From: Pseudomonadota bacterium
GTDB lineage: Bacteria > Myxococcota_A > UBA796 > SXON01
Length of the DNA: 64,000 nucleotides
Assembly (NCBI GenBank): GCA_005778355.1
Contig: SXON01000213.1
Coordinates: forward strand, 1 to 64,000
Direction of reading: 5' to 3'
Numbering within the stretch: position 1 is the stretch's first letter; the number at the start of each line of letters is the position of its first letter. This document shows positions 1-64,000 of this stretch, piece by piece. The notes under the pieces are model-generated. The model did not search any database and was not told the DNA's origin. It saw nothing but the letters and a program-made list of their open reading frames with translations. The position numbers and the translations under genes are program-made.

Positions 1-394
<394 letters not shown>

Positions 395-407
395 CTAACT
401 CGCGAAG

Positions 408-854
408 CTAGGCGCGGTGGCGCCGGTCGACCTCGTCGCACAGCCGCACACCCTCGGCACCCTTGTCGCTGGGCGGCGTGTCGAACCAGGCGGCGAGGAC
501 CTCCCGGGCCACGTCGGGCGCGAGCGTGCGGTTGCTGAGGCAGAGCACGTTGGCGTGGTTCCACACCCGCGCGGCCGCGGCCGTGGGGGCGTCGCCGCAG
601 AGTGCGGCACGGATGCCAAAGACCTTGTTGGCGGCGATGCTGATCCCGGTGCCGGTCCAGCAGAAAAAGATACCTTCGTCGCATTCGCCAAGGATAATTG
701 CCAGCGCCGCTTCCTCCGCCGCCGGCGCCCAGGGGCGTTCTGAGCCATCGACGAACGTGCCAAAACGTCGCACCGAGTGGCCCCGTCGCTGGAGCTCGGC
801 CTCCACGACCGCGTGGACCGCGTAGGGCTCATCTGACACGAGGGCGATGCGCAT
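408..854 (-). CDS. rpiB: RpiB/LacA/LacB-family sugar-phosphate isomerase
   Basis: This 148-residue cytoplasmic protein fits the RpiB family length. It has the N-terminal strand MRIALVSDE and the phosphate/active-site loop CWTGTGISIAANKVFGIRAA, followed by ARVWNHANVLCLSNR, which is typical of the family's second signature. RpiB interconverts ribose 5-phosphate and ribulose 5-phosphate; Lac-type members act on 6-phosphate hexoses, so the exact substrate is not fixed by sequence. The loop reads CWTGTG where E. coli RpiB has CGTGIG, placing it in a divergent subgroup. It is the upstream gene of the truncated alaS fragment (26-base gap). The start ATG at 854 faces the large DUF11 protein gene. Confidence 0.85.
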   Translation of the reverse strand: MRIALVSDEPYAVHAVVEAELQRRGHSVRRFGTFVDGSERPWAPAAEEAALAIILGECDEGIFFCWTGTGISIAANKVFGIRAALCGDAPTAAAARVWNHANVLCLSNRTLAPDVAREVLAAWFDTPPSDKGAEGVRLCDEVDRRHRA

Positions 855-882
855 CGGGGATTCCTATCGCGACAAAGTTCCC

Positions 883-894
883 TTGACGTGTCAA
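883..894. promoter_or_regulatory. TTGAC-N2-GTCAA inverted repeat between divergent genes
   Basis: A 5-bp dyad TTGAC/GTCAA with a two-base spacer lies 29 bases upstream of rpiB and 143 bases upstream of the DUF11 protein gene. It could be an operator or, since TTGACG resembles a -35 hexamer, part of a promoter. No good -10 box is visible at the right distance. Confidence 0.25.
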
Positions 895-1036
895 TCGTCC
901 CGTACGAGGCATCCTCGGGAGGGGTGACACACATTTTTGTAGGGAAAGGCCACGCGCGGCCCTCTTGTCCGGCCTGGCGTTTGTCGTACCATCGCCGGGC
1001 CTCCCCTCACACATCTCCCGCCCCGGAGTCGTCGCC

Positions 1037-4000
1037 ATGTCGAGCCGCCCATCGAGCCCGAACGTTAGTCGTGTGTCCGCTACCCGGTGGGGGCTCTTGC
1101 TCCTCTGTGGCGCGGCGCTGCCTCTGGCCGCCCAGGCAAACAGCGTGACGGTGCTCTCCTCGCGCGCCTTCCTCGAGCCGAACTCGAGCAAGGCGGGCGA
1201 CAAGGACGGTTGCCCGCCGGTCAATAGCAGCGCCGACCCGGAGGAGTTCACGCTGCAGGCGAAGATCGTGGTCACCAGCGCGATCCTCAACCCCACGGTG
1301 CAGCTCGCCGACGATAACAACCCGGGCGGCGTGGAGAAGCGCACTCGCGACGATCTCACGCTCGACGAGTTCTCTGCCACCAACGGCGCGGCCGTGGCCG
1401 GCGGCACGCGCGACATCGACATGCTCGACGGCGCCGACGACGGCTACCTCGCCCCCGGCACCTACTATACCTACTTCAACCTTGACAAGACCGGCTACAA
1501 TCAAGAGACGCTGGCCAACTGCGCGGGCAACTCGATCACCGGCGACCGCGACAAGTACACCGTGGCCCTACATCGCGACGGCGTGGCCGTTACCTCGGGG
1601 AGCCTCAACACCGTGGCGGAGCCCTCCACGTCGATTGACCAGAACGACCTCGATTGGCTCGACACCCAGCCCGCCCTGAATTTCGCCGAGCCCGGTGAGA
1701 ACTTCTGCATCCGCACCAAGTACCGGCAATCGAGCGCCAACTCTGTCGACTACCTCACCGCGCACATCTACCACCACGCCGACCGCATCCAGCTCGACAG
1801 CGTGGATCTCTACTACTACAACACCGATGGTTCCGACCCGGGCTCCATCGAGGACGGCGTTCCCGGCGTGAGCACCACCGGCACCACGCCCACGCAGTCG
1901 TACTACGACACCGTGTACTTCTCGCCCACCGGAACGGCGTTGCCGAGCACCCAGACCACCGGCGACCACTGGGTGGCCGAGTACTGCTTCACCGTGGTGG
2001 GCGAGGGTTCCAGCCGCTTCATCCCCTACTTCATGACGCAACAGTCCGGCACCACCGGCACCTGGAAGATCGACTCCGGCTACGAAGGGTGGAACTCCGA
2101 GCCGCCGCCGATCAACCCCCCGGTGCTGGAGCTCTACAAGACCTGCGACGCCAGCGTCCCCTCGCTCACAGGCGGGTCTACGCAGACGGTCACCGAGACC
2201 CTGGAGGTCTGCAACACGGGCAACGGCGGCGCGGTCGACGTGGTGCTCGTCGATAGCTTGCCGCTCGACCCGAATGTCGTTTACTCCTCGTCGACCGGCG
2301 GCGGCGTTTTCGACACCGCCACCTCCACCGTCGAGTGGAGTATCGGTGCCATGGCCGCCGACACCTGCCAGTCCTTCGACCTGAACCTCATCGTGACACC
2401 GGACGCGCTCGACACGAGCATCGACACCAACGCCGGAGCGACCGTCGAGGGCGGCATGGAGATCGACCCGACGGTCTCGGTGTCGGACTCCACTACGGAA
2501 ACCTGCACGATCCCGGTGAACCCCTCCTACCCGACGCTCTCGATGAACAAAGCCGCCACCGGCTACACCGACAGCGACGGTAACGGCACGCTCTCGCCCG
2601 GCGACACGGTGTACTACAGCATCAGCTACAGCAACACCGGCACCGGCGCCGCCAGCGGCGTCGTGATCAGCGACAATCCCGATGAGACCTATGTCGCCAA
2701 CATCTCGGGCCTGACCGGTGGCAGCTACAACGGCAACACCGTCACGTGGAGCGTGGGCAGCGTCGCCGCCGGCGCCAGCGGCAGTGTCAGCTACTCGGCG
2801 AGCCTCCAGGGCCCGGGCGCCTTCGGGCATGGCACGACGACGGTCCTGAACACCGCCACGCTCACCGCCACCAACCACAGCACGCTCACCGACGCCGAGT
2901 CCGTGGCGGTGGCGGCCGCGACGGCGCTCACCCTCGAGAAGTCCGCCACCGGCTACGCCGACACCGACGGCAACGGCGTCTTGTCCCCCGGCGACACCGT
3001 TTACTACCAGCTCGCCTACGCCAACACCGGCAACGCCGACGCCACCACGGTCCTCGTATACGACGACATCGACGAGACCCTGGTCGACGCGGTGGGCGCC
3101 ATCTCCGACGGCGGCCTGTGGGACGGCGACCAGCTCGGCTGGAGCCTCGGCACGGTGGGCGCGGGCGACTCGGGCATCCTCACCTACGAGGTGACCGTGG
3201 CCGCAGCGGGCGCCTTCGCCGACGGCAGCACCGACCTCGTCAATATTGCCAGCATCGAGAGCCACGAGCTCGGCCCCGTGTCCGACACCGAGACGGTCGT
3301 GGTCCAGGCCTACGCGGCGCTGGCCATCGACAAAGTGGTCACCGGCTACACCGACGCTGACGGCGACGGCAGCCTCTCGCCTGGCGATTTCGTGAGCTAC
3401 TCGGTCACGGTCACCAACACCGGCAACGCCGACGCCACCGGCGTGAGCCTCGGCGACGACTACGACCAGTCCTACGTCGTGTCGACCAGCAGCACCGGCA
3501 CCGACAACGGCGACAGCATCAGCTGGAGCCTCGGCACCCTGGTCCCCGGCGCGTCGTCGAGTGTCAGTTACACCGCCACCCTCCGCGGGGCGGGCGCCTT
3601 CCTCCACGGCAGCACTGCCGTCAACAACACCGCCACCGCCGATAGCGACCAGACCGGCGGCGTGTCCGACAGCGCCAGCGTCATCGTGGGTGCCGCCGCC
3701 TCGCTGAGCGTGGCCAAGTCGGCCACCAGCTGGAACGACCTCGACGCCGACGGCGTGCTCTCACCGGGCGACCTTGTGAACTACACGGTGAGCTACCAGA
3801 ACAGCGGCAACGCCGCCGCCACCGGTGTCACGCTGGTGGACGACCCGGACGAGGCATATGTCAGCTTCGTCGATAGTGTCGATGGCGCCTGGGACGGCGA
3901 CACCGTCAGCTGGTCGCTGGGCACGCTCGCGGCCGGGGCCAGCGGCAGTGTCAGCTACACCGTCACTCTGGCCGACGCCGGTGCCTTCGCGCACGGCGAC

Positions 4001-6784
4001 ACCGAGGTGCTGAACCTCGTCGTGATTGACAGCAACGAGACCGGGCCGGACTCCGACACTGAGCTCGTGACGGTAAGCGCCAGCGCTTCCCTCGACATCG
4101 ACAAGGTGAGCACCGGCTACACCGACACCGATGGCAACGGCGTCCTCTCGCCGGGCGACACCGTCCACTACACCGTGAGCTACCAGAACACCGGCAATGC
4201 CTCGGCCACGGGTGTCACGCTCACCGACACGCCCGAGCTCTCGGCGGTCGGCGCCATCACCAACATCACCGGCGGCGGCGGCTACGACGGCGCGAGCATC
4301 AGCTGGACACTCGGCACCGTGGCTGCCGCCGGTTCCGGCAGTGTCAGCTACGACCTGGTGCTGGCGGCGGCCGGCGCCTTCGTTCACGGCAGCACGCCGG
4401 TGGCCAACACCGCGGTGGTGAACTCCCCGGAGACCGGACCCAGCTACGATGACGAGAGCGTCACCGTGGTGGCGGCAGCCTCGCTCGCCGTCGCCAAGTC
4501 GGCCACCGGCTACAGTGACGTCGACGGCAACGGCGTGCTCTCGCCGGGCGACCTTGTGAACTACTCGGTGAGCTACGCCAACACCGGCAACGCGACGGCC
4601 AATAGTGTCACGCTGGTCGACGACCCGGACGAGGCCGGCGTGCAGAGCGTGGAAGACATCACCGGCGGCGGCGCCTACGACGGCGACACCGTGAGTTGGA
4701 ACCTCGGCAGCCTCGCCCCCGGCGAGACTGGCAGCGTGAGCTACACCGCCGTGATTCTCGGTAATGGGTACTTCGCCGACGGCAACACGCCGGTCGACAA
4801 CTACGTGGTGCTGAGCTCGGCCGAGACCGGCCCAGCCACCGACAGCGACACGGTGACCGTGACCGCGGGCGCCGCGATCACCGTCGACAAGGCGGTGGTC
4901 GGCACGACCGACGTCGATGGCGACGGGCTCCTGTCTCCGGGCGACGTGGTGCACTACAGCCTCACCATCGCCAACCCGGCCAACGCCGACGCCACCGGCG
5001 TGTCCTTCGTCGACAGCCCGGAGACTGCGTACATCGCCAGCATCGGCAACATCAGCCACGGCGGCAGCTACGACGGGACGACGATCAACTGGAGCGTGGG
5101 CACGGTGCCCACCGGCAGTACCTTCACCGTGACCTACGACGTGACGCTCGCCGGCGCCGGCGCCTTTGCCGACGGCACCACGCCGGTGGGCAACACGGTC
5201 GTGGTGGACAGCAACGAGACGCCGCCGGCCAGTGACACCGACAGCATCGACGTGGTCGCCGCCGCCTCGCTCACCCTCACGGCCAGCGTGGCCGGCTACA
5301 CCGACAACGATGGCAACGGCGTGCTCTCGCCCGGCGACGCGGTCACCTGGCAGCTCGACTACGCGAACGTGGGCAACGCCGCCAGCACCGGAACGACGCT
5401 CGTCGACAGCGGCGAGTCGCCCTGGGTCGCGACCGTCGACAGCGCCTCCGGTGGCGGGCTCCTCTCGGGCCTCGACATCAGCTGGGATCTCGGCACGCTC
5501 GACGTGGGCGAGACGGGCAGCGTCGGGTGGACCGGCACCCTCGCCGGTGCCGGCACCTTCCCGGCCGGTAGTACCAGCGTCACCGACGGCGCCACGCTCG
5601 ACAGCAACGAGACCGCCCCGGTGTCCGACGCCGCCGCCACGGTGGTGACGGCCTACGCGGACCTCGCGGTCACCAAGTCGAGCACCGGCTACGCCGACAA
5701 CGACGGCAACGGCGCCCTGTCGCCCGGCGACACGGTGCACTACGCCGTGACCTACGCCAACACCGGCAACGCCAGCGCCCACGGTGTGAGCGTGAGCGAC
5801 GATCCCGACGAGACGGCGCTCGCCAGCGTCGGCAACATCAGCGGCGGTGGCGCCTACAACGGCAACACCATCGACTGGTCGCTCGGTACCGTCACCCCGG
5901 GCAGCGGCGACACGCTCACGTACGACGTGAGCCTCGGTAGCGCCGGCACCTTCGCCGACGGCACCACGGCCGTGCACAACGTGGTGGTGGTCGACAGCGA
6001 CGAGACCGACCCCGAGACCGACGACGAGACGGTGACCGTCACCGCCGACGCGGCGCTCGTGGTGGCCAAGACGGCCACCGGCTTCGCCGACAACGACGGA
6101 AACGGCGTGCTCTCGCCCGGCGACGACGTGAGCTACGTGATCGACTACCAGAACGCGGGCGACGCGGCGGCGAGCGGCGTGCTCCTCACCGACGACCCCG
6201 ACGCGACCTGGGTGGATGGCGTGAGCGGCATCACCGGCGGCGGAAGCTACGATGGCGACACGCTGAGCTGGAGCCTCGGCACCCTAGCCCCAGGGGCCTC
6301 CGGCGGCGTGAGCTACGTCGTGACGCTCGCGGCGGCCGGGGTCTTCCCCGACGGCGTGACGCCGGTCGACAACGTCGCCGTGCTCTCGTCGAACGAAGAC
6401 GGTCCGGTGTCCGACGACGAGACGGTGGACGTCGACGCCGCGCCCATCCTGGTGCCGAGCAAGTCGGTGTCGAGCACCAGCGCCATCACCCAGACCTTCG
6501 CCAACAGCCTCTCCGCCTGGAGCAACGAGGCGGCGGCGGTGACCAGTTCGGCAGCGGTGAGCACGGTGACGACGTCGACCCGCATCGTCTACACCCTCTC
6601 GGTGGCCAACACCGGCACCGCGACCGCGAGCGGGGTGACGCTGGAAGACGCGCTGCCGAGCGGCACGAGCCTCGAGTCGGCCACGGGCAGCTACACCAGC
6701 GCCGGCGGCGTCATCACCTGGACGGTGGCCGACCTCGCGCCCGGCGCGGCCGAGACGGTCACGCTGTCGGTGACCACGGACTAA
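1037..6784 (+). CDS. Giant exported protein with ten DUF11-type repeats
   Basis: This is a 1915-residue protein. ATG 1037 is preferred over an in-frame ATG 72 bases upstream because it sits after a GGAG and directly before an n-region plus hydrophobic signal peptide (WGLLLLCGAALPLAAQA). Residues 25 to about 370 form a unique N-terminal region rich in Tyr, Thr and Asp. A first DUF11-like domain follows (LYKTCDASVPSLTGGST), then ten tandem units of about 130 residues and a final DUF11-like domain. Each unit starts with a calcium-loop-like D-x-D-G-N-G-x-L-S-P-G-D motif and contains N-T-G-N-A and W-S-L-G-T motifs. DUF11 proteins are extracellular stalk or adhesin-like proteins; a structural or adhesion role is inferred. 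No sortase motif, MYXO-CTERM tail, PEP-CTERM or transmembrane anchor is present at the C-terminus, which ends shortly after TVTLSVTTD. Confidence 0.85.
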   Translation: MSSRPSSPNVSRVSATRWGLLLLCGAALPLAAQANSVTVLSSRAFLEPNSSKAGDKDGCPPVNSSADPEEFTLQAKIVVTSAILNPTVQLADDNNPGGVEKRTRDDLTLDEFSATNGAAVAGGTRDIDMLDGADDGYLAPGTYYTYFNLDKTGYNQETLANCAGNSITGDRDKYTVALHRDGVAVTSGSLNTVAEPSTSIDQNDLDWLDTQPALNFAEPGENFCIRTKYRQSSANSVDYLTAHIYHHADRIQLDSVDLYYYNTDGSDPGSIEDGVPGVSTTGTTPTQSYYDTVYFSPTGTALPSTQTTGDHWVAEYCFTVVGEGSSRFIPYFMTQQSGTTGTWKIDSGYEGWNSEPPPINPPVLELYKTCDASVPSLTGGSTQTVTETLEVCNTGNGGAVDVVLVDSLPLDPNVVYSSSTGGGVFDTATSTVEWSIGAMAADTCQSFDLNLIVTPDALDTSIDTNAGATVEGGMEIDPTVSVSDSTTETCTIPVNPSYPTLSMNKAATGYTDSDGNGTLSPGDTVYYSISYSNTGTGAASGVVISDNPDETYVANISGLTGGSYNGNTVTWSVGSVAAGASGSVSYSASLQGPGAFGHGTTTVLNTATLTATNHSTLTDAESVAVAAATALTLEKSATGYADTDGNGVLSPGDTVYYQLAYANTGNADATTVLVYDDIDETLVDAVGAISDGGLWDGDQLGWSLGTVGAGDSGILTYEVTVAAAGAFADGSTDLVNIASIESHELGPVSDTETVVVQAYAALAIDKVVTGYTDADGDGSLSPGDFVSYSVTVTNTGNADATGVSLGDDYDQSYVVSTSSTGTDNGDSISWSLGTLVPGASSSVSYTATLRGAGAFLHGSTAVNNTATADSDQTGGVSDSASVIVGAAASLSVAKSATSWNDLDADGVLSPGDLVNYTVSYQNSGNAAATGVTLVDDPDEAYVSFVDSVDGAWDGDTVSWSLGTLAAGASGSVSYTVTLADAGAFAHGDTEVLNLVVIDSNETGPDSDTELVTVSASASLDIDKVSTGYTDTDGNGVLSPGDTVHYTVSYQNTGNASATGVTLTDTPELSAVGAITNITGGGGYDGASISWTLGTVAAAGSGSVSYDLVLAAAGAFVHGSTPVANTAVVNSPETGPSYDDESVTVVAAASLAVAKSATGYSDVDGNGVLSPGDLVNYSVSYANTGNATANSVTLVDDPDEAGVQSVEDITGGGAYDGDTVSWNLGSLAPGETGSVSYTAVILGNGYFADGNTPVDNYVVLSSAETGPATDSDTVTVTAGAAITVDKAVVGTTDVDGDGLLSPGDVVHYSLTIANPANADATGVSFVDSPETAYIASIGNISHGGSYDGTTINWSVGTVPTGSTFTVTYDVTLAGAGAFADGTTPVGNTVVVDSNETPPASDTDSIDVVAAASLTLTASVAGYTDNDGNGVLSPGDAVTWQLDYANVGNAASTGTTLVDSGESPWVATVDSASGGGLLSGLDISWDLGTLDVGETGSVGWTGTLAGAGTFPAGSTSVTDGATLDSNETAPVSDAAATVVTAYADLAVTKSSTGYADNDGNGALSPGDTVHYAVTYANTGNASAHGVSVSDDPDETALASVGNISGGGAYNGNTIDWSLGTVTPGSGDTLTYDVSLGSAGTFADGTTAVHNVVVVDSDETDPETDDETVTVTADAALVVAKTATGFADNDGNGVLSPGDDVSYVIDYQNAGDAAASGVLLTDDPDATWVDGVSGITGGGSYDGDTLSWSLGTLAPGASGGVSYVVTLAAAGVFPDGVTPVDNVAVLSSNEDGPVSDDETVDVDAAPILVPSKSVSSTSAITQTFANSLSAWSNEAAAVTSSAAVSTVTTSTRIVYTLSVANTGTATASGVTLEDALPSGTSLESATGSYTSAGGVITWTVADLAPGAAETVTLSVTTD
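2540..6450 (+). repeat. Ten in-frame ~390-bp tandem repeats in the DUF11 protein gene
   Basis: Ten consecutive units of roughly 390 bp each begin with a segment encoding GYTD-x-DGNG-x-LSPGD and diverge moderately, often at synonymous third positions. Unit starts fall near 2540, 2935, 3330, 3715, 4100, 4490, 4880, 5275, 5665 and 6060. Several blocks such as ggcagtgtcagcta recur almost unchanged, consistent with duplication and gene conversion. Confidence 0.85.
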
Positions 6785-6839
6785 CGCTCAGTCCCAGCGG
6801 GGCCGCAGGATACGTTCCGGGCCCCGATTCGGAGAGATC

Positions 6840-7244
6840 GTGCAGCACGCGCCACACCCTGACGACCCGCTGGTGGAGGCCCTGGCCTTCGTGTACTTCT
6901 TCGTGGCCGAGCACGGCGACGACCAGGGGCTCACCCCCGACGAGCGCGCTCGCATCGCGGAGACGCTCACGCGTTGGCTCGCACTGGGTGCTCCCGCGTC
7001 CAGCGTCGGCCCCCTGGACGCGGCCATGGTGCGCGCCCTGTCGCAGGTGAAGGGCATGTCGGACGAGGCGACGCTCACGGCACTCCACAAGCACACGCGC
7101 ACGATCCGCACCCGGTTGACCAGCGACGATCACCGCAAGGCGGTCTTGTACGACATGGCCTCGGTCTCGCGTGCAGACGGGGTGATCACGCCGGGGGAGC
7201 GCGAGCTGGTCACGTTGGTGCAGCGGCTTCTGCTCGGCGCCTAG
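6840..7244 (+). CDS. Small TerB-like protein
   Basis: This is a 134-residue soluble, helical, acidic protein starting at GTG 6840 behind a GGAGAG site. The segment from about residue 100, with D-M-A-x-V-S-R-A-D-G-V-I-T-P-G-E, matches the end of TerB-like helical bundle domains, where an ADG...E-x-E pattern binds a cation. TerB proteins were named for tellurite resistance, but most members have no proven tellurite role. There is no signal peptide. It follows the DUF11 gene by about 55 bases and converges on the next gene, sharing the four bases CTAG as overlapping stop codons. Family placement is tentative. Confidence 0.5.
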   Translation: MQHAPHPDDPLVEALAFVYFFVAEHGDDQGLTPDERARIAETLTRWLALGAPASSVGPLDAAMVRALSQVKGMSDEATLTALHKHTRTIRTRLTSDDHRKAVLYDMASVSRADGVITPGERELVTLVQRLLLGA

Positions 7245-7801
7245 CGGCGCTTTCGCGAGTCGGGAATCTCGACCGTGACCTCGATGGCATCGGAGGCGGA
7301 CTCCGCGAGGCCCGGGAGCGCGGCCCTCGCTGCGCGCGCGAGGGCATCGCGCGTGGCGCTGCGCCGACTGGGTTCCGGGTCGGACACGTTGCTGGCGGTG
7401 AGGCCGCTCAGGTCGGTAAAGGTGCCGCCATCGACCAGGGCTTGCCGCCAGTGACGCCAGTGGTCGAGATCGGCCGCCGCGACTTCCACCACCCGAAACA
7501 GCTGGCGCGGGGCCTCGTCGTCGGCGGTGAGCAGGGTTCGGCCGGCGGTGGCGCTGCAGAGAGCATGCCCGAGCACGGGGCCCAGCTCCACCTTCAGCTC
7601 GGCGGCCACGCCGAGAGGAAGGGGATGATCCAGCTCCACGACCGCACGATCACGCTCGAGTGCGCGCACCACGCCGAACTGGAGAGAGCCGTCGGCGCGG
7701 ATGGCCACGGCGGCATCGGTGCGAACACGAGCATCGAGGTCCGGGTACATGCGAGTCGCTATCGCGTGGGGCCGAACGCGCAAACACTCACGATGCGTCA
7801 C
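7241..7801 (-). CDS. Hypothetical protein, possibly PilZ-like
   Basis: A 186-residue soluble protein starting at GTG 7801; an in-frame ATG at 7750 would give a 169-residue form. The N-terminal half has alternating hydrophobic strands (RVRTDAAVAIRADGSLQFGVV, VVELDHPLPLGV) reminiscent of a small beta barrel such as PilZ, but the PilZ c-di-GMP signature RxxxR and D/NxSxxG is not clearly present. The C-terminal half is Ala/Arg/Asp-rich. It lies 9 bases downstream of the GNAT gene on the same strand, so it may be the last gene of that operon. No function is assigned. Confidence 0.55.
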   Translation of the reverse strand: MTHRECLRVRPHAIATRMYPDLDARVRTDAAVAIRADGSLQFGVVRALERDRAVVELDHPLPLGVAAELKVELGPVLGHALCSATAGRTLLTADDEAPRQLFRVVEVAAADLDHWRHWRQALVDGGTFTDLSGLTASNVSDPEPSRRSATRDALARAARAALPGLAESASDAIEVTVEIPDSRKRR

Positions 7802-7810
7802 TTTGCCGCA

Positions 7811-8593
7811 TCAAATCTCGCTGGTGAGCACCTGGCGCCAATCGTAGGCCTCCATGCGGTGCGCGATGACGGTCGCGGTGGCCGTCGCCGGTAAGCCGAG
7901 CGCAAGGAGTTCGCGGCTCAGGGGGTCGTCAACGGGCGCGCAGAGCATGTGGACAGCGCCGTCGATCGGCTCCTCGTGTCCCCGATCGGCCAGCGGCCCG
8001 TGCTGCACGTGGAGCAAGGGGAGGGGCGCGCCGGTGGACGCCATGACCAGGTCCTTGACGCCCCGCAACGAGATGTAGGTCACGGGCCCTCGGTGACGAC
8101 GCAGCACGGGGGCCACCCGCTGCACCTCGCCACAGGACAGGGAGAAGAAGCTGAGTGTGGTGGCGTGTTCGATGGGGATAAGCGGAAAACGCCTAAAGAT
8201 CCTCAGCACTCGGTTCTCGCCTTGCGGCGGGTTCATGGAGATGCCAAAGCCGCGTGGACAGCGCGGGTACTCGGGCGGGAACGCCGACCCGAGCATGCGG
8301 AGGGGGATGCGCTCGCCTCGCCGGTCGGGGCGCACCTTGAGGTCGCCCACGTACCAGGCGCGTCCCACGGCGGGCAGCTCGCGGATCACCCCGCAGCCGA
8401 CGGCCAGCACCTCGCCGTCCTCCGCAGCCACGTAGTAGGCCAGCTCCCCGAGCCGGTCGAAGAAGGCAAAGTAGTCGCGACCGTGATCGATGCGGAAGTG
8501 GTCGTTACCGAGCGGGTAGAGGGAGCTTGCCTCGAGCGCCGCGACCGGTCCACGCCAGGCCTCGCGCTCGGCGTCGACCCGGAAGACGCGCAT
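7811..8593 (-). CDS. GNAT-like N-acyltransferase
   Basis: This 260-residue protein starts at ATG 8593, whose A is also the last base of the upstream TGA (TGATG), a sign of translational coupling. The N-terminal half looks like a GNAT fold: an amphipathic start, then a strand LAYYVAAEDGEVLAVGCGVIRE and a following YVGDLKVRPDRRGERIPLRML segment that resembles GNAT motif A (Q/R-x-x-G-x-G/A acyl-CoA pyrophosphate loop, here RPDRRGERIP). The C-terminal half (residues 140-260) has no recognised motif. GNAT enzymes move an acyl group from CoA or ACP to an amine. The tight linkage to the BtaA-like and diiron enzymes suggests it acylates their amino-containing product; this is inference. Confidence 0.6.
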   Translation of the reverse strand: MRVFRVDAEREAWRGPVAALEASSLYPLGNDHFRIDHGRDYFAFFDRLGELAYYVAAEDGEVLAVGCGVIRELPAVGRAWYVGDLKVRPDRRGERIPLRMLGSAFPPEYPRCPRGFGISMNPPQGENRVLRIFRRFPLIPIEHATTLSFFSLSCGEVQRVAPVLRRHRGPVTYISLRGVKDLVMASTGAPLPLLHVQHGPLADRGHEEPIDGAVHMLCAPVDDPLSRELLALGLPATATATVIAHRMEAYDWRQVLTSEI

Positions 8594-9351
8594 CACACCC
8601 GCACGTGCGGCACGCGGTGCGCCCGCGTCCAACGGCGCGTGCGCCCCCTGTACAGGCCCTCGTAGAGCCCGAGAAAGACACCGGCGCCTTGCATCAGGCC
8701 CTGCTCCACGTAGTAGTCGTCGGTAGCCTTGCCAATGCCGCTCGCGACGGCCTTGAAGAAATCGGTGGAGTGCCGCACGTCGAGCTTCTCGTGCACGTCG
8801 TAGTGGATGAGCTGCTCGGGTCGGAGCCAGCCCCGCGCGAGCACGGCGCGCCCGATCGCGCCGGAGATGCCCTGGAACATGTGCTCGATCATGCCGAGGG
8901 TGGCGGCGCCCACGATCCACTCGTCGAGCAGGCAAGCGCCCACCAGGGTGGTGTTGAAGGCCCGCAGCTCCGGCCAGAGCACGCGTGCCTCGATCGCGTC
9001 GTCGTCGAGGCCGTCGAGGCGCGACAAGAACTCGCGGAAGGTGGCGGTGTGGGAGCCCCCGGCGTTGCCCTCGCCGTGCTCCTCCCACACGTTGCGCAGC
9101 ACCTCGACGCGCTGCCCCGTGCGCGGGATCTTGCCGACCAAGAGCGACATCGGTCGCGAGAAGAAGGTGACGGCCCAGAAGAACTGCACCTGGGTTTCCA
9201 CGAAGTCCTCGCGCGACATCGTGGCGAGGCCCTCTATGTAGCTGTTCTGGCGCCAGTCGAAACGCCGCGTCGTCGAGTCGACCAGGGCGAGCACGCGGGC
9301 CAGCTGGGCGCCAGGTACAGCAGGTCGCGACAGCTCGTAGATTTCGCTCAC
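8593..9351 (-). CDS. Heme-oxygenase-like diiron (HDO/TENA-PqqC-like) redox enzyme
   Basis: A 252-residue all-helical protein starting at GTG 9351, overlapping the upstream gene by GTGA. The ligand-like motif VWEEHGEGNAGGSHTATF at about residues 87-105, the helix LLDEWIVGAATLGMIEHMFQ and the later HYDVHEKLDVRHSTDFF give the spaced Glu/His pattern of the iron-containing redox enzyme family (TENA/THI-4, PqqC, CADD and HDO enzymes). HDO enzymes activate O2 with a diiron site to desaturate, cleave or N-oxygenate amino acids and fatty acids. Being sandwiched between a BtaA-like transferase and a GNAT enzyme, it probably oxidises the transferase product. The reaction cannot be read from the sequence. 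Confidence 0.75.
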   Translation of the reverse strand: MSEIYELSRPAVPGAQLARVLALVDSTTRRFDWRQNSYIEGLATMSREDFVETQVQFFWAVTFFSRPMSLLVGKIPRTGQRVEVLRNVWEEHGEGNAGGSHTATFREFLSRLDGLDDDAIEARVLWPELRAFNTTLVGACLLDEWIVGAATLGMIEHMFQGISGAIGRAVLARGWLRPEQLIHYDVHEKLDVRHSTDFFKAVASGIGKATDDYYVEQGLMQGAGVFLGLYEGLYRGRTRRWTRAHRVPHVRV

Positions 9352-10298
9352 GCTTTCACGCCGACGAGCACCCGGTTGTAGAAACCACTCGTCTCGGCGG
9401 CGGCGAGGAGCTCGGCGCGCCCGGGCTCAAACGCCACGCCGGGGAACTCGTCCTCCACGCGGCGCTCATTGTTCAGCTGCCGGATCGTCACCACCGCCCC
9501 GGGGCGGAGCTGCTCCGCGATGCGCGCCGCGAGCCGATTGACGTCGGTCGGCGGTGTCCAGTCGAAGACGTTGCTCAGGTGCACGAGGTCGAATGTGCCG
9601 TAGTCGTCGACCTCATCGAGGGTACCGAGCACGTGTTCGAAACGACAACGCGGTGGGTCGGTGCGGCGCAGGAACAGGGGGCGGGCGCGCTCGCGGTAGC
9701 GACCCGTCAGGAGCTGCGCGAGGAAAGGGTTGCGCTCGGGGCCGAGGTTCTCGAGCAAGTCCTCCACGGCTTCCTGGAAGTACCGGGCGTAGCTCCCCGG
9801 CGTGCCGTGCTGCACGGCGGCCGGCCCGAAGGTGGCCACCAGCATCGAATCGGAGAAGAAGAGGTCGAAGGCCACGGGCCAGTACGGCGCCGTGGTGAGC
9901 TGGCGCCGCGCGTGGGCGTCGCCTGCCGCGGCGGCTTCCAGCGTGTCGCGCGGGGCGACGAACTCTCGGATGAAGCTGCGAAGCTGACGGAACAGCGCCT
10001 CGAAACGACCGTTCTCGCTGAGGCCGTCTGGGTCGTCGCTGCCCACGTTGAAGCGCGCGAGGGGGGCGCGGTCGAAGAGCGCTCGCACCTTGGCCTCGAC
10101 GTGCGCGTGTTGCGCGGGGTTTGGGTCGACCAGTCGGACCCGGGCGCCGGGAAGTTCGTGCTGGATCGCCAGCGCGGTGCATCCCCCGCTCGCGACGCAC
10201 ATCACGGCGGGGTTTTCCCGGCCGAGACGCTGGAGCTCGGCCAGCTCGACGAGGGGATCTTCGCGCACCACGGCGAAGCTGAGTCTCGGGTCGCGCAT
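9348..10298 (-). CDS. DUF3419/BtaA-like S-adenosylmethionine 3-amino-3-carboxypropyl transferase
   Basis: A 316-residue protein from ATG 10298. It has the family's SAM-binding start VASGGC at residues 35-40 (BtaA: x-S-A/G-G-C-N/T-A), the hallmark DPNPAQ at 58-63, the middle NPFLAQLLTGRYRE block and the late LVHLSNVFDW segment matching the L-S-D/N-I/V-F-E/D motif. BtaA transfers the 3-amino-3-carboxypropyl group of SAM to diacylglycerol, making the homoserine lipid that BtaB then methylates to the betaine lipid DGTS. No BtaB is adjacent. Instead, two overlapping downstream genes encode a diiron oxidase and a GNAT enzyme, and a CFA-like methyltransferase is divergent. The acceptor may be a lipid or another molecule. 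Confidence 0.85.
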   Translation of the reverse strand: MRDPRLSFAVVREDPLVELAELQRLGRENPAVMCVASGGCTALAIQHELPGARVRLVDPNPAQHAHVEAKVRALFDRAPLARFNVGSDDPDGLSENGRFEALFRQLRSFIREFVAPRDTLEAAAAGDAHARRQLTTAPYWPVAFDLFFSDSMLVATFGPAAVQHGTPGSYARYFQEAVEDLLENLGPERNPFLAQLLTGRYRERARPLFLRRTDPPRCRFEHVLGTLDEVDDYGTFDLVHLSNVFDWTPPTDVNRLAARIAEQLRPGAVVTIRQLNNERRVEDEFPGVAFEPGRAELLAAAETSGFYNRVLVGVKA

Positions 10299-10409
10299 GC
10301 GCCGACCTATCCGGCGAGGGCTCGCGGAGAGTGACCGGCCGGAATGATCGGTCGGGAGGCGTGCAGTTGCGCATCCGGAGGTTAGCCGGCGGCCCACTCC
10401 GGAGCGCCC
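10299..10409. promoter_or_regulatory. Shared divergent promoter region of the BtaA-like operon and the CFA-like gene
   Basis: These 111 bases separate two divergent start codons. A GACCG (10333-10337) / CGGTC (10349-10353) dyad with an 11-base spacer and an inner ccggccgg palindrome could be an operator. The plus-strand gene has a GGAG 8 bases before its ATG. No confident -10/-35 pair was found. Confidence 0.3.
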
Positions 10410-11258
10410 ATGACCTCCACGCAAGCCGAGATCGACGTCAGCTACAGCGTCAGCAACGACTTCTTCAAGCTGTGGCTCGACGAGAACATGCACTACACCT
10501 CTGCAGTGTACGAGCGGCCCGACCAGTCGCTGGAAGAAGCCCAGGAGAACAAGGCCCGGGTCCTCTACGACTTCGCCGAGCTCGGCGCCGACCAGACCGT
10601 GCTCGACATCGGCTGCGGCTGGGGCTCGATGCTCGACTACTGCGTGCGCCGCGGCATCAAGCGCGCCGAGGGCGTCACCCTGTCCACCGCGCAGGCGGAG
10701 TGGTGCTACGCGCGGAAGTTGCCTCGCACGCAGATCCACATCTGCGACTACCGCGAGTGGAAGCCGGCCGAGAAGTACGACGGGCTCGTCAGCATCGAGA
10801 TGATCGACCACCTGTGCTCGCCCGCGCAGGCGCGCGAGGGCAAGGCGATCGACATCTACCGCCAGTACTTCAACAAGCTGGCGGAATGGGTGGAGCCCGG
10901 GGCCCACTTCGGCTTCCAGGCCATCCTCACCAACCGGATCCCCCGCAAACGCCAGGACTTGCTCGACCTCCAGTTCACCGCCGACGTGATCTTCCCGGGC
11001 GGGCGCAACCCTCGCGTCGAGGAGCTCGTCGCGGCGGTCAACCCGAACTGGGAGATCCGCGAGTTGCACATGCGCCGCGAGGACTACGGCCGCACCACCG
11101 CCGAGTGGCTGCGCCGCATGCGCCAGCACGAGAGCTACATCCGCGACACCTGGGGTGGCGCGCTGTTCGACGACTACGAGCGTTACCTCGACACTTGCGT
11201 GCGGGGCTTCGCAGCGCACTGGTCGGGCGACGTGCAGATGAAGCTGCGCCGGATCTAG
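10410..11258 (+). CDS. Cyclopropane-fatty-acyl-phospholipid synthase-like SAM methyltransferase
   Basis: A 282-residue protein, the size of mycolic-acid methyltransferases rather than the 382-residue E. coli Cfa. It has the family start VSYSVSNDFFKLWLDENMHYTSA, motif I VLDIGCGWGSMLDY (about residues 64-77), GVTLSTAQAEW and the late HMRREDYGRTTAEWLRRM. The family's S-x-x-M-x-E-H-V-G active-site segment reads SIEMIDHLC here, so one Glu is Asp and the Gly is lost; cyclopropanation is therefore not assured. CFA-family enzymes methylate unsaturated acyl chains of membrane lipids, and some relatives methylate other acceptors. The divergent pairing with a BtaA-like gene fits lipid modification, possibly of the same lipid. 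It converges on the helicase with a shared CTAG. Confidence 0.8.
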   Translation: MTSTQAEIDVSYSVSNDFFKLWLDENMHYTSAVYERPDQSLEEAQENKARVLYDFAELGADQTVLDIGCGWGSMLDYCVRRGIKRAEGVTLSTAQAEWCYARKLPRTQIHICDYREWKPAEKYDGLVSIEMIDHLCSPAQAREGKAIDIYRQYFNKLAEWVEPGAHFGFQAILTNRIPRKRQDLLDLQFTADVIFPGGRNPRVEELVAAVNPNWEIRELHMRREDYGRTTAEWLRRMRQHESYIRDTWGGALFDDYERYLDTCVRGFAAHWSGDVQMKLRRI

Positions 11259-12982
11259 CTTTCGAACTCCCACCCGGAGCGGTAACCGCCAAGGGCGGCG
11301 ATGCGGTCGACGAGACGCTGGAAGTGCGGGGAGGCCCCGAGCGTGGCCACGTCGCCGATGCCGACGAAGCGCTGGCGCGCGCGGGTGACCGCGACGTTGA
11401 GGCGCCGGGGGTCGGCTACGAAGCCGAGATCCTGCTCGGCATTGCTGCGCACGAAGGTGGCGATGATGACGTCTTTCTCGCGGCCCTGGAAGGCGTTGAC
11501 GGTGCCGGCGTCGACTCCGGGCAACATCTCGCGCAGTCGCGACAGCTGCGCACGGTAGGGGGTGACGATGCCGACTTGCGCGGGGCGTACGCCCGCGGCC
11601 AGGAGCTCCTCCCAGATGCGCTTGAGCAATCGCAGCTCGCCGACGTTGTAGAGCGAGTCGAGTGCGTCGCGCTCCTCGTCCTGGCCCATGCCGGCGGTGT
11701 CGATCCACTGCGCCGCCGGGCTCGCCACCGGCTCGGCCACGCTCGGGTGGGCGGCGAGTTTCTTTCCGTAGGTATCCTTAGACAAGGCCTGTAGTTCGGT
11801 GTTGAAGCGGTACTGCGTGGTCAGCATCGGGAATGGGAAGCCGGCCTCTACCAGCCGCTGGAGCAACGACTTCTCGATCCGCGGATCCCGGCTTTTCACC
11901 ACGGGACCGAGCTGCATCGGGTCGCCCGCGAGAATGAATCGCTTCACGCGCGCCGCGAGCAACCAGAGCGCCGGTTCGGGTACCTGTGAGGCCTCGTCGA
12001 CCACCGCCGTGCGCGGGGCCACCAGCTCGGTGCCGCGTGTGTGGAGCGTGCCGAGCGTCATCGCGATCACATCGGCCGAGGCAAGCACCTCGCGCTTGGC
12101 GGCCGCCCACTCGGATCGAATCGCGTCGCGCAGCTCGATGCCCTCGGGACCCGTGGTGCGCCCGGCCTGCCGACGCAGCTCTCGGATCACGGCGGAGCGG
12201 GGCCCGTTGAGGATGCGCCATTCGAGGGTGAGGTGCTGCACCGCGCTCTCGATGCGCGCACTCGCGCCGAGTCGCACCACGTCGAGCCCGGCCGCCTGCG
12301 CCTTCTGCGCGAGGTGATCGACGGCGGCGTTGCTGTCGGCGAGCGCCCAGGGCCGCTCGCCGAGGTCGCGGAGCGCGCGCAGGATGGCCACGAGGGTCAC
12401 CGTCTTGCCGGTGCCGGGTGGCCCGTGCACCAGCCCCACCTCCGTGGCCCCGAGTGCCAGCTCGGCCGCGGCACGTTGCGAGGGATCGAGCCCTTCGAAG
12501 GCGGGGTGCTCGTAGGGATCGGCGCGGTAGGGTTTCTCGTAGCCGAGGAGCAGGTTGGCCAGCGGCGTGTTGAGTCGCTCGGCGCGCTCGAGGGCCGCCA
12601 CCTGGAGGCCGTGCACGTAGAAGTCGAGGCGTCGCGACACGACCCAGGGGCCTGCACCCTGCGGAGGGTCATCCACGCGCAGTTCCAGGGTGTGCTCGTC
12701 GAGCCCCTCCACGCGCCCGGCGTGCCCCTCGTCAGGGCGCCCGAGGGGGGCGAGCAAGACTGGATCGCCGGCCGTGAGCAAGTCGGCGGGCACTCTCCCG
12801 CGAAGCACCACGTTGACGCGCCCCTTCGAACGCAGCTCAGTGGCCTCGATGGTCAGCGGGTACACGCTGAAGCCCGCGGCGGCGCGCGCGGCCAGGGGGA
12901 GCGCGGCGAGCCGTGCGTGCTCGTCTTCCACCGCGGCACGTTCGCGCGCAAGGGCGTCTCGAAGGGCGGCCAGGTGGGACAA
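11255..12982 (-). CDS. UPF1/IGHMBP2-like superfamily 1B helicase
   Basis: About 575 residues. No ATG is in frame near the expected start; TTG 12982 (LSHLAALRDALARERAAVED) is chosen because a coiled-coil-like helix begins there, while the frame further upstream runs through the operon terminator. A beta-barrel 1B-like insertion (residues 35-150) precedes Walker A GPPGTGKT near residue 184, motif II as VVDEASQ near 325, motif III LAGDPMQLGPVV, motif IV QYRFN, motif V VNAFQGREKDVII and motif VI NVAVTRARQR near 530. This is the set of DNA/RNA helicases related to human SMUBP-2 and UPF1. Its cellular role is unknown; bacterial members are often single genes. Its 3' end overlaps the CFA-like gene by CTAG. 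Confidence 0.85.
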   Translation of the reverse strand: MSHLAALRDALARERAAVEDEHARLAALPLAARAAAGFSVYPLTIEATELRSKGRVNVVLRGRVPADLLTAGDPVLLAPLGRPDEGHAGRVEGLDEHTLELRVDDPPQGAGPWVVSRRLDFYVHGLQVAALERAERLNTPLANLLLGYEKPYRADPYEHPAFEGLDPSQRAAAELALGATEVGLVHGPPGTGKTVTLVAILRALRDLGERPWALADSNAAVDHLAQKAQAAGLDVVRLGASARIESAVQHLTLEWRILNGPRSAVIRELRRQAGRTTGPEGIELRDAIRSEWAAAKREVLASADVIAMTLGTLHTRGTELVAPRTAVVDEASQVPEPALWLLAARVKRFILAGDPMQLGPVVKSRDPRIEKSLLQRLVEAGFPFPMLTTQYRFNTELQALSKDTYGKKLAAHPSVAEPVASPAAQWIDTAGMGQDEERDALDSLYNVGELRLLKRIWEELLAAGVRPAQVGIVTPYRAQLSRLREMLPGVDAGTVNAFQGREKDVIIATFVRSNAEQDLGFVADPRRLNVAVTRARQRFVGIGDVATLGASPHFQRLVDRIAALGGYRSGWEFES

Positions 12983-13010
12983 GGGCGCCGGTCTATCGCA
13001 GCCGACAGAC

Positions 13011-13042
13011 CAAAAGCGAAAAGGCGGCCCCGGGGGGCCGCC
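13011..13042 (-). terminator. Rho-independent terminator of the ExbB-ExbD-ExbD operon
   Basis: On the minus strand an 8-9 bp GC stem, GGCGGCC(C)/GGGCCGCC (13023-13042), is followed by TTTTCGCTTTTG. It begins about 20 bases past the exbD stop codon. Confidence 0.8.
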
Positions 13043-13062
13043 TAGGCATGCGGAACGGACGC

Positions 13063-13668
13063 CTACTCGGCGGCCGCCTCGCCCTCTTCCGGCTTGTCCG
13101 ACTTGACCGGGGTGGTGACGAACTTGATCTTCGCCCAACCGCCCTCGTTGGCGCTGCCGATGACGCGGCGCACGAGGCGGAAGTCGGTGTTGATGTCGGC
13201 CTGGATGACGAGCGAGCCCTGGAAGGCCTGTGTCGGGTCGCGACCCTCGATCTTCTCGCGGAAATTCCGCGCTTCCTCGAGGCGCTTGGACAGACCCGGG
13301 ATGGGACCGCCCGCCTGGTCGACGAGAGGGTCGCCCATCTCCTCGGCCGGGATGCGCTGGTTGTCGAGGAGCAGGATCGCATACTGCCCGGCGGCATCGA
13401 CGGCTTCCGCCACCTGCACCACCGCCGTCTGGTCTTCCAATGGCTCGCCGGCCATGCTCTGCGGCACCTTGATGCGCTCCGACAGCTCGACCTCACCCGT
13501 GGCCTTGAAGATCTGGATGAGGAAGATGACGAGGATGGTGAACATGTCGACCATCGCCGTCAGGTTGAGGCTGACGAAGCCGTTCTTCTTGCCGCCCGAG
13601 AGAGGGCTGGTGCGGAGTCGGCCGATCGGCGGGTAGGCCGGGCGGCGTCCTGGAGCGATAACGGGCAT
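13063..13668 (-). CDS. ExbD/TolR-family biopolymer transport protein (second copy)
   Basis: A 201-residue inner-membrane protein. A basic 30-residue N-terminus is followed by LNLTAMVDMFTILVIFLIQIF, the single transmembrane helix with the conserved membrane Asp (V-D) of ExbD/TolR/MotB-like energisers. The periplasmic part ends in FVTTPVKS and an acidic, Ala-rich tail. ExbD-type subunits conduct protons together with ExbB/TolQ to power TonB, TolA or related machines. It is the last gene of a three-gene operon (3-base gap to the preceding exbD) and is followed by an intrinsic terminator. The periplasmic domain is longer than in E. coli ExbD (141 residues). Confidence 0.85.
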   Translation of the reverse strand: MPVIAPGRRPAYPPIGRLRTSPLSGGKKNGFVSLNLTAMVDMFTILVIFLIQIFKATGEVELSERIKVPQSMAGEPLEDQTAVVQVAEAVDAAGQYAILLLDNQRIPAEEMGDPLVDQAGGPIPGLSKRLEEARNFREKIEGRDPTQAFQGSLVIQADINTDFRLVRRVIGSANEGGWAKIKFVTTPVKSDKPEEGEAAAE

Positions 13669-13671
13669 GGA

Positions 13672-14193
13672 CTAGCCTCCTGCGGGCGCGGCCGGCACGG
13701 CCAGTTCGGGGGGGACCGCCTGGGCGGCGCCGCCGGCGAGGAGCGTCTTCGGGTAGCCAACCTTCCGGGACATGTCCAGGACCAGGACCATTTCCTCGTA
13801 CTTGACCCCGTCATCGGTGTTGATGATGACTTGGTCTTTGTCGGGATAAGTCTCGTGGTCCTTGGCCATGATCTCTTCCAGCTTGGCGTAGTCGTACTCG
13901 TCGCCAAGCCGGGGGATGTTGGTACCCTCTTCCACCTTGCGGCCGATCCAGTGCCCGTCGCTGCGGACGTGCACGGTGAGCGGCGGCACCTCGTCGGGTG
14001 GCGGCGTGATGTTCGGATCAGGCGGATCGGTGTTGACACTCTGCTCGATGTTGAGCGAGTGGATCTCCGTCCAGACCGCCGTGATCATCAAGAAGGCAAT
14101 GAGACACGACAAGAAATCGATGAAGGGGACCAGGTTGAGGTCCACCATCTGTCCCTTGCCGCGGCCCTTGCCGCCTTCGACCTGGACGCCCAT
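13672..14193 (-). CDS. ExbD/TolR-family biopolymer transport protein (first copy)
   Basis: A 173-residue membrane protein. A Gly/Lys-rich N-terminus precedes QMVDLNLVPFIDFLSCLIAF, where LNLVPFID is the diagnostic ExbD/TolR segment carrying the proton-conducting Asp. The periplasmic domain has a Pro-rich stretch (DPPDPNITPPPDEVPP) that could span peptidoglycan, and an Ala/Pro-rich C-terminus. It lies 3 bases after the ExbB-like gene and 3 bases before the second ExbD, so all three subunits are made together. Two different ExbD-like subunits per ExbB is a common arrangement in Myxococcota, where such sets can serve Tol-Pal or motility systems; no TonB or TolA is adjacent to decide. Confidence 0.85.
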   Translation of the reverse strand: MGVQVEGGKGRGKGQMVDLNLVPFIDFLSCLIAFLMITAVWTEIHSLNIEQSVNTDPPDPNITPPPDEVPPLTVHVRSDGHWIGRKVEEGTNIPRLGDEYDYAKLEEIMAKDHETYPDKDQVIINTDDGVKYEEMVLVLDMSRKVGYPKTLLAGGAAQAVPPELAVPAAPAGG

Positions 14194-14196
14194 GGT

Positions 14197-14862
14197 TTAG
14201 CCCGCCGCCGCCGCGCCTTCCTGCTTGGCCGCGCGGTTGGAGAGGACGAAGTTGATCTCGGCCACGACGGACTCGTTGATCGCCTCGAGAATGTGCTGCG
14301 TGCGAGCCTGGATCACCGCGTAGATGAGGATGACCACCACCGCGCTGCCGAGACCGAAGGCGGTGCAGTGCATGGCCTCGGAGATACCGGCAGAGAGGAG
14401 CATCGCGCGGGCGGCCGGATCGGCGTCGGCAACGGCGCCGAAGGTGGTGATCAGGCCGGAGATGGTGCCGAGGAGCGCCGCGAGCGTGGCCGCGTTGCTG
14501 AGCACCGCGAGGTAGCCGGTGCGGGCCTCGATGCGGGGCACTTCAGAGAGCGAGGCCTGGTCGAGAGCGGCCTGGATCTCCTTGTCGGGGCGGTGGGCCT
14601 TCATGAGGCCGGCGCGCAGGATGCGGCTGATGGGGCCCTGCTTCTGGCTGGAGAGCCAGCGGATCGCAGCCTGGGTGTCGCCACGCATGATGTGCTGGTT
14701 GAGGCCGGTTAGCAGCGCGTGCTTGTTCTCCGCGCAGTCGAGCCAGAGCACCTTGACGCGCTCGATGATGATGCCAAAGGAAACGAGGAGACAGGCGAGG
14801 ATGAGGTGCATGCCCCACTTGCCTTCCTTGTAGAACTCGACAGCTTCCGAAATGAACGTCAC
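14197..14862 (-). CDS. MotA/TolQ/ExbB-family proton channel protein
   Basis: A 221-residue inner-membrane protein. GTG 14862 is chosen because an AGGAG lies 6 bases upstream; an ATG 18 bases earlier would place that site inside the gene. Transmembrane helices occur at about residues 17-36 (LILACLLVSFGIIIERV), 127-150 (YLAVLSNAATLAALLGTISG) and 175-200 (AFGLGSAVVVILIYAVIQA). The LLGTISGLI segment is the hallmark of TolQ/ExbB, where the Thr lines the proton path. It is the first gene of the operon with two ExbD-like proteins. The partner machine is not encoded here. Confidence 0.9.
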   Translation of the reverse strand: MTFISEAVEFYKEGKWGMHLILACLLVSFGIIIERVKVLWLDCAENKHALLTGLNQHIMRGDTQAAIRWLSSQKQGPISRILRAGLMKAHRPDKEIQAALDQASLSEVPRIEARTGYLAVLSNAATLAALLGTISGLITTFGAVADADPAARAMLLSAGISEAMHCTAFGLGSAVVVILIYAVIQARTQHILEAINESVVAEINFVLSNRAAKQEGAAAAG

Positions 14863-15060
14863 GGAGAACTCCTGGCGCATTCGCGCCGGTGGTGGGGTTG
14901 GGCCAGCCCTTGTAGCAGAGTCGCGCTGCGGTTTCCACGTCTTGCCGCAAGGAGTCCGTAAAGGGTCCCCGTCGGCGGGCGTTCGCAACGCGGCGATCAG
15001 ACATCAAGTGTGACAAGCCCGGGGTCAATTCCTCGTCAACGAGGGCCTTCTTTCGACCGC

Positions 15061-15089
15061 TTGACATCGGCCCGACCGCGGCTTTACAC
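15061..15089 (+). promoter_or_regulatory. Candidate promoter of the lipoprotein gene
   Basis: A perfect TTGACA (15061-15066) is followed after 17 bases by TTACAC, a poor -10 box. It lies 24 bases upstream of the lipoprotein ATG. Confidence 0.4.
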
Positions 15090-15112
15090 CCGTCCCGCCC
15101 ATCGGAGTCGCC

Positions 15113-16090
15113 ATGCTTTTCGCCCTTCTTTTCGCCTGCGACATGCCCCAGCCTCCCCAGCAAGCGGCCAAGCCAGAAAAGCCCGCCTGCGATGTGGATA
15201 TCAACAAGCTCGCGGGAACGAGCTGGGTGTACAGCAAGCCGCAGCCGGCCGGTCCCAACAAGCCCGACGCCTCCGCGCGGCTTCGTTTTCGCGACGACGG
15301 CGGGAAGCTCCTCGCCGACTACACCGCGGGCTCGCAGGGCTCCGTCTACAACTACACCTGCACGGTCGCTCCGAGCGGTATCGCCACTTGCCTCGAGACG
15401 AAGCCAAACACCGAGGGTTTCTGCAAGGCCTACGCCTCGGTACACGACGGCGTCTGCGACCCCGCGGCCATCGCGCCGATCGCCGGGGTTTCCATCGAGG
15501 ACGCCACCAAGGCGGCGGAGGCGGTCAACAAGGAACTCAAAGCCTTGAAGCCGAAAGAAAAGGAGCAGCAGCGTAAGGTCGACAACAGTCCGAACAACAA
15601 GATCCGCGGGAAGTTCCTGGTGGCCGTCGACAAGGCCAGCTGCCAGCTCACCCTGCAGGACAAGTACCAGACGATGGTCGACGGCAAGCTCAACGAGCTG
15701 GAAAACGCGATTGGCGCGGGTAAGTTCCAGAAGGCCGAGGCCGAGTACATCTGGGAGGGCTGCGAAGACCCCGACAGCGCCTGGGCGCCCGACGCGAGCG
15801 ACAACCACTCGGCCGTGCAGGCCCCTGGCACGGTCAAGTTCTCCGCCATGCTCCAGAAGAAGGAGAAGGGCGGCCCCGGCTGCACCTACTCCGCCGACAC
15901 CTGGGTGGACTGGGTGAAGGGTCCTGGCGGCATCGCGTCGACCGACGACCCGAAATGGGGCCCGCGCTTCGACGTGAGCATCCCGCTCTCTGAGAAGGGG
16001 CGTCACGTGGTGTACTTCGACCGCTCCAAGACATGCGATGGCAAGACCGAGCGCATCGGCCTCACCTGCGCGATGGTCCGGGTCGAATAG
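15113..16090 (+). CDS. Hypothetical lipoprotein
   Basis: A 325-residue protein with a very short signal peptide and lipobox, MLFALLFAC, with Cys 9 as the predicted lipid attachment site. ATG 15113 has GGAG 7 bases upstream. Cys-rich mature regions (Cys near 26, 83, 94, 104, 117) suggest disulfides and an oxidising periplasmic or surface location. A Lys/Glu-rich helix (EAVNKELKALKPKEKEQQRK) splits two beta-rich halves; the second half ends with DVSIPLSEKGRHVVYFDRSK, compatible with a small beta sandwich. No family is recognised. It stands alone, convergent with rsmI. Confidence 0.75.
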   Translation: MLFALLFACDMPQPPQQAAKPEKPACDVDINKLAGTSWVYSKPQPAGPNKPDASARLRFRDDGGKLLADYTAGSQGSVYNYTCTVAPSGIATCLETKPNTEGFCKAYASVHDGVCDPAAIAPIAGVSIEDATKAAEAVNKELKALKPKEKEQQRKVDNSPNNKIRGKFLVAVDKASCQLTLQDKYQTMVDGKLNELENAIGAGKFQKAEAEYIWEGCEDPDSAWAPDASDNHSAVQAPGTVKFSAMLQKKEKGGPGCTYSADTWVDWVKGPGGIASTDDPKWGPRFDVSIPLSEKGRHVVYFDRSKTCDGKTERIGLTCAMVRVE

Positions 16091-16124
16091 GGGCCCGCGT
16101 AGAATAGCGACCGGGATCGAGTCG

Positions 16125-16946
16125 CTAGCGACCGAGGAGGTCGAGCACTTTCCGGTAGGCATCACGTCGCGACAGCCCAGTCGCCTCGGCGAGGGCGTCG
16201 CGGGCCGCCCGGGGATCGAGTCCCCGTGCGAGCAGGTCTCGCGCGAACGCGTCGGCGTCCTGAACCAGCGGCGCTTCGGTCGGCGGCGCGACCAGGATCA
16301 CCACCTCGCCCCGGTCCTCGTCGCCGAGCGCAGCGCGGACCTCGGTCGCGGGGCCGCGGAGCCACTGCTCGTGTTGTTTGGTGAGGTTGCGCGCCACGCA
16401 CACCTCGCGCGTGGGCCAGGCCGTGGCGAGCCACTCGAGCGTGGCGCCGAGTCGCTGCGGCGACTCGTAGAAGATGAGGGTGGCGCGGAGCCCGCCGAGT
16501 TCGTCGGCCAGGCGCGCGCGCGCGCCCGTCTCCCGGGGGAAGAAGCCGGCGTAGAGCCAGCGGTCCACGGGGAGGCCCGCCCCGGTGAGGGCGGCCACGG
16601 CGGCGCAGGCGCCGGGAACCACGTCGATGTCGATCCCGGCGTCGATGCAGGCGCGGACGAGCCGAAAGCCCGGGTCGTTCACCAGGGGGGTGCCCGCTTC
16701 CGACACCAGCGCGATCAGTTCCCCGCGCTGGAGTCGCGAAACGAGATGGTCGACCTGCTCACGCTCGTTGTGATCGTGCAAGGCCACGAGCCGCACCGAT
16801 AGGCCATGATGGGCCAGGAGAGCGGAGGTGCTGCGCGTGTCTTCTGCGGCCACGAGGTGTGCCGTGCGCAGTACGCGGAGCGCGCGCAGCGTGATGTCGT
16901 CCGCGTTGCCGATGGGCACGCTCACCACGTGCAGCGTCCCGCTCAC
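16125..16946 (-). CDS. rsmI: 16S rRNA (cytidine-1402-2'-O)-methyltransferase RsmI
   Basis: A 273-residue tetrapyrrole-methylase-fold protein with the RsmI order of motifs: LHVVSVPIGNADDITLRALR, VAAEDTRSTSALLAHHG, then ALVSEAGTPLVNDPG, VPGACAAVAALTGAGLP and LIFYESPQRL. RsmI uses SAM to methylate the 2'-OH of C1402 in the decoding centre. The usual SDAGTP loop reads SEAGTP, a conservative change. The start GTG 16946 overlaps the stop of the AstE-like gene as GTGA, so the two are probably co-translated. The C-terminus ends with the expected helical RR-x-A-Y-R-K-V segment. Confidence 0.93.
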   Translation of the reverse strand: MSGTLHVVSVPIGNADDITLRALRVLRTAHLVAAEDTRSTSALLAHHGLSVRLVALHDHNEREQVDHLVSRLQRGELIALVSEAGTPLVNDPGFRLVRACIDAGIDIDVVPGACAAVAALTGAGLPVDRWLYAGFFPRETGARARLADELGGLRATLIFYESPQRLGATLEWLATAWPTREVCVARNLTKQHEQWLRGPATEVRAALGDEDRGEVVILVAPPTEAPLVQDADAFARDLLARGLDPRAARDALAEATGLSRRDAYRKVLDLLGR

Positions 16947-17959
16947 GGGCGCTCGCCGGCGCCGCGCTCGGCCGTGCCGCGCTCAGCCGTCACCCAGGTG
17001 CAGGCGGGCACCCCGGCCACCACGTGCGCACGCTCGGCGGGCGAGAGCACAAAACCGTCGGTCTCCGCGGACAGCTCCTCGAGGAGCGCGCCCGCCAGGG
17101 AGCGCACCTCGGCGACTACCGTCCCCCGACGAGCGAAGTGGCCTGGGGTCACGCGGGGAACGAGCACGCCGCTGGTCGACGCGCGTGGCCCCGACTCGCG
17201 CCGCCACGGGCCACCACTCACGTGCGAAGCGTGTCGCGACGCGGGCTCGGCCACCAGCCCCATGCTGTGCAGGACGCCGGCCACCGCGCGCGTCGCGGTG
17301 TCGACCGCGTGCTCCTCGAGCACCAGCCGCGGACCGGCCTCCACGGTGACCGCCGGCACGCGCAGGCGGTTGAGCACCGCGCCGGTGAGCGAGCGATCGA
17401 GGCGGAATCGACTGTAGCGGTCGTCGGGGTATTCGCGCACCACGGTGAGACCCGTCGCGACCGCATACGACTCGGCGAGCGACTCCAGGTTGGCTCGCGC
17501 CTCGCCGCGCAGCGCCACGGCACGATCCACCAGCGCGTAGGGGATCGCGCCAGGTGCGTCGGCATGCAGGTCGACCAGCGCGTCGGGCCGCCGCGAGGCG
17601 ATGTCGCCCCAGGCCGCGGCGGCGAGGCGCTCGCTCGGTGAGCCTTCAGGGTCGCCCGGGAAAAGCCGGTTGAGGTCTTGCTCGTCCTCCGGCACTCGCC
17701 GCTGGCGACGTTCGAAGGCCTCGGGGTTGAGCGAGGGGTACAGGTGAACCGTGCCCCGCAAGAGCAGCGGCTCGAGGGCTTGCGCGAGGCGGATCACCGC
17801 GCCGGTGCCGGTGCACTCGTCGCCATGCACATTCGCGGTCACGACGACGACCGGTCCCCTCGGCTGCGGACGACGTCGGTCCTGGGGCGCGGTCACCGTG
17901 ATGACGACGATCTCCGCCGGGCGACCCGGAATGCTGGTGCGCGAGACGGCTCGTGGCAT
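16943..17959 (-). CDS. AstE/AspA-family zinc deacylase (succinylglutamate desuccinylase-like)
   Basis: A 338-residue protein; ATG 17959 overlaps the rlmI stop as TGATG. It has the M14-like zinc site: ANVHGDECTG (His and Glu ligands), then YPSLNPEAFERRQRRVPEDEQDLNRLFPG (the N-P-x-x-x-x-R and D-x-N-R substrate signature), VDLHADAPGAIPY (third ligand His) and VTVEAGPR (catalytic Glu). A C-terminal beta domain follows. Family members hydrolyse N-acyl amino acids or shorten small peptides. The neighbours (rRNA methyltransferases) do not point to arginine catabolism, so the substrate is unknown and it should not be called AstE. Confidence 0.85.
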   Translation of the reverse strand: MPRAVSRTSIPGRPAEIVVITVTAPQDRRRPQPRGPVVVVTANVHGDECTGTGAVIRLAQALEPLLLRGTVHLYPSLNPEAFERRQRRVPEDEQDLNRLFPGDPEGSPSERLAAAAWGDIASRRPDALVDLHADAPGAIPYALVDRAVALRGEARANLESLAESYAVATGLTVVREYPDDRYSRFRLDRSLTGAVLNRLRVPAVTVEAGPRLVLEEHAVDTATRAVAGVLHSMGLVAEPASRHASHVSGGPWRRESGPRASTSGVLVPRVTPGHFARRGTVVAEVRSLAGALLEELSAETDGFVLSPAERAHVVAGVPACTWVTAERGTAERGAGERP

Positions 17960-19140
17960 CAGTCCACCCCCACCACCCACGCCTTGAGGTAGTGGGACTC
18001 GGGGAAATGGAGGGCGGCGGGGTGATCGGGCGGGGGACAGGCCTCGTGGACGACGCGCAGGCGACGACCGGCACGCTCTGCCCCCTGGGACAGGGCGCCC
18101 GCGAACTGGCGAGGCGACTGGGTGCCGAGATTGCTGCAGGCCACCAGCCAGCCACCCGGCGACAGCACTCGTAGGCAGGCGGCCGCCAGGCGGGGCCAGT
18201 CTTTCTCACCCTGCCAGCTGCCCTCCTCGGAGCGAGAGTACCCGGGTGGGTCGACCACCACGACGTCGTGGAGCTGCCCGGTGCGGCGCAAGCGGTCGAG
18301 GGCCTTGAAGCCATCCTCCGTCCAGAAGCCGTGGGCAAGGGCGTCGAGACTGTTGAGCTCAAAGTTGCGACGCGCCCGCGCCAGGTGAGGCCCGGAGAGA
18401 TCGACGCTGTCCACCCGGAGCGCGCCGTGCGCCGCCGCCGACACCGAGAAGGCACCGGTGTGCGCGAACAGGTTGAGCACCCGCCGCCCCGTCCACCATG
18501 GGGCGAGCCAGCGGCGCAGCTCCCGCATGTCGGTGAACAAGCCCGCGTCCTTGCCCATGGCCGGGCGCACGGCGTAGCGAAGCCCCAGCTCAACGACCTC
18601 GATCTCACCGGGGTCGTCGCCTGCGACAGCCCGCGTGACGGGGGTCTTGCCGGCGTCGCGGGGGTCACGACGGTAGGTCGCCACTAGCGACGGCGCGTCG
18701 AGGACCTTCTGGACGAGCGGGACCACCGCGTCGAGCGACGGCGAGTCGAGCGTGATCACCGCGTGCCCCGCGTAGTCGTCCACCCGGATGCCCGGGAGGT
18801 CGTCGTTCTCGGCGTTCACCAGGCGCCGGGCGGTGGAGTCGACCGGGATGCGTCGCGACAGGGCCGCTTGCACGCGCCGCGTGAGGCCGGTCTCGAAGTC
18901 GCCATCGGCCTCGGCGAGAAGGCGGACGGCGATCCACCCGTCGTCGGCGATGCCCTGGCCCAGCGGCGTACCGTCTTCGGCCCGCACCCGGACGCGCTCT
19001 CCGGGGGCGGGACGGCCGCCCAGTACCTCCGCTGGGTACACCCAGGAAAAGCCGCGTCGCAGCCAAGAGGCCGAGTAGGCATTGACCGTGACCGCCCCGG
19101 CCGCGGTACGATCCGGGCGAGGACGCGACGGCGAGGGCAT
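17959..19140 (-). CDS. rlmI: Class I SAM-dependent rRNA methyltransferase, RlmI-like (23S rRNA m5C1962)
   Basis: A 393-residue protein: a PUA domain (YSASWLRRGFSWVYPAEV, residues 18-95), an EEHAD-like linker (VNAENDDLPGIRVDDYAG) and a Rossmann methyltransferase with VLNLFAHTGAFSV, DLSGPHLARARRNFELN and VVVDPPGYS. This architecture and length fit RlmI/YccW, which makes m5C1962 in 23S rRNA. No start codon exists between ATG 19140 and the PUA domain, so translation must begin there, and this ATG overlaps the ATG of pncB on the opposite strand. It is the first gene of an rlmI, deacylase, rsmI operon. Confidence 0.9.
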   Translation of the reverse strand: MPSPSRPRPDRTAAGAVTVNAYSASWLRRGFSWVYPAEVLGGRPAPGERVRVRAEDGTPLGQGIADDGWIAVRLLAEADGDFETGLTRRVQAALSRRIPVDSTARRLVNAENDDLPGIRVDDYAGHAVITLDSPSLDAVVPLVQKVLDAPSLVATYRRDPRDAGKTPVTRAVAGDDPGEIEVVELGLRYAVRPAMGKDAGLFTDMRELRRWLAPWWTGRRVLNLFAHTGAFSVSAAAHGALRVDSVDLSGPHLARARRNFELNSLDALAHGFWTEDGFKALDRLRRTGQLHDVVVVDPPGYSRSEEGSWQGEKDWPRLAAACLRVLSPGGWLVACSNLGTQSPRQFAGALSQGAERAGRRLRVVHEACPPPDHPAALHFPESHYLKAWVVGVD

Positions 19141-20458
19141 GGAACGACCGCTTTTCATCCCGGGGACGCGTGGGCTGGTGGGCGAGTTCTACCAGCTGGT
19201 GCTGGCCGCCGCCTACCATGGCGACGGCCTCTGGGGGGAGGCCACCTTCGACCTCTACCCGCGCGCCCTGCCCGAGGGCTGGGGCTACCTCGTGGCCGCA
19301 GGTCTCGAGCCCGCGCTGCAGACTGTGGAATCGCTCGCCTTCGCGGCTGATGAAATCAAGGCACTCCGTGAGCACCCCGTTTTCGCGAAGGTGCCGGGAG
19401 ATTTCTTCGACATGCTCGCCGAGCTGCGATTCGACGGCCAGGTGGCGGCGGTGCCGGAGGGCACGCCGATGTTCCCTGGCGAGCCGATGCTCAGACTCAC
19501 GGGAAGTCTGATCGCCTGCACCTTGCTGGAAACTCGCCTGCTGCAGCTCGTGGGGGCGTCCACGGCGGTGGCCACGCGAGCCGCGCGCCTCTGCGACGCG
19601 GCCGGCGAGGCCTCGATCTATGATTTTGGTTCACGACGTAACAGTAACGGCGAGGGCGCCCTCCTCGCGGCTCGGGCCGCGTACATCGGCGGCGCGGCGG
19701 GAACGACCAACGCGGCGGCGGCGCTGGTACTTGGGGTGCCGGCCTTCGGCACGATGTCGAGCACCTTCCTCGCCGCCTATGGCGACGACCAGCTCGCCTA
19801 CGACGCCTTCCGGCTCCACTTTCCCACCTTGGGCCACTACACGCTCCCCGACGACGATCCGGTGGACGGCGTGCGCCGTTTCGGACGCGCTCGCGAGCGG
19901 GTGTCGATCGTCCGCATCGATCACGACGATCTCGCCCGGAGCGCGCGCACCGTGCGGGAGGCGCTCGATCGTCATGGCATGCGCGAGGTGAAGATCCTCG
20001 GCTCGGGCCACCTCGACGAGCATCGTGTCGAGAAACTCCGCGCCAACCGCGCCCCGATCGACTGCTTCGCGGTGGGTCGCGCGCTGGCGCACGGAGGCGA
20101 GCCCGGCATGCGCATGGCCTTCCGGATCGCCGAGATGCAGCGCGGACCGGCTCGGGTGCCGGTCACGCGGCAAGGCTCCTCGACCTGGCCCGGCAATAAG
20201 CAGGTTGTGCGCTTCGAGGACCACGACCTGGTGTGCCTCGACGCCGAGTCGCCGATCTACGAGCGCCGGGGTGTGCCGCTCATGTCCACCGTGCTCTCGG
20301 CCGGCGCTCGTGTCGCGACGCCGCCGTCGCTTGACGAGCTTCGCGAACGCTGCTTGAGACTGGTCGGCGCCCTGCCCCCAGTGATCCGCGACCTCCGGCG
20401 CCCGGCCGCCCGCGAGATTCGTGTCAGCGACGGGCTTGCCGCCCAGAGCCTGCGCTAG
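19139..20458 (+). CDS. pncB: Nicotinate phosphoribosyltransferase
   Basis: A 439-residue protein matching nicotinate phosphoribosyltransferase from the N-terminal GLVGEFYQLVLAAAYH and ATFDLYPRALPEGWGYLVAA blocks to the IYDFGSRR and ILGSGHLDE blocks. It makes nicotinate mononucleotide from nicotinate and PRPP in NAD salvage. In the VPAFGTMSSTFLAAYGD segment the residue normally occupied by the phosphorylated active-site His (GTMAH in relatives) is Ser208, so ATP coupling may be lost. ATG 19139-19141 overlaps the rlmI start codon on the other strand (CATG). The gene converges with a cyclic-nucleotide-binding protein by a shared CTAG. Confidence 0.9.
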   Translation: MERPLFIPGTRGLVGEFYQLVLAAAYHGDGLWGEATFDLYPRALPEGWGYLVAAGLEPALQTVESLAFAADEIKALREHPVFAKVPGDFFDMLAELRFDGQVAAVPEGTPMFPGEPMLRLTGSLIACTLLETRLLQLVGASTAVATRAARLCDAAGEASIYDFGSRRNSNGEGALLAARAAYIGGAAGTTNAAAALVLGVPAFGTMSSTFLAAYGDDQLAYDAFRLHFPTLGHYTLPDDDPVDGVRRFGRARERVSIVRIDHDDLARSARTVREALDRHGMREVKILGSGHLDEHRVEKLRANRAPIDCFAVGRALAHGGEPGMRMAFRIAEMQRGPARVPVTRQGSSTWPGNKQVVRFEDHDLVCLDAESPIYERRGVPLMSTVLSAGARVATPPSLDELRERCLRLVGALPPVIRDLRRPAAREIRVSDGLAAQSLR

Positions 20459-20955
20459 ATCAGGCTCCCGCCCAGGGAGATCGCGATGTCTTCGGGCGCG
20501 AGCGTGGAGAGCCCGGCGAGCTCCGCCATGCGCTGGTTGGTGCCGCGCAGATCGCGCACCAGCTGCCGGCAGATCGCCATCAGGAAGCGCGCGCCGAGCG
20601 GCGTGCTCGCGTTGGACAAGCGCTGGAAGTCGTCGCCGAGGAGTTCCAGGACGCGCACCTCGCTGGCCGCATGGCAGCTCGCGGCGCGCAGGCCGCCGTC
20701 GATGAGTGCCACCGCGCCGAAGATGGCGCCGCGCTGCAGCACGCCGAGACGGGTGCGCTGCCCGCCGGGAAGGCGCCGGATCACTTCCACCTCGCCGCTG
20801 AGGAGGATGTAGGCGGCGCGAGCCTTCTCGCCCTGCTCGATGATCGCCGAGCCCGCCGGGAAGATCAGGGCGCGGCCGATGCTCCCCAGCACGTCGAGGT
20901 CGTGGTCGGGAAAGTCGCTGAGGCTGGCAACCTGGCGCAAGTCGGCGGCGTTCAT
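20455..20955 (-). CDS. Cyclic nucleotide-binding domain protein (second copy)
   Basis: A 166-residue protein with one cNMP-binding beta roll: FPAGSAIIEQGEKARAAYILLSGEVEVIRR, GAIFGAVALIDGGLRAASC (phosphate-binding cassette position, weakly conserved: FGAVALIDGGLRAAS lacks the canonical G-E and Arg-Ser/Thr-Ala-x-V pattern) and a C-terminal helix. There is no DNA-binding domain and no membrane segment. It overlaps the preceding cNMP-binding gene by ATGA. With the cyclase upstream it probably reads out the cyclic nucleotide or has lost binding and acts by protein contacts. Confidence 0.85.
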   Translation of the reverse strand: MNAADLRQVASLSDFPDHDLDVLGSIGRALIFPAGSAIIEQGEKARAAYILLSGEVEVIRRLPGGQRTRLGVLQRGAIFGAVALIDGGLRAASCHAASEVRVLELLGDDFQRLSNASTPLGARFLMAICRQLVRDLRGTNQRMAELAGLSTLAPEDIAISLGGSLI

Positions 20956-21467
20956 CGGGCGATCCTCTTGCTCACGTCGGCCAGCTCGGCGCGGAGGTCG
21001 CCACCGGGGTTGGTGAGCATCCGGTCGAGCTTGGACTCCAGCGAACGCAGGCGCGAACACACCTGGAGGGCCACGGTGCGCAGGATGCCCGTGGCGGCCG
21101 GGTGGCCGGCGGCGAGGAGGTCGGCGAAGGCGTGGGCGTCGATCACCAGCACCACCGTTTCTTCGACCGCGACCGCGCTCGCGGCGCGGGGCGCCGGGTC
21201 GATCAAGGCCATCTCGCCGAGGATGGAGCCCGGCGACTCCATCGCGATCACGAGGTCGGGACCGTCGGCCACGGCCACGCTGATCTGCACCGAGCCGCTC
21301 ACGACCACCATCACGCTGTCGGCGTACTCGCCCTCGCTGAAAATCCGCATTCCCGGCTTGTAGCGGAGACCGGTGCAACGCGTGGCCAGGGCCACGGCCT
21401 CATCGGGGCCGAGGGAGCTGAAGATGGGCAGCCGCCGGAGCAGGCGCGCGAGTTCGTGCAAGGGCAT
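20952..21467 (-). CDS. Cyclic nucleotide-binding domain protein (first copy)
   Basis: A 171-residue protein: LARLLRRLPIFSSLGPDEAVAL, MRIFSEGEYADSVMVVVSGSVQISV and the phosphate-binding cassette LGEMALIDPAPRAASAVA, which keeps the Gly-Glu and the Arg-Ala-Ala/Ser-Ala signature needed for cNMP binding. The C-terminal tail is an amphipathic helix (LRSLESKLDRM). No effector domain is attached, so the output must be through a partner. It lies 15 bases after the nucleotide cyclase gene and overlaps the second binding protein by ATGA, giving a three-gene signalling operon. Confidence 0.9.
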   Translation of the reverse strand: MPLHELARLLRRLPIFSSLGPDEAVALATRCTGLRYKPGMRIFSEGEYADSVMVVVSGSVQISVAVADGPDLVIAMESPGSILGEMALIDPAPRAASAVAVEETVVLVIDAHAFADLLAAGHPAATGILRTVALQVCSRLRSLESKLDRMLTNPGGDLRAELADVSKRIAR

Positions 21468-21482
21468 CTCGTTAGCTCGCCA

Positions 21483-23036
21483 TCAGTAGCTGGTTGGGCT
21501 CGCGTCGCGGATGGCGACGACGGTGGTGCCGAGGAGGAGGGCGTCGTTGACGCCGGCGAGGCGCGCAGCGGGCACGCGGACGGCCGGTCCCCGGGGAGGT
21601 AGCAGCACCGTGGGACAGGTCGGGTGGATGGGCTCCACCGTCACCCGGTCGCCCTCCACCGCCACCACCGTCTGGCGGCGACCGGTCAGCGACTTGTCCA
21701 TCGTGAAGTACTTTTCGCGAGCGCGGGCGGCGCGCGGGCCAGGGCACCAGCGGATGTTGTCCTGGCTGTTGCGGTCGGGCAAGAGGAGGCCCGGATGCTG
21801 CGGCTCGCGGCCGAGCTCCACGCGCTGGCCGCTCGCGACCCCCAGGCGGATCTGCGAGTCGCCGAGCAGCACGCCGAGGTAGCCCTCGGCGTTGAGCACG
21901 CTGTACTTGAAGCTGCCCGCAGAGGTGTGGATCACCATCCCGTCTTTGAGCGCCGCCGTGCTGTTGACCGGCGTGGACTGGCCGTCGATCACCGCGCCCG
22001 GGGCGAGCACGGCGAGCGTGGCGCCGGCGCTCGACACGTCGACGCGCACCACGGCGCGGTCGCTGTGGTTCACCCAGCGCCCGTCGGAGAGCAGGTCGTA
22101 GCTGTAGCCGGCCACCACCTCGGCGTAGGGGACGGCGGGGAGGCCCAGCCCCGCCAGCACGAGGTTGACCACCGAAACGGCGCCGCCGTCGAGGATGATG
22201 GTCTCGCTGCCCACCGGGCGGTGGACCGGGGCCGAGAGGCGAGCGATCGCCGCCTCGAGCGCGGCCGGGGTGCTGATGAGCATCCCGCGACCGTGTCGCG
22301 ACCACTCGATGCGTTCCGCAGGGCCGATGGCGTAGGCCTGGAGCCACAGGTGAGACGGGTCGACGATAGGCACGCTGTCGGCGGCCTGCGCGAGAGCTGG
22401 CGTGCCCACGCGATGGCCGACAAGGACGACGTGACCCGCGGGCGGCAAGCCGGGGACCGGGTCGCCGATCTTCCAGGTGACGAGCTTGCCCGTGCGCACG
22501 CCGGCGGCGAGCACGTCGGGCAGGATGCACTGGTGCTGGGGCACGGCGCGAAAGACCTCGACCTCGCCGGGGATGCCCTTGAGCGTATGTTTGCCCGTGC
22601 TGTCCCACGGGATCTCGGCCTGGTTCATGCAGTACCAGGTGCTGGCGGAGATCCAGACCTCACCGGCCGGGGTCTTGGCGTTGATGCGCGACGAGAGGTT
22701 GACGGTCTCGCCGAAGGCGTCGTTGCTCGTTTCCTCGACGTCGCCGGTGGCGCAGGACGCGCGGAAGGTGACGCCCCCTGCGGAGCCCGGCGCGTGGGCC
22801 TCGACGAGGTCGAGACAGGCACGGACCGCCTCGGTGGCGCTGTCGAACAGCGCCATGAAGCTGTCGCCCAGGCCCTTGACGATGCGACCGCCGCGGCGGG
22901 TGAGCACCGGCTCCACCATCGCCTGGTGCTGCGCCAGCAGCGTGCGCAGGGCCTCCCGATCGCTGTTGACGACCGACTTGGTGTAGTCGGCCATGTCGGT
23001 GAACACGACCGTCTGGGTGCGGGTTCGCGTATGCAC
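21483..23036 (-). CDS. Class III adenylate/guanylate cyclase with degenerate FHA-like C-terminus
   Basis: A 517-residue soluble protein. Residues 1-165 are a class III cyclase homology domain: VVFTDMADYT (first metal Asp), IVKGLGDSFMALF (second metal Asp and a Lys at the purine-specifying position), NDAFGETVNLSSRI (Asp of the specificity pair, transition-state Asn and Arg). These residues favour ATP as substrate. Residues 250-400 are beta-rich, and 405-450 (VELGREPQHPGLLLPD) resemble an FHA start without the Ser-x-x-His. No transmembrane segment is present. The two downstream cNMP-binding proteins are obvious effectors. It is divergent from the type II secretion operon, about 220 bases away. 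Confidence 0.9.
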   Translation of the reverse strand: MHTRTRTQTVVFTDMADYTKSVVNSDREALRTLLAQHQAMVEPVLTRRGGRIVKGLGDSFMALFDSATEAVRACLDLVEAHAPGSAGGVTFRASCATGDVEETSNDAFGETVNLSSRINAKTPAGEVWISASTWYCMNQAEIPWDSTGKHTLKGIPGEVEVFRAVPQHQCILPDVLAAGVRTGKLVTWKIGDPVPGLPPAGHVVLVGHRVGTPALAQAADSVPIVDPSHLWLQAYAIGPAERIEWSRHGRGMLISTPAALEAAIARLSAPVHRPVGSETIILDGGAVSVVNLVLAGLGLPAVPYAEVVAGYSYDLLSDGRWVNHSDRAVVRVDVSSAGATLAVLAPGAVIDGQSTPVNSTAALKDGMVIHTSAGSFKYSVLNAEGYLGVLLGDSQIRLGVASGQRVELGREPQHPGLLLPDRNSQDNIRWCPGPRAARAREKYFTMDKSLTGRRQTVVAVEGDRVTVEPIHPTCPTVLLPPRGPAVRVPAARLAGVNDALLLGTTVVAIRDASPTSY

Positions 23037-23109
23037 CGGTCTCCTCGGGGCGGCATCGTATCAAGAAACCACGGACCGGTCGCCCCGCACCGTGCTTCTC
23101 AGGCCCCGT

Positions 23110-23138
23110 GACGGCACGCGACGGCCACTGACGGACAC
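23110..23138. promoter_or_regulatory. Three GACGG..CAC direct repeats with 10-bp phasing upstream of gspC
   Basis: GACGGCAC, GACGGCCAC and GACGGACAC begin at 23110, 23120 and 23130, exactly one helical turn apart, between the divergent cyclase and secretion operons. This is the pattern of a cooperative regulator site. A TTGACA occurs near 23171 but no fitting -10 box was found. Confidence 0.35.
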
Positions 23139-23257
23139 TCTGTCACGAGCTGCCGCCCGCGGCTTGCCAAGTTGACAAGATGGCGAGACGGGCCGCGACG
23201 ACTTCGTTACCCTCGGCACTTCCCGCGTGGCCCGGATCTTGCTACGTGGGCGACCGC

Positions 23258-24256
23258 ATGCCCCGGCTGCCTCAACTCACCCGTGCCCGCGTTGTCACCG
23301 CGCTGGGCTTGTCTCTCGGAGCGGGCGTCGCCACGGGCGCCCTTGGCAGCGTCGTGCTCGGTACCTTCCTCGAGGTACCCGAGGGCGAGGAACTGCCCGA
23401 GATCGCCGATGCGCCCGATTTGGCCTCGGCCAAAGGCGACCGGTCCACGGAGCCTGGCGCGGCCGAGCCCGGCGAGATCGGATCGATGGTGCCGGGCGGC
23501 GACGGCCTCGGCGACCTCGCGAATGCCGACGACGGGGGCGGCGTCGGCTCGCGGCGCGCGCCGAGCAAGCGCAGCTACGTCGACACCATCGTGCGTCGCA
23601 ACATCTTCGACTCCGCCGCCACCTTCAGCAGCGAGGGCACCGACATCGCCTCGCAAGACTGCAAGGACTCGAAGGTCACCCTGCTGGCCACGGTGGTGGC
23701 CGACCTGGCCGAGTATTCGAGCGCGCTCATCTCCAGCGGCGGCAAGTCTTCGCGCGCCCTCGGCTACAAGGTGGGCGACGAGGTGGGCGGCGAAGGCCGC
23801 ATCCTCAGCATCGACCAGAAGAAGGTGTGCCTCGACGGCGGCGGCTGCATCTGCATGGGCTCCGACGCGCGTGGCCGCGGCCTCGCGGCCGCTGGGGCCG
23901 AGGGCACCGAGGAAGGCGGCGTCACCAAGGTGTCCGACACCAAGTTCATCGTCGACCGGGCCTTCATGGAGAAGCAGCTCGGCAACGTCGAGACCCTCGC
24001 CACCCAGATCCGCGCCGTCCCCAAGACGGAGAACGGCGAGATCGTCGGTTTCCGACTGTCGTCGGTGCGCAAGGGCAGCACCTTCGACAAGCTGGGCATC
24101 AAGAACGGCGACGTCGTCCACAACGTCAACGGCAAGGCGCTCACCAGCGCCGACGGCGCGCTCGGCGCCTACCAGACGCTGTCCGGCGAGAGCAATTTCA
24201 ATTTCGAGATCACCCGTCGTAATCAAAAGATGACGATCGAGTACGAGGTTCGCTGA
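23258..24256 (+). CDS. gspC: Type II secretion protein GspC with PDZ domain
   Basis: A 332-residue inner-membrane clamp protein. ATG 23258 is preferred over an upstream in-frame start because the transmembrane helix VVTALGLSLGAGVATGALGSVVLG follows directly. The periplasmic HR domain is seen as VRRNIFDSAA (the family's N-I-F motif), then VTLLATVVADLAEYSSALI and a VCLDGGGCICMG loop whose Cys pair may form a disulfide. A C-terminal PDZ domain (GFRLSSVRKGSTFDKLGIKNGDVV) completes the protein. GspC links the inner-membrane platform to the GspD secretin and helps choose substrates. It opens the operon and its TGA overlaps gspD as TGATG. Confidence 0.9.
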   Translation: MPRLPQLTRARVVTALGLSLGAGVATGALGSVVLGTFLEVPEGEELPEIADAPDLASAKGDRSTEPGAAEPGEIGSMVPGGDGLGDLANADDGGGVGSRRAPSKRSYVDTIVRRNIFDSAATFSSEGTDIASQDCKDSKVTLLATVVADLAEYSSALISSGGKSSRALGYKVGDEVGGEGRILSIDQKKVCLDGGGCICMGSDARGRGLAAAGAEGTEEGGVTKVSDTKFIVDRAFMEKQLGNVETLATQIRAVPKTENGEIVGFRLSSVRKGSTFDKLGIKNGDVVHNVNGKALTSADGALGAYQTLSGESNFNFEITRRNQKMTIEYEVR

Positions 24257-27138
24257 TGAATCCCCGCTGGTTTGCGAGCAGTTTGATTGCGATGGGCCTC
24301 TTCATGGGGCCGTTCGCCTACGCCCAGGACGAGGGCGGCGAGGAAGAACCGCCGCCCGAGGAAGGCGAGGGGAGCAACCCGCCGCGCATCGGGCCGGGCG
24401 GCCGCAACATTCCTTTCCCCGGTGCCCGGGGCAAGGCGGCCGGCGAGGGCGGCGAGGGCGAGGGCAACTTTGGCCCTGGCGGCGGGGGCGGGGGCGGCGG
24501 CGGTCCCGGCGGTCCCGGCGGTCGGCAAGGCGGCCCCGGCGGTCGGCAAGGCGGCCCCGGTGGACGCCAGGATGGCGGCCCCGAGGGCGGGGAAGAAGGC
24601 GAGGGCGGTCCGGATGGGGGCGGCCCCGGCGGCCCGGGCATGGGCGGCAACCTCAGCCCCGAGGGCAAGCTCGGCGCGGCGCCCGACGGGGGCGGCACCA
24701 CGACGGTGAGCGCGCAGCGGGCGCCGTGCGTGGAGAGCAAGAGCAAGGTCACGATGGACTACGTCGATGCCCCGGTGGCCGACGTGGTGAAGTACATGGC
24801 CGAGATCACCTGCAAGAACTTCATCATCAAGGATGATCTGAGCGGGAAGATCACCATCATCAGTCACACCTCGGTATCTGTGGCCGAGGCCTACGAGGCC
24901 TTCCTCAGCGCGCTCGAGGTCACCGGCTACACCACGGTCACCGTGGGCAAGGCCACCAAGGTGGTGTCCACCTCTGAGGCCGCCAACGCGCCGTTGAAGG
25001 TCTACCAGTCCGACGACGAGCTCCCGTCCACCGACAACTTCGTCACCCAGATCATCCAGCTCGAGAACGTGCCGGTGTCCGAGATGGCGTCGGTGGTGAA
25101 GGAGCTCGCCGGCGCCAAGGTGCGGGTGGTGGCCTACTCGCCCACCAACACCCTGATCGTCACCGACTCCGCCTACAACATCCGTCGTGTCTACAAGATC
25201 ATCTCCCAGCTCGATGTGGCTGCGCCGAAGCAGAAAATCGAGGTGATGACGCTGAAGTACGCCACGGCGGCCGACGTCGAGAAGATCCTGGAGGAGGTGT
25301 ACGCGGTCAGCGCCACATCGTCGTCGTCGTCCTCGTCGTCGTCCAACTCGCGTAGCCGCGGCCGAAACAAGGAAACGGCGTCGGCGTCCTCCGGTGGCTC
25401 GGCCACCAGCGTGGGCAGCGAGGGCGCCTACATCGGCAAGATCATCAGCGACGAGCGCACCAACTCGATCATCGTGATGGCGAACGACGAGGCCATGGCC
25501 GACCTGAAGGGCCTGGTGGCGAAGATCGACGTCGACGTGGACCCCTCGAGCCGCTCGCAGATCCACGTGGTGTACCTGGAGAACGCCCAGGCCGAAGACG
25601 TGGCCAGCGTGCTCCAGAACCTCTCGCAGTCCACGAGCAGCACCAGCACCAGCTCGCGCTCCTCGTCTTCGTCGAGCAAGTCCTCGTCGAGCAAGTCCTC
25701 GTCGAGCAAGTCGTCGTCGGGCTCACGCAGTAGCGGCAGTTCGAGCGGCTCGTCCGGTTTCGGCGGCGGTTCCAGTCGCGGCGGCATGCCCGGCGGCCAG
25801 CAGGCCGGTCCTCCGGGCGGTGGTGGCGGCTTTGGCGGTCCCGGCGGCGGAGGCAGCGGCAGCACCGGCGTGACGGCCGCCTTCGACAGCGGGATGCGCA
25901 TCACCGCCGACGACAACACCAACTCTCTGGTAATCATCGCCTCCAACGAGGACTTCCGCATCATCAACACGGTGATCGAGAAGCTCGACATCATGCGTCG
26001 GCAGGTGTTCGTCGAGGCGGTGGTGCTCGAGATTGGCTCGGAGGACGAGTTCGACTTCGGCATCGGCTACCACATGGGGATTCCCGACGCCGACGGCACC
26101 CTCTCGGTCGCGGCGGCGGGTCTCAACGGCTCGTCGCTCAGCGTGGTCGATGGGCTCGGTCTCGCGGACTCGCTGTCCGGTCTCGCGATGGGCGTCTTCG
26201 GCGAGAGCTTCGACGTGAGCTACACCGACCCCACCACGGGCACCTCCGGCACGGTGTCCGTGCCCGCCTTCGGCATCGCCATCAATGCGCTCGCCTCCAA
26301 CGCGGGCGTCGACATCATCTCCAATCCCTCGCTGCTCATCGTCGACAACGAAGAAGCCAAGATCAACGTGGGACGCAACGTGCCCATGCCGGTGTCGAGC
26401 GGCACCTACAACAACGGCCAGTCGGTGGTGTCCTACGACCGCGAAGACGTGGGCATCGAGCTCACGGTCACCCCGCAGATCAACGAGGCCAACTATGTCA
26501 CGATGGAGCTCGCGCTCACCGTGGCCGAGGTCGAGGAAGACAGTAGCGGCCTCGACGTGACGCAGGCCGGCTTCATCACCTCGGAACGCGAGATGGAGAA
26601 CGTGGTCGTGGTGCAAGACAACCAGACCATCGTGATCGGCGGCCTCATCGGCAGCACCGCCACCCAGGTGGAGACCAAAATCCCCATTCTCGGTGATATT
26701 CCGCTCATTGGCGCTCTCTTCCGTGGCCAGCGCGACACCGAGCGCAAGACCAACCTGCTCATCTTCCTGACGCCCCACGTGATCAACGAGGCGGGCGACT
26801 TGGAGGAGGTCTACCGGATCAAGTGGGCGCAGCGCCAGGAGTTCATCCGCCGTTTCTACGGCAAGTCACGCGACGACCAGCAGAAGGAGATCCAGGCGAT
26901 CCTCGCCGGTTCGATGAACGTGATCGACCAGCCCTCGCAGTACCGCACCAAGTCCGCGCCGGTGGAGAAGAACACCACCATCGACCTCGGCGGCTCCTCC
27001 TCGACGACCACCATCTTGCCGCCCGACGGCACCGCGGGCGGGAGCTCCGGCACGACGACGCCCGCCGCGCCCAGCGAAGAGGGCGATCCCGGTGCCGACG
27101 TCCCGATCCCCGGCGAGCCCAGGGAGGGCGGCGAGTAA
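24256..27138 (+). CDS. gspD: Type II secretion secretin GspD with long Gly- and Ser-rich insertions
   Basis: A 960-residue outer-membrane secretin. Signal peptide 1-23 (cleaved after PFAYA) is followed by an unusual 130-residue Gly/Pro/Glu-rich segment with GGRQGGPGGRQ repeats, then N0-N3 domains from about residue 160 (VTMDYVDAPVADVVKYMAE, TNTLIVTDSAYNIRRV). Two Ser tracts, near residues 354-366 and 460-500, interrupt N-domain linkers. The secretin core holds FVEAVVLEIGSEDEFDFG, VDIISNPSLLIVDNEEAKI, GIELTVTPQI and IVIGGLI. It forms the gated channel through which folded proteins leave the periplasm. A 100-residue Asp/Thr/Pro-rich tail follows. The TAA overlaps the gspE ATG (TAATG). Confidence 0.95.
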   Translation: MNPRWFASSLIAMGLFMGPFAYAQDEGGEEEPPPEEGEGSNPPRIGPGGRNIPFPGARGKAAGEGGEGEGNFGPGGGGGGGGGPGGPGGRQGGPGGRQGGPGGRQDGGPEGGEEGEGGPDGGGPGGPGMGGNLSPEGKLGAAPDGGGTTTVSAQRAPCVESKSKVTMDYVDAPVADVVKYMAEITCKNFIIKDDLSGKITIISHTSVSVAEAYEAFLSALEVTGYTTVTVGKATKVVSTSEAANAPLKVYQSDDELPSTDNFVTQIIQLENVPVSEMASVVKELAGAKVRVVAYSPTNTLIVTDSAYNIRRVYKIISQLDVAAPKQKIEVMTLKYATAADVEKILEEVYAVSATSSSSSSSSSNSRSRGRNKETASASSGGSATSVGSEGAYIGKIISDERTNSIIVMANDEAMADLKGLVAKIDVDVDPSSRSQIHVVYLENAQAEDVASVLQNLSQSTSSTSTSSRSSSSSSKSSSSKSSSSKSSSGSRSSGSSSGSSGFGGGSSRGGMPGGQQAGPPGGGGGFGGPGGGGSGSTGVTAAFDSGMRITADDNTNSLVIIASNEDFRIINTVIEKLDIMRRQVFVEAVVLEIGSEDEFDFGIGYHMGIPDADGTLSVAAAGLNGSSLSVVDGLGLADSLSGLAMGVFGESFDVSYTDPTTGTSGTVSVPAFGIAINALASNAGVDIISNPSLLIVDNEEAKINVGRNVPMPVSSGTYNNGQSVVSYDREDVGIELTVTPQINEANYVTMELALTVAEVEEDSSGLDVTQAGFITSEREMENVVVVQDNQTIVIGGLIGSTATQVETKIPILGDIPLIGALFRGQRDTERKTNLLIFLTPHVINEAGDLEEVYRIKWAQRQEFIRRFYGKSRDDQQKEIQAILAGSMNVIDQPSQYRTKSAPVEKNTTIDLGGSSSTTTILPPDGTAGGSSGTTTPAAPSEEGDPGADVPIPGEPREGGE
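25640..25765 (+). repeat. Ser-rich tandem repeat in gspD
   Basis: Tandem copies of a 15-base unit related to tcgtcgagcaagtcc encode repeated SSSSK and continue into a SGSSSG-type stretch. It lies in a linker of the secretin N-domains. A similar tcgtcg run is at 25318-25352. Such runs can slip and change length in frame. Confidence 0.75.
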
Positions 27139-28847
27139 TGGCGATTCGGAGGGTCGGCCTCGAGGATCTGCTCGTCGAGTCGGGCGCCGATCCGCAGAAG
27201 ATTCGCGACGCCCGTCGTGAGTCTGAGCGCGGCGGGATCACCCTCATCGAGGGGATCGAGCGTGTGCACGCGGCGCCGCCGGCCATGGTGGCCCGCTCGC
27301 TCGCGCAGATGCTTGGCCTTCCTTTCCGCGACAGCATCGAGATCGACCGCGTGGAGGTCGATCTCGTTCGACTGATCTCGCTGGCCATGGCGCGAGAAGA
27401 GGGCTTCCTTCCGCTCTGGCGCGAGGGCGCCTTCGTGCGTCTCGCCATCGCGGAGGAGCGGGCCCTCGGCATCCTCGAAGACCTGCGTCTCTTGTACGGC
27501 GCCCCCGTCCGGCCCTTCGTCGTGCCGTCCGACGTGCTCCGCGATGCCACCAACAAGGCCTACGACCGCGCCTCCCGCTCGGCCAGCGCGGTGATGGACG
27601 AGATCGTCGAAGACGGCATCGACGACGACGCCGGGGATCTCAACCTCGCCGCCGACATCGTCGACGACCCCAACCAGGCGCCAATCATCAAGTTCGTCAA
27701 CTCGCTCCTGTCCCAGGCGGTGAAAGACCGGGCGAGCGACATTCACATCGAGCCCTTCGAGAAGGAGCTCGTCGTCCGCTTCCGCGTCGACGGCGTGCTC
27801 TACGAGATCGTGAAGCCGCCGCCGCGCTTGCAGGCGTCGATCGTTTCGCGCGTGAAGATCATGGCGGGCCTGAACATCGCCGAGAAGCGCATCCCGCAGG
27901 ACGGTCGCATCCGCACGCGCTTCGCGGGACGCGAGATCGACCTTCGCGTGAGCACCCTGCCGGTGCGGCACGGCGAGCGGGTCGTGATGCGTATTCTCGA
28001 GAAGGGAACAGTCTTCTCCCTCGACGGCGTGGGTATGGGTCGCGACACGATCGACGGGTTCCGCCACCTCATCCAGCGGCCCCACGGGATCTTGCTGGTC
28101 ACCGGTCCCACGGGCTCGGGCAAGACGACCACGCTCTACTCGGCGCTGGCCGAGATCAACGCGCCCGATCTGAACATCCTCACCATCGAAGACCCCATCG
28201 AGTACGAGCTCAGGGGCATCGGACAGACCCAGGTCAACCCGAAGATCGACCTGACCTTCGCCTCTGCGCTTCGCGCACACTTGCGGCAAGACCCCGACGT
28301 CATCCTGGTGGGCGAGATCCGCGACCGGGAAACGGCCGACAACGCCGTCCAGGCCTCGCTCACCGGCCACCTCGTGTTCTCGACGCTGCACACCAACGAC
28401 GCGGCCACGGCCTTCACCCGTCTCATCGACATGGGCGTGGAGCCCTTCCTGGTCACGTCTTCCCTCATCGCGGTGCTGGCGCAGCGGCTCGTCCGCAAGC
28501 TCTGTCCCAACTGCAAGGCGGCGTACGTGCCCACCGACGCCGAGCTCAAGGAGGCGGGCATCACGCGGGCCCGGATCGCCGGACACACCCTGTACAAGGC
28601 GATGGGTTGTCCCACCTGCCTTTCGACTGGCTACAAGGGTCGAAGCGGCATCTATGAGCTTTTGATGATCGACGACGAGATCCGGACGCTGGTGCTCTCC
28701 GGCGCGAGCGCCGTGGCGGTGTCGCGCAAGGCAAAGGAACTGGGGATGCGCTCCCTTCGTGACGACGGCATTCGCGTGGTCATGGAAGGCGGGACCTCGC
28801 TCGACGAGGTCATGCGTGTCACCCAAGAGGACGTCTCGGAGGCCTGA
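27138..28847 (+). CDS. gspE: Type II secretion ATPase GspE
   Basis: A 569-residue cytoplasmic AAA-type ATPase. An N-terminal GspE_N domain (residues 1-150) precedes the ATPase: SDIHIEPFEKELVVRFRVDG, VVMRILEKG, Walker A GPTGSGKTT near residue 323, the Asp box and TIEDPIEY, Walker B VILVGEIRDRETAD near 386, and the His box FSTLHTNDA. A CPNC...CPTC zinc motif lies at about residues 455-491. GspE hydrolyses ATP to drive pseudopilus assembly, docking on GspL and GspF. ATG 27138 shares bases with the gspD stop; the TGA overlaps gspF. Confidence 0.96.
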   Translation: MAIRRVGLEDLLVESGADPQKIRDARRESERGGITLIEGIERVHAAPPAMVARSLAQMLGLPFRDSIEIDRVEVDLVRLISLAMAREEGFLPLWREGAFVRLAIAEERALGILEDLRLLYGAPVRPFVVPSDVLRDATNKAYDRASRSASAVMDEIVEDGIDDDAGDLNLAADIVDDPNQAPIIKFVNSLLSQAVKDRASDIHIEPFEKELVVRFRVDGVLYEIVKPPPRLQASIVSRVKIMAGLNIAEKRIPQDGRIRTRFAGREIDLRVSTLPVRHGERVVMRILEKGTVFSLDGVGMGRDTIDGFRHLIQRPHGILLVTGPTGSGKTTTLYSALAEINAPDLNILTIEDPIEYELRGIGQTQVNPKIDLTFASALRAHLRQDPDVILVGEIRDRETADNAVQASLTGHLVFSTLHTNDAATAFTRLIDMGVEPFLVTSSLIAVLAQRLVRKLCPNCKAAYVPTDAELKEAGITRARIAGHTLYKAMGCPTCLSTGYKGRSGIYELLMIDDEIRTLVLSGASAVAVSRKAKELGMRSLRDDGIRVVMEGGTSLDEVMRVTQEDVSEA

Positions 28848-30079
28848 TGGCGGTCTTTGAGTACGTTGGCTTCGACGGGGCCGGTAAGTCGATCAAAGGC
28901 GTGATCGACGCCGACAACGCCAAGAGTGCGCGCGCGCGGCTCCGTAAGCAGGGGCTCTTCCCCACCGACGTGCACGAGCAACAGCAAGGCGGCGTCCGGG
29001 GACAAGGCCTGGCGGTTCAGGTTGACTTCTCCAAGTATTTCCAGCGGGTCACGCCCCAGGAGCTCTCCACGGTCACCCAGCAGATGAGCACGCTGGTGGG
29101 TGCGAACATCCCCATGGTCGAGGCCCTGTCCGCGCTCCTGGAGCAAACGGAGAACCCGAAGCTCAAGGCGGTCTTCACGGACATCCGGGAGAAGGTGAAC
29201 GAGGGCCACAGCCTCGCCAAGGCGATGCGCGCCCACCCGAGCGTTTTCGACGATCTCTACGTGAACATGGTCGACGCGGGCGAGCAGTCCGGAGCGCTCG
29301 ACGTCGTCTTCTCCCGTCTCGCTTCCTACACCGAGGCGAGCGTGGCGCTGCGCGGCAAGCTCATCGCCGCTGTCACCTACCCGATCATCATGACGCTCAT
29401 CAGCGGCGCCCTGGTGCTCGGACTCTTCACCTTCGTCATCCCGCGCATCCAGCGTATCTTCGAGACCTCGGGCAAGGAGCTCCCGTTGCTCACGCGGGTG
29501 ATCTTCGGCCTGTCGAGCTTTGTGCTCGACTACAAGTGGTATTTGCTCGTCGCCATCCCGCTCGTCGCCTACGGCGCCCGGCGTTGGTTCAAGTCGGCCA
29601 AGGGTCGTGCCTGGTGGCACCGGACGTCGTTGCGCATGCCGGTTTTCGGGCCGCTCAATCGCCTGGTGGCCGTGTCGCGTTTCTGCCGGACGCTCGCCAC
29701 GTTGCTGGTGTCCGGTGTCCCGATCCTCACCGCGCTCAACATCGCCCGCGCGGTGGTCGGCAACGACGTGGTGGCCGCCGCGGTCGAGCAGGCCTCGAAG
29801 AACATCAGCGAGGGCCAGTCGATCGCCGTGCCGCTCAAGGCGAGCGGCCAGTTCCCACCGATTGTCACGCATATGATCGCGATCGGTGAGAAGACTGGCG
29901 AGCTCGAGGCGATGTTGTCGAAGGTGGCCGACGCCTACGATCTCGAAGTGGAGAATACCGTCAATTCTTTCACTTCTCTCCTCGCGCCAATCCTCGTGGT
30001 GTTCATGGGTGTGGTGGTGGGCATCATCGCGCTCGCGGTCTTGCTGCCCATGTCCCAGATGGCCTCAACCCTCCGCTAA
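28847..30079 (+). CDS. gspF: Type II secretion inner-membrane platform protein GspF
   Basis: A 410-residue polytopic protein. It starts with FEYVGFDGAGKSIKGVIDADN, the family N-terminus, and has two T2SSF repeats (TVTQQMSTLVGANIPMVEAL and VSRFCRTLATLLVSGVPILT) and three transmembrane helices: about 175-200 (LIAAVTYPIIMTLISGALVL), 225-245 and 375-400 (VVFMGVVVGIIALAVLLPMS). GspF is the rotor-like core of the assembly platform. It overlaps gspE by TGATG and is followed by a 12-base gap before gspG. Confidence 0.96.
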   Translation: MAVFEYVGFDGAGKSIKGVIDADNAKSARARLRKQGLFPTDVHEQQQGGVRGQGLAVQVDFSKYFQRVTPQELSTVTQQMSTLVGANIPMVEALSALLEQTENPKLKAVFTDIREKVNEGHSLAKAMRAHPSVFDDLYVNMVDAGEQSGALDVVFSRLASYTEASVALRGKLIAAVTYPIIMTLISGALVLGLFTFVIPRIQRIFETSGKELPLLTRVIFGLSSFVLDYKWYLLVAIPLVAYGARRWFKSAKGRAWWHRTSLRMPVFGPLNRLVAVSRFCRTLATLLVSGVPILTALNIARAVVGNDVVAAAVEQASKNISEGQSIAVPLKASGQFPPIVTHMIAIGEKTGELEAMLSKVADAYDLEVENTVNSFTSLLAPILVVFMGVVVGIIALAVLLPMSQMASTLR

Positions 30080-30091
30080 GGGAGTTTTACA

Positions 30092-30523
30092 ATGGACAAG
30101 TCCCGTCTGCTCGCAAACAGCGCCCGTTCGCGCCGTGGCATGAGCCTCACCGAGATCATGGTGGTCATCGCGATCATCGGTATCGTCGGCAGCGTCATCG
30201 CCGTCAACGTCTTCTCTTTCCTCGACGACGCGGCGGTCGATGGCACCAAGATCCAGATCCGCAACATGGAGAAGGGGCTCATCGCCTACGCTGCGAAGCA
30301 CAAGGGCAAGTTTCCCAGCTCCTCCGAGGGGCTCGACGCCGCGAAGAAGTACTTTGGCGACAACGGCGAGGTGCCCGCCGACCAGTGGGGCAACCCCTTC
30401 CAGTACTCCTCGCCGGGTAGCCACGGCGACCACGCCTACGAGATCGTCTCGCTGGGCAAGGACGGCAAGGAAGGCGGCGAAGACGCCAACGCCGACATCC
30501 AGTCCTGGAACATGGACGAGTAG
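30092..30523 (+). CDS. gspG: Major pseudopilin GspG
   Basis: A 143-residue pseudopilin. The prepilin peptidase site is RRG/MSLTEIMVVIAIIGIVGSVI, with Gly at -1 and Glu at +5; Met rather than Phe is at +1. After the hydrophobic helix comes IQIRNMEKGLIAYAAKHKGKFPSS, the standard GspG consensus, then DQWGNPFQY and a C-terminal GKDGKEGGEDANADIQSW, the acidic calcium-binding loop. It polymerises into the pseudopilus. The gene has the strongest ribosome site of the operon (GGGAG 8 bases before ATG) and a free 12-base gap, which fits the need for many copies. Confidence 0.96.
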   Translation: MDKSRLLANSARSRRGMSLTEIMVVIAIIGIVGSVIAVNVFSFLDDAAVDGTKIQIRNMEKGLIAYAAKHKGKFPSSSEGLDAAKKYFGDNGEVPADQWGNPFQYSSPGSHGDHAYEIVSLGKDGKEGGEDANADIQSWNMDE

Positions 30524-30526
30524 CCG

Positions 30527-31237
30527 ATGAGGGCTCGCCGCGGCATCACCCTGGTGGAGATCATGGTCGCCCTCGCGGTGATCGTGATCGTCACCGCCGT
30601 GGCGATCCCCTCGATGGCGGCCGTCTTCGACCTCGAGCAGCGCGGCGCCGCCAAGCAGCTGGTCGACACCTACCGCCTGCTGCAAACCGAGGCGATGCTT
30701 CGCAATGTCAGCTTCCGCATCGGCTACAACCTCGACCGTCGCACCTGGTGGGTGGAGGTGGGCGAGCCAAGCGCGCTCATCTTCTCCGACCCCCGGGCCC
30801 GGGAGGACGCGGAACGGGAACGGCAGCGGAAGCTCAAGCACTTCACTCAGAAGGAGATCGCCAAGGGCGAGGCCGACGACATCGTCGACGACGGCGGCAA
30901 GTTCGCCGGGCTCGACACGCCCTTCTTCGAGACCAAGCACGAGCTCCCGGCCGACACGGCCTTCGCCTTCGTCTACACGCCGCAGTACGGCGACCCCGTC
31001 GTTCCTAGCGAGAAGCCGCCGGAAGACGCGGAAGACGAGCGCATCGTGTATAGCCACATCTTCCCCGATGGGACGATGGAGTACACCGTCGTCCGACTGG
31101 TCGATATCTACGACCCGGCAGACGGCTACACCCTGGAGGTCGAGCCCTTCAGTGGGCGCGTGACACTCGACACCGAGTTCTCCGAGGTGGGCGCCAACCA
31201 GAGCTGGATTCCGTCGGAGGCGCCGACCACCCGATGA
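30527..31237 (+). CDS. gspH: Minor pseudopilin GspH
   Basis: A 236-residue pseudopilin with leader MRARRG/ITLVEIMVALAVIVIVTAV, Gly at -1 and Glu at +5. The segment MLRNVSFRIGYNLDRRTWWVE and the late GYTLEVEPFSGRVTL fit the GspH beta domain. It is longer than E. coli-type GspH (about 170) because of an acidic Lys/Glu-rich insertion around residues 85-125. Minor pseudopilins cap the pseudopilus. It starts 3 bases after gspG, and its stop overlaps gspI (ATGA). Confidence 0.88.
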   Translation: MRARRGITLVEIMVALAVIVIVTAVAIPSMAAVFDLEQRGAAKQLVDTYRLLQTEAMLRNVSFRIGYNLDRRTWWVEVGEPSALIFSDPRAREDAERERQRKLKHFTQKEIAKGEADDIVDDGGKFAGLDTPFFETKHELPADTAFAFVYTPQYGDPVVPSEKPPEDAEDERIVYSHIFPDGTMEYTVVRLVDIYDPADGYTLEVEPFSGRVTLDTEFSEVGANQSWIPSEAPTTR

Positions 31238-31890
31238 GGCGCGCATTCACCCTCGTGGAGATCGTGATCGCGCTCGCGATCCTAGGCTTCTCGCTCGCCG
31301 TGCTGGTGGAGTCTGAGGCCGGCAGCGTGACGATGACCATCGAGAGCCAGCGAGTGCTCACCGGCAACGCCCTCGCCAACCAGAAGATGGCCGAGGTGCT
31401 CCTCCAACTCGAGGTCGACGGTTTCTCCGACACCGACAAGGGCGAGGAGGGCGACTTCCGTGACTTCGGCGCCGACGGTCTCTTTGGCGAGGCCATCGAC
31501 TTCGAGGGCGAATACGACGACTACGGCTGGGCGTGGACGGTGCGCGAGGTCGACATGCAGATGGGCGACGTGAGCAGCGCCATCTCCGACCTCCAGGGCA
31601 TGTCGGGCGAAGGAGACACCACCGACGGCAACCTCGAGGAGTCGCTCGGGGAGAGTGATCTGACGCAGTCGATGATGGGGAACATGCTCGGCGGCGATGC
31701 GCTCAACGAGATGCTGTCGCCCTGGATGCGCGAGGTGCGGGTGGTGGTGTGGTGGGGGGAAGACCCCGGGGATCTGGAGAGCGAGGAGCTGTGTGACAAT
31801 TGCGTGGAGCTGGTGACGCACGTGTTCAATCCCTCGGGCACCGTCGTCGCGACCGAGGGCGGCAGCGACACGCAGGAGGAGGAACCATGA
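31234..31890 (+). CDS. gspI: Minor pseudopilin GspI
   Basis: A 218-residue pseudopilin with a very short leader, MRRA/FTLVEIVIALAILGFSLAV. The residue before the cleavage site is Ala instead of the near-invariant Gly; Glu +5 is kept. The helix continues with VLTGNALANQKMAEVLLQLE, the GspI signature. The body is longer than the usual 120-130 residues owing to a Gly/Asp/Met-rich insertion (MGDVSSAISDLQGM...). GspI nucleates the pseudopilus tip with GspJ and GspK. Overlaps of 4 bases on both sides tie it to gspH and gspJ. Confidence 0.88.
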   Translation: MRRAFTLVEIVIALAILGFSLAVLVESEAGSVTMTIESQRVLTGNALANQKMAEVLLQLEVDGFSDTDKGEEGDFRDFGADGLFGEAIDFEGEYDDYGWAWTVREVDMQMGDVSSAISDLQGMSGEGDTTDGNLEESLGESDLTQSMMGNMLGGDALNEMLSPWMREVRVVVWWGEDPGDLESEELCDNCVELVTHVFNPSGTVVATEGGSDTQEEEP

Positions 31891-32600
31891 CGCTCCGCCG
31901 CGGCTTCACGCTGGTGGAAGTGGTCGTGGGGATCGGCATCCTCGCGCTCATTGGCACCATCACCTTCTCCACGATCGCCAGCGCCGCGATCACCCGCGAC
32001 GTGCTCGAAGAAGAAGACGCCGCGAACCAGTCGGCCCGCGTGGCGCTCGACCGCCTCGCCCGCGACCTGCGCCTGGCCTACCTCACCAAGAACGTGAGCG
32101 CGGTCAACACCTATGCCACGCAGTTCGTGGGACAGAACGGCGACCCCGACGCCATGTTCTTCACCACCCTGTCGCACCGGCGCATGTACGTGGACAGTCG
32201 GGAGTGCGACCAGACCGAGGTCACCTACTGGACCGAGCCCGACCCGACGCTCCCGGGCGCTTACGTGCTCCTGCGGCGCGAGGCCCCCCGCATCGACAAC
32301 GAGCCGGAAAAAGACGGCCTCATCGCGCCGCTGGCCTACCATCTGAAAGACGTGGAGTTCCGGTACATCAACCCGGAGAGCAACGAGTGGAAGGACGAGT
32401 GGGACACCAATGGCTCGGAGACCTCCGCGATGTTGCCGCGCGCCGTGCAGGTCTTGCTGGTGTTTCTCGTGCCCGACCCCGACGACGACACCCGCATGGT
32501 GGAGCGCCCCTTCGCGACCACGGTCATCCTGCACTACGCCAACAAGCTCACCCAGAAGTCGGAAGACGACGACGGTGACACCGGCGAGGAGAACAACTGA
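31887..32600 (+). CDS. gspJ: Minor pseudopilin GspJ
   Basis: A 237-residue pseudopilin starting at ATG 31887, which overlaps the gspI stop (ATGA) behind AGGAGG-rich sequence. Leader MTLRRG/FTLVEVVVGIGILALIGTI with Gly -1 and Glu +5. The body has SARVALDRLARDLRLAYL and a C-terminal strand region ending RPFATTVILHYANKL, typical of GspJ. It joins GspI and GspK in the tip complex. Its TGA overlaps gspK (TGATG). Confidence 0.9.
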   Translation: MTLRRGFTLVEVVVGIGILALIGTITFSTIASAAITRDVLEEEDAANQSARVALDRLARDLRLAYLTKNVSAVNTYATQFVGQNGDPDAMFFTTLSHRRMYVDSRECDQTEVTYWTEPDPTLPGAYVLLRREAPRIDNEPEKDGLIAPLAYHLKDVEFRYINPESNEWKDEWDTNGSETSAMLPRAVQVLLVFLVPDPDDDTRMVERPFATTVILHYANKLTQKSEDDDGDTGEENN

Positions 32601-33808
32601 TGCGGGCCGGTCGCGCGCGTAATCGCCGCAGCCGCGGGGGCATCGCCCTCATCGTGGTCACCGCCGCGTTGATGATCCTCACCACGCTGGTGGTCGACAT
32701 CGACTTCGGCACGCGCGTCCGGTTCATCTCGGCCACCCACAGCCGCGACGCCACGCAGGCCTACTGGATTGCCAACTCGGGCATGAGCCTGATGCGGCTG
32801 GTCCTGATGGGCAACAAGCAGCTCAACACCTACGTCAACTCGAACAAGACTCTCAAGGAGTACTTCTCCGAGTCGGGGCTCCCCACCAACGACCTGCTCC
32901 TCACGTACTTGCCCTTCATCAACACCGGCTTGCTCCGCATGATGTTCGTGGGCAACGGCGACCTCGATGAAGACGAGGTGACCGAGTACGCGCAGACGGG
33001 TGAGCTGAGCGAAGAAACCGTGGAGGAGTCGCGCCAGGGCGGCAGCTCCAAGTTCAAGAACCGGAACTTCCTCGACTTCGAGGGTGATTTCTCCGCCGAA
33101 GCCAACGGCGAGGACTGCAAGATCAACATTTCCGGGCTCGCCAGTCACACCGATCCGATCACCGAGGACCCCGTCTACGAGATGCTGGAAGCCCTGATGT
33201 CCGGTGAGGAGAACGAGATGTGGTTGCGCGAGCGCAACCTCCGCACCGAGGAGCTGGTGGGCAACCTCGCCGACTGGGTTGACAGCGACAACACCGTGGC
33301 GAGCGGCGCCGGTAGCTACGAGGACAACTACTACAACCACCTCGACAGCCCCTACGTGGCCAAGAACGCCCCCTTCGACAGCATGGAAGAGATTCGCCTC
33401 GTGGAAGGTTGGCAAGACTCGGTCTTCGAGCGCTGGGGCGACAAGATCACGATCTACGGCAGCAAGAAGATCAACATTGCCTGCACCGACCAGGAGATCA
33501 TCAAGATGATGCTCCGGGCCTGGGGCGGGATCTCCACCGACACCGAGGCCGAGTACGTGCTCACGGGCCTGGAGGCCTGGAAGGCAGACGGCAACGTGAT
33601 CGCGACGTGCACCGACTTCAAGAACGCAGTGCAAGAGAAAGCCGGCATCACGATGGACGAGGAATTCCTCAAGTACTGCACCAACAAGAACACCGTCTAC
33701 ACCGTGAAGTCCACCGGCAGCGTGGGCGACGTGATGGTCACGATCACTGCGGTGATCGACCAGGCATCGTCCGACGCCGGCCGCGTGAAGTACTGGCGGG
33801 TGGAGTAA
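32600..33808 (+). CDS. gspK: Minor pseudopilin GspK
   Basis: A 402-residue protein with leader SRGG/IALIVVTAALMILTTLVVDIDF. GspK lacks Glu +5 in the family, as here. The segment THSRDATQAYWIANSGMSLMRLVL and the NLADWVDSDN motif are typical (family: L-x-D-W-x-D-x-D). The C-terminal VYTVKSTGSVGDVMVTITAVI matches the last strand region. It sits at the tip of the pseudopilus and may push cargo. It overlaps gspJ and ends 9 bases before gspL. Confidence 0.92.
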   Translation: MRAGRARNRRSRGGIALIVVTAALMILTTLVVDIDFGTRVRFISATHSRDATQAYWIANSGMSLMRLVLMGNKQLNTYVNSNKTLKEYFSESGLPTNDLLLTYLPFINTGLLRMMFVGNGDLDEDEVTEYAQTGELSEETVEESRQGGSSKFKNRNFLDFEGDFSAEANGEDCKINISGLASHTDPITEDPVYEMLEALMSGEENEMWLRERNLRTEELVGNLADWVDSDNTVASGAGSYEDNYYNHLDSPYVAKNAPFDSMEEIRLVEGWQDSVFERWGDKITIYGSKKINIACTDQEIIKMMLRAWGGISTDTEAEYVLTGLEAWKADGNVIATCTDFKNAVQEKAGITMDEEFLKYCTNKNTVYTVKSTGSVGDVMVTITAVIDQASSDAGRVKYWRVE

Positions 33809-33817
33809 GGAGCCCCG

Positions 33818-35464
33818 ATGGCGATCGTTCAAGGCATCGACGTGGGCAGCTGGCGCGTGCGCGTGGCCACGATGGAAGGCACCTTCCGCCGCTTCGTGCT
33901 GCGCGACGTGACCGAGATGGAGACCAGCGTGGGCACCGCCGCTGCCCTCGAGGCGATCCGCGCGCAGGAGCCGGGCTGGAACCAGGCCGACAAGGCTAGC
34001 GGCTTCCCGCTCGAGAAGGGTGCGATGCGCCTTGTGACGCTGCCCTTCACCGATCGGGCCACGGTGGCCAAGGCGCTCCCGGCCGAGGTGGAATCGAGCG
34101 TGCCCTACGACCTCGAAGACATGGTGCTCGCCACGCAGCTGGTCGACACCGACAAGGGCAAGTCTCGCACCCGCGCGGTGATCGCGCCGAAGGCGGCGAT
34201 CGAGGCCACGCTCGAGCTCCTCCGTGCCGCCCGCGCCGAGCCCAAGGCCCTGGTGCTCGACGCGGAGGCGCTTGCCAGCTTCGCCGACCGGGGTGTACAG
34301 GCGGTGATCGACGTGGGCCACGGCCGCACGATCCTCGCGCTGGCGCAGGGCGGACAGCTCGTGGCCGCGCGGCTGGTGCCCATCGGCGGCCACGCCATGA
34401 CCCTCGCCATCGCCGATGCGCTTGGCATTCCCGAGTCAGAGGCCGAGAGCCTCAAGCACGGGTCGACCGTCCCGGCGGGCACGGCGAGCGCCGAGGGCTG
34501 GTCGGACGCCGAGCCCACGGATGCCGACCGCAAAGGCGTGGCCGGGCACGCCGCCGCCGAGGCGGCGTTGCTCGCCGTGGTCGACGAGCTCATCGTCGAG
34601 TTGCGGGCACGTTTGATTGCCCTCGAGGATGAGCTGTCTGTGGGCATCGACGAGGTGCTCCTCGCGGGAGGTGGCAGTCTGCTCGGCGGCTTCGCCGCGC
34701 GCCTCTCGCTCGCGACCGGTGTCCCTGCCCGTGCGGTCCTGGTTCCCGGCGGACATCCCGCCTCCTGCGCGCTGGCCGTGGCCTACGCCCGCGTGGCGGC
34801 CGAAGACGTCAAGCCGCTCGACCTCCGGGTGGGCGAGTACGCCTACCGGGGTCACGCCGACCTCATGTGGAGCGCGGTGAGCTGGGGCGCGCTCGCGACG
34901 GCCGCCGGGATCTTGCTGGCGCTCGGGGTGAGCGCCTACCGCCTCAGCAACGCCTGGACGGCCGGCACCGAGGTGGATGGCGAGGTGGTGGAGGCGGTCA
35001 CCCGCAACTTCCCCGAGGTCGAGGCGTCGCGCCTCAGCGACTCGTCGGTGGCGCTCACCATCTTCACCGAGAAGGCCGCGGAGGCCGCCGCCCGCGTCGC
35101 GGCGCTCGGTCCCGCCGTGTCGGGCGAACCGCCCACGCTCACGATGCTCAAGGCCCTGTCGACCGCGCTGCCGCCCAACAAGGAGGCGCGCATCGACGTG
35201 CGCGAGCTCAACATCTCGGCCGACGCGGTGAGCTTCAAGGCCGAGACCGACAGCTACGAGAGCGCCGCCAACATCGAGGAGGCGCTCAAGAACTCCGAGC
35301 GCTTCACGCAGGCGAGGAAGTCCGAGGAAAAAAAGTCCTCCGGCGGCCTCACGTTCAACATGAGCATCCCCCTGGGCGTGGTCGAGGGGGGAGAAGTCGA
35401 GGCCCCGCCCGACGGTGCGCCGGTGCCAGATCCGGGCGCCGCCCCGGAAGGGAAGGAGGGCTAG
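33818..35464 (+). CDS. gspL: GspL/PilM-like cytoplasmic-inner membrane scaffold protein
   Basis: A 548-residue protein. Residues 1-340 are an actin-like PilM/GspL fold: QGIDVGSWRVRVA, LPFTDRATVAKALPAEVESSVPYDLEDMV, AVIDVGHGRTILAL and EVLLAGGGSLLGGF, which keep nucleotide-site glycines more like PilM than like E. coli GspL. One transmembrane helix follows at about 350-373, then a ferredoxin-like periplasmic domain and a low-complexity Pro/Gly/Glu tail. GspL recruits GspE to the membrane. The gene abuts gspM (TAG followed at once by ATG). Confidence 0.88.
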   Translation: MAIVQGIDVGSWRVRVATMEGTFRRFVLRDVTEMETSVGTAAALEAIRAQEPGWNQADKASGFPLEKGAMRLVTLPFTDRATVAKALPAEVESSVPYDLEDMVLATQLVDTDKGKSRTRAVIAPKAAIEATLELLRAARAEPKALVLDAEALASFADRGVQAVIDVGHGRTILALAQGGQLVAARLVPIGGHAMTLAIADALGIPESEAESLKHGSTVPAGTASAEGWSDAEPTDADRKGVAGHAAAEAALLAVVDELIVELRARLIALEDELSVGIDEVLLAGGGSLLGGFAARLSLATGVPARAVLVPGGHPASCALAVAYARVAAEDVKPLDLRVGEYAYRGHADLMWSAVSWGALATAAGILLALGVSAYRLSNAWTAGTEVDGEVVEAVTRNFPEVEASRLSDSSVALTIFTEKAAEAAARVAALGPAVSGEPPTLTMLKALSTALPPNKEARIDVRELNISADAVSFKAETDSYESAANIEEALKNSERFTQARKSEEKKSSGGLTFNMSIPLGVVEGGEVEAPPDGAPVPDPGAAPEGKEG

Positions 35465-36067
35465 ATGGCCGTGAAGATCATTGAGCCGGTGAAGACCCGC
35501 TTCGGCGCGCTGGTGGCCGACATGAGCCCGCGCGATCGCAAGATGTTCCTCGGCCTCATCGTGGCGCTCTACGTGGGCGTGCTCGGCTTTGCGCTCTGGC
35601 TGGGCGGCTCGCTCGTTTCCGACGCGCGCTCGCGGGTCGACGCGCGCGAGTCGGTGCTCGGGCGTCTCCGGGTGCTGGAGGCCCAGTACCTGGCCGACGC
35701 CGCCGAGGTGGCGGCCATCGAGGACATCCTACGGAAGAACGCCGACCAGGACTTCCAGGCCTACGTGGAGAAGGCCGCCGAGAAGACCGGCGTCACCCAG
35801 AACCTCCGCGCTGTACGGGAGAAGGGCATGACGCAAGAGGGCACCCTGCAAGTGAAGACCTACGCGGTCGACGTCGACAAGGTGACGCTCCAGCAGCTCA
35901 CCGACTTCCTCTACGAGGTGGAGGCCGGCGGCTACCCGCTCCGCATCGACCAGAGCCGTATCAAGACCAGCGGCACCGCTGGTTCCAAGCTGATGAACGC
36001 CGCGTTCGAGGTCAGCGCCTATCGACTCGAAGAAGGGGCGGCCGCTGCCCCCCAGGGAGGTGAGTGA
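35465..36067 (+). CDS. gspM: Type II secretion protein GspM
   Basis: A 200-residue bitopic inner-membrane protein: cytoplasmic N-terminus (MSPRDRKMFLG), transmembrane helix at about 27-47 (LIVALYVGVLGFALWLGGSL), a coiled-coil (SRVDARESVLGRLRVLEAQY) and a periplasmic ferredoxin-like domain with KVTLQQLTDFLYEVEAGGYP. It pairs with GspL. Its position between gspL and gspN and its overlap with gspN (TGATG) support the assignment. Confidence 0.85.
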   Translation: MAVKIIEPVKTRFGALVADMSPRDRKMFLGLIVALYVGVLGFALWLGGSLVSDARSRVDARESVLGRLRVLEAQYLADAAEVAAIEDILRKNADQDFQAYVEKAAEKTGVTQNLRAVREKGMTQEGTLQVKTYAVDVDKVTLQQLTDFLYEVEAGGYPLRIDQSRIKTSGTAGSKLMNAAFEVSAYRLEEGAAAAPQGGE

Positions 36068-37413
36068 TGTTGCGCTGGCTCGCGCTCGGCGCCGGTTGCC
36101 TCGCCACCAGCGCGGTGGGCACGGTGGTCGGGCTCTACGTCGCCTTCCCCTCCACGAAGGCGGCCGACTACGCCGAGTGGCGCGTGCACCAGGCCAACGA
36201 CGACTACGCGCTCGAGGTCGGCGGCGTGCGGCCCTGGTGGTTGCCGGGGGTCGCCGCGGACGATGTCACATTCTACAGCGTGAAGAAGGCGCGTCGCAAG
36301 AAGGACGAGGAGGGTCCAAAGCTCGAACGGGTGCAGGTGATCCAGCTCGACAGCCTCGCGGTCCGCGCGCAACTACTTCCCTTCCTCCTCGGTAAGACCG
36401 CAATCAGCTACAAGGCCGAGCTGCTCGGCGGGACCATCGACGGCGCCTTCGCCCGCTCGGACGCGTCGATGGAGCTCGACTTCGAGGTCGACGAGCTCGA
36501 TCTCGGCGCCGCGCCGATCGAGAAGGACGACGTGTCGGTGAGCCTGCTCGGAACCCTCTCCGGCCAGGCCGACCTCGTGCTCGACACCGAAGACGTGAAG
36601 GCCTCGACCGGTGGCCTGGAATTGCGTTTTGACGGGCTCAAGCTCGGCGAGGGCTCCAAGGTGATGGGCATCGAGCTCCCCGTGGTCACCTTCACCACGG
36701 CGGGGGTGAAGCTCGAGGTCAAGGAGGGCAAGCTAGAGGTGGTCGAGGGCAAGTTCGATGGCGACGTCATCGACATGGAGCTCTCGGGCGACATCTCGCT
36801 CAACAAGAAGCTCGAGCGCAGCCGCAACCGGCTGGAGCTCGTGGTCACCCTGCCGGAAGACCTCGACAAGCTCGCCTCCATCGCCCCGGCACTGAAGCGT
36901 TCGCGCGACGAGGAAGGCGGCTTCCACTTCAGCATCGGCGGCACCGTGCTCTCGCCCACCTTCCGGCCAGGCCGAGGCACGGGCAAGTCGTCGCGCGCCA
37001 GCAACGAGGACGACGAGTCGCCGGGCAAGCCGCGGCTGTTGTCGGGGGAGGAGGGTGGCCTCAGCGAGGACGATCCCGACGCGGCGCGCGAGGAGCGTCG
37101 CAAACGTCGCGAAGATCGCATCAAGGAGCGTCGCGAGCGGCTCAAGAAACGCCGCGAGGAGGCCGCGCAGACTCAGGGCGATGGCGCCGGCGAGGGCGAC
37201 GCGCTTGGCGAGCCCATGGACGACATGGGCGACATGCGGCAGGGCGGTCGGCGACCGCGCGACGATGAGGGGGGCGACATGGGCGACGAGATGGGGCCGC
37301 CCGACGACTTCGAATACCCCGAGGACGACATGGGCCCGGGGCGGCCGATGGAAGGGATGATCGACGCCGGCCCCCCCGGCAACGAGGATCCCCCGCCGGG
37401 CTTCGAGGAGTAG
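36067..37413 (+). CDS. gspN: Type II secretion protein GspN with long acidic C-terminus
   Basis: A 448-residue protein; ATG 36067 shares its A with the gspM TGA (a GTG 3 bases earlier is possible). An N-terminal transmembrane helix (LALGAGCLATSAVGTVVGLYVAF) precedes a beta-rich GspN domain that resembles AsmA-like lipid-transfer folds (VRAQLLPFLLGKTAISYKAELLGG, DLVLDTEDVKASTGGLELRF). Beyond residue 320 it has charged Arg/Glu helices (EERRKRREDRIKERRERLKK) and a Met/Gly/Asp/Pro-rich tail not seen in short GspN proteins. It closes the gsp operon. The TAG at 37411-37413 is followed in the same frame by a lamin-tail domain. Confidence 0.82.
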   Translation: MLRWLALGAGCLATSAVGTVVGLYVAFPSTKAADYAEWRVHQANDDYALEVGGVRPWWLPGVAADDVTFYSVKKARRKKDEEGPKLERVQVIQLDSLAVRAQLLPFLLGKTAISYKAELLGGTIDGAFARSDASMELDFEVDELDLGAAPIEKDDVSVSLLGTLSGQADLVLDTEDVKASTGGLELRFDGLKLGEGSKVMGIELPVVTFTTAGVKLEVKEGKLEVVEGKFDGDVIDMELSGDISLNKKLERSRNRLELVVTLPEDLDKLASIAPALKRSRDEEGGFHFSIGGTVLSPTFRPGRGTGKSSRASNEDDESPGKPRLLSGEEGGLSEDDPDAAREERRKRREDRIKERRERLKKRREEAAQTQGDGAGEGDALGEPMDDMGDMRQGGRRPRDDEGGDMGDEMGPPDDFEYPEDDMGPGRPMEGMIDAGPPGNEDPPPGFEE

Positions 37414-38061
37414 GTGGCGATCCCGGTCGTCAACGAGTTTCTCTACGACTGGCCCGATCGCGATGGCGGGCACGAGTTCGTGGAGATCTGCGTGCCGGCC
37501 GACGATCCTGAGAGCGTCACCGTTGAGCTCGAGGGCTGGAACCTCGAGTATTTTGGTCACGACTGGCGACAGCTCGGCACCCTCGACGGCATGAGCGTCG
37601 GACCGGGCGAGCACTTGCTCGTGACCGTTTTCACCGACGGCATGTGGAACGGCGACGAGGGCACCGCCGCCCTGCGGCTGGTTGACGCGGGCGGCCACGT
37701 GGTCGACACCGTGCTCTACGGGGCCCCAAATCGTGGCGACGTGGCCGACGACCGGGGCGAGTTCGCCGAGGGGCCCGACACCTTGGCCGACAGCGGCGCC
37801 TCGCTCGGCCGCTACCCCGATTGTGTCGATAGCAACGTGTCGATGGACGACTTCGTGGTGTACGCCTACCCCACCCCCGGGGAGGAGAATCCCGCGCTCG
37901 GTCGCGACACGGGGTCCCCCGACACCGGGCGCTCCGACCGGCCCGAACCCCCGGGCACCGAGCCCTGCAGCTGCGCGTCGGCCTCGCCCTCGCACTTCCT
38001 CCTGGGCCCGCTCGGTGCCATGCTGGGACTCGCCCGGCGGCGTCGCTCGACGTCGGGTTAG
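37414..38061 (+). CDS. Lamin-tail-domain protein with MYXO-CTERM-type tail, no signal peptide
   Basis: A 215-residue product read from GTG 37414. A lamin-tail domain (VVNEFLYDWPDRDGGHEFVEI through VVDTVLYGAPNRG to ASLGRYPDCVDSN) fills residues 5-150. A Pro/Asp linker follows, then a MYXO-CTERM-like tail: Cys-Ser-Cys, hydrophobic FLLGPLGAMLGLA and RRRR. Such tails need export and are thought to be cut by a myxosortase and surface-anchored. Yet no signal peptide is encoded, and GAGGAG is only 3 bases from the GTG. The frame is that of gspN, separated only by TAG. Either the gene makes a C-terminal extension of GspN by readthrough, or it is a remnant. Confidence 0.7.
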   Translation: MAIPVVNEFLYDWPDRDGGHEFVEICVPADDPESVTVELEGWNLEYFGHDWRQLGTLDGMSVGPGEHLLVTVFTDGMWNGDEGTAALRLVDAGGHVVDTVLYGAPNRGDVADDRGEFAEGPDTLADSGASLGRYPDCVDSNVSMDDFVVYAYPTPGEENPALGRDTGSPDTGRSDRPEPPGTEPCSCASASPSHFLLGPLGAMLGLARRRRSTSG

Positions 38062-38082
38062 CTCGACTGGCCCGGAGGACGG

Positions 38083-39867
38083 ATGTTCCTTGCCCTCGTT
38101 TTTCCCGCACTCTCTGGCCTCCTGGTCAACGAGGTCATGTACGATCCCACCGGCTCGGAAACCGGCGCCGACGAGTGGATCGAGCTGTGCAACAACGGCA
38201 CGGAGAGCGTGGATCTCACTGGCTACTGGGTGGAGTCGGGCGGCACCGAGTTTGGCTCGTGCTTCGACATCACCGGCGGGAGCATCGCCCCCGGCGAGTA
38301 CCTGATCCTCGGGGGTAGCTCCACGACGCACCCCGGCAGCTTCGATCCCGAGCTGCAAAACGGTGGGGGTGAGACCGACGGACTGCGGCTCTTGGCTCCC
38401 GACGGCACCGTGGTCGACACGGTGCTCTACGACGACGACGCTAACAGTAACGGCCTCGTCGACGACCTCGGCAGCAGCAGCTCCACCCCCGCGCCCGACG
38501 TGGGAGAGGGCCACTCCCTCGGCCGCTGGCCTGACTGCGCCGACACCAACGTGTCGGGCACCGACTTCGTCGACTACGACGTGCCGTCGCCGGGGGCCGC
38601 GAACGCGGAGCCCGAGGAAGAGGACACCGGCGACACGGGCGACACCGGCGGCGGCACCTTCGCCGACTGCTCGCTCGCGCCGTACCTGACGATCAACGAG
38701 CTGATGCCCAACCCCGACGGCTCGGGCTCCGACCAGGAGTGGATCGAGCTCTACAACGGCGGCAGCGAGGCCATCGACCTCGGCGGCTGGCTGGTGGAGT
38801 GGGACACCTCCTCCTGGGACAGCGCCTCGGACTTCGAGTTCGAGGCGGGCACGGTCGTGGAGGCCGGTGGCTTCCTCGTGGTGGGCTACGGCGGCGTGGA
38901 GGTCAGCTTCTCCATGGGCGACGCCGGGTCCAGCGCCGACGGTGTGCGCATCGTGTGCGACGGTGCTGCCGTCGATACCGTCGTGTATGGCGACGAAGAT
39001 CCCGGCGAGCTGACCGACGACAGCGGCAGCCTCGCCACCTCCTTCGCGCCCTCGCCCAGCGACGGCACCGCGCTCGCCCGCTTTGAAGACGGTCGCGACA
39101 CAAATATGTCTGGGGACGACTTCGTCTACGCCTCCGAGCCCACGCCGGGCGCGGCCAACAAGGTGCCCCACTGCGATCCCACCGGCGGCGAGGGGCTCAA
39201 GGTCAACGAGGTGGTCTACGACCCGAGCGACGACGACGACACCTACGAGTGGGTGGAGCTCTACAACGCCGGCTCGGTCACCATCCAGCTCGAAGGATTC
39301 CAGCTCGAAGGCGCGAAGTCCTCGTGGGACAACAACGCCACCCTCCCGGCGGAGCTCTCCCTGGCGCCCGGCGAGTTCTTCGTGATCGGCGGCGGCGACG
39401 TGCCCGAGCAAGACTACGCGGCCGACGATCTCGACCTCGGCAACGGTACCGACGGCGACGGCGTGCGCGTGCTCGACTGCGAGGGACTGGTGCTCGACAC
39501 CGTGCTCTACGGCGACGAGCTGGCCGACGATATCACCGGCGACAACGGCGCCACCGACGTGGTGGACGACCCGGGGACAGGCGCGAGCTTTGGCCGCTAC
39601 CCCGACGGCGGCGACAGCGACCAGCACACCGACTTCTTCCCCTACGACACGCCGAGCCCCGGCGAGCCAAACGCCGATCCCGGCGCCGACACCGACGGGG
39701 AGACCGGCGACACTGACGACACCGACAAGACCGAGGACCCGCCGGATGGTGGCTGTGGCCCCTCGGCCGACCGTCCCGCAGGCGCCGAGTGCGCCACCAC
39801 GCCGGGACCGCTCGCCGGTCTCGCGGCGGGCCTGGCAGCCCTGCTCGCGGCGAGGCGTCGCCGGTAG
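38083..39867 (+). CDS. Exported protein with three lamin-tail domains and MYXO-CTERM-type tail
   Basis: A 594-residue protein with a short signal peptide (MFLALVFPALSG) and GGAGG 5 bases before ATG. Three lamin-tail domains begin with LVNEVMYDPTGSE, TINELMPNPDGSG and KVNEVVYDPSDDD, each with a later VDTVLYGDE or similar. They are joined by Asp/Thr/Gly linkers (DTGDTGDTGG). The C-terminus has Cys-Gly, a hydrophobic LAGLAAGLAALLA and RRRR, a MYXO-CTERM pattern. Lamin-tail domains occur on bacterial surface proteins and DNA/phosphate-processing enzymes; no catalytic domain is present here. Likely cargo of the adjacent secretion system. It is 21 bases after the previous gene and converges on murB. 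Confidence 0.88.
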   Translation: MFLALVFPALSGLLVNEVMYDPTGSETGADEWIELCNNGTESVDLTGYWVESGGTEFGSCFDITGGSIAPGEYLILGGSSTTHPGSFDPELQNGGGETDGLRLLAPDGTVVDTVLYDDDANSNGLVDDLGSSSSTPAPDVGEGHSLGRWPDCADTNVSGTDFVDYDVPSPGAANAEPEEEDTGDTGDTGGGTFADCSLAPYLTINELMPNPDGSGSDQEWIELYNGGSEAIDLGGWLVEWDTSSWDSASDFEFEAGTVVEAGGFLVVGYGGVEVSFSMGDAGSSADGVRIVCDGAAVDTVVYGDEDPGELTDDSGSLATSFAPSPSDGTALARFEDGRDTNMSGDDFVYASEPTPGAANKVPHCDPTGGEGLKVNEVVYDPSDDDDTYEWVELYNAGSVTIQLEGFQLEGAKSSWDNNATLPAELSLAPGEFFVIGGGDVPEQDYAADDLDLGNGTDGDGVRVLDCEGLVLDTVLYGDELADDITGDNGATDVVDDPGTGASFGRYPDGGDSDQHTDFFPYDTPSPGEPNADPGADTDGETGDTDDTDKTEDPPDGGCGPSADRPAGAECATTPGPLAGLAAGLAALLAARRRR

Positions 39868-39879
39868 GACGGGTCGTCG

Positions 39880-40761
39880 CTAGCCCGGGAGGGGCCAGAG
39901 CTCGGCCGGCCAGTCGCCGACGACGCGCACCTCGGGCACTAGGCGCACGCCCGTCTCGCGGAGGACCGTGTCCCACGCGAGCCGGATGCAGCGCATCACG
40001 TCGAGCGCGGTGGCGCCGCCGCCATTGACGATGAAGTTGCCGTGTCGTTCGCTGATGCGCGCGCCGCCGATGGCGTGGCCCTTGAGTCCCACGCTCTCCA
40101 CGAGCCGCCCCGCGTGGTCGCCCGGCGGGTTGCGGAAGACCGAGCCGCAGGAGGGCAACTCCAGGGGCTGCGTGGCCTTGCGACGGGCCAGGTGATGGGC
40201 CACTCGCTCGCGCTCGGCGGCTGCGTCGGCGCGCGAACTCTGGAGGTAGGCGGCGGTGACGACGGCGCTCCTCGGCAGGTCGCCGTGCCGATACTCCATG
40301 TGCAGATCCTGTCGCGACATGCGCCGGGCGCACCCATCGAGCAGCACGTCGATGGCCACGAGCCGATCCGCGATCTCGCCGAGCACGGTGCCGGCGTTCA
40401 TCGCCACCGCGCCACCCACGGTGCCGGGCACGCCGGCGAGGCAGCCCAGGCCGCCAAGTTCCATCCGGTCGAGTCGCGACAACAGAACGCTGTTGTGCAG
40501 CCCAGCCCCGGCGCGGATGACCACCTTCTCGCCTGATTCCTCCACGACGTCGAGCGCGCGAAACTCGCCGCCCAGGCGTACGACCGTCCCCGGGAGGCCG
40601 CTGTCGGGTGCCAACAAGTTGGAGCCGTTCCCGAGGAGCAGCTCGATCTCCCCGATCCCGGCCAGCTCCGCGGTGGTCTCCACCACCACGAAGCGCGCCA
40701 TCGGCCCGCCGACCCGCCAGTACCCCTGTCGCGACAGGGGCTCGTCGCGTAGGTCCCGCAC
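39880..40761 (-). CDS. murB: UDP-N-acetylenolpyruvoylglucosamine reductase MurB
   Basis: A 293-residue flavoprotein. FAD-site motifs: YWRVGGPMARFVV, LLLGNGSNLLAPDSGLPG, GLGCLAGVPGTVGGAVAMNAG. Catalytic motifs: SCGSVFRNPPG (Ser) and VPEVRVVG (Glu). It reduces enolpyruvyl-UDP-GlcNAc to UDP-MurNAc with NADPH, a committed step of peptidoglycan synthesis in the cytoplasm. The length and absence of the type I insertion fit type II MurB. The start GTG 40761 follows directly after the TAG of the alpha-2-macroglobulin C-half gene, so the genes are in one operon. It is not placed in a typical mur cluster. Confidence 0.92.
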   Translation of the reverse strand: MRDLRDEPLSRQGYWRVGGPMARFVVVETTAELAGIGEIELLLGNGSNLLAPDSGLPGTVVRLGGEFRALDVVEESGEKVVIRAGAGLHNSVLLSRLDRMELGGLGCLAGVPGTVGGAVAMNAGTVLGEIADRLVAIDVLLDGCARRMSRQDLHMEYRHGDLPRSAVVTAAYLQSSRADAAAERERVAHHLARRKATQPLELPSCGSVFRNPPGDHAGRLVESVGLKGHAIGGARISERHGNFIVNGGGATALDVMRCIRLAWDTVLRETGVRLVPEVRVVGDWPAELWPLPG

Positions 40762-43029
40762 CTAGCCCCCGATGCGCCAGGTCTGGGGAGGAAGCGTGTA
40801 GAGCGTGTCGCCATCCCCGGGGTCGAGGGCGGTGCTCGGCGCGGCGTGGAGCGAGCCGGCGAGGGCCGCGGTCACGGGCAAGCTCGCTTCCCAGCCGCCG
40901 CCCTCGATGCCGCGCAGGGTGATGCTGCCCTCGGCCGCCGTGAAGCTCTGGATACGCGCGCTGGCCACGAGCGCCTCGAGACCCGACTCGTCGGCGCGTA
41001 CGCCAGCGGGGAGGCCCACGACCAGGTCGACCGGCGTGTCGGAGGGACTGGCGACGCGGACCGCCACCTGACCGGCCCCCCCGGCTCGGAGCCCGCTCGG
41101 CGGGGTGACGGACACCTGCACCGGGGCACCCTCGGGGGCCGTCCACGGCACGTAGGCGCGGTGCCGCGCGGTGAAGACGAGCCCGGGGGCGCCCGGCTCG
41201 GCACGGACGCGCAGCTTGTGGGCGCTGGCGGAGAGTGGCGCGAGGAGCGTGACGGCGCGATGGGGCTGGGTCGCGTCGAGCGTGCCGCGGGCCACCTCCA
41301 CGCCGTCGGCCTCGACGATGACGGTGAGCGCCGGGGGCGTGGCGCCCTTGAAGCTCGCTTCGAGCGCACGCAGGGCAAGCAGGTCGGCGAAGCCGTCGCC
41401 CCAGCCGCCCTCGGTGCGGTGTTGACCGAGGAGCGCCGTGGCCAGCTCGGCGGCGAGCGCGGGGTCGTCGGCGAGCGCGAGCGCGGCCAGGGCGGTGCCC
41501 TCGGGCGTGCCGGCCGCCCAGCCGTCGGGACGCGGGGCGCCCCCCGGTCGCAAGAGCCGATTGCCGTCCTCCCCTTCCACTAGGCCCTTCTTCACCACCT
41601 CGCGCAGGCGATCCGCGAGCTCGGTGTCGCTGATGGCGCCCGAGGCGAGGGCCCAGGCCGCGAGCCAGGGATCGTCGAGGCGAGGAAGATTCCGGTCGAA
41701 GGCGCCTTGCGCACGAAGTCGTACACCGGGGTGGTCGCTGGCGCGGGCGCAGAGCGCGGTGAGCGCCAACACCTGGTCGATGGTGCTGGCGGTGGTCACC
41801 CAGGTGCCGTCGGCGGCTTGCTCGCGGGCCACCTGGTCGACCATGCGCTCCCGCAGCGTGGCCTCCAGGCTCCCTTCCTCGGCGCCGCGCAGGCCCTCGG
41901 CCACGAGGCAGGCGGTGGCGATGTCGGGGGCCCGGGCGGCGCGGGCGACGGGCTGCCAGGCCCGCAGGCGCATGGCGCGGATGCTCTCCGGGGGCGCATC
42001 GTCCTCGTCGAGTTCCGCGGCGGCGTTGGCCAGCGCCAGACGGTAGAGCTGTCGCGACAGGTCGGCACCGTGGCGGATCCAGGGCTCGTCCCACCCGCCG
42101 CCCAGGCGTACTTCCTCGCGCACCACCGCCATCGCCCCGGGCCAGAGGGTGAGCGCCAGCTCGCCGAACTGGCCGCGCTCGATGCCGGGAAACTCAAGCT
42201 CGCGGTCGGCCGCCATGGCCCCGGAACGCACCACGTCGACCGGCTGGCCGACGGGCCGCACCGGCACGTCCTTCTGCACGCGGTCGATGTCGCCGAAGCT
42301 CGCGGTGATGGTGGCCGTGCCGGGGGCGCCGGCCACCACGCGCACCGCCCGGCTGGCACTGCCGCCAGCCCCCACGCTCAGTGCACCCGCGGCGCTGCCG
42401 CTGGCGCCGGTCGCGCTGACCGACAAGGGCGCGCTCATCGCGTCGCCGGTGGTGTTGACCACCTGCACCGGGAGCATCACCTCGTCGCCCGCGTAGAGCG
42501 AACCGGGAACGACCACGTCGACGTAGGCCGGAAGGGTGCTGAGAAAACTCGCCTCGCTGCCGGCTTGGGCGCCGTCGCGCGACTGGGCGAGCGCTAGCAC
42601 CCGCCAAGTCGTGAGCGAGTCGGGCACCGTGACCGGCACGGTCGCGACACCATCGCCGTTCGTCTCCACGAGGGGGAGCCACAGGAAACTCTCGGGGAAC
42701 CAGGCTCGGGGGGCGCCGCCGCCCCCGCGCTCGTCCTGGTCCTGCCGGTCTTTGCTCTCGCCTTTCTTGTCCTCGGTGCTCGCGTAGCCGATGGCACCGA
42801 GGGTCAAGTCGCCTGGCGCGGCCATCTTCTGCCGGGCGCGACCCCCTTCGCCGCCCATGGCGTCATCCATTTCCATCGGCGCGGCGGCCGGCGCGGGCGC
42901 GTCGGCGACCGGGTACGCGGCGTTCTTCTCCTCCTCTTGCCTGGCGGGCGCGGCGTCGCGCGACATGCATGAGGCGAGGGTGAAGAGCGTCCCTGAACCA
43001 ACCAGTGTCGCGACGGTGACGAGCTTCAC
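40762..43029 (-). CDS. Alpha-2-macroglobulin C-terminal half as a separate lipoprotein
   Basis: A 755-residue protein from GTG 43029 with signal peptide and lipobox LASC (Cys 21). A Pro/Glu/Ala linker runs to about residue 105. The alpha-2-macroglobulin domain begins with RAWFPESFLWLPLVETNGDG and TVPDSLTTWRVLA, followed by MG-type strands and an alpha/alpha-toroid thioester-domain-like region (residues 300-560: HGADLSRQLYRLALANAAAE, ADGTWVTTASTIDQVLALTAL, HRTEGGWGDGFADLLALRALE). The CxEQ thioester motif is absent, so covalent trapping is unlikely. A final receptor-binding-like beta domain ends the protein. It overlaps the N-terminal-half gene by GTGA. Bacterial alpha-2-macroglobulins are periplasmic protease traps. 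Confidence 0.82.
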   Translation of the reverse strand: MKLVTVATLVGSGTLFTLASCMSRDAAPARQEEEKNAAYPVADAPAPAAAPMEMDDAMGGEGGRARQKMAAPGDLTLGAIGYASTEDKKGESKDRQDQDERGGGGAPRAWFPESFLWLPLVETNGDGVATVPVTVPDSLTTWRVLALAQSRDGAQAGSEASFLSTLPAYVDVVVPGSLYAGDEVMLPVQVVNTTGDAMSAPLSVSATGASGSAAGALSVGAGGSASRAVRVVAGAPGTATITASFGDIDRVQKDVPVRPVGQPVDVVRSGAMAADRELEFPGIERGQFGELALTLWPGAMAVVREEVRLGGGWDEPWIRHGADLSRQLYRLALANAAAELDEDDAPPESIRAMRLRAWQPVARAARAPDIATACLVAEGLRGAEEGSLEATLRERMVDQVAREQAADGTWVTTASTIDQVLALTALCARASDHPGVRLRAQGAFDRNLPRLDDPWLAAWALASGAISDTELADRLREVVKKGLVEGEDGNRLLRPGGAPRPDGWAAGTPEGTALAALALADDPALAAELATALLGQHRTEGGWGDGFADLLALRALEASFKGATPPALTVIVEADGVEVARGTLDATQPHRAVTLLAPLSASAHKLRVRAEPGAPGLVFTARHRAYVPWTAPEGAPVQVSVTPPSGLRAGGAGQVAVRVASPSDTPVDLVVGLPAGVRADESGLEALVASARIQSFTAAEGSITLRGIEGGGWEASLPVTAALAGSLHAAPSTALDPGDGDTLYTLPPQTWRIGG

Positions 43030-46000
43030 GGCGCCTCCTCGGCCACGTAGACGGGCCAGTTCTCGACGTCTTCAGGGAGCCGGCCCGCGTCGGCCACCAT
43101 CACGCGGGGGTCGGCGAGGGCGAGCAGGTTCTGCGGGAGGACCGACAGGTGGAGCAGGCGCCCGAAGGGGTCGCGCGCTGGGTGCTCCCGGAGCGTGCTC
43201 TCCCAGAGCTTCACCATCTTCTCGGCGGTGAGCAATTCGTCTTTCGGCGCCGTCTTCTCCCAGTTCCGCACCGCCTTCCGCGCCTCGGCGTACAGCTCGT
43301 AGTAGGCCTCGGTGAGGGGTGTTTCTACGTCGGCTACGCCACTCGCCGAGGTGTTCACGTTGTCGGAGCCGGGCTGCGAGGGCGGCAAGCTGCTCACGCG
43401 CAAGACCGTGGCCTGGGCGGCGAAGTCGCCGCTCACCTGGCCGGTCTGCAGGGCCTTGGCGTCGAGGATGCCGAAGGCCGGCGAGGCGCTCGACGCGAGC
43501 ACGGTCACCTTCGCCCAGTCGTCGGGGGCCGGCAGGGGCGCGATCGCCGCCATCGCCGAGTCGACCCCCGCCAGCGTGACGCCCGCGGCCACCGGGCCAG
43601 CCCGGGTGCTCGTCTTCACTTCGATGCTCGCTTCGGCCCCCGGACGCCAGGTTCCCGCGGAAGAAAGCGCCACGTTCAGCTCGGCACGTGGGCGCACGTA
43701 GAGGAGCGCGCGAGCGCCGTTCCACTCCACCCAGGCAAATCCGCTCGCGTCGCTCGGCACCACGAACTTGCCGACGCGTTTCTTGGGGTCGAAGTCGAAC
43801 TTCGCCAGCAGGCGGTCGCCCTGGACGAAGCGCATCTCCTTCGGCAGCTCGCCGTAGAAGTCGGGACCGCGCAGGGCGGTGAGCTCGATCTCGGCGCCGG
43901 GATCGACGACCACCTCGGAGAAGCGCAGGCGCAGGCTCGGGACGGCGCCCACCGGCATGCGCAGCGTGGACTTGCCCTGCTCGACCACCGAGGCCACGAA
44001 CGAGAAGCCGGCGTAGCTCGGTGGGCTGGTCCAGGACGAGCCGCTCGACGAGGCGGCGTACACGCTCGCGGTCAACAAGCCCGCCACCTCCTCGCTCACC
44101 GCGTCGTCCGTCCGCGCGGCCGAGAGGGCCCGCTCGACGCAGGGGAGGTAGCGCGCCACCTCATCGTCGCCCTCGGCGCCCACGCGGGCAAGCCGGGGCG
44201 ACGTGCCCTCGCGGGGGATCACGAAGGTCCAGGCGCTGGGTAGCTCGCCGCCATCTTGAGCCCCGGCCACGCAGGCCCGGGCGGCGCGCGCGGCGTCGGT
44301 GAACGCCTCGCTGACCCCCTCGTCGTTGCCCGCGAAGAGGCGCACGCTGGCGTTGACGGTGGAGACGCCGGGGTTGGTGAGCGCGAAGCCCACGTTGACC
44401 ACGCGGTCCTCGCCCCCGCGCAGGCGCGCGGCACGCGCCCCCTCACGCAGGCAGTCGCGCACCACCGGGCTGAACTCCGCGGTCCACAGGGCCGACACGC
44501 CGCCCGGACCGGCACGGAGGTGGGCCACACCGGCCTCCCGGGCATCGACGAGGTTCGCGCAGGGCCGCCAGGCCACGGCGAGCTTGTCGCCGAGCTCGGA
44601 CAGCGCGAGATCGGCGTTGCCGCTCACCTCGTCGGTGATCTCGACGAGCCGCACCGGCACGTCAGCCATGGAGGGGCGCACCGGCAGGGCCGGCTCGGTG
44701 ACGGTCACCGGCTGGCCCGGATCGAACTGGAACTTGGCCACGGCGTCGGCGTCGGTCTCGGCCTCCATGCCGGGGTCGCGACCGTCCCACTCGCGGCGGA
44801 GCTTCACCTTCACGCCGGGGAGGGGCTTGCCATCGGGCGTCGTCACCCGGAGGTAGAGGCGGTTGTTGGCGTCGGGCACGAGCCCGCCTTCGAGCTCGGT
44901 CACCGCCTCCACGGCGATGGCGTCCTCGCTGAGCAAGACGCTGGCCGACCCGGCGCCGGTCTCGCCGGTCTCGTCGGTCACCTGGGCGTACACGCCGAGG
45001 CTGACCTTGCCCACGAGGTCGTCGGGGACGGCCCCCAGGTCGAGCTTGAACTTGCCCTCGCGGTCGGTCTGGAGCACGCGGTTCTCCAGCCACTCGTTGG
45101 GGGGCGGCCAGGCACCGCTCGCGTTCACCGAGAGCGCCACGGCGGCTGCCTGGACGGGGGCGCCCGAGGTGTAGCGAGCCGTGCCCTCCACGACCGCGTG
45201 ACCGCCCTCGCCATACCAGCGCTCCGTGGGTTCGAGCGTGACGAGGAACCGCGGCAGGCGGTACTCCCGCACCTCGAAGCTGTGCCGCGTGGTCAACGCG
45301 CCGCTTTCAAAGCCAATCGCCCACATGCCCGGGGGGGCGTCGGGCGCGAGCGGGAAGGTGGTGCCGGTGGCACCGAAGGCCATCGTGCGCGCTTTCTCCT
45401 CCATCACCAGCTCGCCGCTTGGATCCCATACTTTCCAGCGGCCGGGTCGATCATCGAGTGGCGCGAGGCTCCCCGCGGCGAGCAAGACCGCGCGCGCCTT
45501 CACGGTCTGGCCGGCCCGGTAGAGCGGCGCGTCGGTGAGCACGTGCTCGAGCGCGGGGCGGTAGAGTGGCAGCGCCACGTCGAGGGTCGTCTCGCCGCTC
45601 GGGACCTTGGCGCGCACCCGGAGGAGGTAGTCGTCGTCGGGTAGGTCTTTCGGAAGGAAAAACTCGGCGTATTTTCGGCCGGCCCAGGGTGATTTCCAGC
45701 GGCGCTCCGGCTCGAGCGGCACCTCGGTGCCGTCGGGCTTGACCAGCGTCAAGGTGGGCGAGAAACGACGGACCGGCGAGGTGTAGGTGGGGTTGAGCTG
45801 CGCGTCGTAGAGCTGGCCGATGGCGTTGACGGACACCGTGCCCTTCACGCCGCGGCCGAGCGCGCTGGTCTCCACCGACAAATACGGCATCACCCCGGCG
45901 GGGCAGGTCCACTCCACCACGCCGTACGACCACCAGGCACTCCAGCAGGGCCCGGCCACGCCGGCGCAGGTGACGCCCACCATCACCGCGCCGCCACCGA

Positions 46001-46031
46001 GACCCAGTAGCAGCTTCTTCCATGCACGCAT
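43026..46031 (-). CDS. Alpha-2-macroglobulin N-terminal half (MG domains)
   Basis: A 1001-residue protein with an N-terminal membrane anchor or signal ([23 protein letters not shown]). MG-domain repeats include [17 protein letters not shown] (the family's R-P-x-Y-R-x-G-Q-x-V/L strand), [21 protein letters not shown] and a bait-region-sized stretch. Residues 700-880 ([42 protein letters not shown]) look like further MG domains before the missing alpha-2-macroglobulin/TED part, which is in the next gene. The last 100 residues are helical. The two halves overlap by GTGA and together equal one 1750-residue bacterial alpha-2-macroglobulin, so a complex of the two chains is likely. Confidence 0.8.
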
Positions 46032-46090
46032 CGAACGGCTCCGGCGGAGTACGCGCCGGGAACGTAGCGCGGCGAGAGGAGCTTACAGGC

Positions 46091-47662
46091 CTAGGCCTCG
46101 ATGCCGAGGATCTTGCCGAGCACCACGCGGTCGCCCTGCAAGGCGGTGCGCTGCATGTAGAACTCCAGGCCGCGCTCGTGGCCCAGCTCCTCGCCGCCGC
46201 CGGCGCGACCGGGGCCGCCGTGCACGCAGCTCGGCAGCACCATGCCCGGGGCCGTCACCTGGTCGGCCACCTTCGACGACACCAGCATGAAGCGGCCGAG
46301 CCAGGGCCCGCCGTCGACGATCATCTGGCCGAGCCAGGCGCGGTCGTCGCTGTACGCGGTGGACACGAGGCTGCCCTGGCCGCGGCCCAGGAGGGCGGCG
46401 CCCTCGGCGGCGGATCCATCGTAAGGCAGGATAGACACGGAGGGACCGAAGACCTCGATATCGTGGACCGGGCCAGCGCCGGCCCCGTCGAGGCGAATCA
46501 CCGTGGGGGACACGAAGTAGCCCTTGCCAGCGTCGCTGCCCCTGCCGTCTACCCGCTCTGCCCCGCCGGTCACGACGCGACCGCTGGCGGCCACGGCGCG
46601 GATGCCGGCCGTCACGTCGCGCAGTTGCTGGGCGGTGGCCACCGGCCCCACGGTCACCCCGACGACCAGCGGGTTGCCCACGACGTGCGCGGCGAGGGCT
46701 TCCACCACCGCCTCCTGAAACTCGTTGACGAGAGACTCGGGCACGGCCACGCGACGGATCGCGGTGCACTTCTGCCCGGTCTTCTGCGTCATGTCGGTGA
46801 CGACGTGGCGCACGGCGGTGCTCCACAGCTCGCCGCCGATCTCCGCGTCGGGACCGAGCACCACCGCGTTGAGGGAGTCGGCCTCGACGTTCACCCGCAC
46901 GCCGCGCTCGGCGAAGCCCGGCGTGTTTCGCAGCATCGCGCCGGTGTTGTTGCTGCCGGTGAAAGCGAGGCTGTCCTGAGCACCCAGTCGCGACAAGAGA
47001 TCGCCTGCCGAGCCGCAGACCAGCTGGAAGCCGCCCTCGGGGACGAGCCCGCTCGCGGCCAGGAGCTCCGCCATGCGGAAGGCCACGAGCGCGGTGGCAG
47101 TGGCCGGCTTCGACACGATGGGGGCCCCGGCGAGCCAGGCCACGGCGGCCTTCTCGAAGGTGCCCCAGGCGGGGAAGTTGAAGGCGTTGACGTGCACCGC
47201 CACGCCCTTGCGCGGCACCCAGAGGTGCTGCCCGCCGAAGCGCGGGGCGCGGGTGAGCTGCGCCATCTCGCCGTCGAGGATGAACTTCCGGTCGCCGAGC
47301 TTGGCGGCGAGGCTCTCGCCGAGGCTCGCGTAGGCCCCGAGGGTGCCAATGGCGCCGTCGATGTCGAACTTCGCGTCGCCGCGCGTGTTGCCGCCGTTCT
47401 GCTGCGCCAGGTCGAGCAGCTCCTCGCGGTGACTGTGGAAGAGCTTCGCGACGTTCTTGAGCATGAGCGCCCGCTCGGCCCAGCTCATGGACGAGAGCGC
47501 GGGGAGGCCCTGGCCCCGGGCGTGGTCGAGCACGCGCGCGAAGTCGACGCCCTCGCTGGAGGCCTCGGCGAGCGGGGCCTCGGTGGCGGGGTTGACCAGG
47601 GCGGCGAGCTTGCCGTTCCCCTCGTGCCAGGTTCCGTACACCCAAGACTTGAGACGAATCAT
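46091..47662 (-). CDS. boxD: Aldehyde dehydrogenase, BoxD-like (3,4-dehydroadipyl-CoA semialdehyde dehydrogenase)
   Basis: A 523-residue cytoplasmic enzyme. It matches the ALDH domain of PaaZ and the free-standing Box[82 protein letters not shown] (catalytic Glu) and [13 protein letters not shown] (catalytic Cys). No MaoC hydratase domain follows, which favours BoxD over PaaZ. BoxD oxidises the ring-opened semialdehyde of the aerobic benzoyl-CoA (box) pathway with NADP+. A benzoate-CoA-ligase-like gene lies 13 kb away at 60512-61996; boxA, boxB and boxC are not in the window. Confidence 0.82.
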
Positions 47663-47701
47663 CGGCGCGGCCTCAGAGGGTCGGGCGCCTATCCGATTCG
47701 A

Positions 47702-50700
47702 TCACTCCTCGCAGATGTAGTGGAAGGGGGAGTCGCAGGGCTCGTCGTTCCAGGTGTAGCTGCCGAAGCGGCCGAGTTGCATGCAGTCTTCGCCCGAGCC
47801 CACGTTGTTGGGCTCGCCGGAGTGCCAGTTGGTGTACGTGGTGGTCTCGCCGTTCGCCCACACCCACGAGCCTTCGCTCGCGACGTCGTTGTACCCGGTC
47901 CACCACTTCCCGAAGTAGATGATGTAGGCGACGTCGACCATCCAGATGTTCTCGTCGCTGTCGTTGACCGTCGTGAGGTCGTAGCCGTAGGTCTGGCAGA
48001 CGGTCCGGCCGGCCGACCAGGTGAGCGAGTTGTCGCAGAACATGTACACGTGGTCGCCGTACTCGGCGGTGGCGCAGTCGCTGGGACAGCCGGTCTCGTC
48101 CTTGTCGCCGTCGCAGTCGTCGTCGATGGTGTTGCACACCTCGGCTTCCCCGGGGTTCACATCGGCGTCGCCGTCTTCACAGTCGGTGGCATCGGCCACG
48201 TAGCCGCTGGGCGCGTCGCAAGCGGTGGCGGTGTAGGTGGCGTCGCCGTAGCCGTCGCCGTCGTCGTCGGCGTACCAGGTACCTTCGCCGGTGGCGCCGG
48301 CCTCGTCGGTGCTGCCGTCACAGTCATTGTCGATGCCGTCGCAAGCCTCGGTCGCGGCCGGGTTGACGGCGGCCGCGCTGTCGTTGCAGTCGCCGTCGTT
48401 GGCCACGTGTCCGCTCGGGGCATCGCAGGCCACGCTCACGTCGCCCGCGTCGCCGTAGCCATCGTTGTCGCCGTCGTCGTACCAGGTGCTCGCGTCGGCG
48501 GCGCTGTTCTCGTCGGTGCTGCCGTCGCAGTCGTTGTCGACGCCGTCGCAGTACTCGGTGGCGGCGGGGTTGATGGCGCCGTCGCTGTCGTTGCAGTCGT
48601 CGTCGTCGGCCACGTAGCCACTCGGTTGGGCGCAAGCCAGGGTGGTGGTGCCGGCGTCGCCGTAGCCGTCGGTATCGGAGTCGTCGTACCAGGTGAGCGC
48701 GTCGGCGGCCGCGTCGTCGTCGATGTCGCCGTCGCAGTCGTCGTCTTCACCGTTGCAGTACTCGGTGCCGGCCGGGTTGACGCTCGCGGCGGTGTCGTCG
48801 CAGTCGGTGGCGTCGGCCACGTAGCCGCTCGGTTGGCTACACGACTCGGCGCTGGCCGCCGCGTCGCCGTAGCCGTCGGTATCGCTGTCGAGGTACCAGG
48901 TGGCCGCGTCGGCGGCCGAGTTCTCGTCGGTACTGCCATCGCAGTCGTTGTCGACGCCGTCGCAGTACTCGGTGGCGGCCGGGTTGGTCGTCGCCTCGGT
49001 GTCGTCGCAATCCTCGTCGTCGCCCACGAAGCCCAGCGGCGCGCTGCAGGCCAGGGTGGTGGTGCTCATGTCGCCGTAGCCATCCTCGTCGACATCGGCG
49101 TACCAGGTGCTGGCGTCGGCGGCGGTGTCTTCGTCGATGGTGCCGTCGCAGTTGTTGTCGATCTCGTCGCAGAGCTCGGTGCCGAGCGGGTTGACGTCGT
49201 CGTTGTTGTCGTCGCAGTCGGAGTCGTCGCCCACGTAGCCGCTCGGCTGGGCGCAGGCGGCGGTGCTGCTGGCCGCGCTGCCGAAGCCGTCGTCATCGGC
49301 ATCGGCGTACCAGATCGAGGCGTCAACGGCGGTGTCCTCGTCGATGGTGTCGTTGCAGTTGTCGTCGACCCCGTTGCAGCGCTCGTCGGCGCCGGGGTTG
49401 ATGCTGCCGACGGCGTCGTCGCAGTCGGTGTCGTCGGCCACGTAGCCGCTCGGCATCTCGCAATCGACGGCCACCGTGCTGGCGTCGCCGTAGCCGTCGT
49501 TGTCGGCGTCGGCGTACCAGGTGCTCGCGTCGATCGACGCGTCCTCGTCGATGCTGCCATCGCAGTTGTTGTCGATGCCGTCGCAGTACTCGGTGGCGAC
49601 GGGGCTCACCGCGCTCGCGGCGTCGTCGCAGTCGGTGTCGTCGCCGACGTAGCCGCTGGGTGAATCGCAGGCGATTGCCGTGACCGCCGCGTCGCCGAAG
49701 CCATCGCTGTCCGCGTCGACGTACCAGGTGTTCGCGTCAACGGCGGTGGCCTCGTCGACCGCACCGTCGCAGTTGTCGTCGATGCCGTTGCACACCTCGG
49801 TCTCGGCGGGTGATACATCCACCGATGTATCATTGCAATCGGTGTTGTCCGCGACATATCCGCTGGGTGCGTCGCAGGCTACGGTGCTGTTTGTATCATC
49901 GCCGTAGCCGTCGGTATCGCTGTCGGCATACCAGGTTGAGGCGTCGTCGGCGGTAGACTCGTCGACCTCGCCGTCGCAGTCGTTGTCGGCATCGTCGCAA
50001 GACTCAGTGCCGGCGGGGTTGATGGCGGCGTTGGTGTCGTCGCACTCGGCGCAGGCCGCGTAGCCGTCGCCGTCGTCGTCGGCGTAGCCCACGGAGCCGT
50101 CGCAGTTGTAGTCGTTGGGATCGGTGCAATCGGTCTCGCTGGCGCCGGGGTTGTACGCCGTGTCGGCATCGTTGCAGTCGCCGTCGAGGGCGGCAGTGCC
50201 GGTGGGCTGGTCGCAGGCGAGCGCGCTGGTGGCGCTGTCGCCGTAGCCGTCGGCGTCCGCGTCGGTGTACCAGGCACTCCCGGTGCTGCTGTCGAGGTTG
50301 TCGTCGGCGTCGTCGATCAGCGCGTCGCAGTCGTCGTCGAGGTCGTTGCACACCTCGGTGGCCATCGGGTTGATGTCGGCGCGGCTGTCGTCGCAGTCGC
50401 TGGCGTCGGCCACCCAGCCCTCGCCGGGGTCGCAGGCGTTGGCGGGACTGGCCTCGTCGCCGAAACCGTCGCCGTCGAGATCGGCGTACCAGGTGGTGGT
50501 ATCGACCGCGTCGTCCTCGTCGATCTCGCCGTCGCAGTCGTCGTCGGCCTCGTTGCAGTACTCGAGCGCGCCGGGGAAGATGCTCGAGCTACTGTCGTCG
50601 CACTCGGAGCAGGCCGCGTAGCCGTCGCCGTCGTTGTCGGCGTAGCCCACCGAGCCGTCGCAATTGTAGTCGTTCGGGTCCTCGCAGTCCTCTTCGAGCG

Positions 50701-51178
50701 CACCAGGGTTGTAGGCGGTATCGGCGTCGTTGCAGTCGCCACCAACGTCCACGTAGCCTTCCGGCGCCGAGCAGTCGTAGACCGTGGTCGCGTCGTCGCC
50801 GTAGCCATCGCCGTCGGTATCGGCGTAGTACACGGTGCTGCCGCTGCCGTTGTCGACGGTGCCGTCGCAGTCGTTGTCCTTGCCGTCGCAGGCCTCCTCG
50901 GCGCCCGGGTACACGTCCGCGTCGGCGTCGTCGCAGTCGTCGCCCGTCTCCACGTAGCCGACGGGGCGATCACAGTAGCTGTCGTACACCGAGCCGTCGC
51001 CATGGCCGTCGTGATCGATGTCGGCGTAGTAGGTCTGCGGCGTCCCGACGCCGGCGTCTTCGTCGTTGCAATCGTCGTCTTCGGCGATGCCGTCGCCATC
51101 GCGGTCGGTGACGTACTTCGTCTCCGGCGTGGTTTCACAGGCGAAGAGCACAAACGTCGCGAGGGGGAGCAGTCGCAT
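47702..51178 (-). CDS. Lipoprotein with about 15 MopE-type Cys/Asp repeats and a C-type lectin domain
   Basis: A 1158-residue protein. The signal peptide ends in lipobox LFAC (Cys 14). The stalk has about 15 repeats of roughly 60-70 residues of the putative metal-binding MopE type, each with DADGDGYGD-like calcium loops and a C-D/N-G-x-D-N/D-D-C-D-G motif; two variants read PNDYNCDGSVGYAD. Residues ~1030-1158 form a C-type lectin domain: WWTGYNDVASEGSWVWANGE, SGEPNN and SYTWNDEPC, FHYICEE. EPN and WND are the calcium- and mannose-type sugar-binding motifs. A surface sugar-binding adhesin is inferred. It is the third gene of a tandem array, 20 bases after the preceding one, and holds one palindromic codon island. 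Confidence 0.88.
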   Translation of the reverse strand: MRLLPLATFVLFACETTPETKYVTDRDGDGIAEDDDCNDEDAGVGTPQTYYADIDHDGHGDGSVYDSYCDRPVGYVETGDDCDDADADVYPGAEEACDGKDNDCDGTVDNGSGSTVYYADTDGDGYGDDATTVYDCSAPEGYVDVGGDCNDADTAYNPGALEEDCEDPNDYNCDGSVGYADNDGDGYAACSECDDSSSSIFPGALEYCNEADDDCDGEIDEDDAVDTTTWYADLDGDGFGDEASPANACDPGEGWVADASDCDDSRADINPMATEVCNDLDDDCDALIDDADDNLDSSTGSAWYTDADADGYGDSATSALACDQPTGTAALDGDCNDADTAYNPGASETDCTDPNDYNCDGSVGYADDDGDGYAACAECDDTNAAINPAGTESCDDADNDCDGEVDESTADDASTWYADSDTDGYGDDTNSTVACDAPSGYVADNTDCNDTSVDVSPAETEVCNGIDDNCDGAVDEATAVDANTWYVDADSDGFGDAAVTAIACDSPSGYVGDDTDCDDAASAVSPVATEYCDGIDNNCDGSIDEDASIDASTWYADADNDGYGDASTVAVDCEMPSGYVADDTDCDDAVGSINPGADERCNGVDDNCNDTIDEDTAVDASIWYADADDDGFGSAASSTAACAQPSGYVGDDSDCDDNNDDVNPLGTELCDEIDNNCDGTIDEDTAADASTWYADVDEDGYGDMSTTTLACSAPLGFVGDDEDCDDTEATTNPAATEYCDGVDNDCDGSTDENSAADAATWYLDSDTDGYGDAAASAESCSQPSGYVADATDCDDTAASVNPAGTEYCNGEDDDCDGDIDDDAAADALTWYDDSDTDGYGDAGTTTLACAQPSGYVADDDDCNDSDGAINPAATEYCDGVDNDCDGSTDENSAADASTWYDDGDNDGYGDAGDVSVACDAPSGHVANDGDCNDSAAAVNPAATEACDGIDNDCDGSTDEAGATGEGTWYADDDGDGYGDATYTATACDAPSGYVADATDCEDGDADVNPGEAEVCNTIDDDCDGDKDETGCPSDCATAEYGDHVYMFCDNSLTWSAGRTVCQTYGYDLTTVNDSDENIWMVDVAYIIYFGKWWTGYNDVASEGSWVWANGETTTYTNWHSGEPNNVGSGEDCMQLGRFGSYTWNDEPCDSPFHYICEE
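49811..49832. repeat. Palindromic codon island A (TGATACATC-N4-GATGTATCA)
   Basis: A perfect 9-bp inverted repeat with a CACC loop inside the first lectin-type gene. On the coding strand it encodes DTSVDVS with codons ACA, GTA and TCA that neighbouring repeats avoid. Confidence 0.8.
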
Positions 51179-51198
51179 CCCCCGAGTCTAGCGCAGGG

Positions 51199-54201
<3,003 letters not shown>

Positions 54202-54211
54202 GCCCCCTAGT

Positions 54212-56404
54212 CTAGCGGATCCACACGTAGGTGTCGTCGAGACCGAAGGACTCGTCGTCGGCGCTCTGGTCCAGGGTGCTGCCGCCGGCGAGCGTGAGCG
54301 TGCCCGCGGCGTGTGCCATCGTGGCCGAGATCATCCACAAGCTGTCGTATGAGCCGGAATGGCCGCGATTCCAGCCGCAAACCTCGCTGTAGCTGCTGCT
54401 GTGGTTGTTCTGCGACTGGCTCCACAGCGTGCTGCCGTCCACCGCGACGTACGCGCTCTCGCCGTCCCAGCTGTCGAGCGCGATGTACTCGATCTCCACC
54501 CAGGTCTGCGTGTGGACAATGGCGTAGGTGGAGAGCGCGATCGACATGCTCCCGCCTGAGATGATGCCGTACCCGCCGAGGATGGTGCCCCAGCCGCCGC
54601 AACTGCTCGTGCTGGTGGTGCTCCAGCGGCTGTCGGCACCGCTGTCGAAGTTGTCGTCGAAGATCAGCGTCCAGCCGCCGCCGTCGGTGGTCATGTCGCA
54701 CTCGGTCTCGGTCGCGGTGCCGGCGAAGTCGATCCAGTAGCTGCCGTCAGTGCTGGCGATGCCGTCGGTCAACAAGTCGAGACAGCTCGACCAGGGGCAA
54801 GTGGCGGCGCTGCCGGGGTACACGCTGGCGCTGGTGTCGTCGCAGTCCCAGTCGTTGTCGACCGTCCCCGGGGGCTGGGCGCAGTCGAGCACGGCGGCGC
54901 CGCCGTAGCTGTCGCCGTCGTTGTCCTCGTACCAGGTCGACATGGACAGGCCGCCGTCGATGGTGCCGTCGCAGTCGTTGTCGAGGCCGTCGCAGTCGTC
55001 GGTGGCGGCGGGGTTGATGGCGGCGTCGGTGTCGTCGCAGTCGGCGTAGTCGGCGGTGTAGCCGCTGGGCGCGTCGCAACCGGGGCCGGTCGACGCGGGG
55101 TCGCCGTAGCCGTCGCTATCGGCATCCGCGTACCAGGTTGAGCGGGTCCCGAGGTCGAGCGTGGGGTCGTCGTCGTCCACCAGGCCGTCGCAGTCGTCGT
55201 CCTCCCAGTTGCACACCTCGCTGGCGCCGGGGCTGATCGCGTAGTGACCGTCGTCGCAGTCGGTGTTGTCGGCGACGTAGCCGGTGGGCGCGTCGCAAGC
55301 GGTGGTAGTCGTCGACGCGTCGCCGTAGCCGTCGGTGTCGGTGTCGGCGTACCAGGTGAGCGCGTCGGCGCTGCTACTCGGGTCGATCACCCCGTCGCAA
55401 TCGTCGTCGACGCCGTTGCAGAGCTCGGTGCCAGCCGGTGATACATCGGCGGCTGTATCATCACAATCAGTGTTGTCGGTCGTGAATCCGGCAGGAACAT
55501 CGCAAGCGGTCGTGGTGGACGAGGCGTCGCCGTAGCCATCGCCGTCGGCGTCGGCGTAGTACACCGAGCCTGTGCTCGGGTCGGCGTCGGGGTCGGCAAG
55601 GTCGACGAGGCCGTCGCAGTCGTCGTCGAGGCCGTTGCACACCTCGGGCGCGGCGGGACCGACGGCGGGGTCGTTGTCGTCGCAATCGTCGCCCGACTCG
55701 ACGTAGCCGGTGGGCTGGCGGCAAGCCTCGTCGATCTCGGCGTTGTTGCCGTGGCCGTCGGCGTCGCGGTCCTCGTACCAGGTGAGCAACACCCCGTCGT
55801 CGACCAGGCCGTTGCAGTCGTTGTCGATCTCGTCGCAGGTCTCGGGGTTGCCGGGGAAGGCGTCGCTGCGGGTGTCGTCGCAGTCGCCGCTGTCCGTCAC
55901 CCAGCCTTCGCCGGGGGCGGCGCAGGCAGAGATGGCGGTGGCCTCGTCGCCCACGCCGTCGCCGTCGGCGTCGGCGTACCAGGTGGTGGCGTCGTCCTCG
56001 TCGGTCTGCCCGTCGCAGTCGTTGTCCAGACCGTCGCAGAGTTCGGGCGCGCTCGGGTACACGTCGCTCCGGGTGTCGTCGCAGTCGGAATCATCGGCGA
56101 TGTAGGCCCCGTCGGGCGGCTCGCAGGCGGTGACGGCCTGCGCGGCGTTGCCGAAGCCGTCCGCGTCGGCGTCGGCGTACCAGGACTGGACGAGGTCGTC
56201 GTCGACGGTGCCGTTGCAGTCGTTGTCGAGGTTGTCGCAGCGCTCGGTGGCCCCCGGGTAGACGGCGCTGTCGTTGTCGTCGCAGTCGCCCGCGTCGGTG
56301 GCGAAGCCGTCGCCGTCGGCGTCATGAGTTTCACCGTCGGTCGAGCCGGGGTCTTTCTCGGCACCCTCCGGGGGGGAGGCGCAGGCGAGGAGGAGGGCGA
56401 GCAT
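54212..56404 (-). CDS. Lipoprotein with about 7 MopE-type repeats and a fibrinogen-like C-terminal domain
   Basis: A 730-residue protein with a very short signal peptide, lipobox LLAC (Cys 8), an Asp/Gly/Thr linker and about 7 Cys/Asp repeats. The last 200 residues are highly similar to the neighbour's fibrinogen-like domain (CPWSSCLDLLTDGIASTDG, ETECDMTTDGGGWTLIFDDNF, SYSEVCGWNRGHSGSYDSLW). It is the first gene of the array; only 10 bases separate it from the next start. The shared gctagcggatccacac-type 3' end suggests gene duplication. It carries one imperfect palindromic codon island. A surface adhesin is inferred. Confidence 0.85.
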   Translation of the reverse strand: MLALLLACASPPEGAEKDPGSTDGETHDADGDGFATDAGDCDDNDSAVYPGATERCDNLDNDCNGTVDDDLVQSWYADADADGFGNAAQAVTACEPPDGAYIADDSDCDDTRSDVYPSAPELCDGLDNDCDGQTDEDDATTWYADADGDGVGDEATAISACAAPGEGWVTDSGDCDDTRSDAFPGNPETCDEIDNDCNGLVDDGVLLTWYEDRDADGHGNNAEIDEACRQPTGYVESGDDCDDNDPAVGPAAPEVCNGLDDDCDGLVDLADPDADPSTGSVYYADADGDGYGDASSTTTACDVPAGFTTDNTDCDDTAADVSPAGTELCNGVDDDCDGVIDPSSSADALTWYADTDTDGYGDASTTTTACDAPTGYVADNTDCDDGHYAISPGASEVCNWEDDDCDGLVDDDDPTLDLGTRSTWYADADSDGYGDPASTGPGCDAPSGYTADYADCDDTDAAINPAATDDCDGLDNDCDGTIDGGLSMSTWYEDNDGDSYGGAAVLDCAQPPGTVDNDWDCDDTSASVYPGSAATCPWSSCLDLLTDGIASTDGSYWIDFAGTATETECDMTTDGGGWTLIFDDNFDSGADSRWSTTSTSSCGGWGTILGGYGIISGGSMSIALSTYAIVHTQTWVEIEYIALDSWDGESAYVAVDGSTLWSQSQNNHSSSYSEVCGWNRGHSGSYDSLWMISATMAHAAGTLTLAGGSTLDQSADDESFGLDDTYVWIR
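55439..55460. repeat. Palindromic codon island E (imperfect)
   Basis: TGATACATC with loop GGCG and GCTGTATCA, one mismatch from the consensus, encoding DTAADVS in the third lectin-type gene. Confidence 0.7.
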
Positions 56405-56459
56405 CGTGGGAGTTTACACCCGGTCGCGGTGGGATAGCCGCGCGGACTTGTCGCTCCCG

Positions 56460-57593
56460 ATGCTGCGGTTGTTCTACGGGCTGATGCTCGGGTCGATGGC
56501 CGCGTTGATCCCGCTGCTCGGCGGGCGATTCGAACGGCAGGGGCTCGACGGGGTGACGATCGGGCTCTTGATGGCACTCTTGCCACTGGGGCGGCTCTTG
56601 TCGGTGCCGCTCTGGGCCTGGTGGGCCGACCGATACCAGGCGGCGGGGCTGGTCTTGAGGGTGGCCTGCGTTCTGAGCGCGGTGGCCGGCATGGTGGTGG
56701 CTCGCGCCGAGGAGGTGTGGGTGCTCGGGCTGGCGATGTTCTGCTTCTCGGCGATGCGGGCGCCGCTCGGGGCGATCACCGACGTGTTCGTGATGGACGC
56801 CCTTCGGGCGAGGGGACGGTCGCTGGCGGAGTACGGGCGGACACGGCTCTTTGGGAGTCTCGGCTTCATGGTGGGGGTGATCCTGGCGAGCGCGCCCTTC
56901 GCGGGACCCTGGTTGAGCGACGTGGGCCTCATCGCGACCGCGGCGGTGGCCTTCGCCTTCCCTACGCGCGGGGAGGGGGGGCCGGCGCCGGTGTGGCCGG
57001 CGCTGGTGGCGCTCGTGAAACAGAGGTGGCTCCTGCCGTTGCTCCTGGCGGGCTGTCTCCAGGCCTTCACGCTGTCGGTGTACGACTGTTTCCTGTCGGT
57101 GCACGTGGCGGCGCTCGGCTTGCCCGAGTGGGTGGTGGGCGCCGCGTTCGCGGTGGGGGTGGCCTGCGAGACCACGCTGATGGCCTGGGCGCGCCCATTG
57201 CTCGGGCGCGTGGGTCCGGCCGGGGGACTACTCCTGGCGGCGGCGGTGAACGTGCCTCGCTGGGCGATCACCGCGTGGACCGACGACCCAGCCGTGCTCG
57301 TGGGGGTGCAGGTGCTTCACGGCGTGGCTTTTGGGATGTTCTGGGTTTCGGGCGTGCAGCGCATGGCCCATGGGGCGCCGGCACACGTGGCGGCGAGCGC
57401 GCAGTCCTTGTGGTCGGCGGCCTCCTACGGCGTGGGCTCGCTCGCCGGGCAGGCCCTGGCCGGCGAGGCGCGCGCGCTCGGTGGGACGGCGGCGATCTTC
57501 GAGATGTTGGCGGGGGTGTCGGTGCTGGCCACGGTGGCCGCAGGGTGGCTGTGGCGGGTGGATGGGAAAGGGGACGAGGCCCGCCGGGGGTGA
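56460..57593 (+). CDS. MFS-type transporter
   Basis: About 377 residues with 11-12 hydrophobic helices from ATG 56460 (an in-frame GTG 54 bases upstream is possible but adds a charged non-membrane stretch). The loop WAWWADRYQAAG after helix 2 fits the MFS D-R/K motif, and the N-terminal LRLFYGLMLGSMAALIPLLGGRFERQGLDG resembles the MFS_1-like nucleoside/phenylpropionate permease group. Repeated motifs such as LRARGRSLAEYGRTRLFGSLGFMVG are typical of the same group. The substrate is unknown. It is divergent from the lectin array, 55 bases away, and is followed by the intergenic region with a long inverted repeat. Confidence 0.8.
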   Translation: MLRLFYGLMLGSMAALIPLLGGRFERQGLDGVTIGLLMALLPLGRLLSVPLWAWWADRYQAAGLVLRVACVLSAVAGMVVARAEEVWVLGLAMFCFSAMRAPLGAITDVFVMDALRARGRSLAEYGRTRLFGSLGFMVGVILASAPFAGPWLSDVGLIATAAVAFAFPTRGEGGPAPVWPALVALVKQRWLLPLLLAGCLQAFTLSVYDCFLSVHVAALGLPEWVVGAAFAVGVACETTLMAWARPLLGRVGPAGGLLLAAAVNVPRWAITAWTDDPAVLVGVQVLHGVAFGMFWVSGVQRMAHGAPAHVAASAQSLWSAASYGVGSLAGQALAGEARALGGTAAIFEMLAGVSVLATVAAGWLWRVDGKGDEARRG

Positions 57594-57736
57594 GTGGGGG
57601 GGCGTCGGGAGTCGCGGGCCGGGACTCCGGGTTCGGGACTCGGCGCACGGGCTCGGAGGTCGGGACCCGGGACGCCTGAGTCGGGGCTGCGGCTCGGAGG
57701 TCGGAACTCGTGTCTCGAGTGGGCGCGCCGGGAGGC

Positions 57737-57766
57737 TTGACAATACGTACAGCGTGTCGCGACAAT
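57737..57766 (+). promoter_or_regulatory. Candidate promoter with TGTCGCGACA palindrome in the spacer
   Basis: TTGACA at 57737-57742 and GACAAT at 57761-57766 are 18 bases apart. The palindrome TGTCGCGACA (57755-57764) overlaps the -10 side of the spacer and could be an operator. It would transcribe towards the inverted repeat. Confidence 0.45.
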
Positions 57767-57782
57767 ATCGGCAGAGGTCATC

Positions 57783-57827
57783 ATGGTCAGAATGAAACGG
57801 TCCGCGTGCTCATGTGGCAAGAAATAG
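57783..57827 (+). CDS. Possible 14-residue peptide downstream of the candidate promoter
   Basis: ATG 57783 to TAG 57827 encodes a basic, Cys-containing peptide, MVRMKRSACSCGKK, about 15 bases after the -10 box. The ribosome site (agaggtc) is weak and the last codons overlap the left inverted repeat. It may be a leader peptide or chance. Confidence 0.2.
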   Translation: MVRMKRSACSCGKK

Positions 57828-57939
57828 GACACATGGGGCTTTCCGGGGTCGATCGGGTCGACCGGTGTCGCTCAAAATGACGGTTCACTCGTGAGGCGTA
57901 CGCCCGGACCCGGTCGCTCGTCCTATTTTTTCCCACATG
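57811..57939. repeat. 20-bp imperfect inverted repeat with 89-bp spacer
   Basis: CATGTGGCAAGAAATAGGAC (57811-57830) and the reverse complement of 57920-57939 agree at 18 of 20 positions. The arms are AT-rich compared with their surroundings. The arrangement could be a long hairpin RNA, a paired protein-binding site or the ends of a miniature mobile element; no flanking target duplication was found. Confidence 0.6.
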
Positions 57940-57985
57940 GGTGGGCCGAGTGTCCGATTTTCGGGGGGATGACCGCCGCTGGCGG

Positions 57986-58732
57986 CTACTCGTCCGCGCG
58001 ATCGACGCTGTCGAAGCGGCAATCGAGGCTGGCGGGCGGTGGGTAGGCCACGTCGGCCCAGGTATCGGTGGTCCAGTGGTTCAGGTGGAGCTGCAGGGGG
58101 ATGCTCGGTACCGCGGTGGCGAAGCTCGCGACGGGGCTGCCATCGACGAGGAAATCGACCGTGTCACCCCACGAGATGGTGAAGGTCTGCGGCGCGTCGA
58201 TCTCGATCACGACGTACTCGCGCGTGGGGCCGTTTTCGTAACCATGGGCAGGGGACCAGTTGGCGTAGGTGCCCACCCAGAGCTGGCCGCCCAGGAGCTC
58301 CACGTCGATCTCGTGGACGAGGCCCTGGCCGTCGGTCCCGTAGAAAAAGAAGGCGCAGACGGTGCCGGTGCTGGTCGGCGGGGTCATCGCCGCCGTCCAG
58401 TGCCCTCCGAAGAAGGCCTCAGAGGTGAAGATCTCGGCGCCGAGCCAGGCGTCGCCTGCGCCCTCGTGGTGGAGCGCGAGCTGTCCGTCGGTCACGCTCA
58501 CGTTCTCAACCGCGAGTTCGCTGCGGCCGAGCGTCCACGTGGCGATGTCCCAGCGTGCGTCGTCGAGGGTGTCGAAGGGCTCCCACGGGGCGGGGGCCTC
58601 CCCGGTGCCGCCGGTGTCGGCGGTGTCGGCTGCGGTATTGCCGGTGTCGCCGTTGTCGGTCGCCGTATCGCTCGGCTTCTCCTCGACCGGCGCTGGGCCC
58701 GCAGTGCAGGCCAGCAAGGGTGCGAAAATCAC
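57986..58732 (-). CDS. GH16-family glycoside hydrolase-like lipoprotein
   Basis: A 248-residue protein from GTG 58732 with a short signal and lipobox LLAC (Cys 9), then a Thr/Asp/Gly linker (DTATDNGDTGNTAADTADTG). The catalytic domain has a jelly-roll pattern: FGGHWTAAMTPPTSTGTVCAFFFYG, HEIDVELLG (the GH16 E-I-D-x-E motif: nucleophile, Asp and acid/base all present), WSPAHGYENGPTREY and FLVDGSPVASF. GH16 enzymes cut beta-1,3/1,4-glucans, laminarin, agar or carrageenan. The small size (about 190-residue domain) is near the lower limit. It overlaps the upstream membrane-protein gene by GTGA. Confidence 0.82.
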   Translation of the reverse strand: MIFAPLLACTAGPAPVEEKPSDTATDNGDTGNTAADTADTGGTGEAPAPWEPFDTLDDARWDIATWTLGRSELAVENVSVTDGQLALHHEGAGDAWLGAEIFTSEAFFGGHWTAAMTPPTSTGTVCAFFFYGTDGQGLVHEIDVELLGGQLWVGTYANWSPAHGYENGPTREYVVIEIDAPQTFTISWGDTVDFLVDGSPVASFATAVPSIPLQLHLNHWTTDTWADVAYPPPASLDCRFDSVDRADE

Positions 58733-59652
58733 GGTTTCGCCATCTTCAGCATGGCAGCCGTGGGGTCGGCCGAGAGCAGGGCCGCGAACCACAGGAGTGG
58801 GACTACAAGCGCCAGGCCGGTGGCGATGATGCGGAAGCCGGACGGGTTCACTTGTCCCGTCATGAGCTCCTCTTCGCTCAGCTCGGCCGCGGGGCGAAGC
58901 ACGGCGGCGAGGATGGGCACGAAGGCGAGGCCGAGGCTCATCCAGCCGAATCGCGACACGTCGGCGATCTCCTCGGAGGCCGCGACCATGAGCGCGCCCT
59001 TCGACTCCGGGTCCGCGTTCGCGATCGCCGCGAAGACCTTCATCCAGCTGGCCGAGCGATCCACAAGTTCCAACGCCGCAGCCACCGAGAAGTAGGCGAT
59101 GGTGGTGGCCACGGAGGACTCGCGCGCGTTGCTGTTCTGGCCGTTGCCCAGGAGCGACACCGCCACCGGGATCGCGCCCATCCCGAGGAGGAGCAGCTTC
59201 GCGAACACGAAGGGCATCGAGGCGTAGAAGAAGAGTCCACCGAGGGGCATGATCGCCGCGAGGCCGCAGGCGAAGAACGCGATCGCCGGGGCACCATAGC
59301 CACGCGGCGCGCGCGCGCCGCCGGCCGCGCCGCCAAGGCCGAGGAGCGCCGCCGACGGCAAGGCAACCGCTGCGAGCGTGGCGCCCGCGAGCACCTGGGC
59401 GACGCCGTGTGCGTAGAGCGCAGCGCGCTGCGAGGGGTCGACCCCGACGACCGAATCGAGCGCCGAGCCGCCCACCATCCCGCTCACGACGACCAGCAGG
59501 GCGTGAAGCCCGAGCGGGGCGGTGGCGATCGCGGCCGGCACCTTCCACTTCATACCGAGGAGCACGGCACACACGAGCGTCCACAAGAGACCCAGCACGC
59601 AGGCCGCCACCTGCACCCAGCCCACCCAGCCAGCCTCGGCGAACAACGACAT
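58729..59652 (-). CDS. Polytopic membrane protein of unknown function
   Basis: About 307 residues from ATG 59652 (an in-frame TTG is 9 bases upstream). Seven or so hydrophobic segments include GWVQVAACVLGLLWTLVCAVLLG, LGLHALLVVVSGMVGG, VLAGATLAAVALPSAALLGLGG and LALVVPLLWFAALL, with a mid-protein NGQNSNARESS loop. The opening MSLFAEAGWVGWVQ resembles the N-terminus of MotA/TolQ-like energiser families, but the rest does not fit that fold. It overlaps the GH16 lipoprotein gene (GTGA), so the two are probably made together. No function is assigned. Confidence 0.6.
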   Translation of the reverse strand: MSLFAEAGWVGWVQVAACVLGLLWTLVCAVLLGMKWKVPAAIATAPLGLHALLVVVSGMVGGSALDSVVGVDPSQRAALYAHGVAQVLAGATLAAVALPSAALLGLGGAAGGARAPRGYGAPAIAFFACGLAAIMPLGGLFFYASMPFVFAKLLLLGMGAIPVAVSLLGNGQNSNARESSVATTIAYFSVAAALELVDRSASWMKVFAAIANADPESKGALMVAASEEIADVSRFGWMSLGLAFVPILAAVLRPAAELSEEELMTGQVNPSGFRIIATGLALVVPLLWFAALLSADPTAAMLKMAKP

Positions 59653-59686
59653 GAGAGTCAAACCCGGTACGACAGGCGGGCTATCC

Positions 59687-59720
59687 AGGAAAAGGGGAGG
59701 CCGCTCGCCGCGACCTCCCC
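59687..59720 (-). terminator. Rho-independent terminator after the creatininase-family gene
   Basis: On the minus strand GGGGAGG (59714-59720) and CCTCCCC (59694-59700) form a 7-bp stem with a 13-base loop, followed by TTTTCC. It lies 38 bases past the stop codon. Confidence 0.7.
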
Positions 59721-59757
59721 GCGGGTCCGCGCCCGAGCAGGCGGACCGTGGAGGCTG

Positions 59758-60468
59758 TCAGCGCCGCGAGCTGTCCATCGTCTCGGCGAGGATGTCGCCA
59801 AGCTCACGCACAAGGCGTCGCCCGGCGTCGGCCGTCGCGAGCGCAGGTTGCCCGAAGTAGGCGCGCGGTCCCCCGGCGTCCTCGAAGTTATCGGCGCCCC
59901 GGGCGATGCCCTGCCCGAGATCCGCGTCTACCGCGGGAAGTTTCTTGTGCCCCCGGACGAGGCGAGGGGAGATGGCGAGCACCAGAGAGGTCTCGTAGAT
60001 GCCGGAGTGGCCGTCGAAGGGCACGATCTTGGAAAGGCGCTCGGCCTGTCGTTTGCTCCCCACGTTCGGGAACGCGACGCTTGCGCCCGTGCGTTCCTTC
60101 ACGAGGCGGCAGGCGGCGAAAAGCGCGTTCACATTGTCGGGCTCGAGGTGGGCGTTGGCGATCGCCAGCCCGGCGGCACCTGCCTCGTGGGCGCTGATGA
60201 GCACCTCGGCCACCAGGGCGGTCATCACCTCGGCGGAGACGGTGATTGTCCCCGGGAAGTTCCGCGCGAAGCGGGCCACGCCATACGTGATGGGCGGCAG
60301 CACCCGGCCGTCGATGCGCGCCGCTGCCGACTCGGCCATCGCGGTGGCGATGCGCACGTCGGTGTCGAGCGGCAGGTGGGGGCCGTGCGCCTCGCAGGCG
60401 CCGGTGGGGAGGATCGCCCACTTCCCGACGAGGGAAGCGCGAGGGAAGGGGAGCGGGGCGAGGTGCAT
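59758..60468 (-). CDS. Creatininase-family amidohydrolase
   Basis: A 236-residue cytoplasmic protein with the family's metal-binding motifs: ILPTGACEAHGPHLPLDTD (Glu, His and Asp ligands), IANAHLEPDN (where relatives have N-G-H-x-x-N; His kept, Gly replaced by Ala) and FDGHSGIYETSLVLAI (His and Glu). Creatininase-like enzymes hydrolyse cyclic amides such as creatinine or formamides in cofactor pathways. The substrate cannot be told. It stands alone between a terminator and the benzoate-CoA ligase gene. Confidence 0.85.
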   Translation of the reverse strand: MHLAPLPFPRASLVGKWAILPTGACEAHGPHLPLDTDVRIATAMAESAAARIDGRVLPPITYGVARFARNFPGTITVSAEVMTALVAEVLISAHEAGAAGLAIANAHLEPDNVNALFAACRLVKERTGASVAFPNVGSKRQAERLSKIVPFDGHSGIYETSLVLAISPRLVRGHKKLPAVDADLGQGIARGADNFEDAGGPRAYFGQPALATADAGRRLVRELGDILAETMDSSRR

Positions 60469-60511
60469 GGCGGGTGGCCGAATCTAGGTGGCGAGCTGTC
60501 GCAGGGCAAGC

Positions 60512-61996
60512 TCAGCCCACCCGCTTCAACTCTGCCCGGGCCACCTTCCCGCGGTCATTCCTAGGAAGCGTGTCGAGAAAGCGCACCGCCCGTGGATACT
60601 TGTGCGGCGCGAGTTGCTTTTTCACCCAGGACTGCAACTCTGTCCCCAGCTCCGGGGAGGGCTCCCCGACGGCCACCACGTAGGCCACCGTGCTCGTCAG
60701 ACCCCCGTTCTCCACGCCCACGACGGCACACTCGAAAACCCTCGGGTGGGCGAGCAGGCAGTTCTCCACCTCCACCGGCGACACGTACACGCCGCCCACC
60801 TTCAATAGGTCGTCGCCCCGGCCGCAGTAGCGGAATCGTCCCTCGGCATCGACACAGAACTGGTCGCCCGTCGTCGTCCACTCGCCCCGGAATGTCGCGC
60901 GGCTCTTGGCGCGGTCGCCGTGGTAACAGATGGCGTTACTCGCCCCCTTCACCATGAGCGTGCCGATCTCACCCTGGGCCACGTCGGCGCCGTCGTCCCC
61001 CACGATGCGCGCCTCGTAGCCGGGCACCAGTCGGCCGAGCGTGCCGCATTTCACGTCGCCCGGGTAATTCGTAATGTAGATATGGAACATCTCGGCGCTG
61101 CCGATGCCGTCGAGGATCTCCACGCCCGTGCGCGCGATCCAGCGATTGTAGAGCTCGCCGGGGAGGGCCTCGCCGGCTGAAAGGACCAGGCGGACACGAG
61201 AGAAGTCCGTTTCTGCGCAGAGGGGCGACTCCAACATCTTGTGGATCATGGTCGGCACGTTGGTGACGATGCTTGGCCGGAAACGCTGGATGTGCGCGAG
61301 CATCGTTTCTGGGGTGGACCGCTCCGGGAATAGGCAGGTGGTGGCACCGACCGCCCAGGGGAACATCAGGTTGGTGCCAGTCGCGTAGCCGAAGAAGAGC
61401 TTGGGGACGCCGAGTGTCACGTCGTCTTCCCGGATGCCGAGCACCTGCTTGGCGTAGCGCTCGGTGTTGTAGACGAAGTCGCTGTTGACGTGCACGCAGC
61501 CCTTGGGTTTGCCCGTGCTGCCGGAGGAAAAGAGCCAGACGCTCGGATCGTCCGGACCGGTGTCGCCGTACGGACACTCGGTGGGCTGGGCGTCGATCGC
61601 CGCGAAGTCGCGGTCGACACAGACGACGCGCGCGCCGGAGGCGTCGACCTGTACCCGATTGAGCTCGTAGAACTGCCGCTCGGTGACGAGCACCCGCGCG
61701 CGGGTGTAGCGCAGGTAGTAGGCATAGTCTTCCGGAGGGACGCCGGGGTTCATCATCGCCACCACCGCGCCGATGCGGACCACCCCAAACCAGGCGGCCG
61801 CGAAGGGGGCGCCGTCGTTCAGGCAGAGCAGCACGCGGTCTTCCTCGCGCACGCCGAGCGAGCGGTAGAGATTGCCGAACTGGCAACTCGCGCGGTGCAT
61901 CTCGGCAAAGGTGAAGCAGGCGGTGGCGGTGCGGAGGGCCACCTTGTCGGGCCGGTCCGCGAGGTTGTGGTCGAGGAAGTAGGCGGCGAGGTTCAT
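60512..61996 (-). CDS. Benzoate-CoA ligase family acyl-CoA synthetase
   Basis: A 494-residue ANL-superfamily enzyme. AMP-binding P-loop WLFSSGSTGKPKGCVHVNSD, the adenylation core LSAGEALPGELYNRW and ILDGIGSAEMFHIYITNYPGDV, TGDQFCVDAEGRFRYCGRGDDLLKVGGVYVSP hinge, and the C-terminal RNDRGKVARAEL with the catalytic Lys. The HIYITNYPGDVKCGTLGRLVPGYEARI run is typical of benzoate-CoA ligases, which open the box and anaerobic benzoate pathways by making benzoyl-CoA. A close 4-hydroxybenzoate or other aryl acid substrate is possible. It follows the LysR gene by 12 bases on the same strand, so both are one operon. Confidence 0.85.
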   Translation of the reverse strand: MNLAAYFLDHNLADRPDKVALRTATACFTFAEMHRASCQFGNLYRSLGVREEDRVLLCLNDGAPFAAAWFGVVRIGAVVAMMNPGVPPEDYAYYLRYTRARVLVTERQFYELNRVQVDASGARVVCVDRDFAAIDAQPTECPYGDTGPDDPSVWLFSSGSTGKPKGCVHVNSDFVYNTERYAKQVLGIREDDVTLGVPKLFFGYATGTNLMFPWAVGATTCLFPERSTPETMLAHIQRFRPSIVTNVPTMIHKMLESPLCAETDFSRVRLVLSAGEALPGELYNRWIARTGVEILDGIGSAEMFHIYITNYPGDVKCGTLGRLVPGYEARIVGDDGADVAQGEIGTLMVKGASNAICYHGDRAKSRATFRGEWTTTGDQFCVDAEGRFRYCGRGDDLLKVGGVYVSPVEVENCLLAHPRVFECAVVGVENGGLTSTVAYVVAVGEPSPELGTELQSWVKKQLAPHKYPRAVRFLDTLPRNDRGKVARAELKRVG

Positions 61997-62008
61997 CGGT
62001 CGAAGGGC

Positions 62009-62827
62009 TTATCGCGGGCACTCGGCACGAATCGCCTCCGTGAGCGCCTCTCGAAGCCGCGCCACGTCGGGACGGGCGAGCACGCCGGGACGGCCGGCGA
62101 GGGCGATGGGCCGGGACAGATCGTGGAAGGGTCGCGACTCGGCCCTCATCGCCTCGGCGATTCCGAGCGGGACGAGCGCGGGACCGAAGCCGTTGCGCGC
62201 GAGCTGCACCAGCGTGGAGAAGGACTCCACGCGGCCGATGGGCTCCACGCCGAGGCGGCCTACCCGCCGCTCGAGCGCCATCCAGGTGAGCGAGGCCGTC
62301 TCGATGAGCCAGAGCCGCGTGGGGAGGGCGTCGTGGGCCCCCACGACCACCATCGGCTCCTCGGCCACGCGGTCAACCTCCATGTCGGCGGGCAGCCCGG
62401 CGTCGACCACCACGGCGATGTCGACCAGGCCGGAACGGAGCCGGTCGACCACGCCGGGGCCGCGGTGGCTGTGGATCTCGAGCGGTGTGCCGGGGACGGC
62501 GTCTCGCGCTCGAGCGAGGGCCGAGGGCAGCCACGAGGACAGGAGCGCCGGTGAGGAGCCGATCACCACTGGGCGCCCGGGGGCCTCCGCGGCCAGGGCG
62601 GCCCGGATCTGGGCGCAGAGGGGGGCTACCATGGCTACGAGGTGAGTCCCGGCCGGCGTGAGTCGCACGCGGCGACCGGCGCGTTCGATCAATGGGGAGC
62701 CGACGCGAGCTTCGAGCGTGTCGATCCGCTTGCTCACGGCGGACTGCGTGACGCGCAGTCGAACGGCAGCGCGCCCCATCGTGCCCTCCTCGGAGAGGGC
62801 GACCAGGGCATCGACGAGGTCCAACAC
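62009..62827 (-). CDS. LysR-family transcriptional regulator
   Basis: A 272-residue protein. The N-terminal winged helix-turn-helix is clear: LVALSEEGTMGRAAVRLRVTQSAVSKRIDTLEARVG, LIERAGRRVRLTPAGTHLV. The remainder is a periplasmic-binding-protein-like effector domain with VVIGSSPALLSSWLPSAL and LVDIAVVVDAG. It is divergent from a TSUP transporter and co-directional with the ligase. A 9-bp dyad 11-36 bases upstream of its start is the likely binding site for autoregulation and control of both sides, with an aryl acid or its CoA ester as plausible effector. Confidence 0.93.
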   Translation of the reverse strand: MLDLVDALVALSEEGTMGRAAVRLRVTQSAVSKRIDTLEARVGSPLIERAGRRVRLTPAGTHLVAMVAPLCAQIRAALAAEAPGRPVVIGSSPALLSSWLPSALARARDAVPGTPLEIHSHRGPGVVDRLRSGLVDIAVVVDAGLPADMEVDRVAEEPMVVVGAHDALPTRLWLIETASLTWMALERRVGRLGVEPIGRVESFSTLVQLARNGFGPALVPLGIAEAMRAESRPFHDLSRPIALAGRPGVLARPDVARLREALTEAIRAECPR

Positions 62828-62837
62828 ATGAGCTCCT

Positions 62838-62863
62838 AGAATATGTCATGCGATACATATTCT
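62838..62863. promoter_or_regulatory. LysR-type operator between lysR and the TSUP gene
   Basis: Perfect 9-bp inverted repeat AGAATATGT / ACATATTCT with an 8-bp spacer, an AT-rich island in GC-rich DNA, containing T-N11-A spacing. It lies 11 bases from the lysR start and 36 from the transporter start. Confidence 0.8.
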
Positions 62864-62899
62864 CAGTTCACGTGTATCACCAGCGACTACGATGGCGGC

Positions 62900-63625
62900 A
62901 TGGAAAGTGTGCTCGCCATCGCCGCCCTCGGGACGGCCACTCTGTCCGGTGTATTCGGAATGGCTGGTGGCTTGTTGCTCTTCGGCGTGTACACGGCGAT
63001 TTTGCCGGTAGCGACAGCGGTCGTGGTGCACAGTGGCACCCAGCTTCTGAGTAATGTCTCGCGCGTGGCCGTGCAGCGGCGGTGGGTGATGAGTGGCCCG
63101 GTGGCCTGGTTCGCGGTGGGTGCGCTGGCGGTCTACGCCGCCTTCTCGTGGTGGGTGCCGCGACTGGAGCCCGCGCCCCTGTTCACCGTGCTCGGGGCCA
63201 GTGTGCTTGGTTCTTTCCTCGTGCCTCAGTTTGCCTGGATGGACGCCTCGCGACCCCGTGGCGCTGCGCTCGCGGGCGCGGTGACCACGGCGGCGCAGCT
63301 CACCGGCGGCGTGGGCGGGCCCTTGATGGACGTTTTCTGGGTGGGCGTGGAGGCCGACCGCCGCGCGGTGGTGGCCACCAAGGCGCTCACGCAGGCCCTG
63401 GCCCACGTGCTCCGTATCGCCTTCTGGGCGCCGCTAGTCGTCGGCATCGACCTCGAGACTGGCGCGCTCCTTGGCATCGCGGCGGGAACCATGGTGGGAA
63501 CCCTGCTGGGGTCCTTGATCCTCGACCGGCTGGGCGAGCGGGAGTTCCGGCGGTGGACGCGCGGGATCGTGGTCCTGCTCGGGCTTGGCTACCTCGGGAG
63601 AGGGCTGTCGCTCTGGGTGGCCTAG
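62900..63625 (+). CDS. TauE/SafE (TSUP) family anion transporter
   Basis: A 241-residue protein with about eight hydrophobic helices. ATG 62900 (MESVLAIAALGTATLSGVFGMAGGLL) is preferred; an ATG 57 bases upstream would add 19 polar residues and overlap the operator. The GVFGMAGGLLLFGVY and later GGVGGPLMDVFWVG segments are the two G-x-G-G motifs of TSUP half-repeats. Members move sulfite, sulfoacetate and other organic anions. Divergence from a LysR/benzoate-CoA ligase pair suggests an aryl acid or related anion. Confidence 0.83.
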   Translation: MESVLAIAALGTATLSGVFGMAGGLLLFGVYTAILPVATAVVVHSGTQLLSNVSRVAVQRRWVMSGPVAWFAVGALAVYAAFSWWVPRLEPAPLFTVLGASVLGSFLVPQFAWMDASRPRGAALAGAVTTAAQLTGGVGGPLMDVFWVGVEADRRAVVATKALTQALAHVLRIAFWAPLVVGIDLETGALLGIAAGTMVGTLLGSLILDRLGEREFRRWTRGIVVLLGLGYLGRGLSLWVA

Positions 63626-63727
63626 GGCGTCGCGCTCGTTTCCGGGGCGCGCTGTGGGGTGCGGCCCGGGGACGTTAGGGTTTACGCGTCAAGAGCTAAC
63701 TCTTAACCCTTAACCTCCGGCACCTTC

Positions 63728-64000
63728 GTGGCAGAGTACGTACTGGGGACTCACGATGCCGAGCTGGAACGGCTCGGCTTTCAAGCAAGGTTGTGGGCCG
63801 ATGCGGGCCACGCAGCCTGGAAGCGCGCCCGGGTTGTTCGTGGGCAGCGCGTGCTCGACCTGGGCTGCGGGCCTGGGTTCGCGAGCGCAGACCTCGCGGT
63901 GCTGGTGGGGGGCGAGGGGCGCGTGGTCGGGATCGACGAGTCGGCCGGCTTCGTGGAGGCGGCCAACGACCGAGGAATCCCCAACCTGCGCGCGCTGGTG
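63728..64000 (+). CDS. SAM-dependent methyltransferase (5' part)
   Basis: The frame from GTG 63728 runs off the window after 91 codons. Motif I VLDLGCGPGFASADLAVLVG and the following VVGIDESAGFVEAAND acidic loop show a class I SAM methyltransferase. The acceptor and C-terminus are outside. The upstream 100 bases contain AAGAG-CTAA-CTCTT and repeated TTAACC, perhaps its promoter area. Confidence 0.85.
   Translation, partial: MAEYVLGTHDAELERLGFQARLWADAGHAAWKRARVVRGQRVLDLGCGPGFASADLAVLVGGEGRVVGIDESAGFVEAANDRGIPNLRALV

Follow-up and report, generated by a model that had tools for sequence, protein, structure and literature searches.

DUF3419 proteins are, to our knowledge, known almost solely as BtaA. 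This enzyme moves the 3-amino-3-carboxypropyl group of SAM. In the window, the 64,000-nucleotide stretch of contig SXON01000213.1 that was analysed, a DUF3419 gene (BTA) lies in a row with genes for a heme-oxygenase-like dimetal oxidase (HDO) and a tandem GNAT acyltransferase, and diverges from a CFA-like methyltransferase gene (Table 1). The locus thus raises the question of which of these genes belong together and what they might make. The most far-reaching answer considered here, to which a probability slightly better than even is assigned, is an undescribed three-enzyme pathway in which the BtaA relative, HDO and tandem GNAT act on SAM to give oxidised, N-acylated amino metabolites or aminolipids of a new class, with a distribution over at least two, probably three, phyla and a Mycobacterium plasmid. 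All three enzyme families are already known, and the class of the product stands a fair chance of being new; no published description of the DUF3419-HDO-GNAT combination was found in the open-access literature.

Layout of the locus

The trio genes and the CFA-like gene lie where the preliminary description had placed them, as the sequence and Pfam matches confirm, and its account of the overlaps and of a divergent 111-bp region is also correct. BTA and HDO overlap by 4 bp (GTGA), and HDO and GNAT by 1-4 bp (TGATG or GTGATG). The trio promoter presumably lies in the 111-bp region. The genome of the window (G000) is a draft of 6.6 Mb in 252 contigs and is 85% complete; it belongs to the phylum Myxococcota, as judged from its nearest public relative, L005, a MAG of that phylum. 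The 186-aa gene that begins 9 bp after the GNAT gene is conserved at two further trios, those of L005 and L014, and is absent at other trios. The window also encodes a large, repetitive protein with many near-identical repeats.

Table 1. Features of the locus and their positions in the window
Feature	Positions	Strand	Length	Basis or remark
BTA, BtaA-like DUF3419 protein, trio gene 1	9348-10298	-	316 aa	PF11899, E=1.5e-19
HDO, heme-oxygenase-like dimetal oxidase, trio gene 2	8593-9351	-	252 aa	PF14518, E=5.4e-14
Tandem GNAT acyltransferase, trio gene 3	7811-8596	-	260-261 aa	homologues and structure model
CFA-like methyltransferase (CMAS family)	10410-11258	+		PF02353, E=2e-54
Stretch between BTA and CFA-like gene	10299-10409	genes divergent	111 bp	sequence
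186-aa gene	7241-7801	-	186 aa	no significant Pfam match
Surface-like repetitive protein	965-6784		1939 aa	many near-identical repeats

Conservation of the three genes in Myxococcota

In a profile scan of 379 Myxococcota genomes, trio-type BTA was found in 21, with scores of at least 274 bits and the next match at 116. A separate scan recovered trio-type HDO in exactly the same 21 genomes (at least 283 bits, next match 125), and the GNAT gene is present in every one of them. Both profiles were built from trio members, and their thresholds were read from the score gap and not set beforehand. Under random placement, a BTA-HDO overlap of this extent among 379 genomes has a p value of about 6e-35, a figure whose true value is less extreme because of shared descent. 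The 21 genomes span about ten families, and the DUF3419-HDO-GNAT trio is a real unit. The preliminary description had staked its three-gene set, independent of BtaB, on conservation in relatives, and the distribution over 21 of 379 genomes bears it out. Chance adjacency was considered as well and is ruled out by the reciprocal co-occurrence.

A scan of relatives showed all three genes, in the order of the window, in L005, L006 and L007, with BTA identity falling to 43-44%. The order BTA-HDO-GNAT is seen in the lineage of the window and a few others, most other loci have BTA-GNAT-HDO, and in one genome HDO is divergent from the other trio genes. Junctions are overlapping or nearly abutting in most loci, with about 1.2-1.6 kb ahead of HDO in two; in G358, the operon is split by a contig end and its remainder lies on a second contig. 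Pairwise divergence is correlated among the BTA, HDO and GNAT proteins (Mantel r 0.52-0.72). The distribution is patchy, with the trio present in three of the 11 genomes of the window genus. No other widely recurring neighbour families were found around the trio loci, the remaining common clusters being antisense frames of the trio genes themselves.

The CFA-like gene

The preliminary description had counted the CFA-like methyltransferase as a pathway partner, a role that its distribution contradicts. The gene occurs in 21 of the 22 genomes of the window family, at 72-100% identity, and only four of these carry the trio; the window and relatives of the same genus are the only places where it adjoins the trio, and it is absent at all more distant trios. 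For these reasons, it is left out of the system. A version of the pathway with four genes, including the methyltransferase, can point to the divergence from a common 111-bp region in the window and same-genus relatives. Against it stand the status of the gene as a family core gene found mostly without the trio, its absence beside distant trios and the genome G010, in which it lies on a different contig from the trio, and the probability left to a four-gene system is close to nil. Measured against the NCBIfam equivalog PRK11705, the protein scores 128 bits where 400 are required, and it is classed only as a member of the CMAS family. At motifs that look by eye like those of its active site (MHYTSAVY, EMIDHL), this product of a family core gene has unusual residues.

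The DUF3419 protein and the place of BtaB

BTA scores 70.9 bits with PF11899, above the curated cut-off of 28.2, and so belongs to the DUF3419 superfamily. The trio BTA proteins form one clade (22 rows, support 99/99), outside of which falls the Rhizobium BtaA that has a methyltransferase next to it; the Mycobacterium protein takes a weakly supported position in this tree. BTA is without a segment that in BtaA-type proteins follows the SAM-binding region and precedes the helical middle, as alignment shows and as the unmatched profile positions 76-126 indicate, and its WED motif has R in place of W. With the BtaA-type segment gone, the acceptor may differ in kind. The structure model of BTA (pLDDT 71), which draws on just four sequences, is class I methyltransferase-like. 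A fold search returned class I methyltransferases generally; CntL and a nicotianamine synthase appeared as weak, low-ranking matches. Given the modest confidence of this model and the generic nature of its matches, methyl transfer may be the reaction catalysed. No solved structures related to BTA by sequence were found.

That BtaB is missing, as had been claimed, is true of the window locus, where none is present next to BTA; elsewhere in the 85% complete genome, the methyltransferase in the Rhizobium BtaB position has only weak matches, the best at E=6e-8. In a rival reading, the locus would serve ordinary betaine-lipid synthesis, with BtaB encoded at a distance and HDO and GNAT as mere neighbours. 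Such a role would suit a member of DUF3419, the family of BtaA, and a draft genome that is 85% complete could hide a partner. It is nevertheless very improbable in view of the strict co-inheritance of BTA with HDO and GNAT, the separation of its clade from Rhizobium BtaA and the lack of a strong BtaB candidate in the same genome.

The dimetal oxidase

In HDO, the residues E91, H101, E156, H187, D191 and H194 align with those that we take, by their numbering in 1RCW, to be the metal ligands of CADD. They are invariant in 21 sequences and make up the complete three-His/three-carboxylate set of an HDO, and the HDO profile matches CADD (1RCW) across most of its length. This 3H/3C motif is established for HDOs (PMC13108848). 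A self-sacrificing pABA synthase of the CADD type was rejected: the sacrificed Tyr27 and Lys152 are without counterparts at the aligned sites, which hold F/V/L/I and I/L/H in the 21 HDOs, and the scores lie far under the family cut-offs. A Tyr is found one position before the Tyr27 equivalent in 20 of the 21. In-frame TGA flags in the HDOs of G125 and G245 proved to be simply their normal stop codons.

The substrates of characterised HDOs are mostly amino or fatty acids. Functional validation exists for no more than about a dozen HDOs (PMC13108848), and an operon of three genes in which the partners are fixed and residues conserved therefore offers direct experimental access to a new HDO reaction.

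More distant HDOs occur outside the trio. Three large myxobacterial genomes (G340, G369 and G371) encode one without a trio-type BTA, and that of G340 (L105, 7620-8834) has an extra C-terminal domain that appears PilZ-like by eye. On the Streptomyces plasmids L064 (8232-9618) and L065 (8232-9630), a solo HDO of about 34% identity, with no DUF3419 neighbour, lies behind an EF-hand protein.

The acyltransferase

Taken alone, the GNAT protein of the window matches Pfam at E=0.005, under the cut-off, and Pfam GNAT models match 16 of the 21 homologues. Its structure model (pLDDT 72, four sequences) consists of two GNAT-like halves, and its best fold matches are the histidine acetyltransferase HisAT/NAT16 and a tandem GNAT of the clavulanate cluster. 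In the first half, the R-G of the CoA motif is retained, with R92 invariant and G93 near-invariant, so that fold and CoA-binding motif together place the protein in the GNAT superfamily. For HisAT, the group that receives the acyl chain is a free alpha-amino group (PMC12219266).

Spread beyond Myxococcota

A second set of 392 genomes, reached via the genome of L007 (G379), shares no genome with the set of 379 and therefore apparently represents another phylum. Trio-type BTA is found in seven of these genomes, with HDO adjoining in all seven and GNAT in six; at the seventh locus, the contig stops inside HDO. More distant DUF3419 proteins of the same set adjoin GNAT in L128 and L129 and, on the 9.5-Mb contig of L130, adjoin HDO with GNAT one gene beyond. 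A search of a plasmid collection added a linear plasmid of Mycobacterium riyadhense (Actinomycetota), on which DUF3419, HDO and GNAT genes are followed by an MmpL/RND transporter gene. With a transporter gene next to this copy, export of the product from mycobacterial cells is a possibility.

Other neighbours are confined to single lineages. An AMP-binding ligase adjoins the trio copy in G181, and a flavin amine oxidase-like gene either overlaps the trio start or abuts it in G241 and G327 (L054, 7336-8991; L053, 10094-11866). Together with MmpL in Mycobacterium, these genes are hints of a lipid, each from one lineage. In G402 (L122, 66-2558), a PPDK-like PEP-utilising protein adjoins the trio in divergent orientation.

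Proposed pathway

When the chemistry of BtaA, of HDOs and of HisAT is combined, the simplest reading is that a SAM-derived amino-acid unit would be oxidised and N-acylated. By analogy, the DUF3419 enzyme would take the 3-amino-3-carboxypropyl group of SAM, release methylthioadenosine and either attach the group to an acceptor or cyclise it. HDO might then alter the amino-acid unit with O2, by desaturation, hydroxylation, C-C cleavage or N-oxygenation, and the tandem GNAT would move an acyl group from CoA onto the amine. The product is possibly amphiphilic and exported. The order of reactions and the lipid nature of the product are both inferred; the former cannot be read from the two arrangements of the genes, and the main pointer to the latter is a hint, the MmpL gene adjoining the Mycobacterium copy. 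The path set out in the preliminary description thus keeps its conserved gene set and a plausible fit of the parts to transfer, oxidation and N-acylation, and loses its CFA-like partner. That the trio is a self-contained cassette, with a small, SAM-derived, oxidised N-acyl amino compound as product and the CFA-like gene uninvolved, is given an even chance.

Two other products can be weighed against the same evidence. As a membrane aminolipid variant, the trio would still use BTA to join homoserine through an ether bond to diacylglycerol or a different lipid alcohol, and remodelling of the head group by HDO and GNAT would take the place of methylation by BtaB. Membership of BTA in DUF3419, the MmpL transporter after the Mycobacterium trio and the AMP-binding ligase beside the G181 copy are in keeping with a lipid; the missing BtaA-type segment and the restriction of each lipid-linked neighbour to a single lineage are not, which leaves the aminolipid variant possible and on the unlikely side. 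Alternatively, BTA alone could cyclise SAM to homoserine lactone, azetidine-2-carboxylate or aminocyclopropane carboxylate, after which HDO would oxidise the ring and GNAT acylate it to give a signal-like or antimetabolite molecule. Methyltransferase-like enzymes are known to perform such cyclisations (PMC10491745), and a three-gene pathway of this kind would need only SAM, O2 and acyl-CoA, which would explain why no further genes are conserved. BtaA chemistry, however, is intermolecular, and cyclisation is considered distinctly improbable. 

Comparison with known systems

Among the known relatives of the trio GNAT, HisAT/NAT16 and the GNAT of the clavulanic acid cluster share its two GNAT-like halves and give the best fold matches, but the trio protein is only 10-13% identical to them. 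The trio HDO has its fold and 3H/3C set in common with the self-sacrificing pABA synthases CADD and NePabS and with HrmI and BesC, which include its nearest solved structures by sequence. At the equivalents of CADD Tyr27 and Lys152, none of the 21 trio HDOs has Tyr or Lys.

Another arrangement of DUF3419 is seen in the genome of the window itself, where a second DUF3419 gene (L004, G000:C141, about 3000-7400, minus strand) stands in a row UbiA - PEP/pyruvate-binding - DUF3419. The same row occurs on a Roseinatronobacter plasmid, where two hypothetical genes and then an AMP-binding gene come after it, and a PPDK-like protein accompanies this row as it does the trio of G402. As in the trio, DUF3419 here has no typical BtaB behind it; the partners are different, however, and the DUF3419 proteins fall outside the trio clade. 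As far as seen, the UbiA-type row is a second undescribed DUF3419 system without a typical BtaB.

The closest known system is the synthesis of betaine lipids (DGTS) by BtaA and BtaB, with which the trio shares the BtaA family, DUF3419 (PF11899). The trio differs in having no adjacent BtaB and no strong candidate for one in the genome of the window, in its partners HDO and GNAT, in the separate clade of its BTA proteins and in the loss of the BtaA-type segment. Co-inherited without BtaB, it would represent a second use of the DUF3419 fold, in the form of a compact and expressible target.
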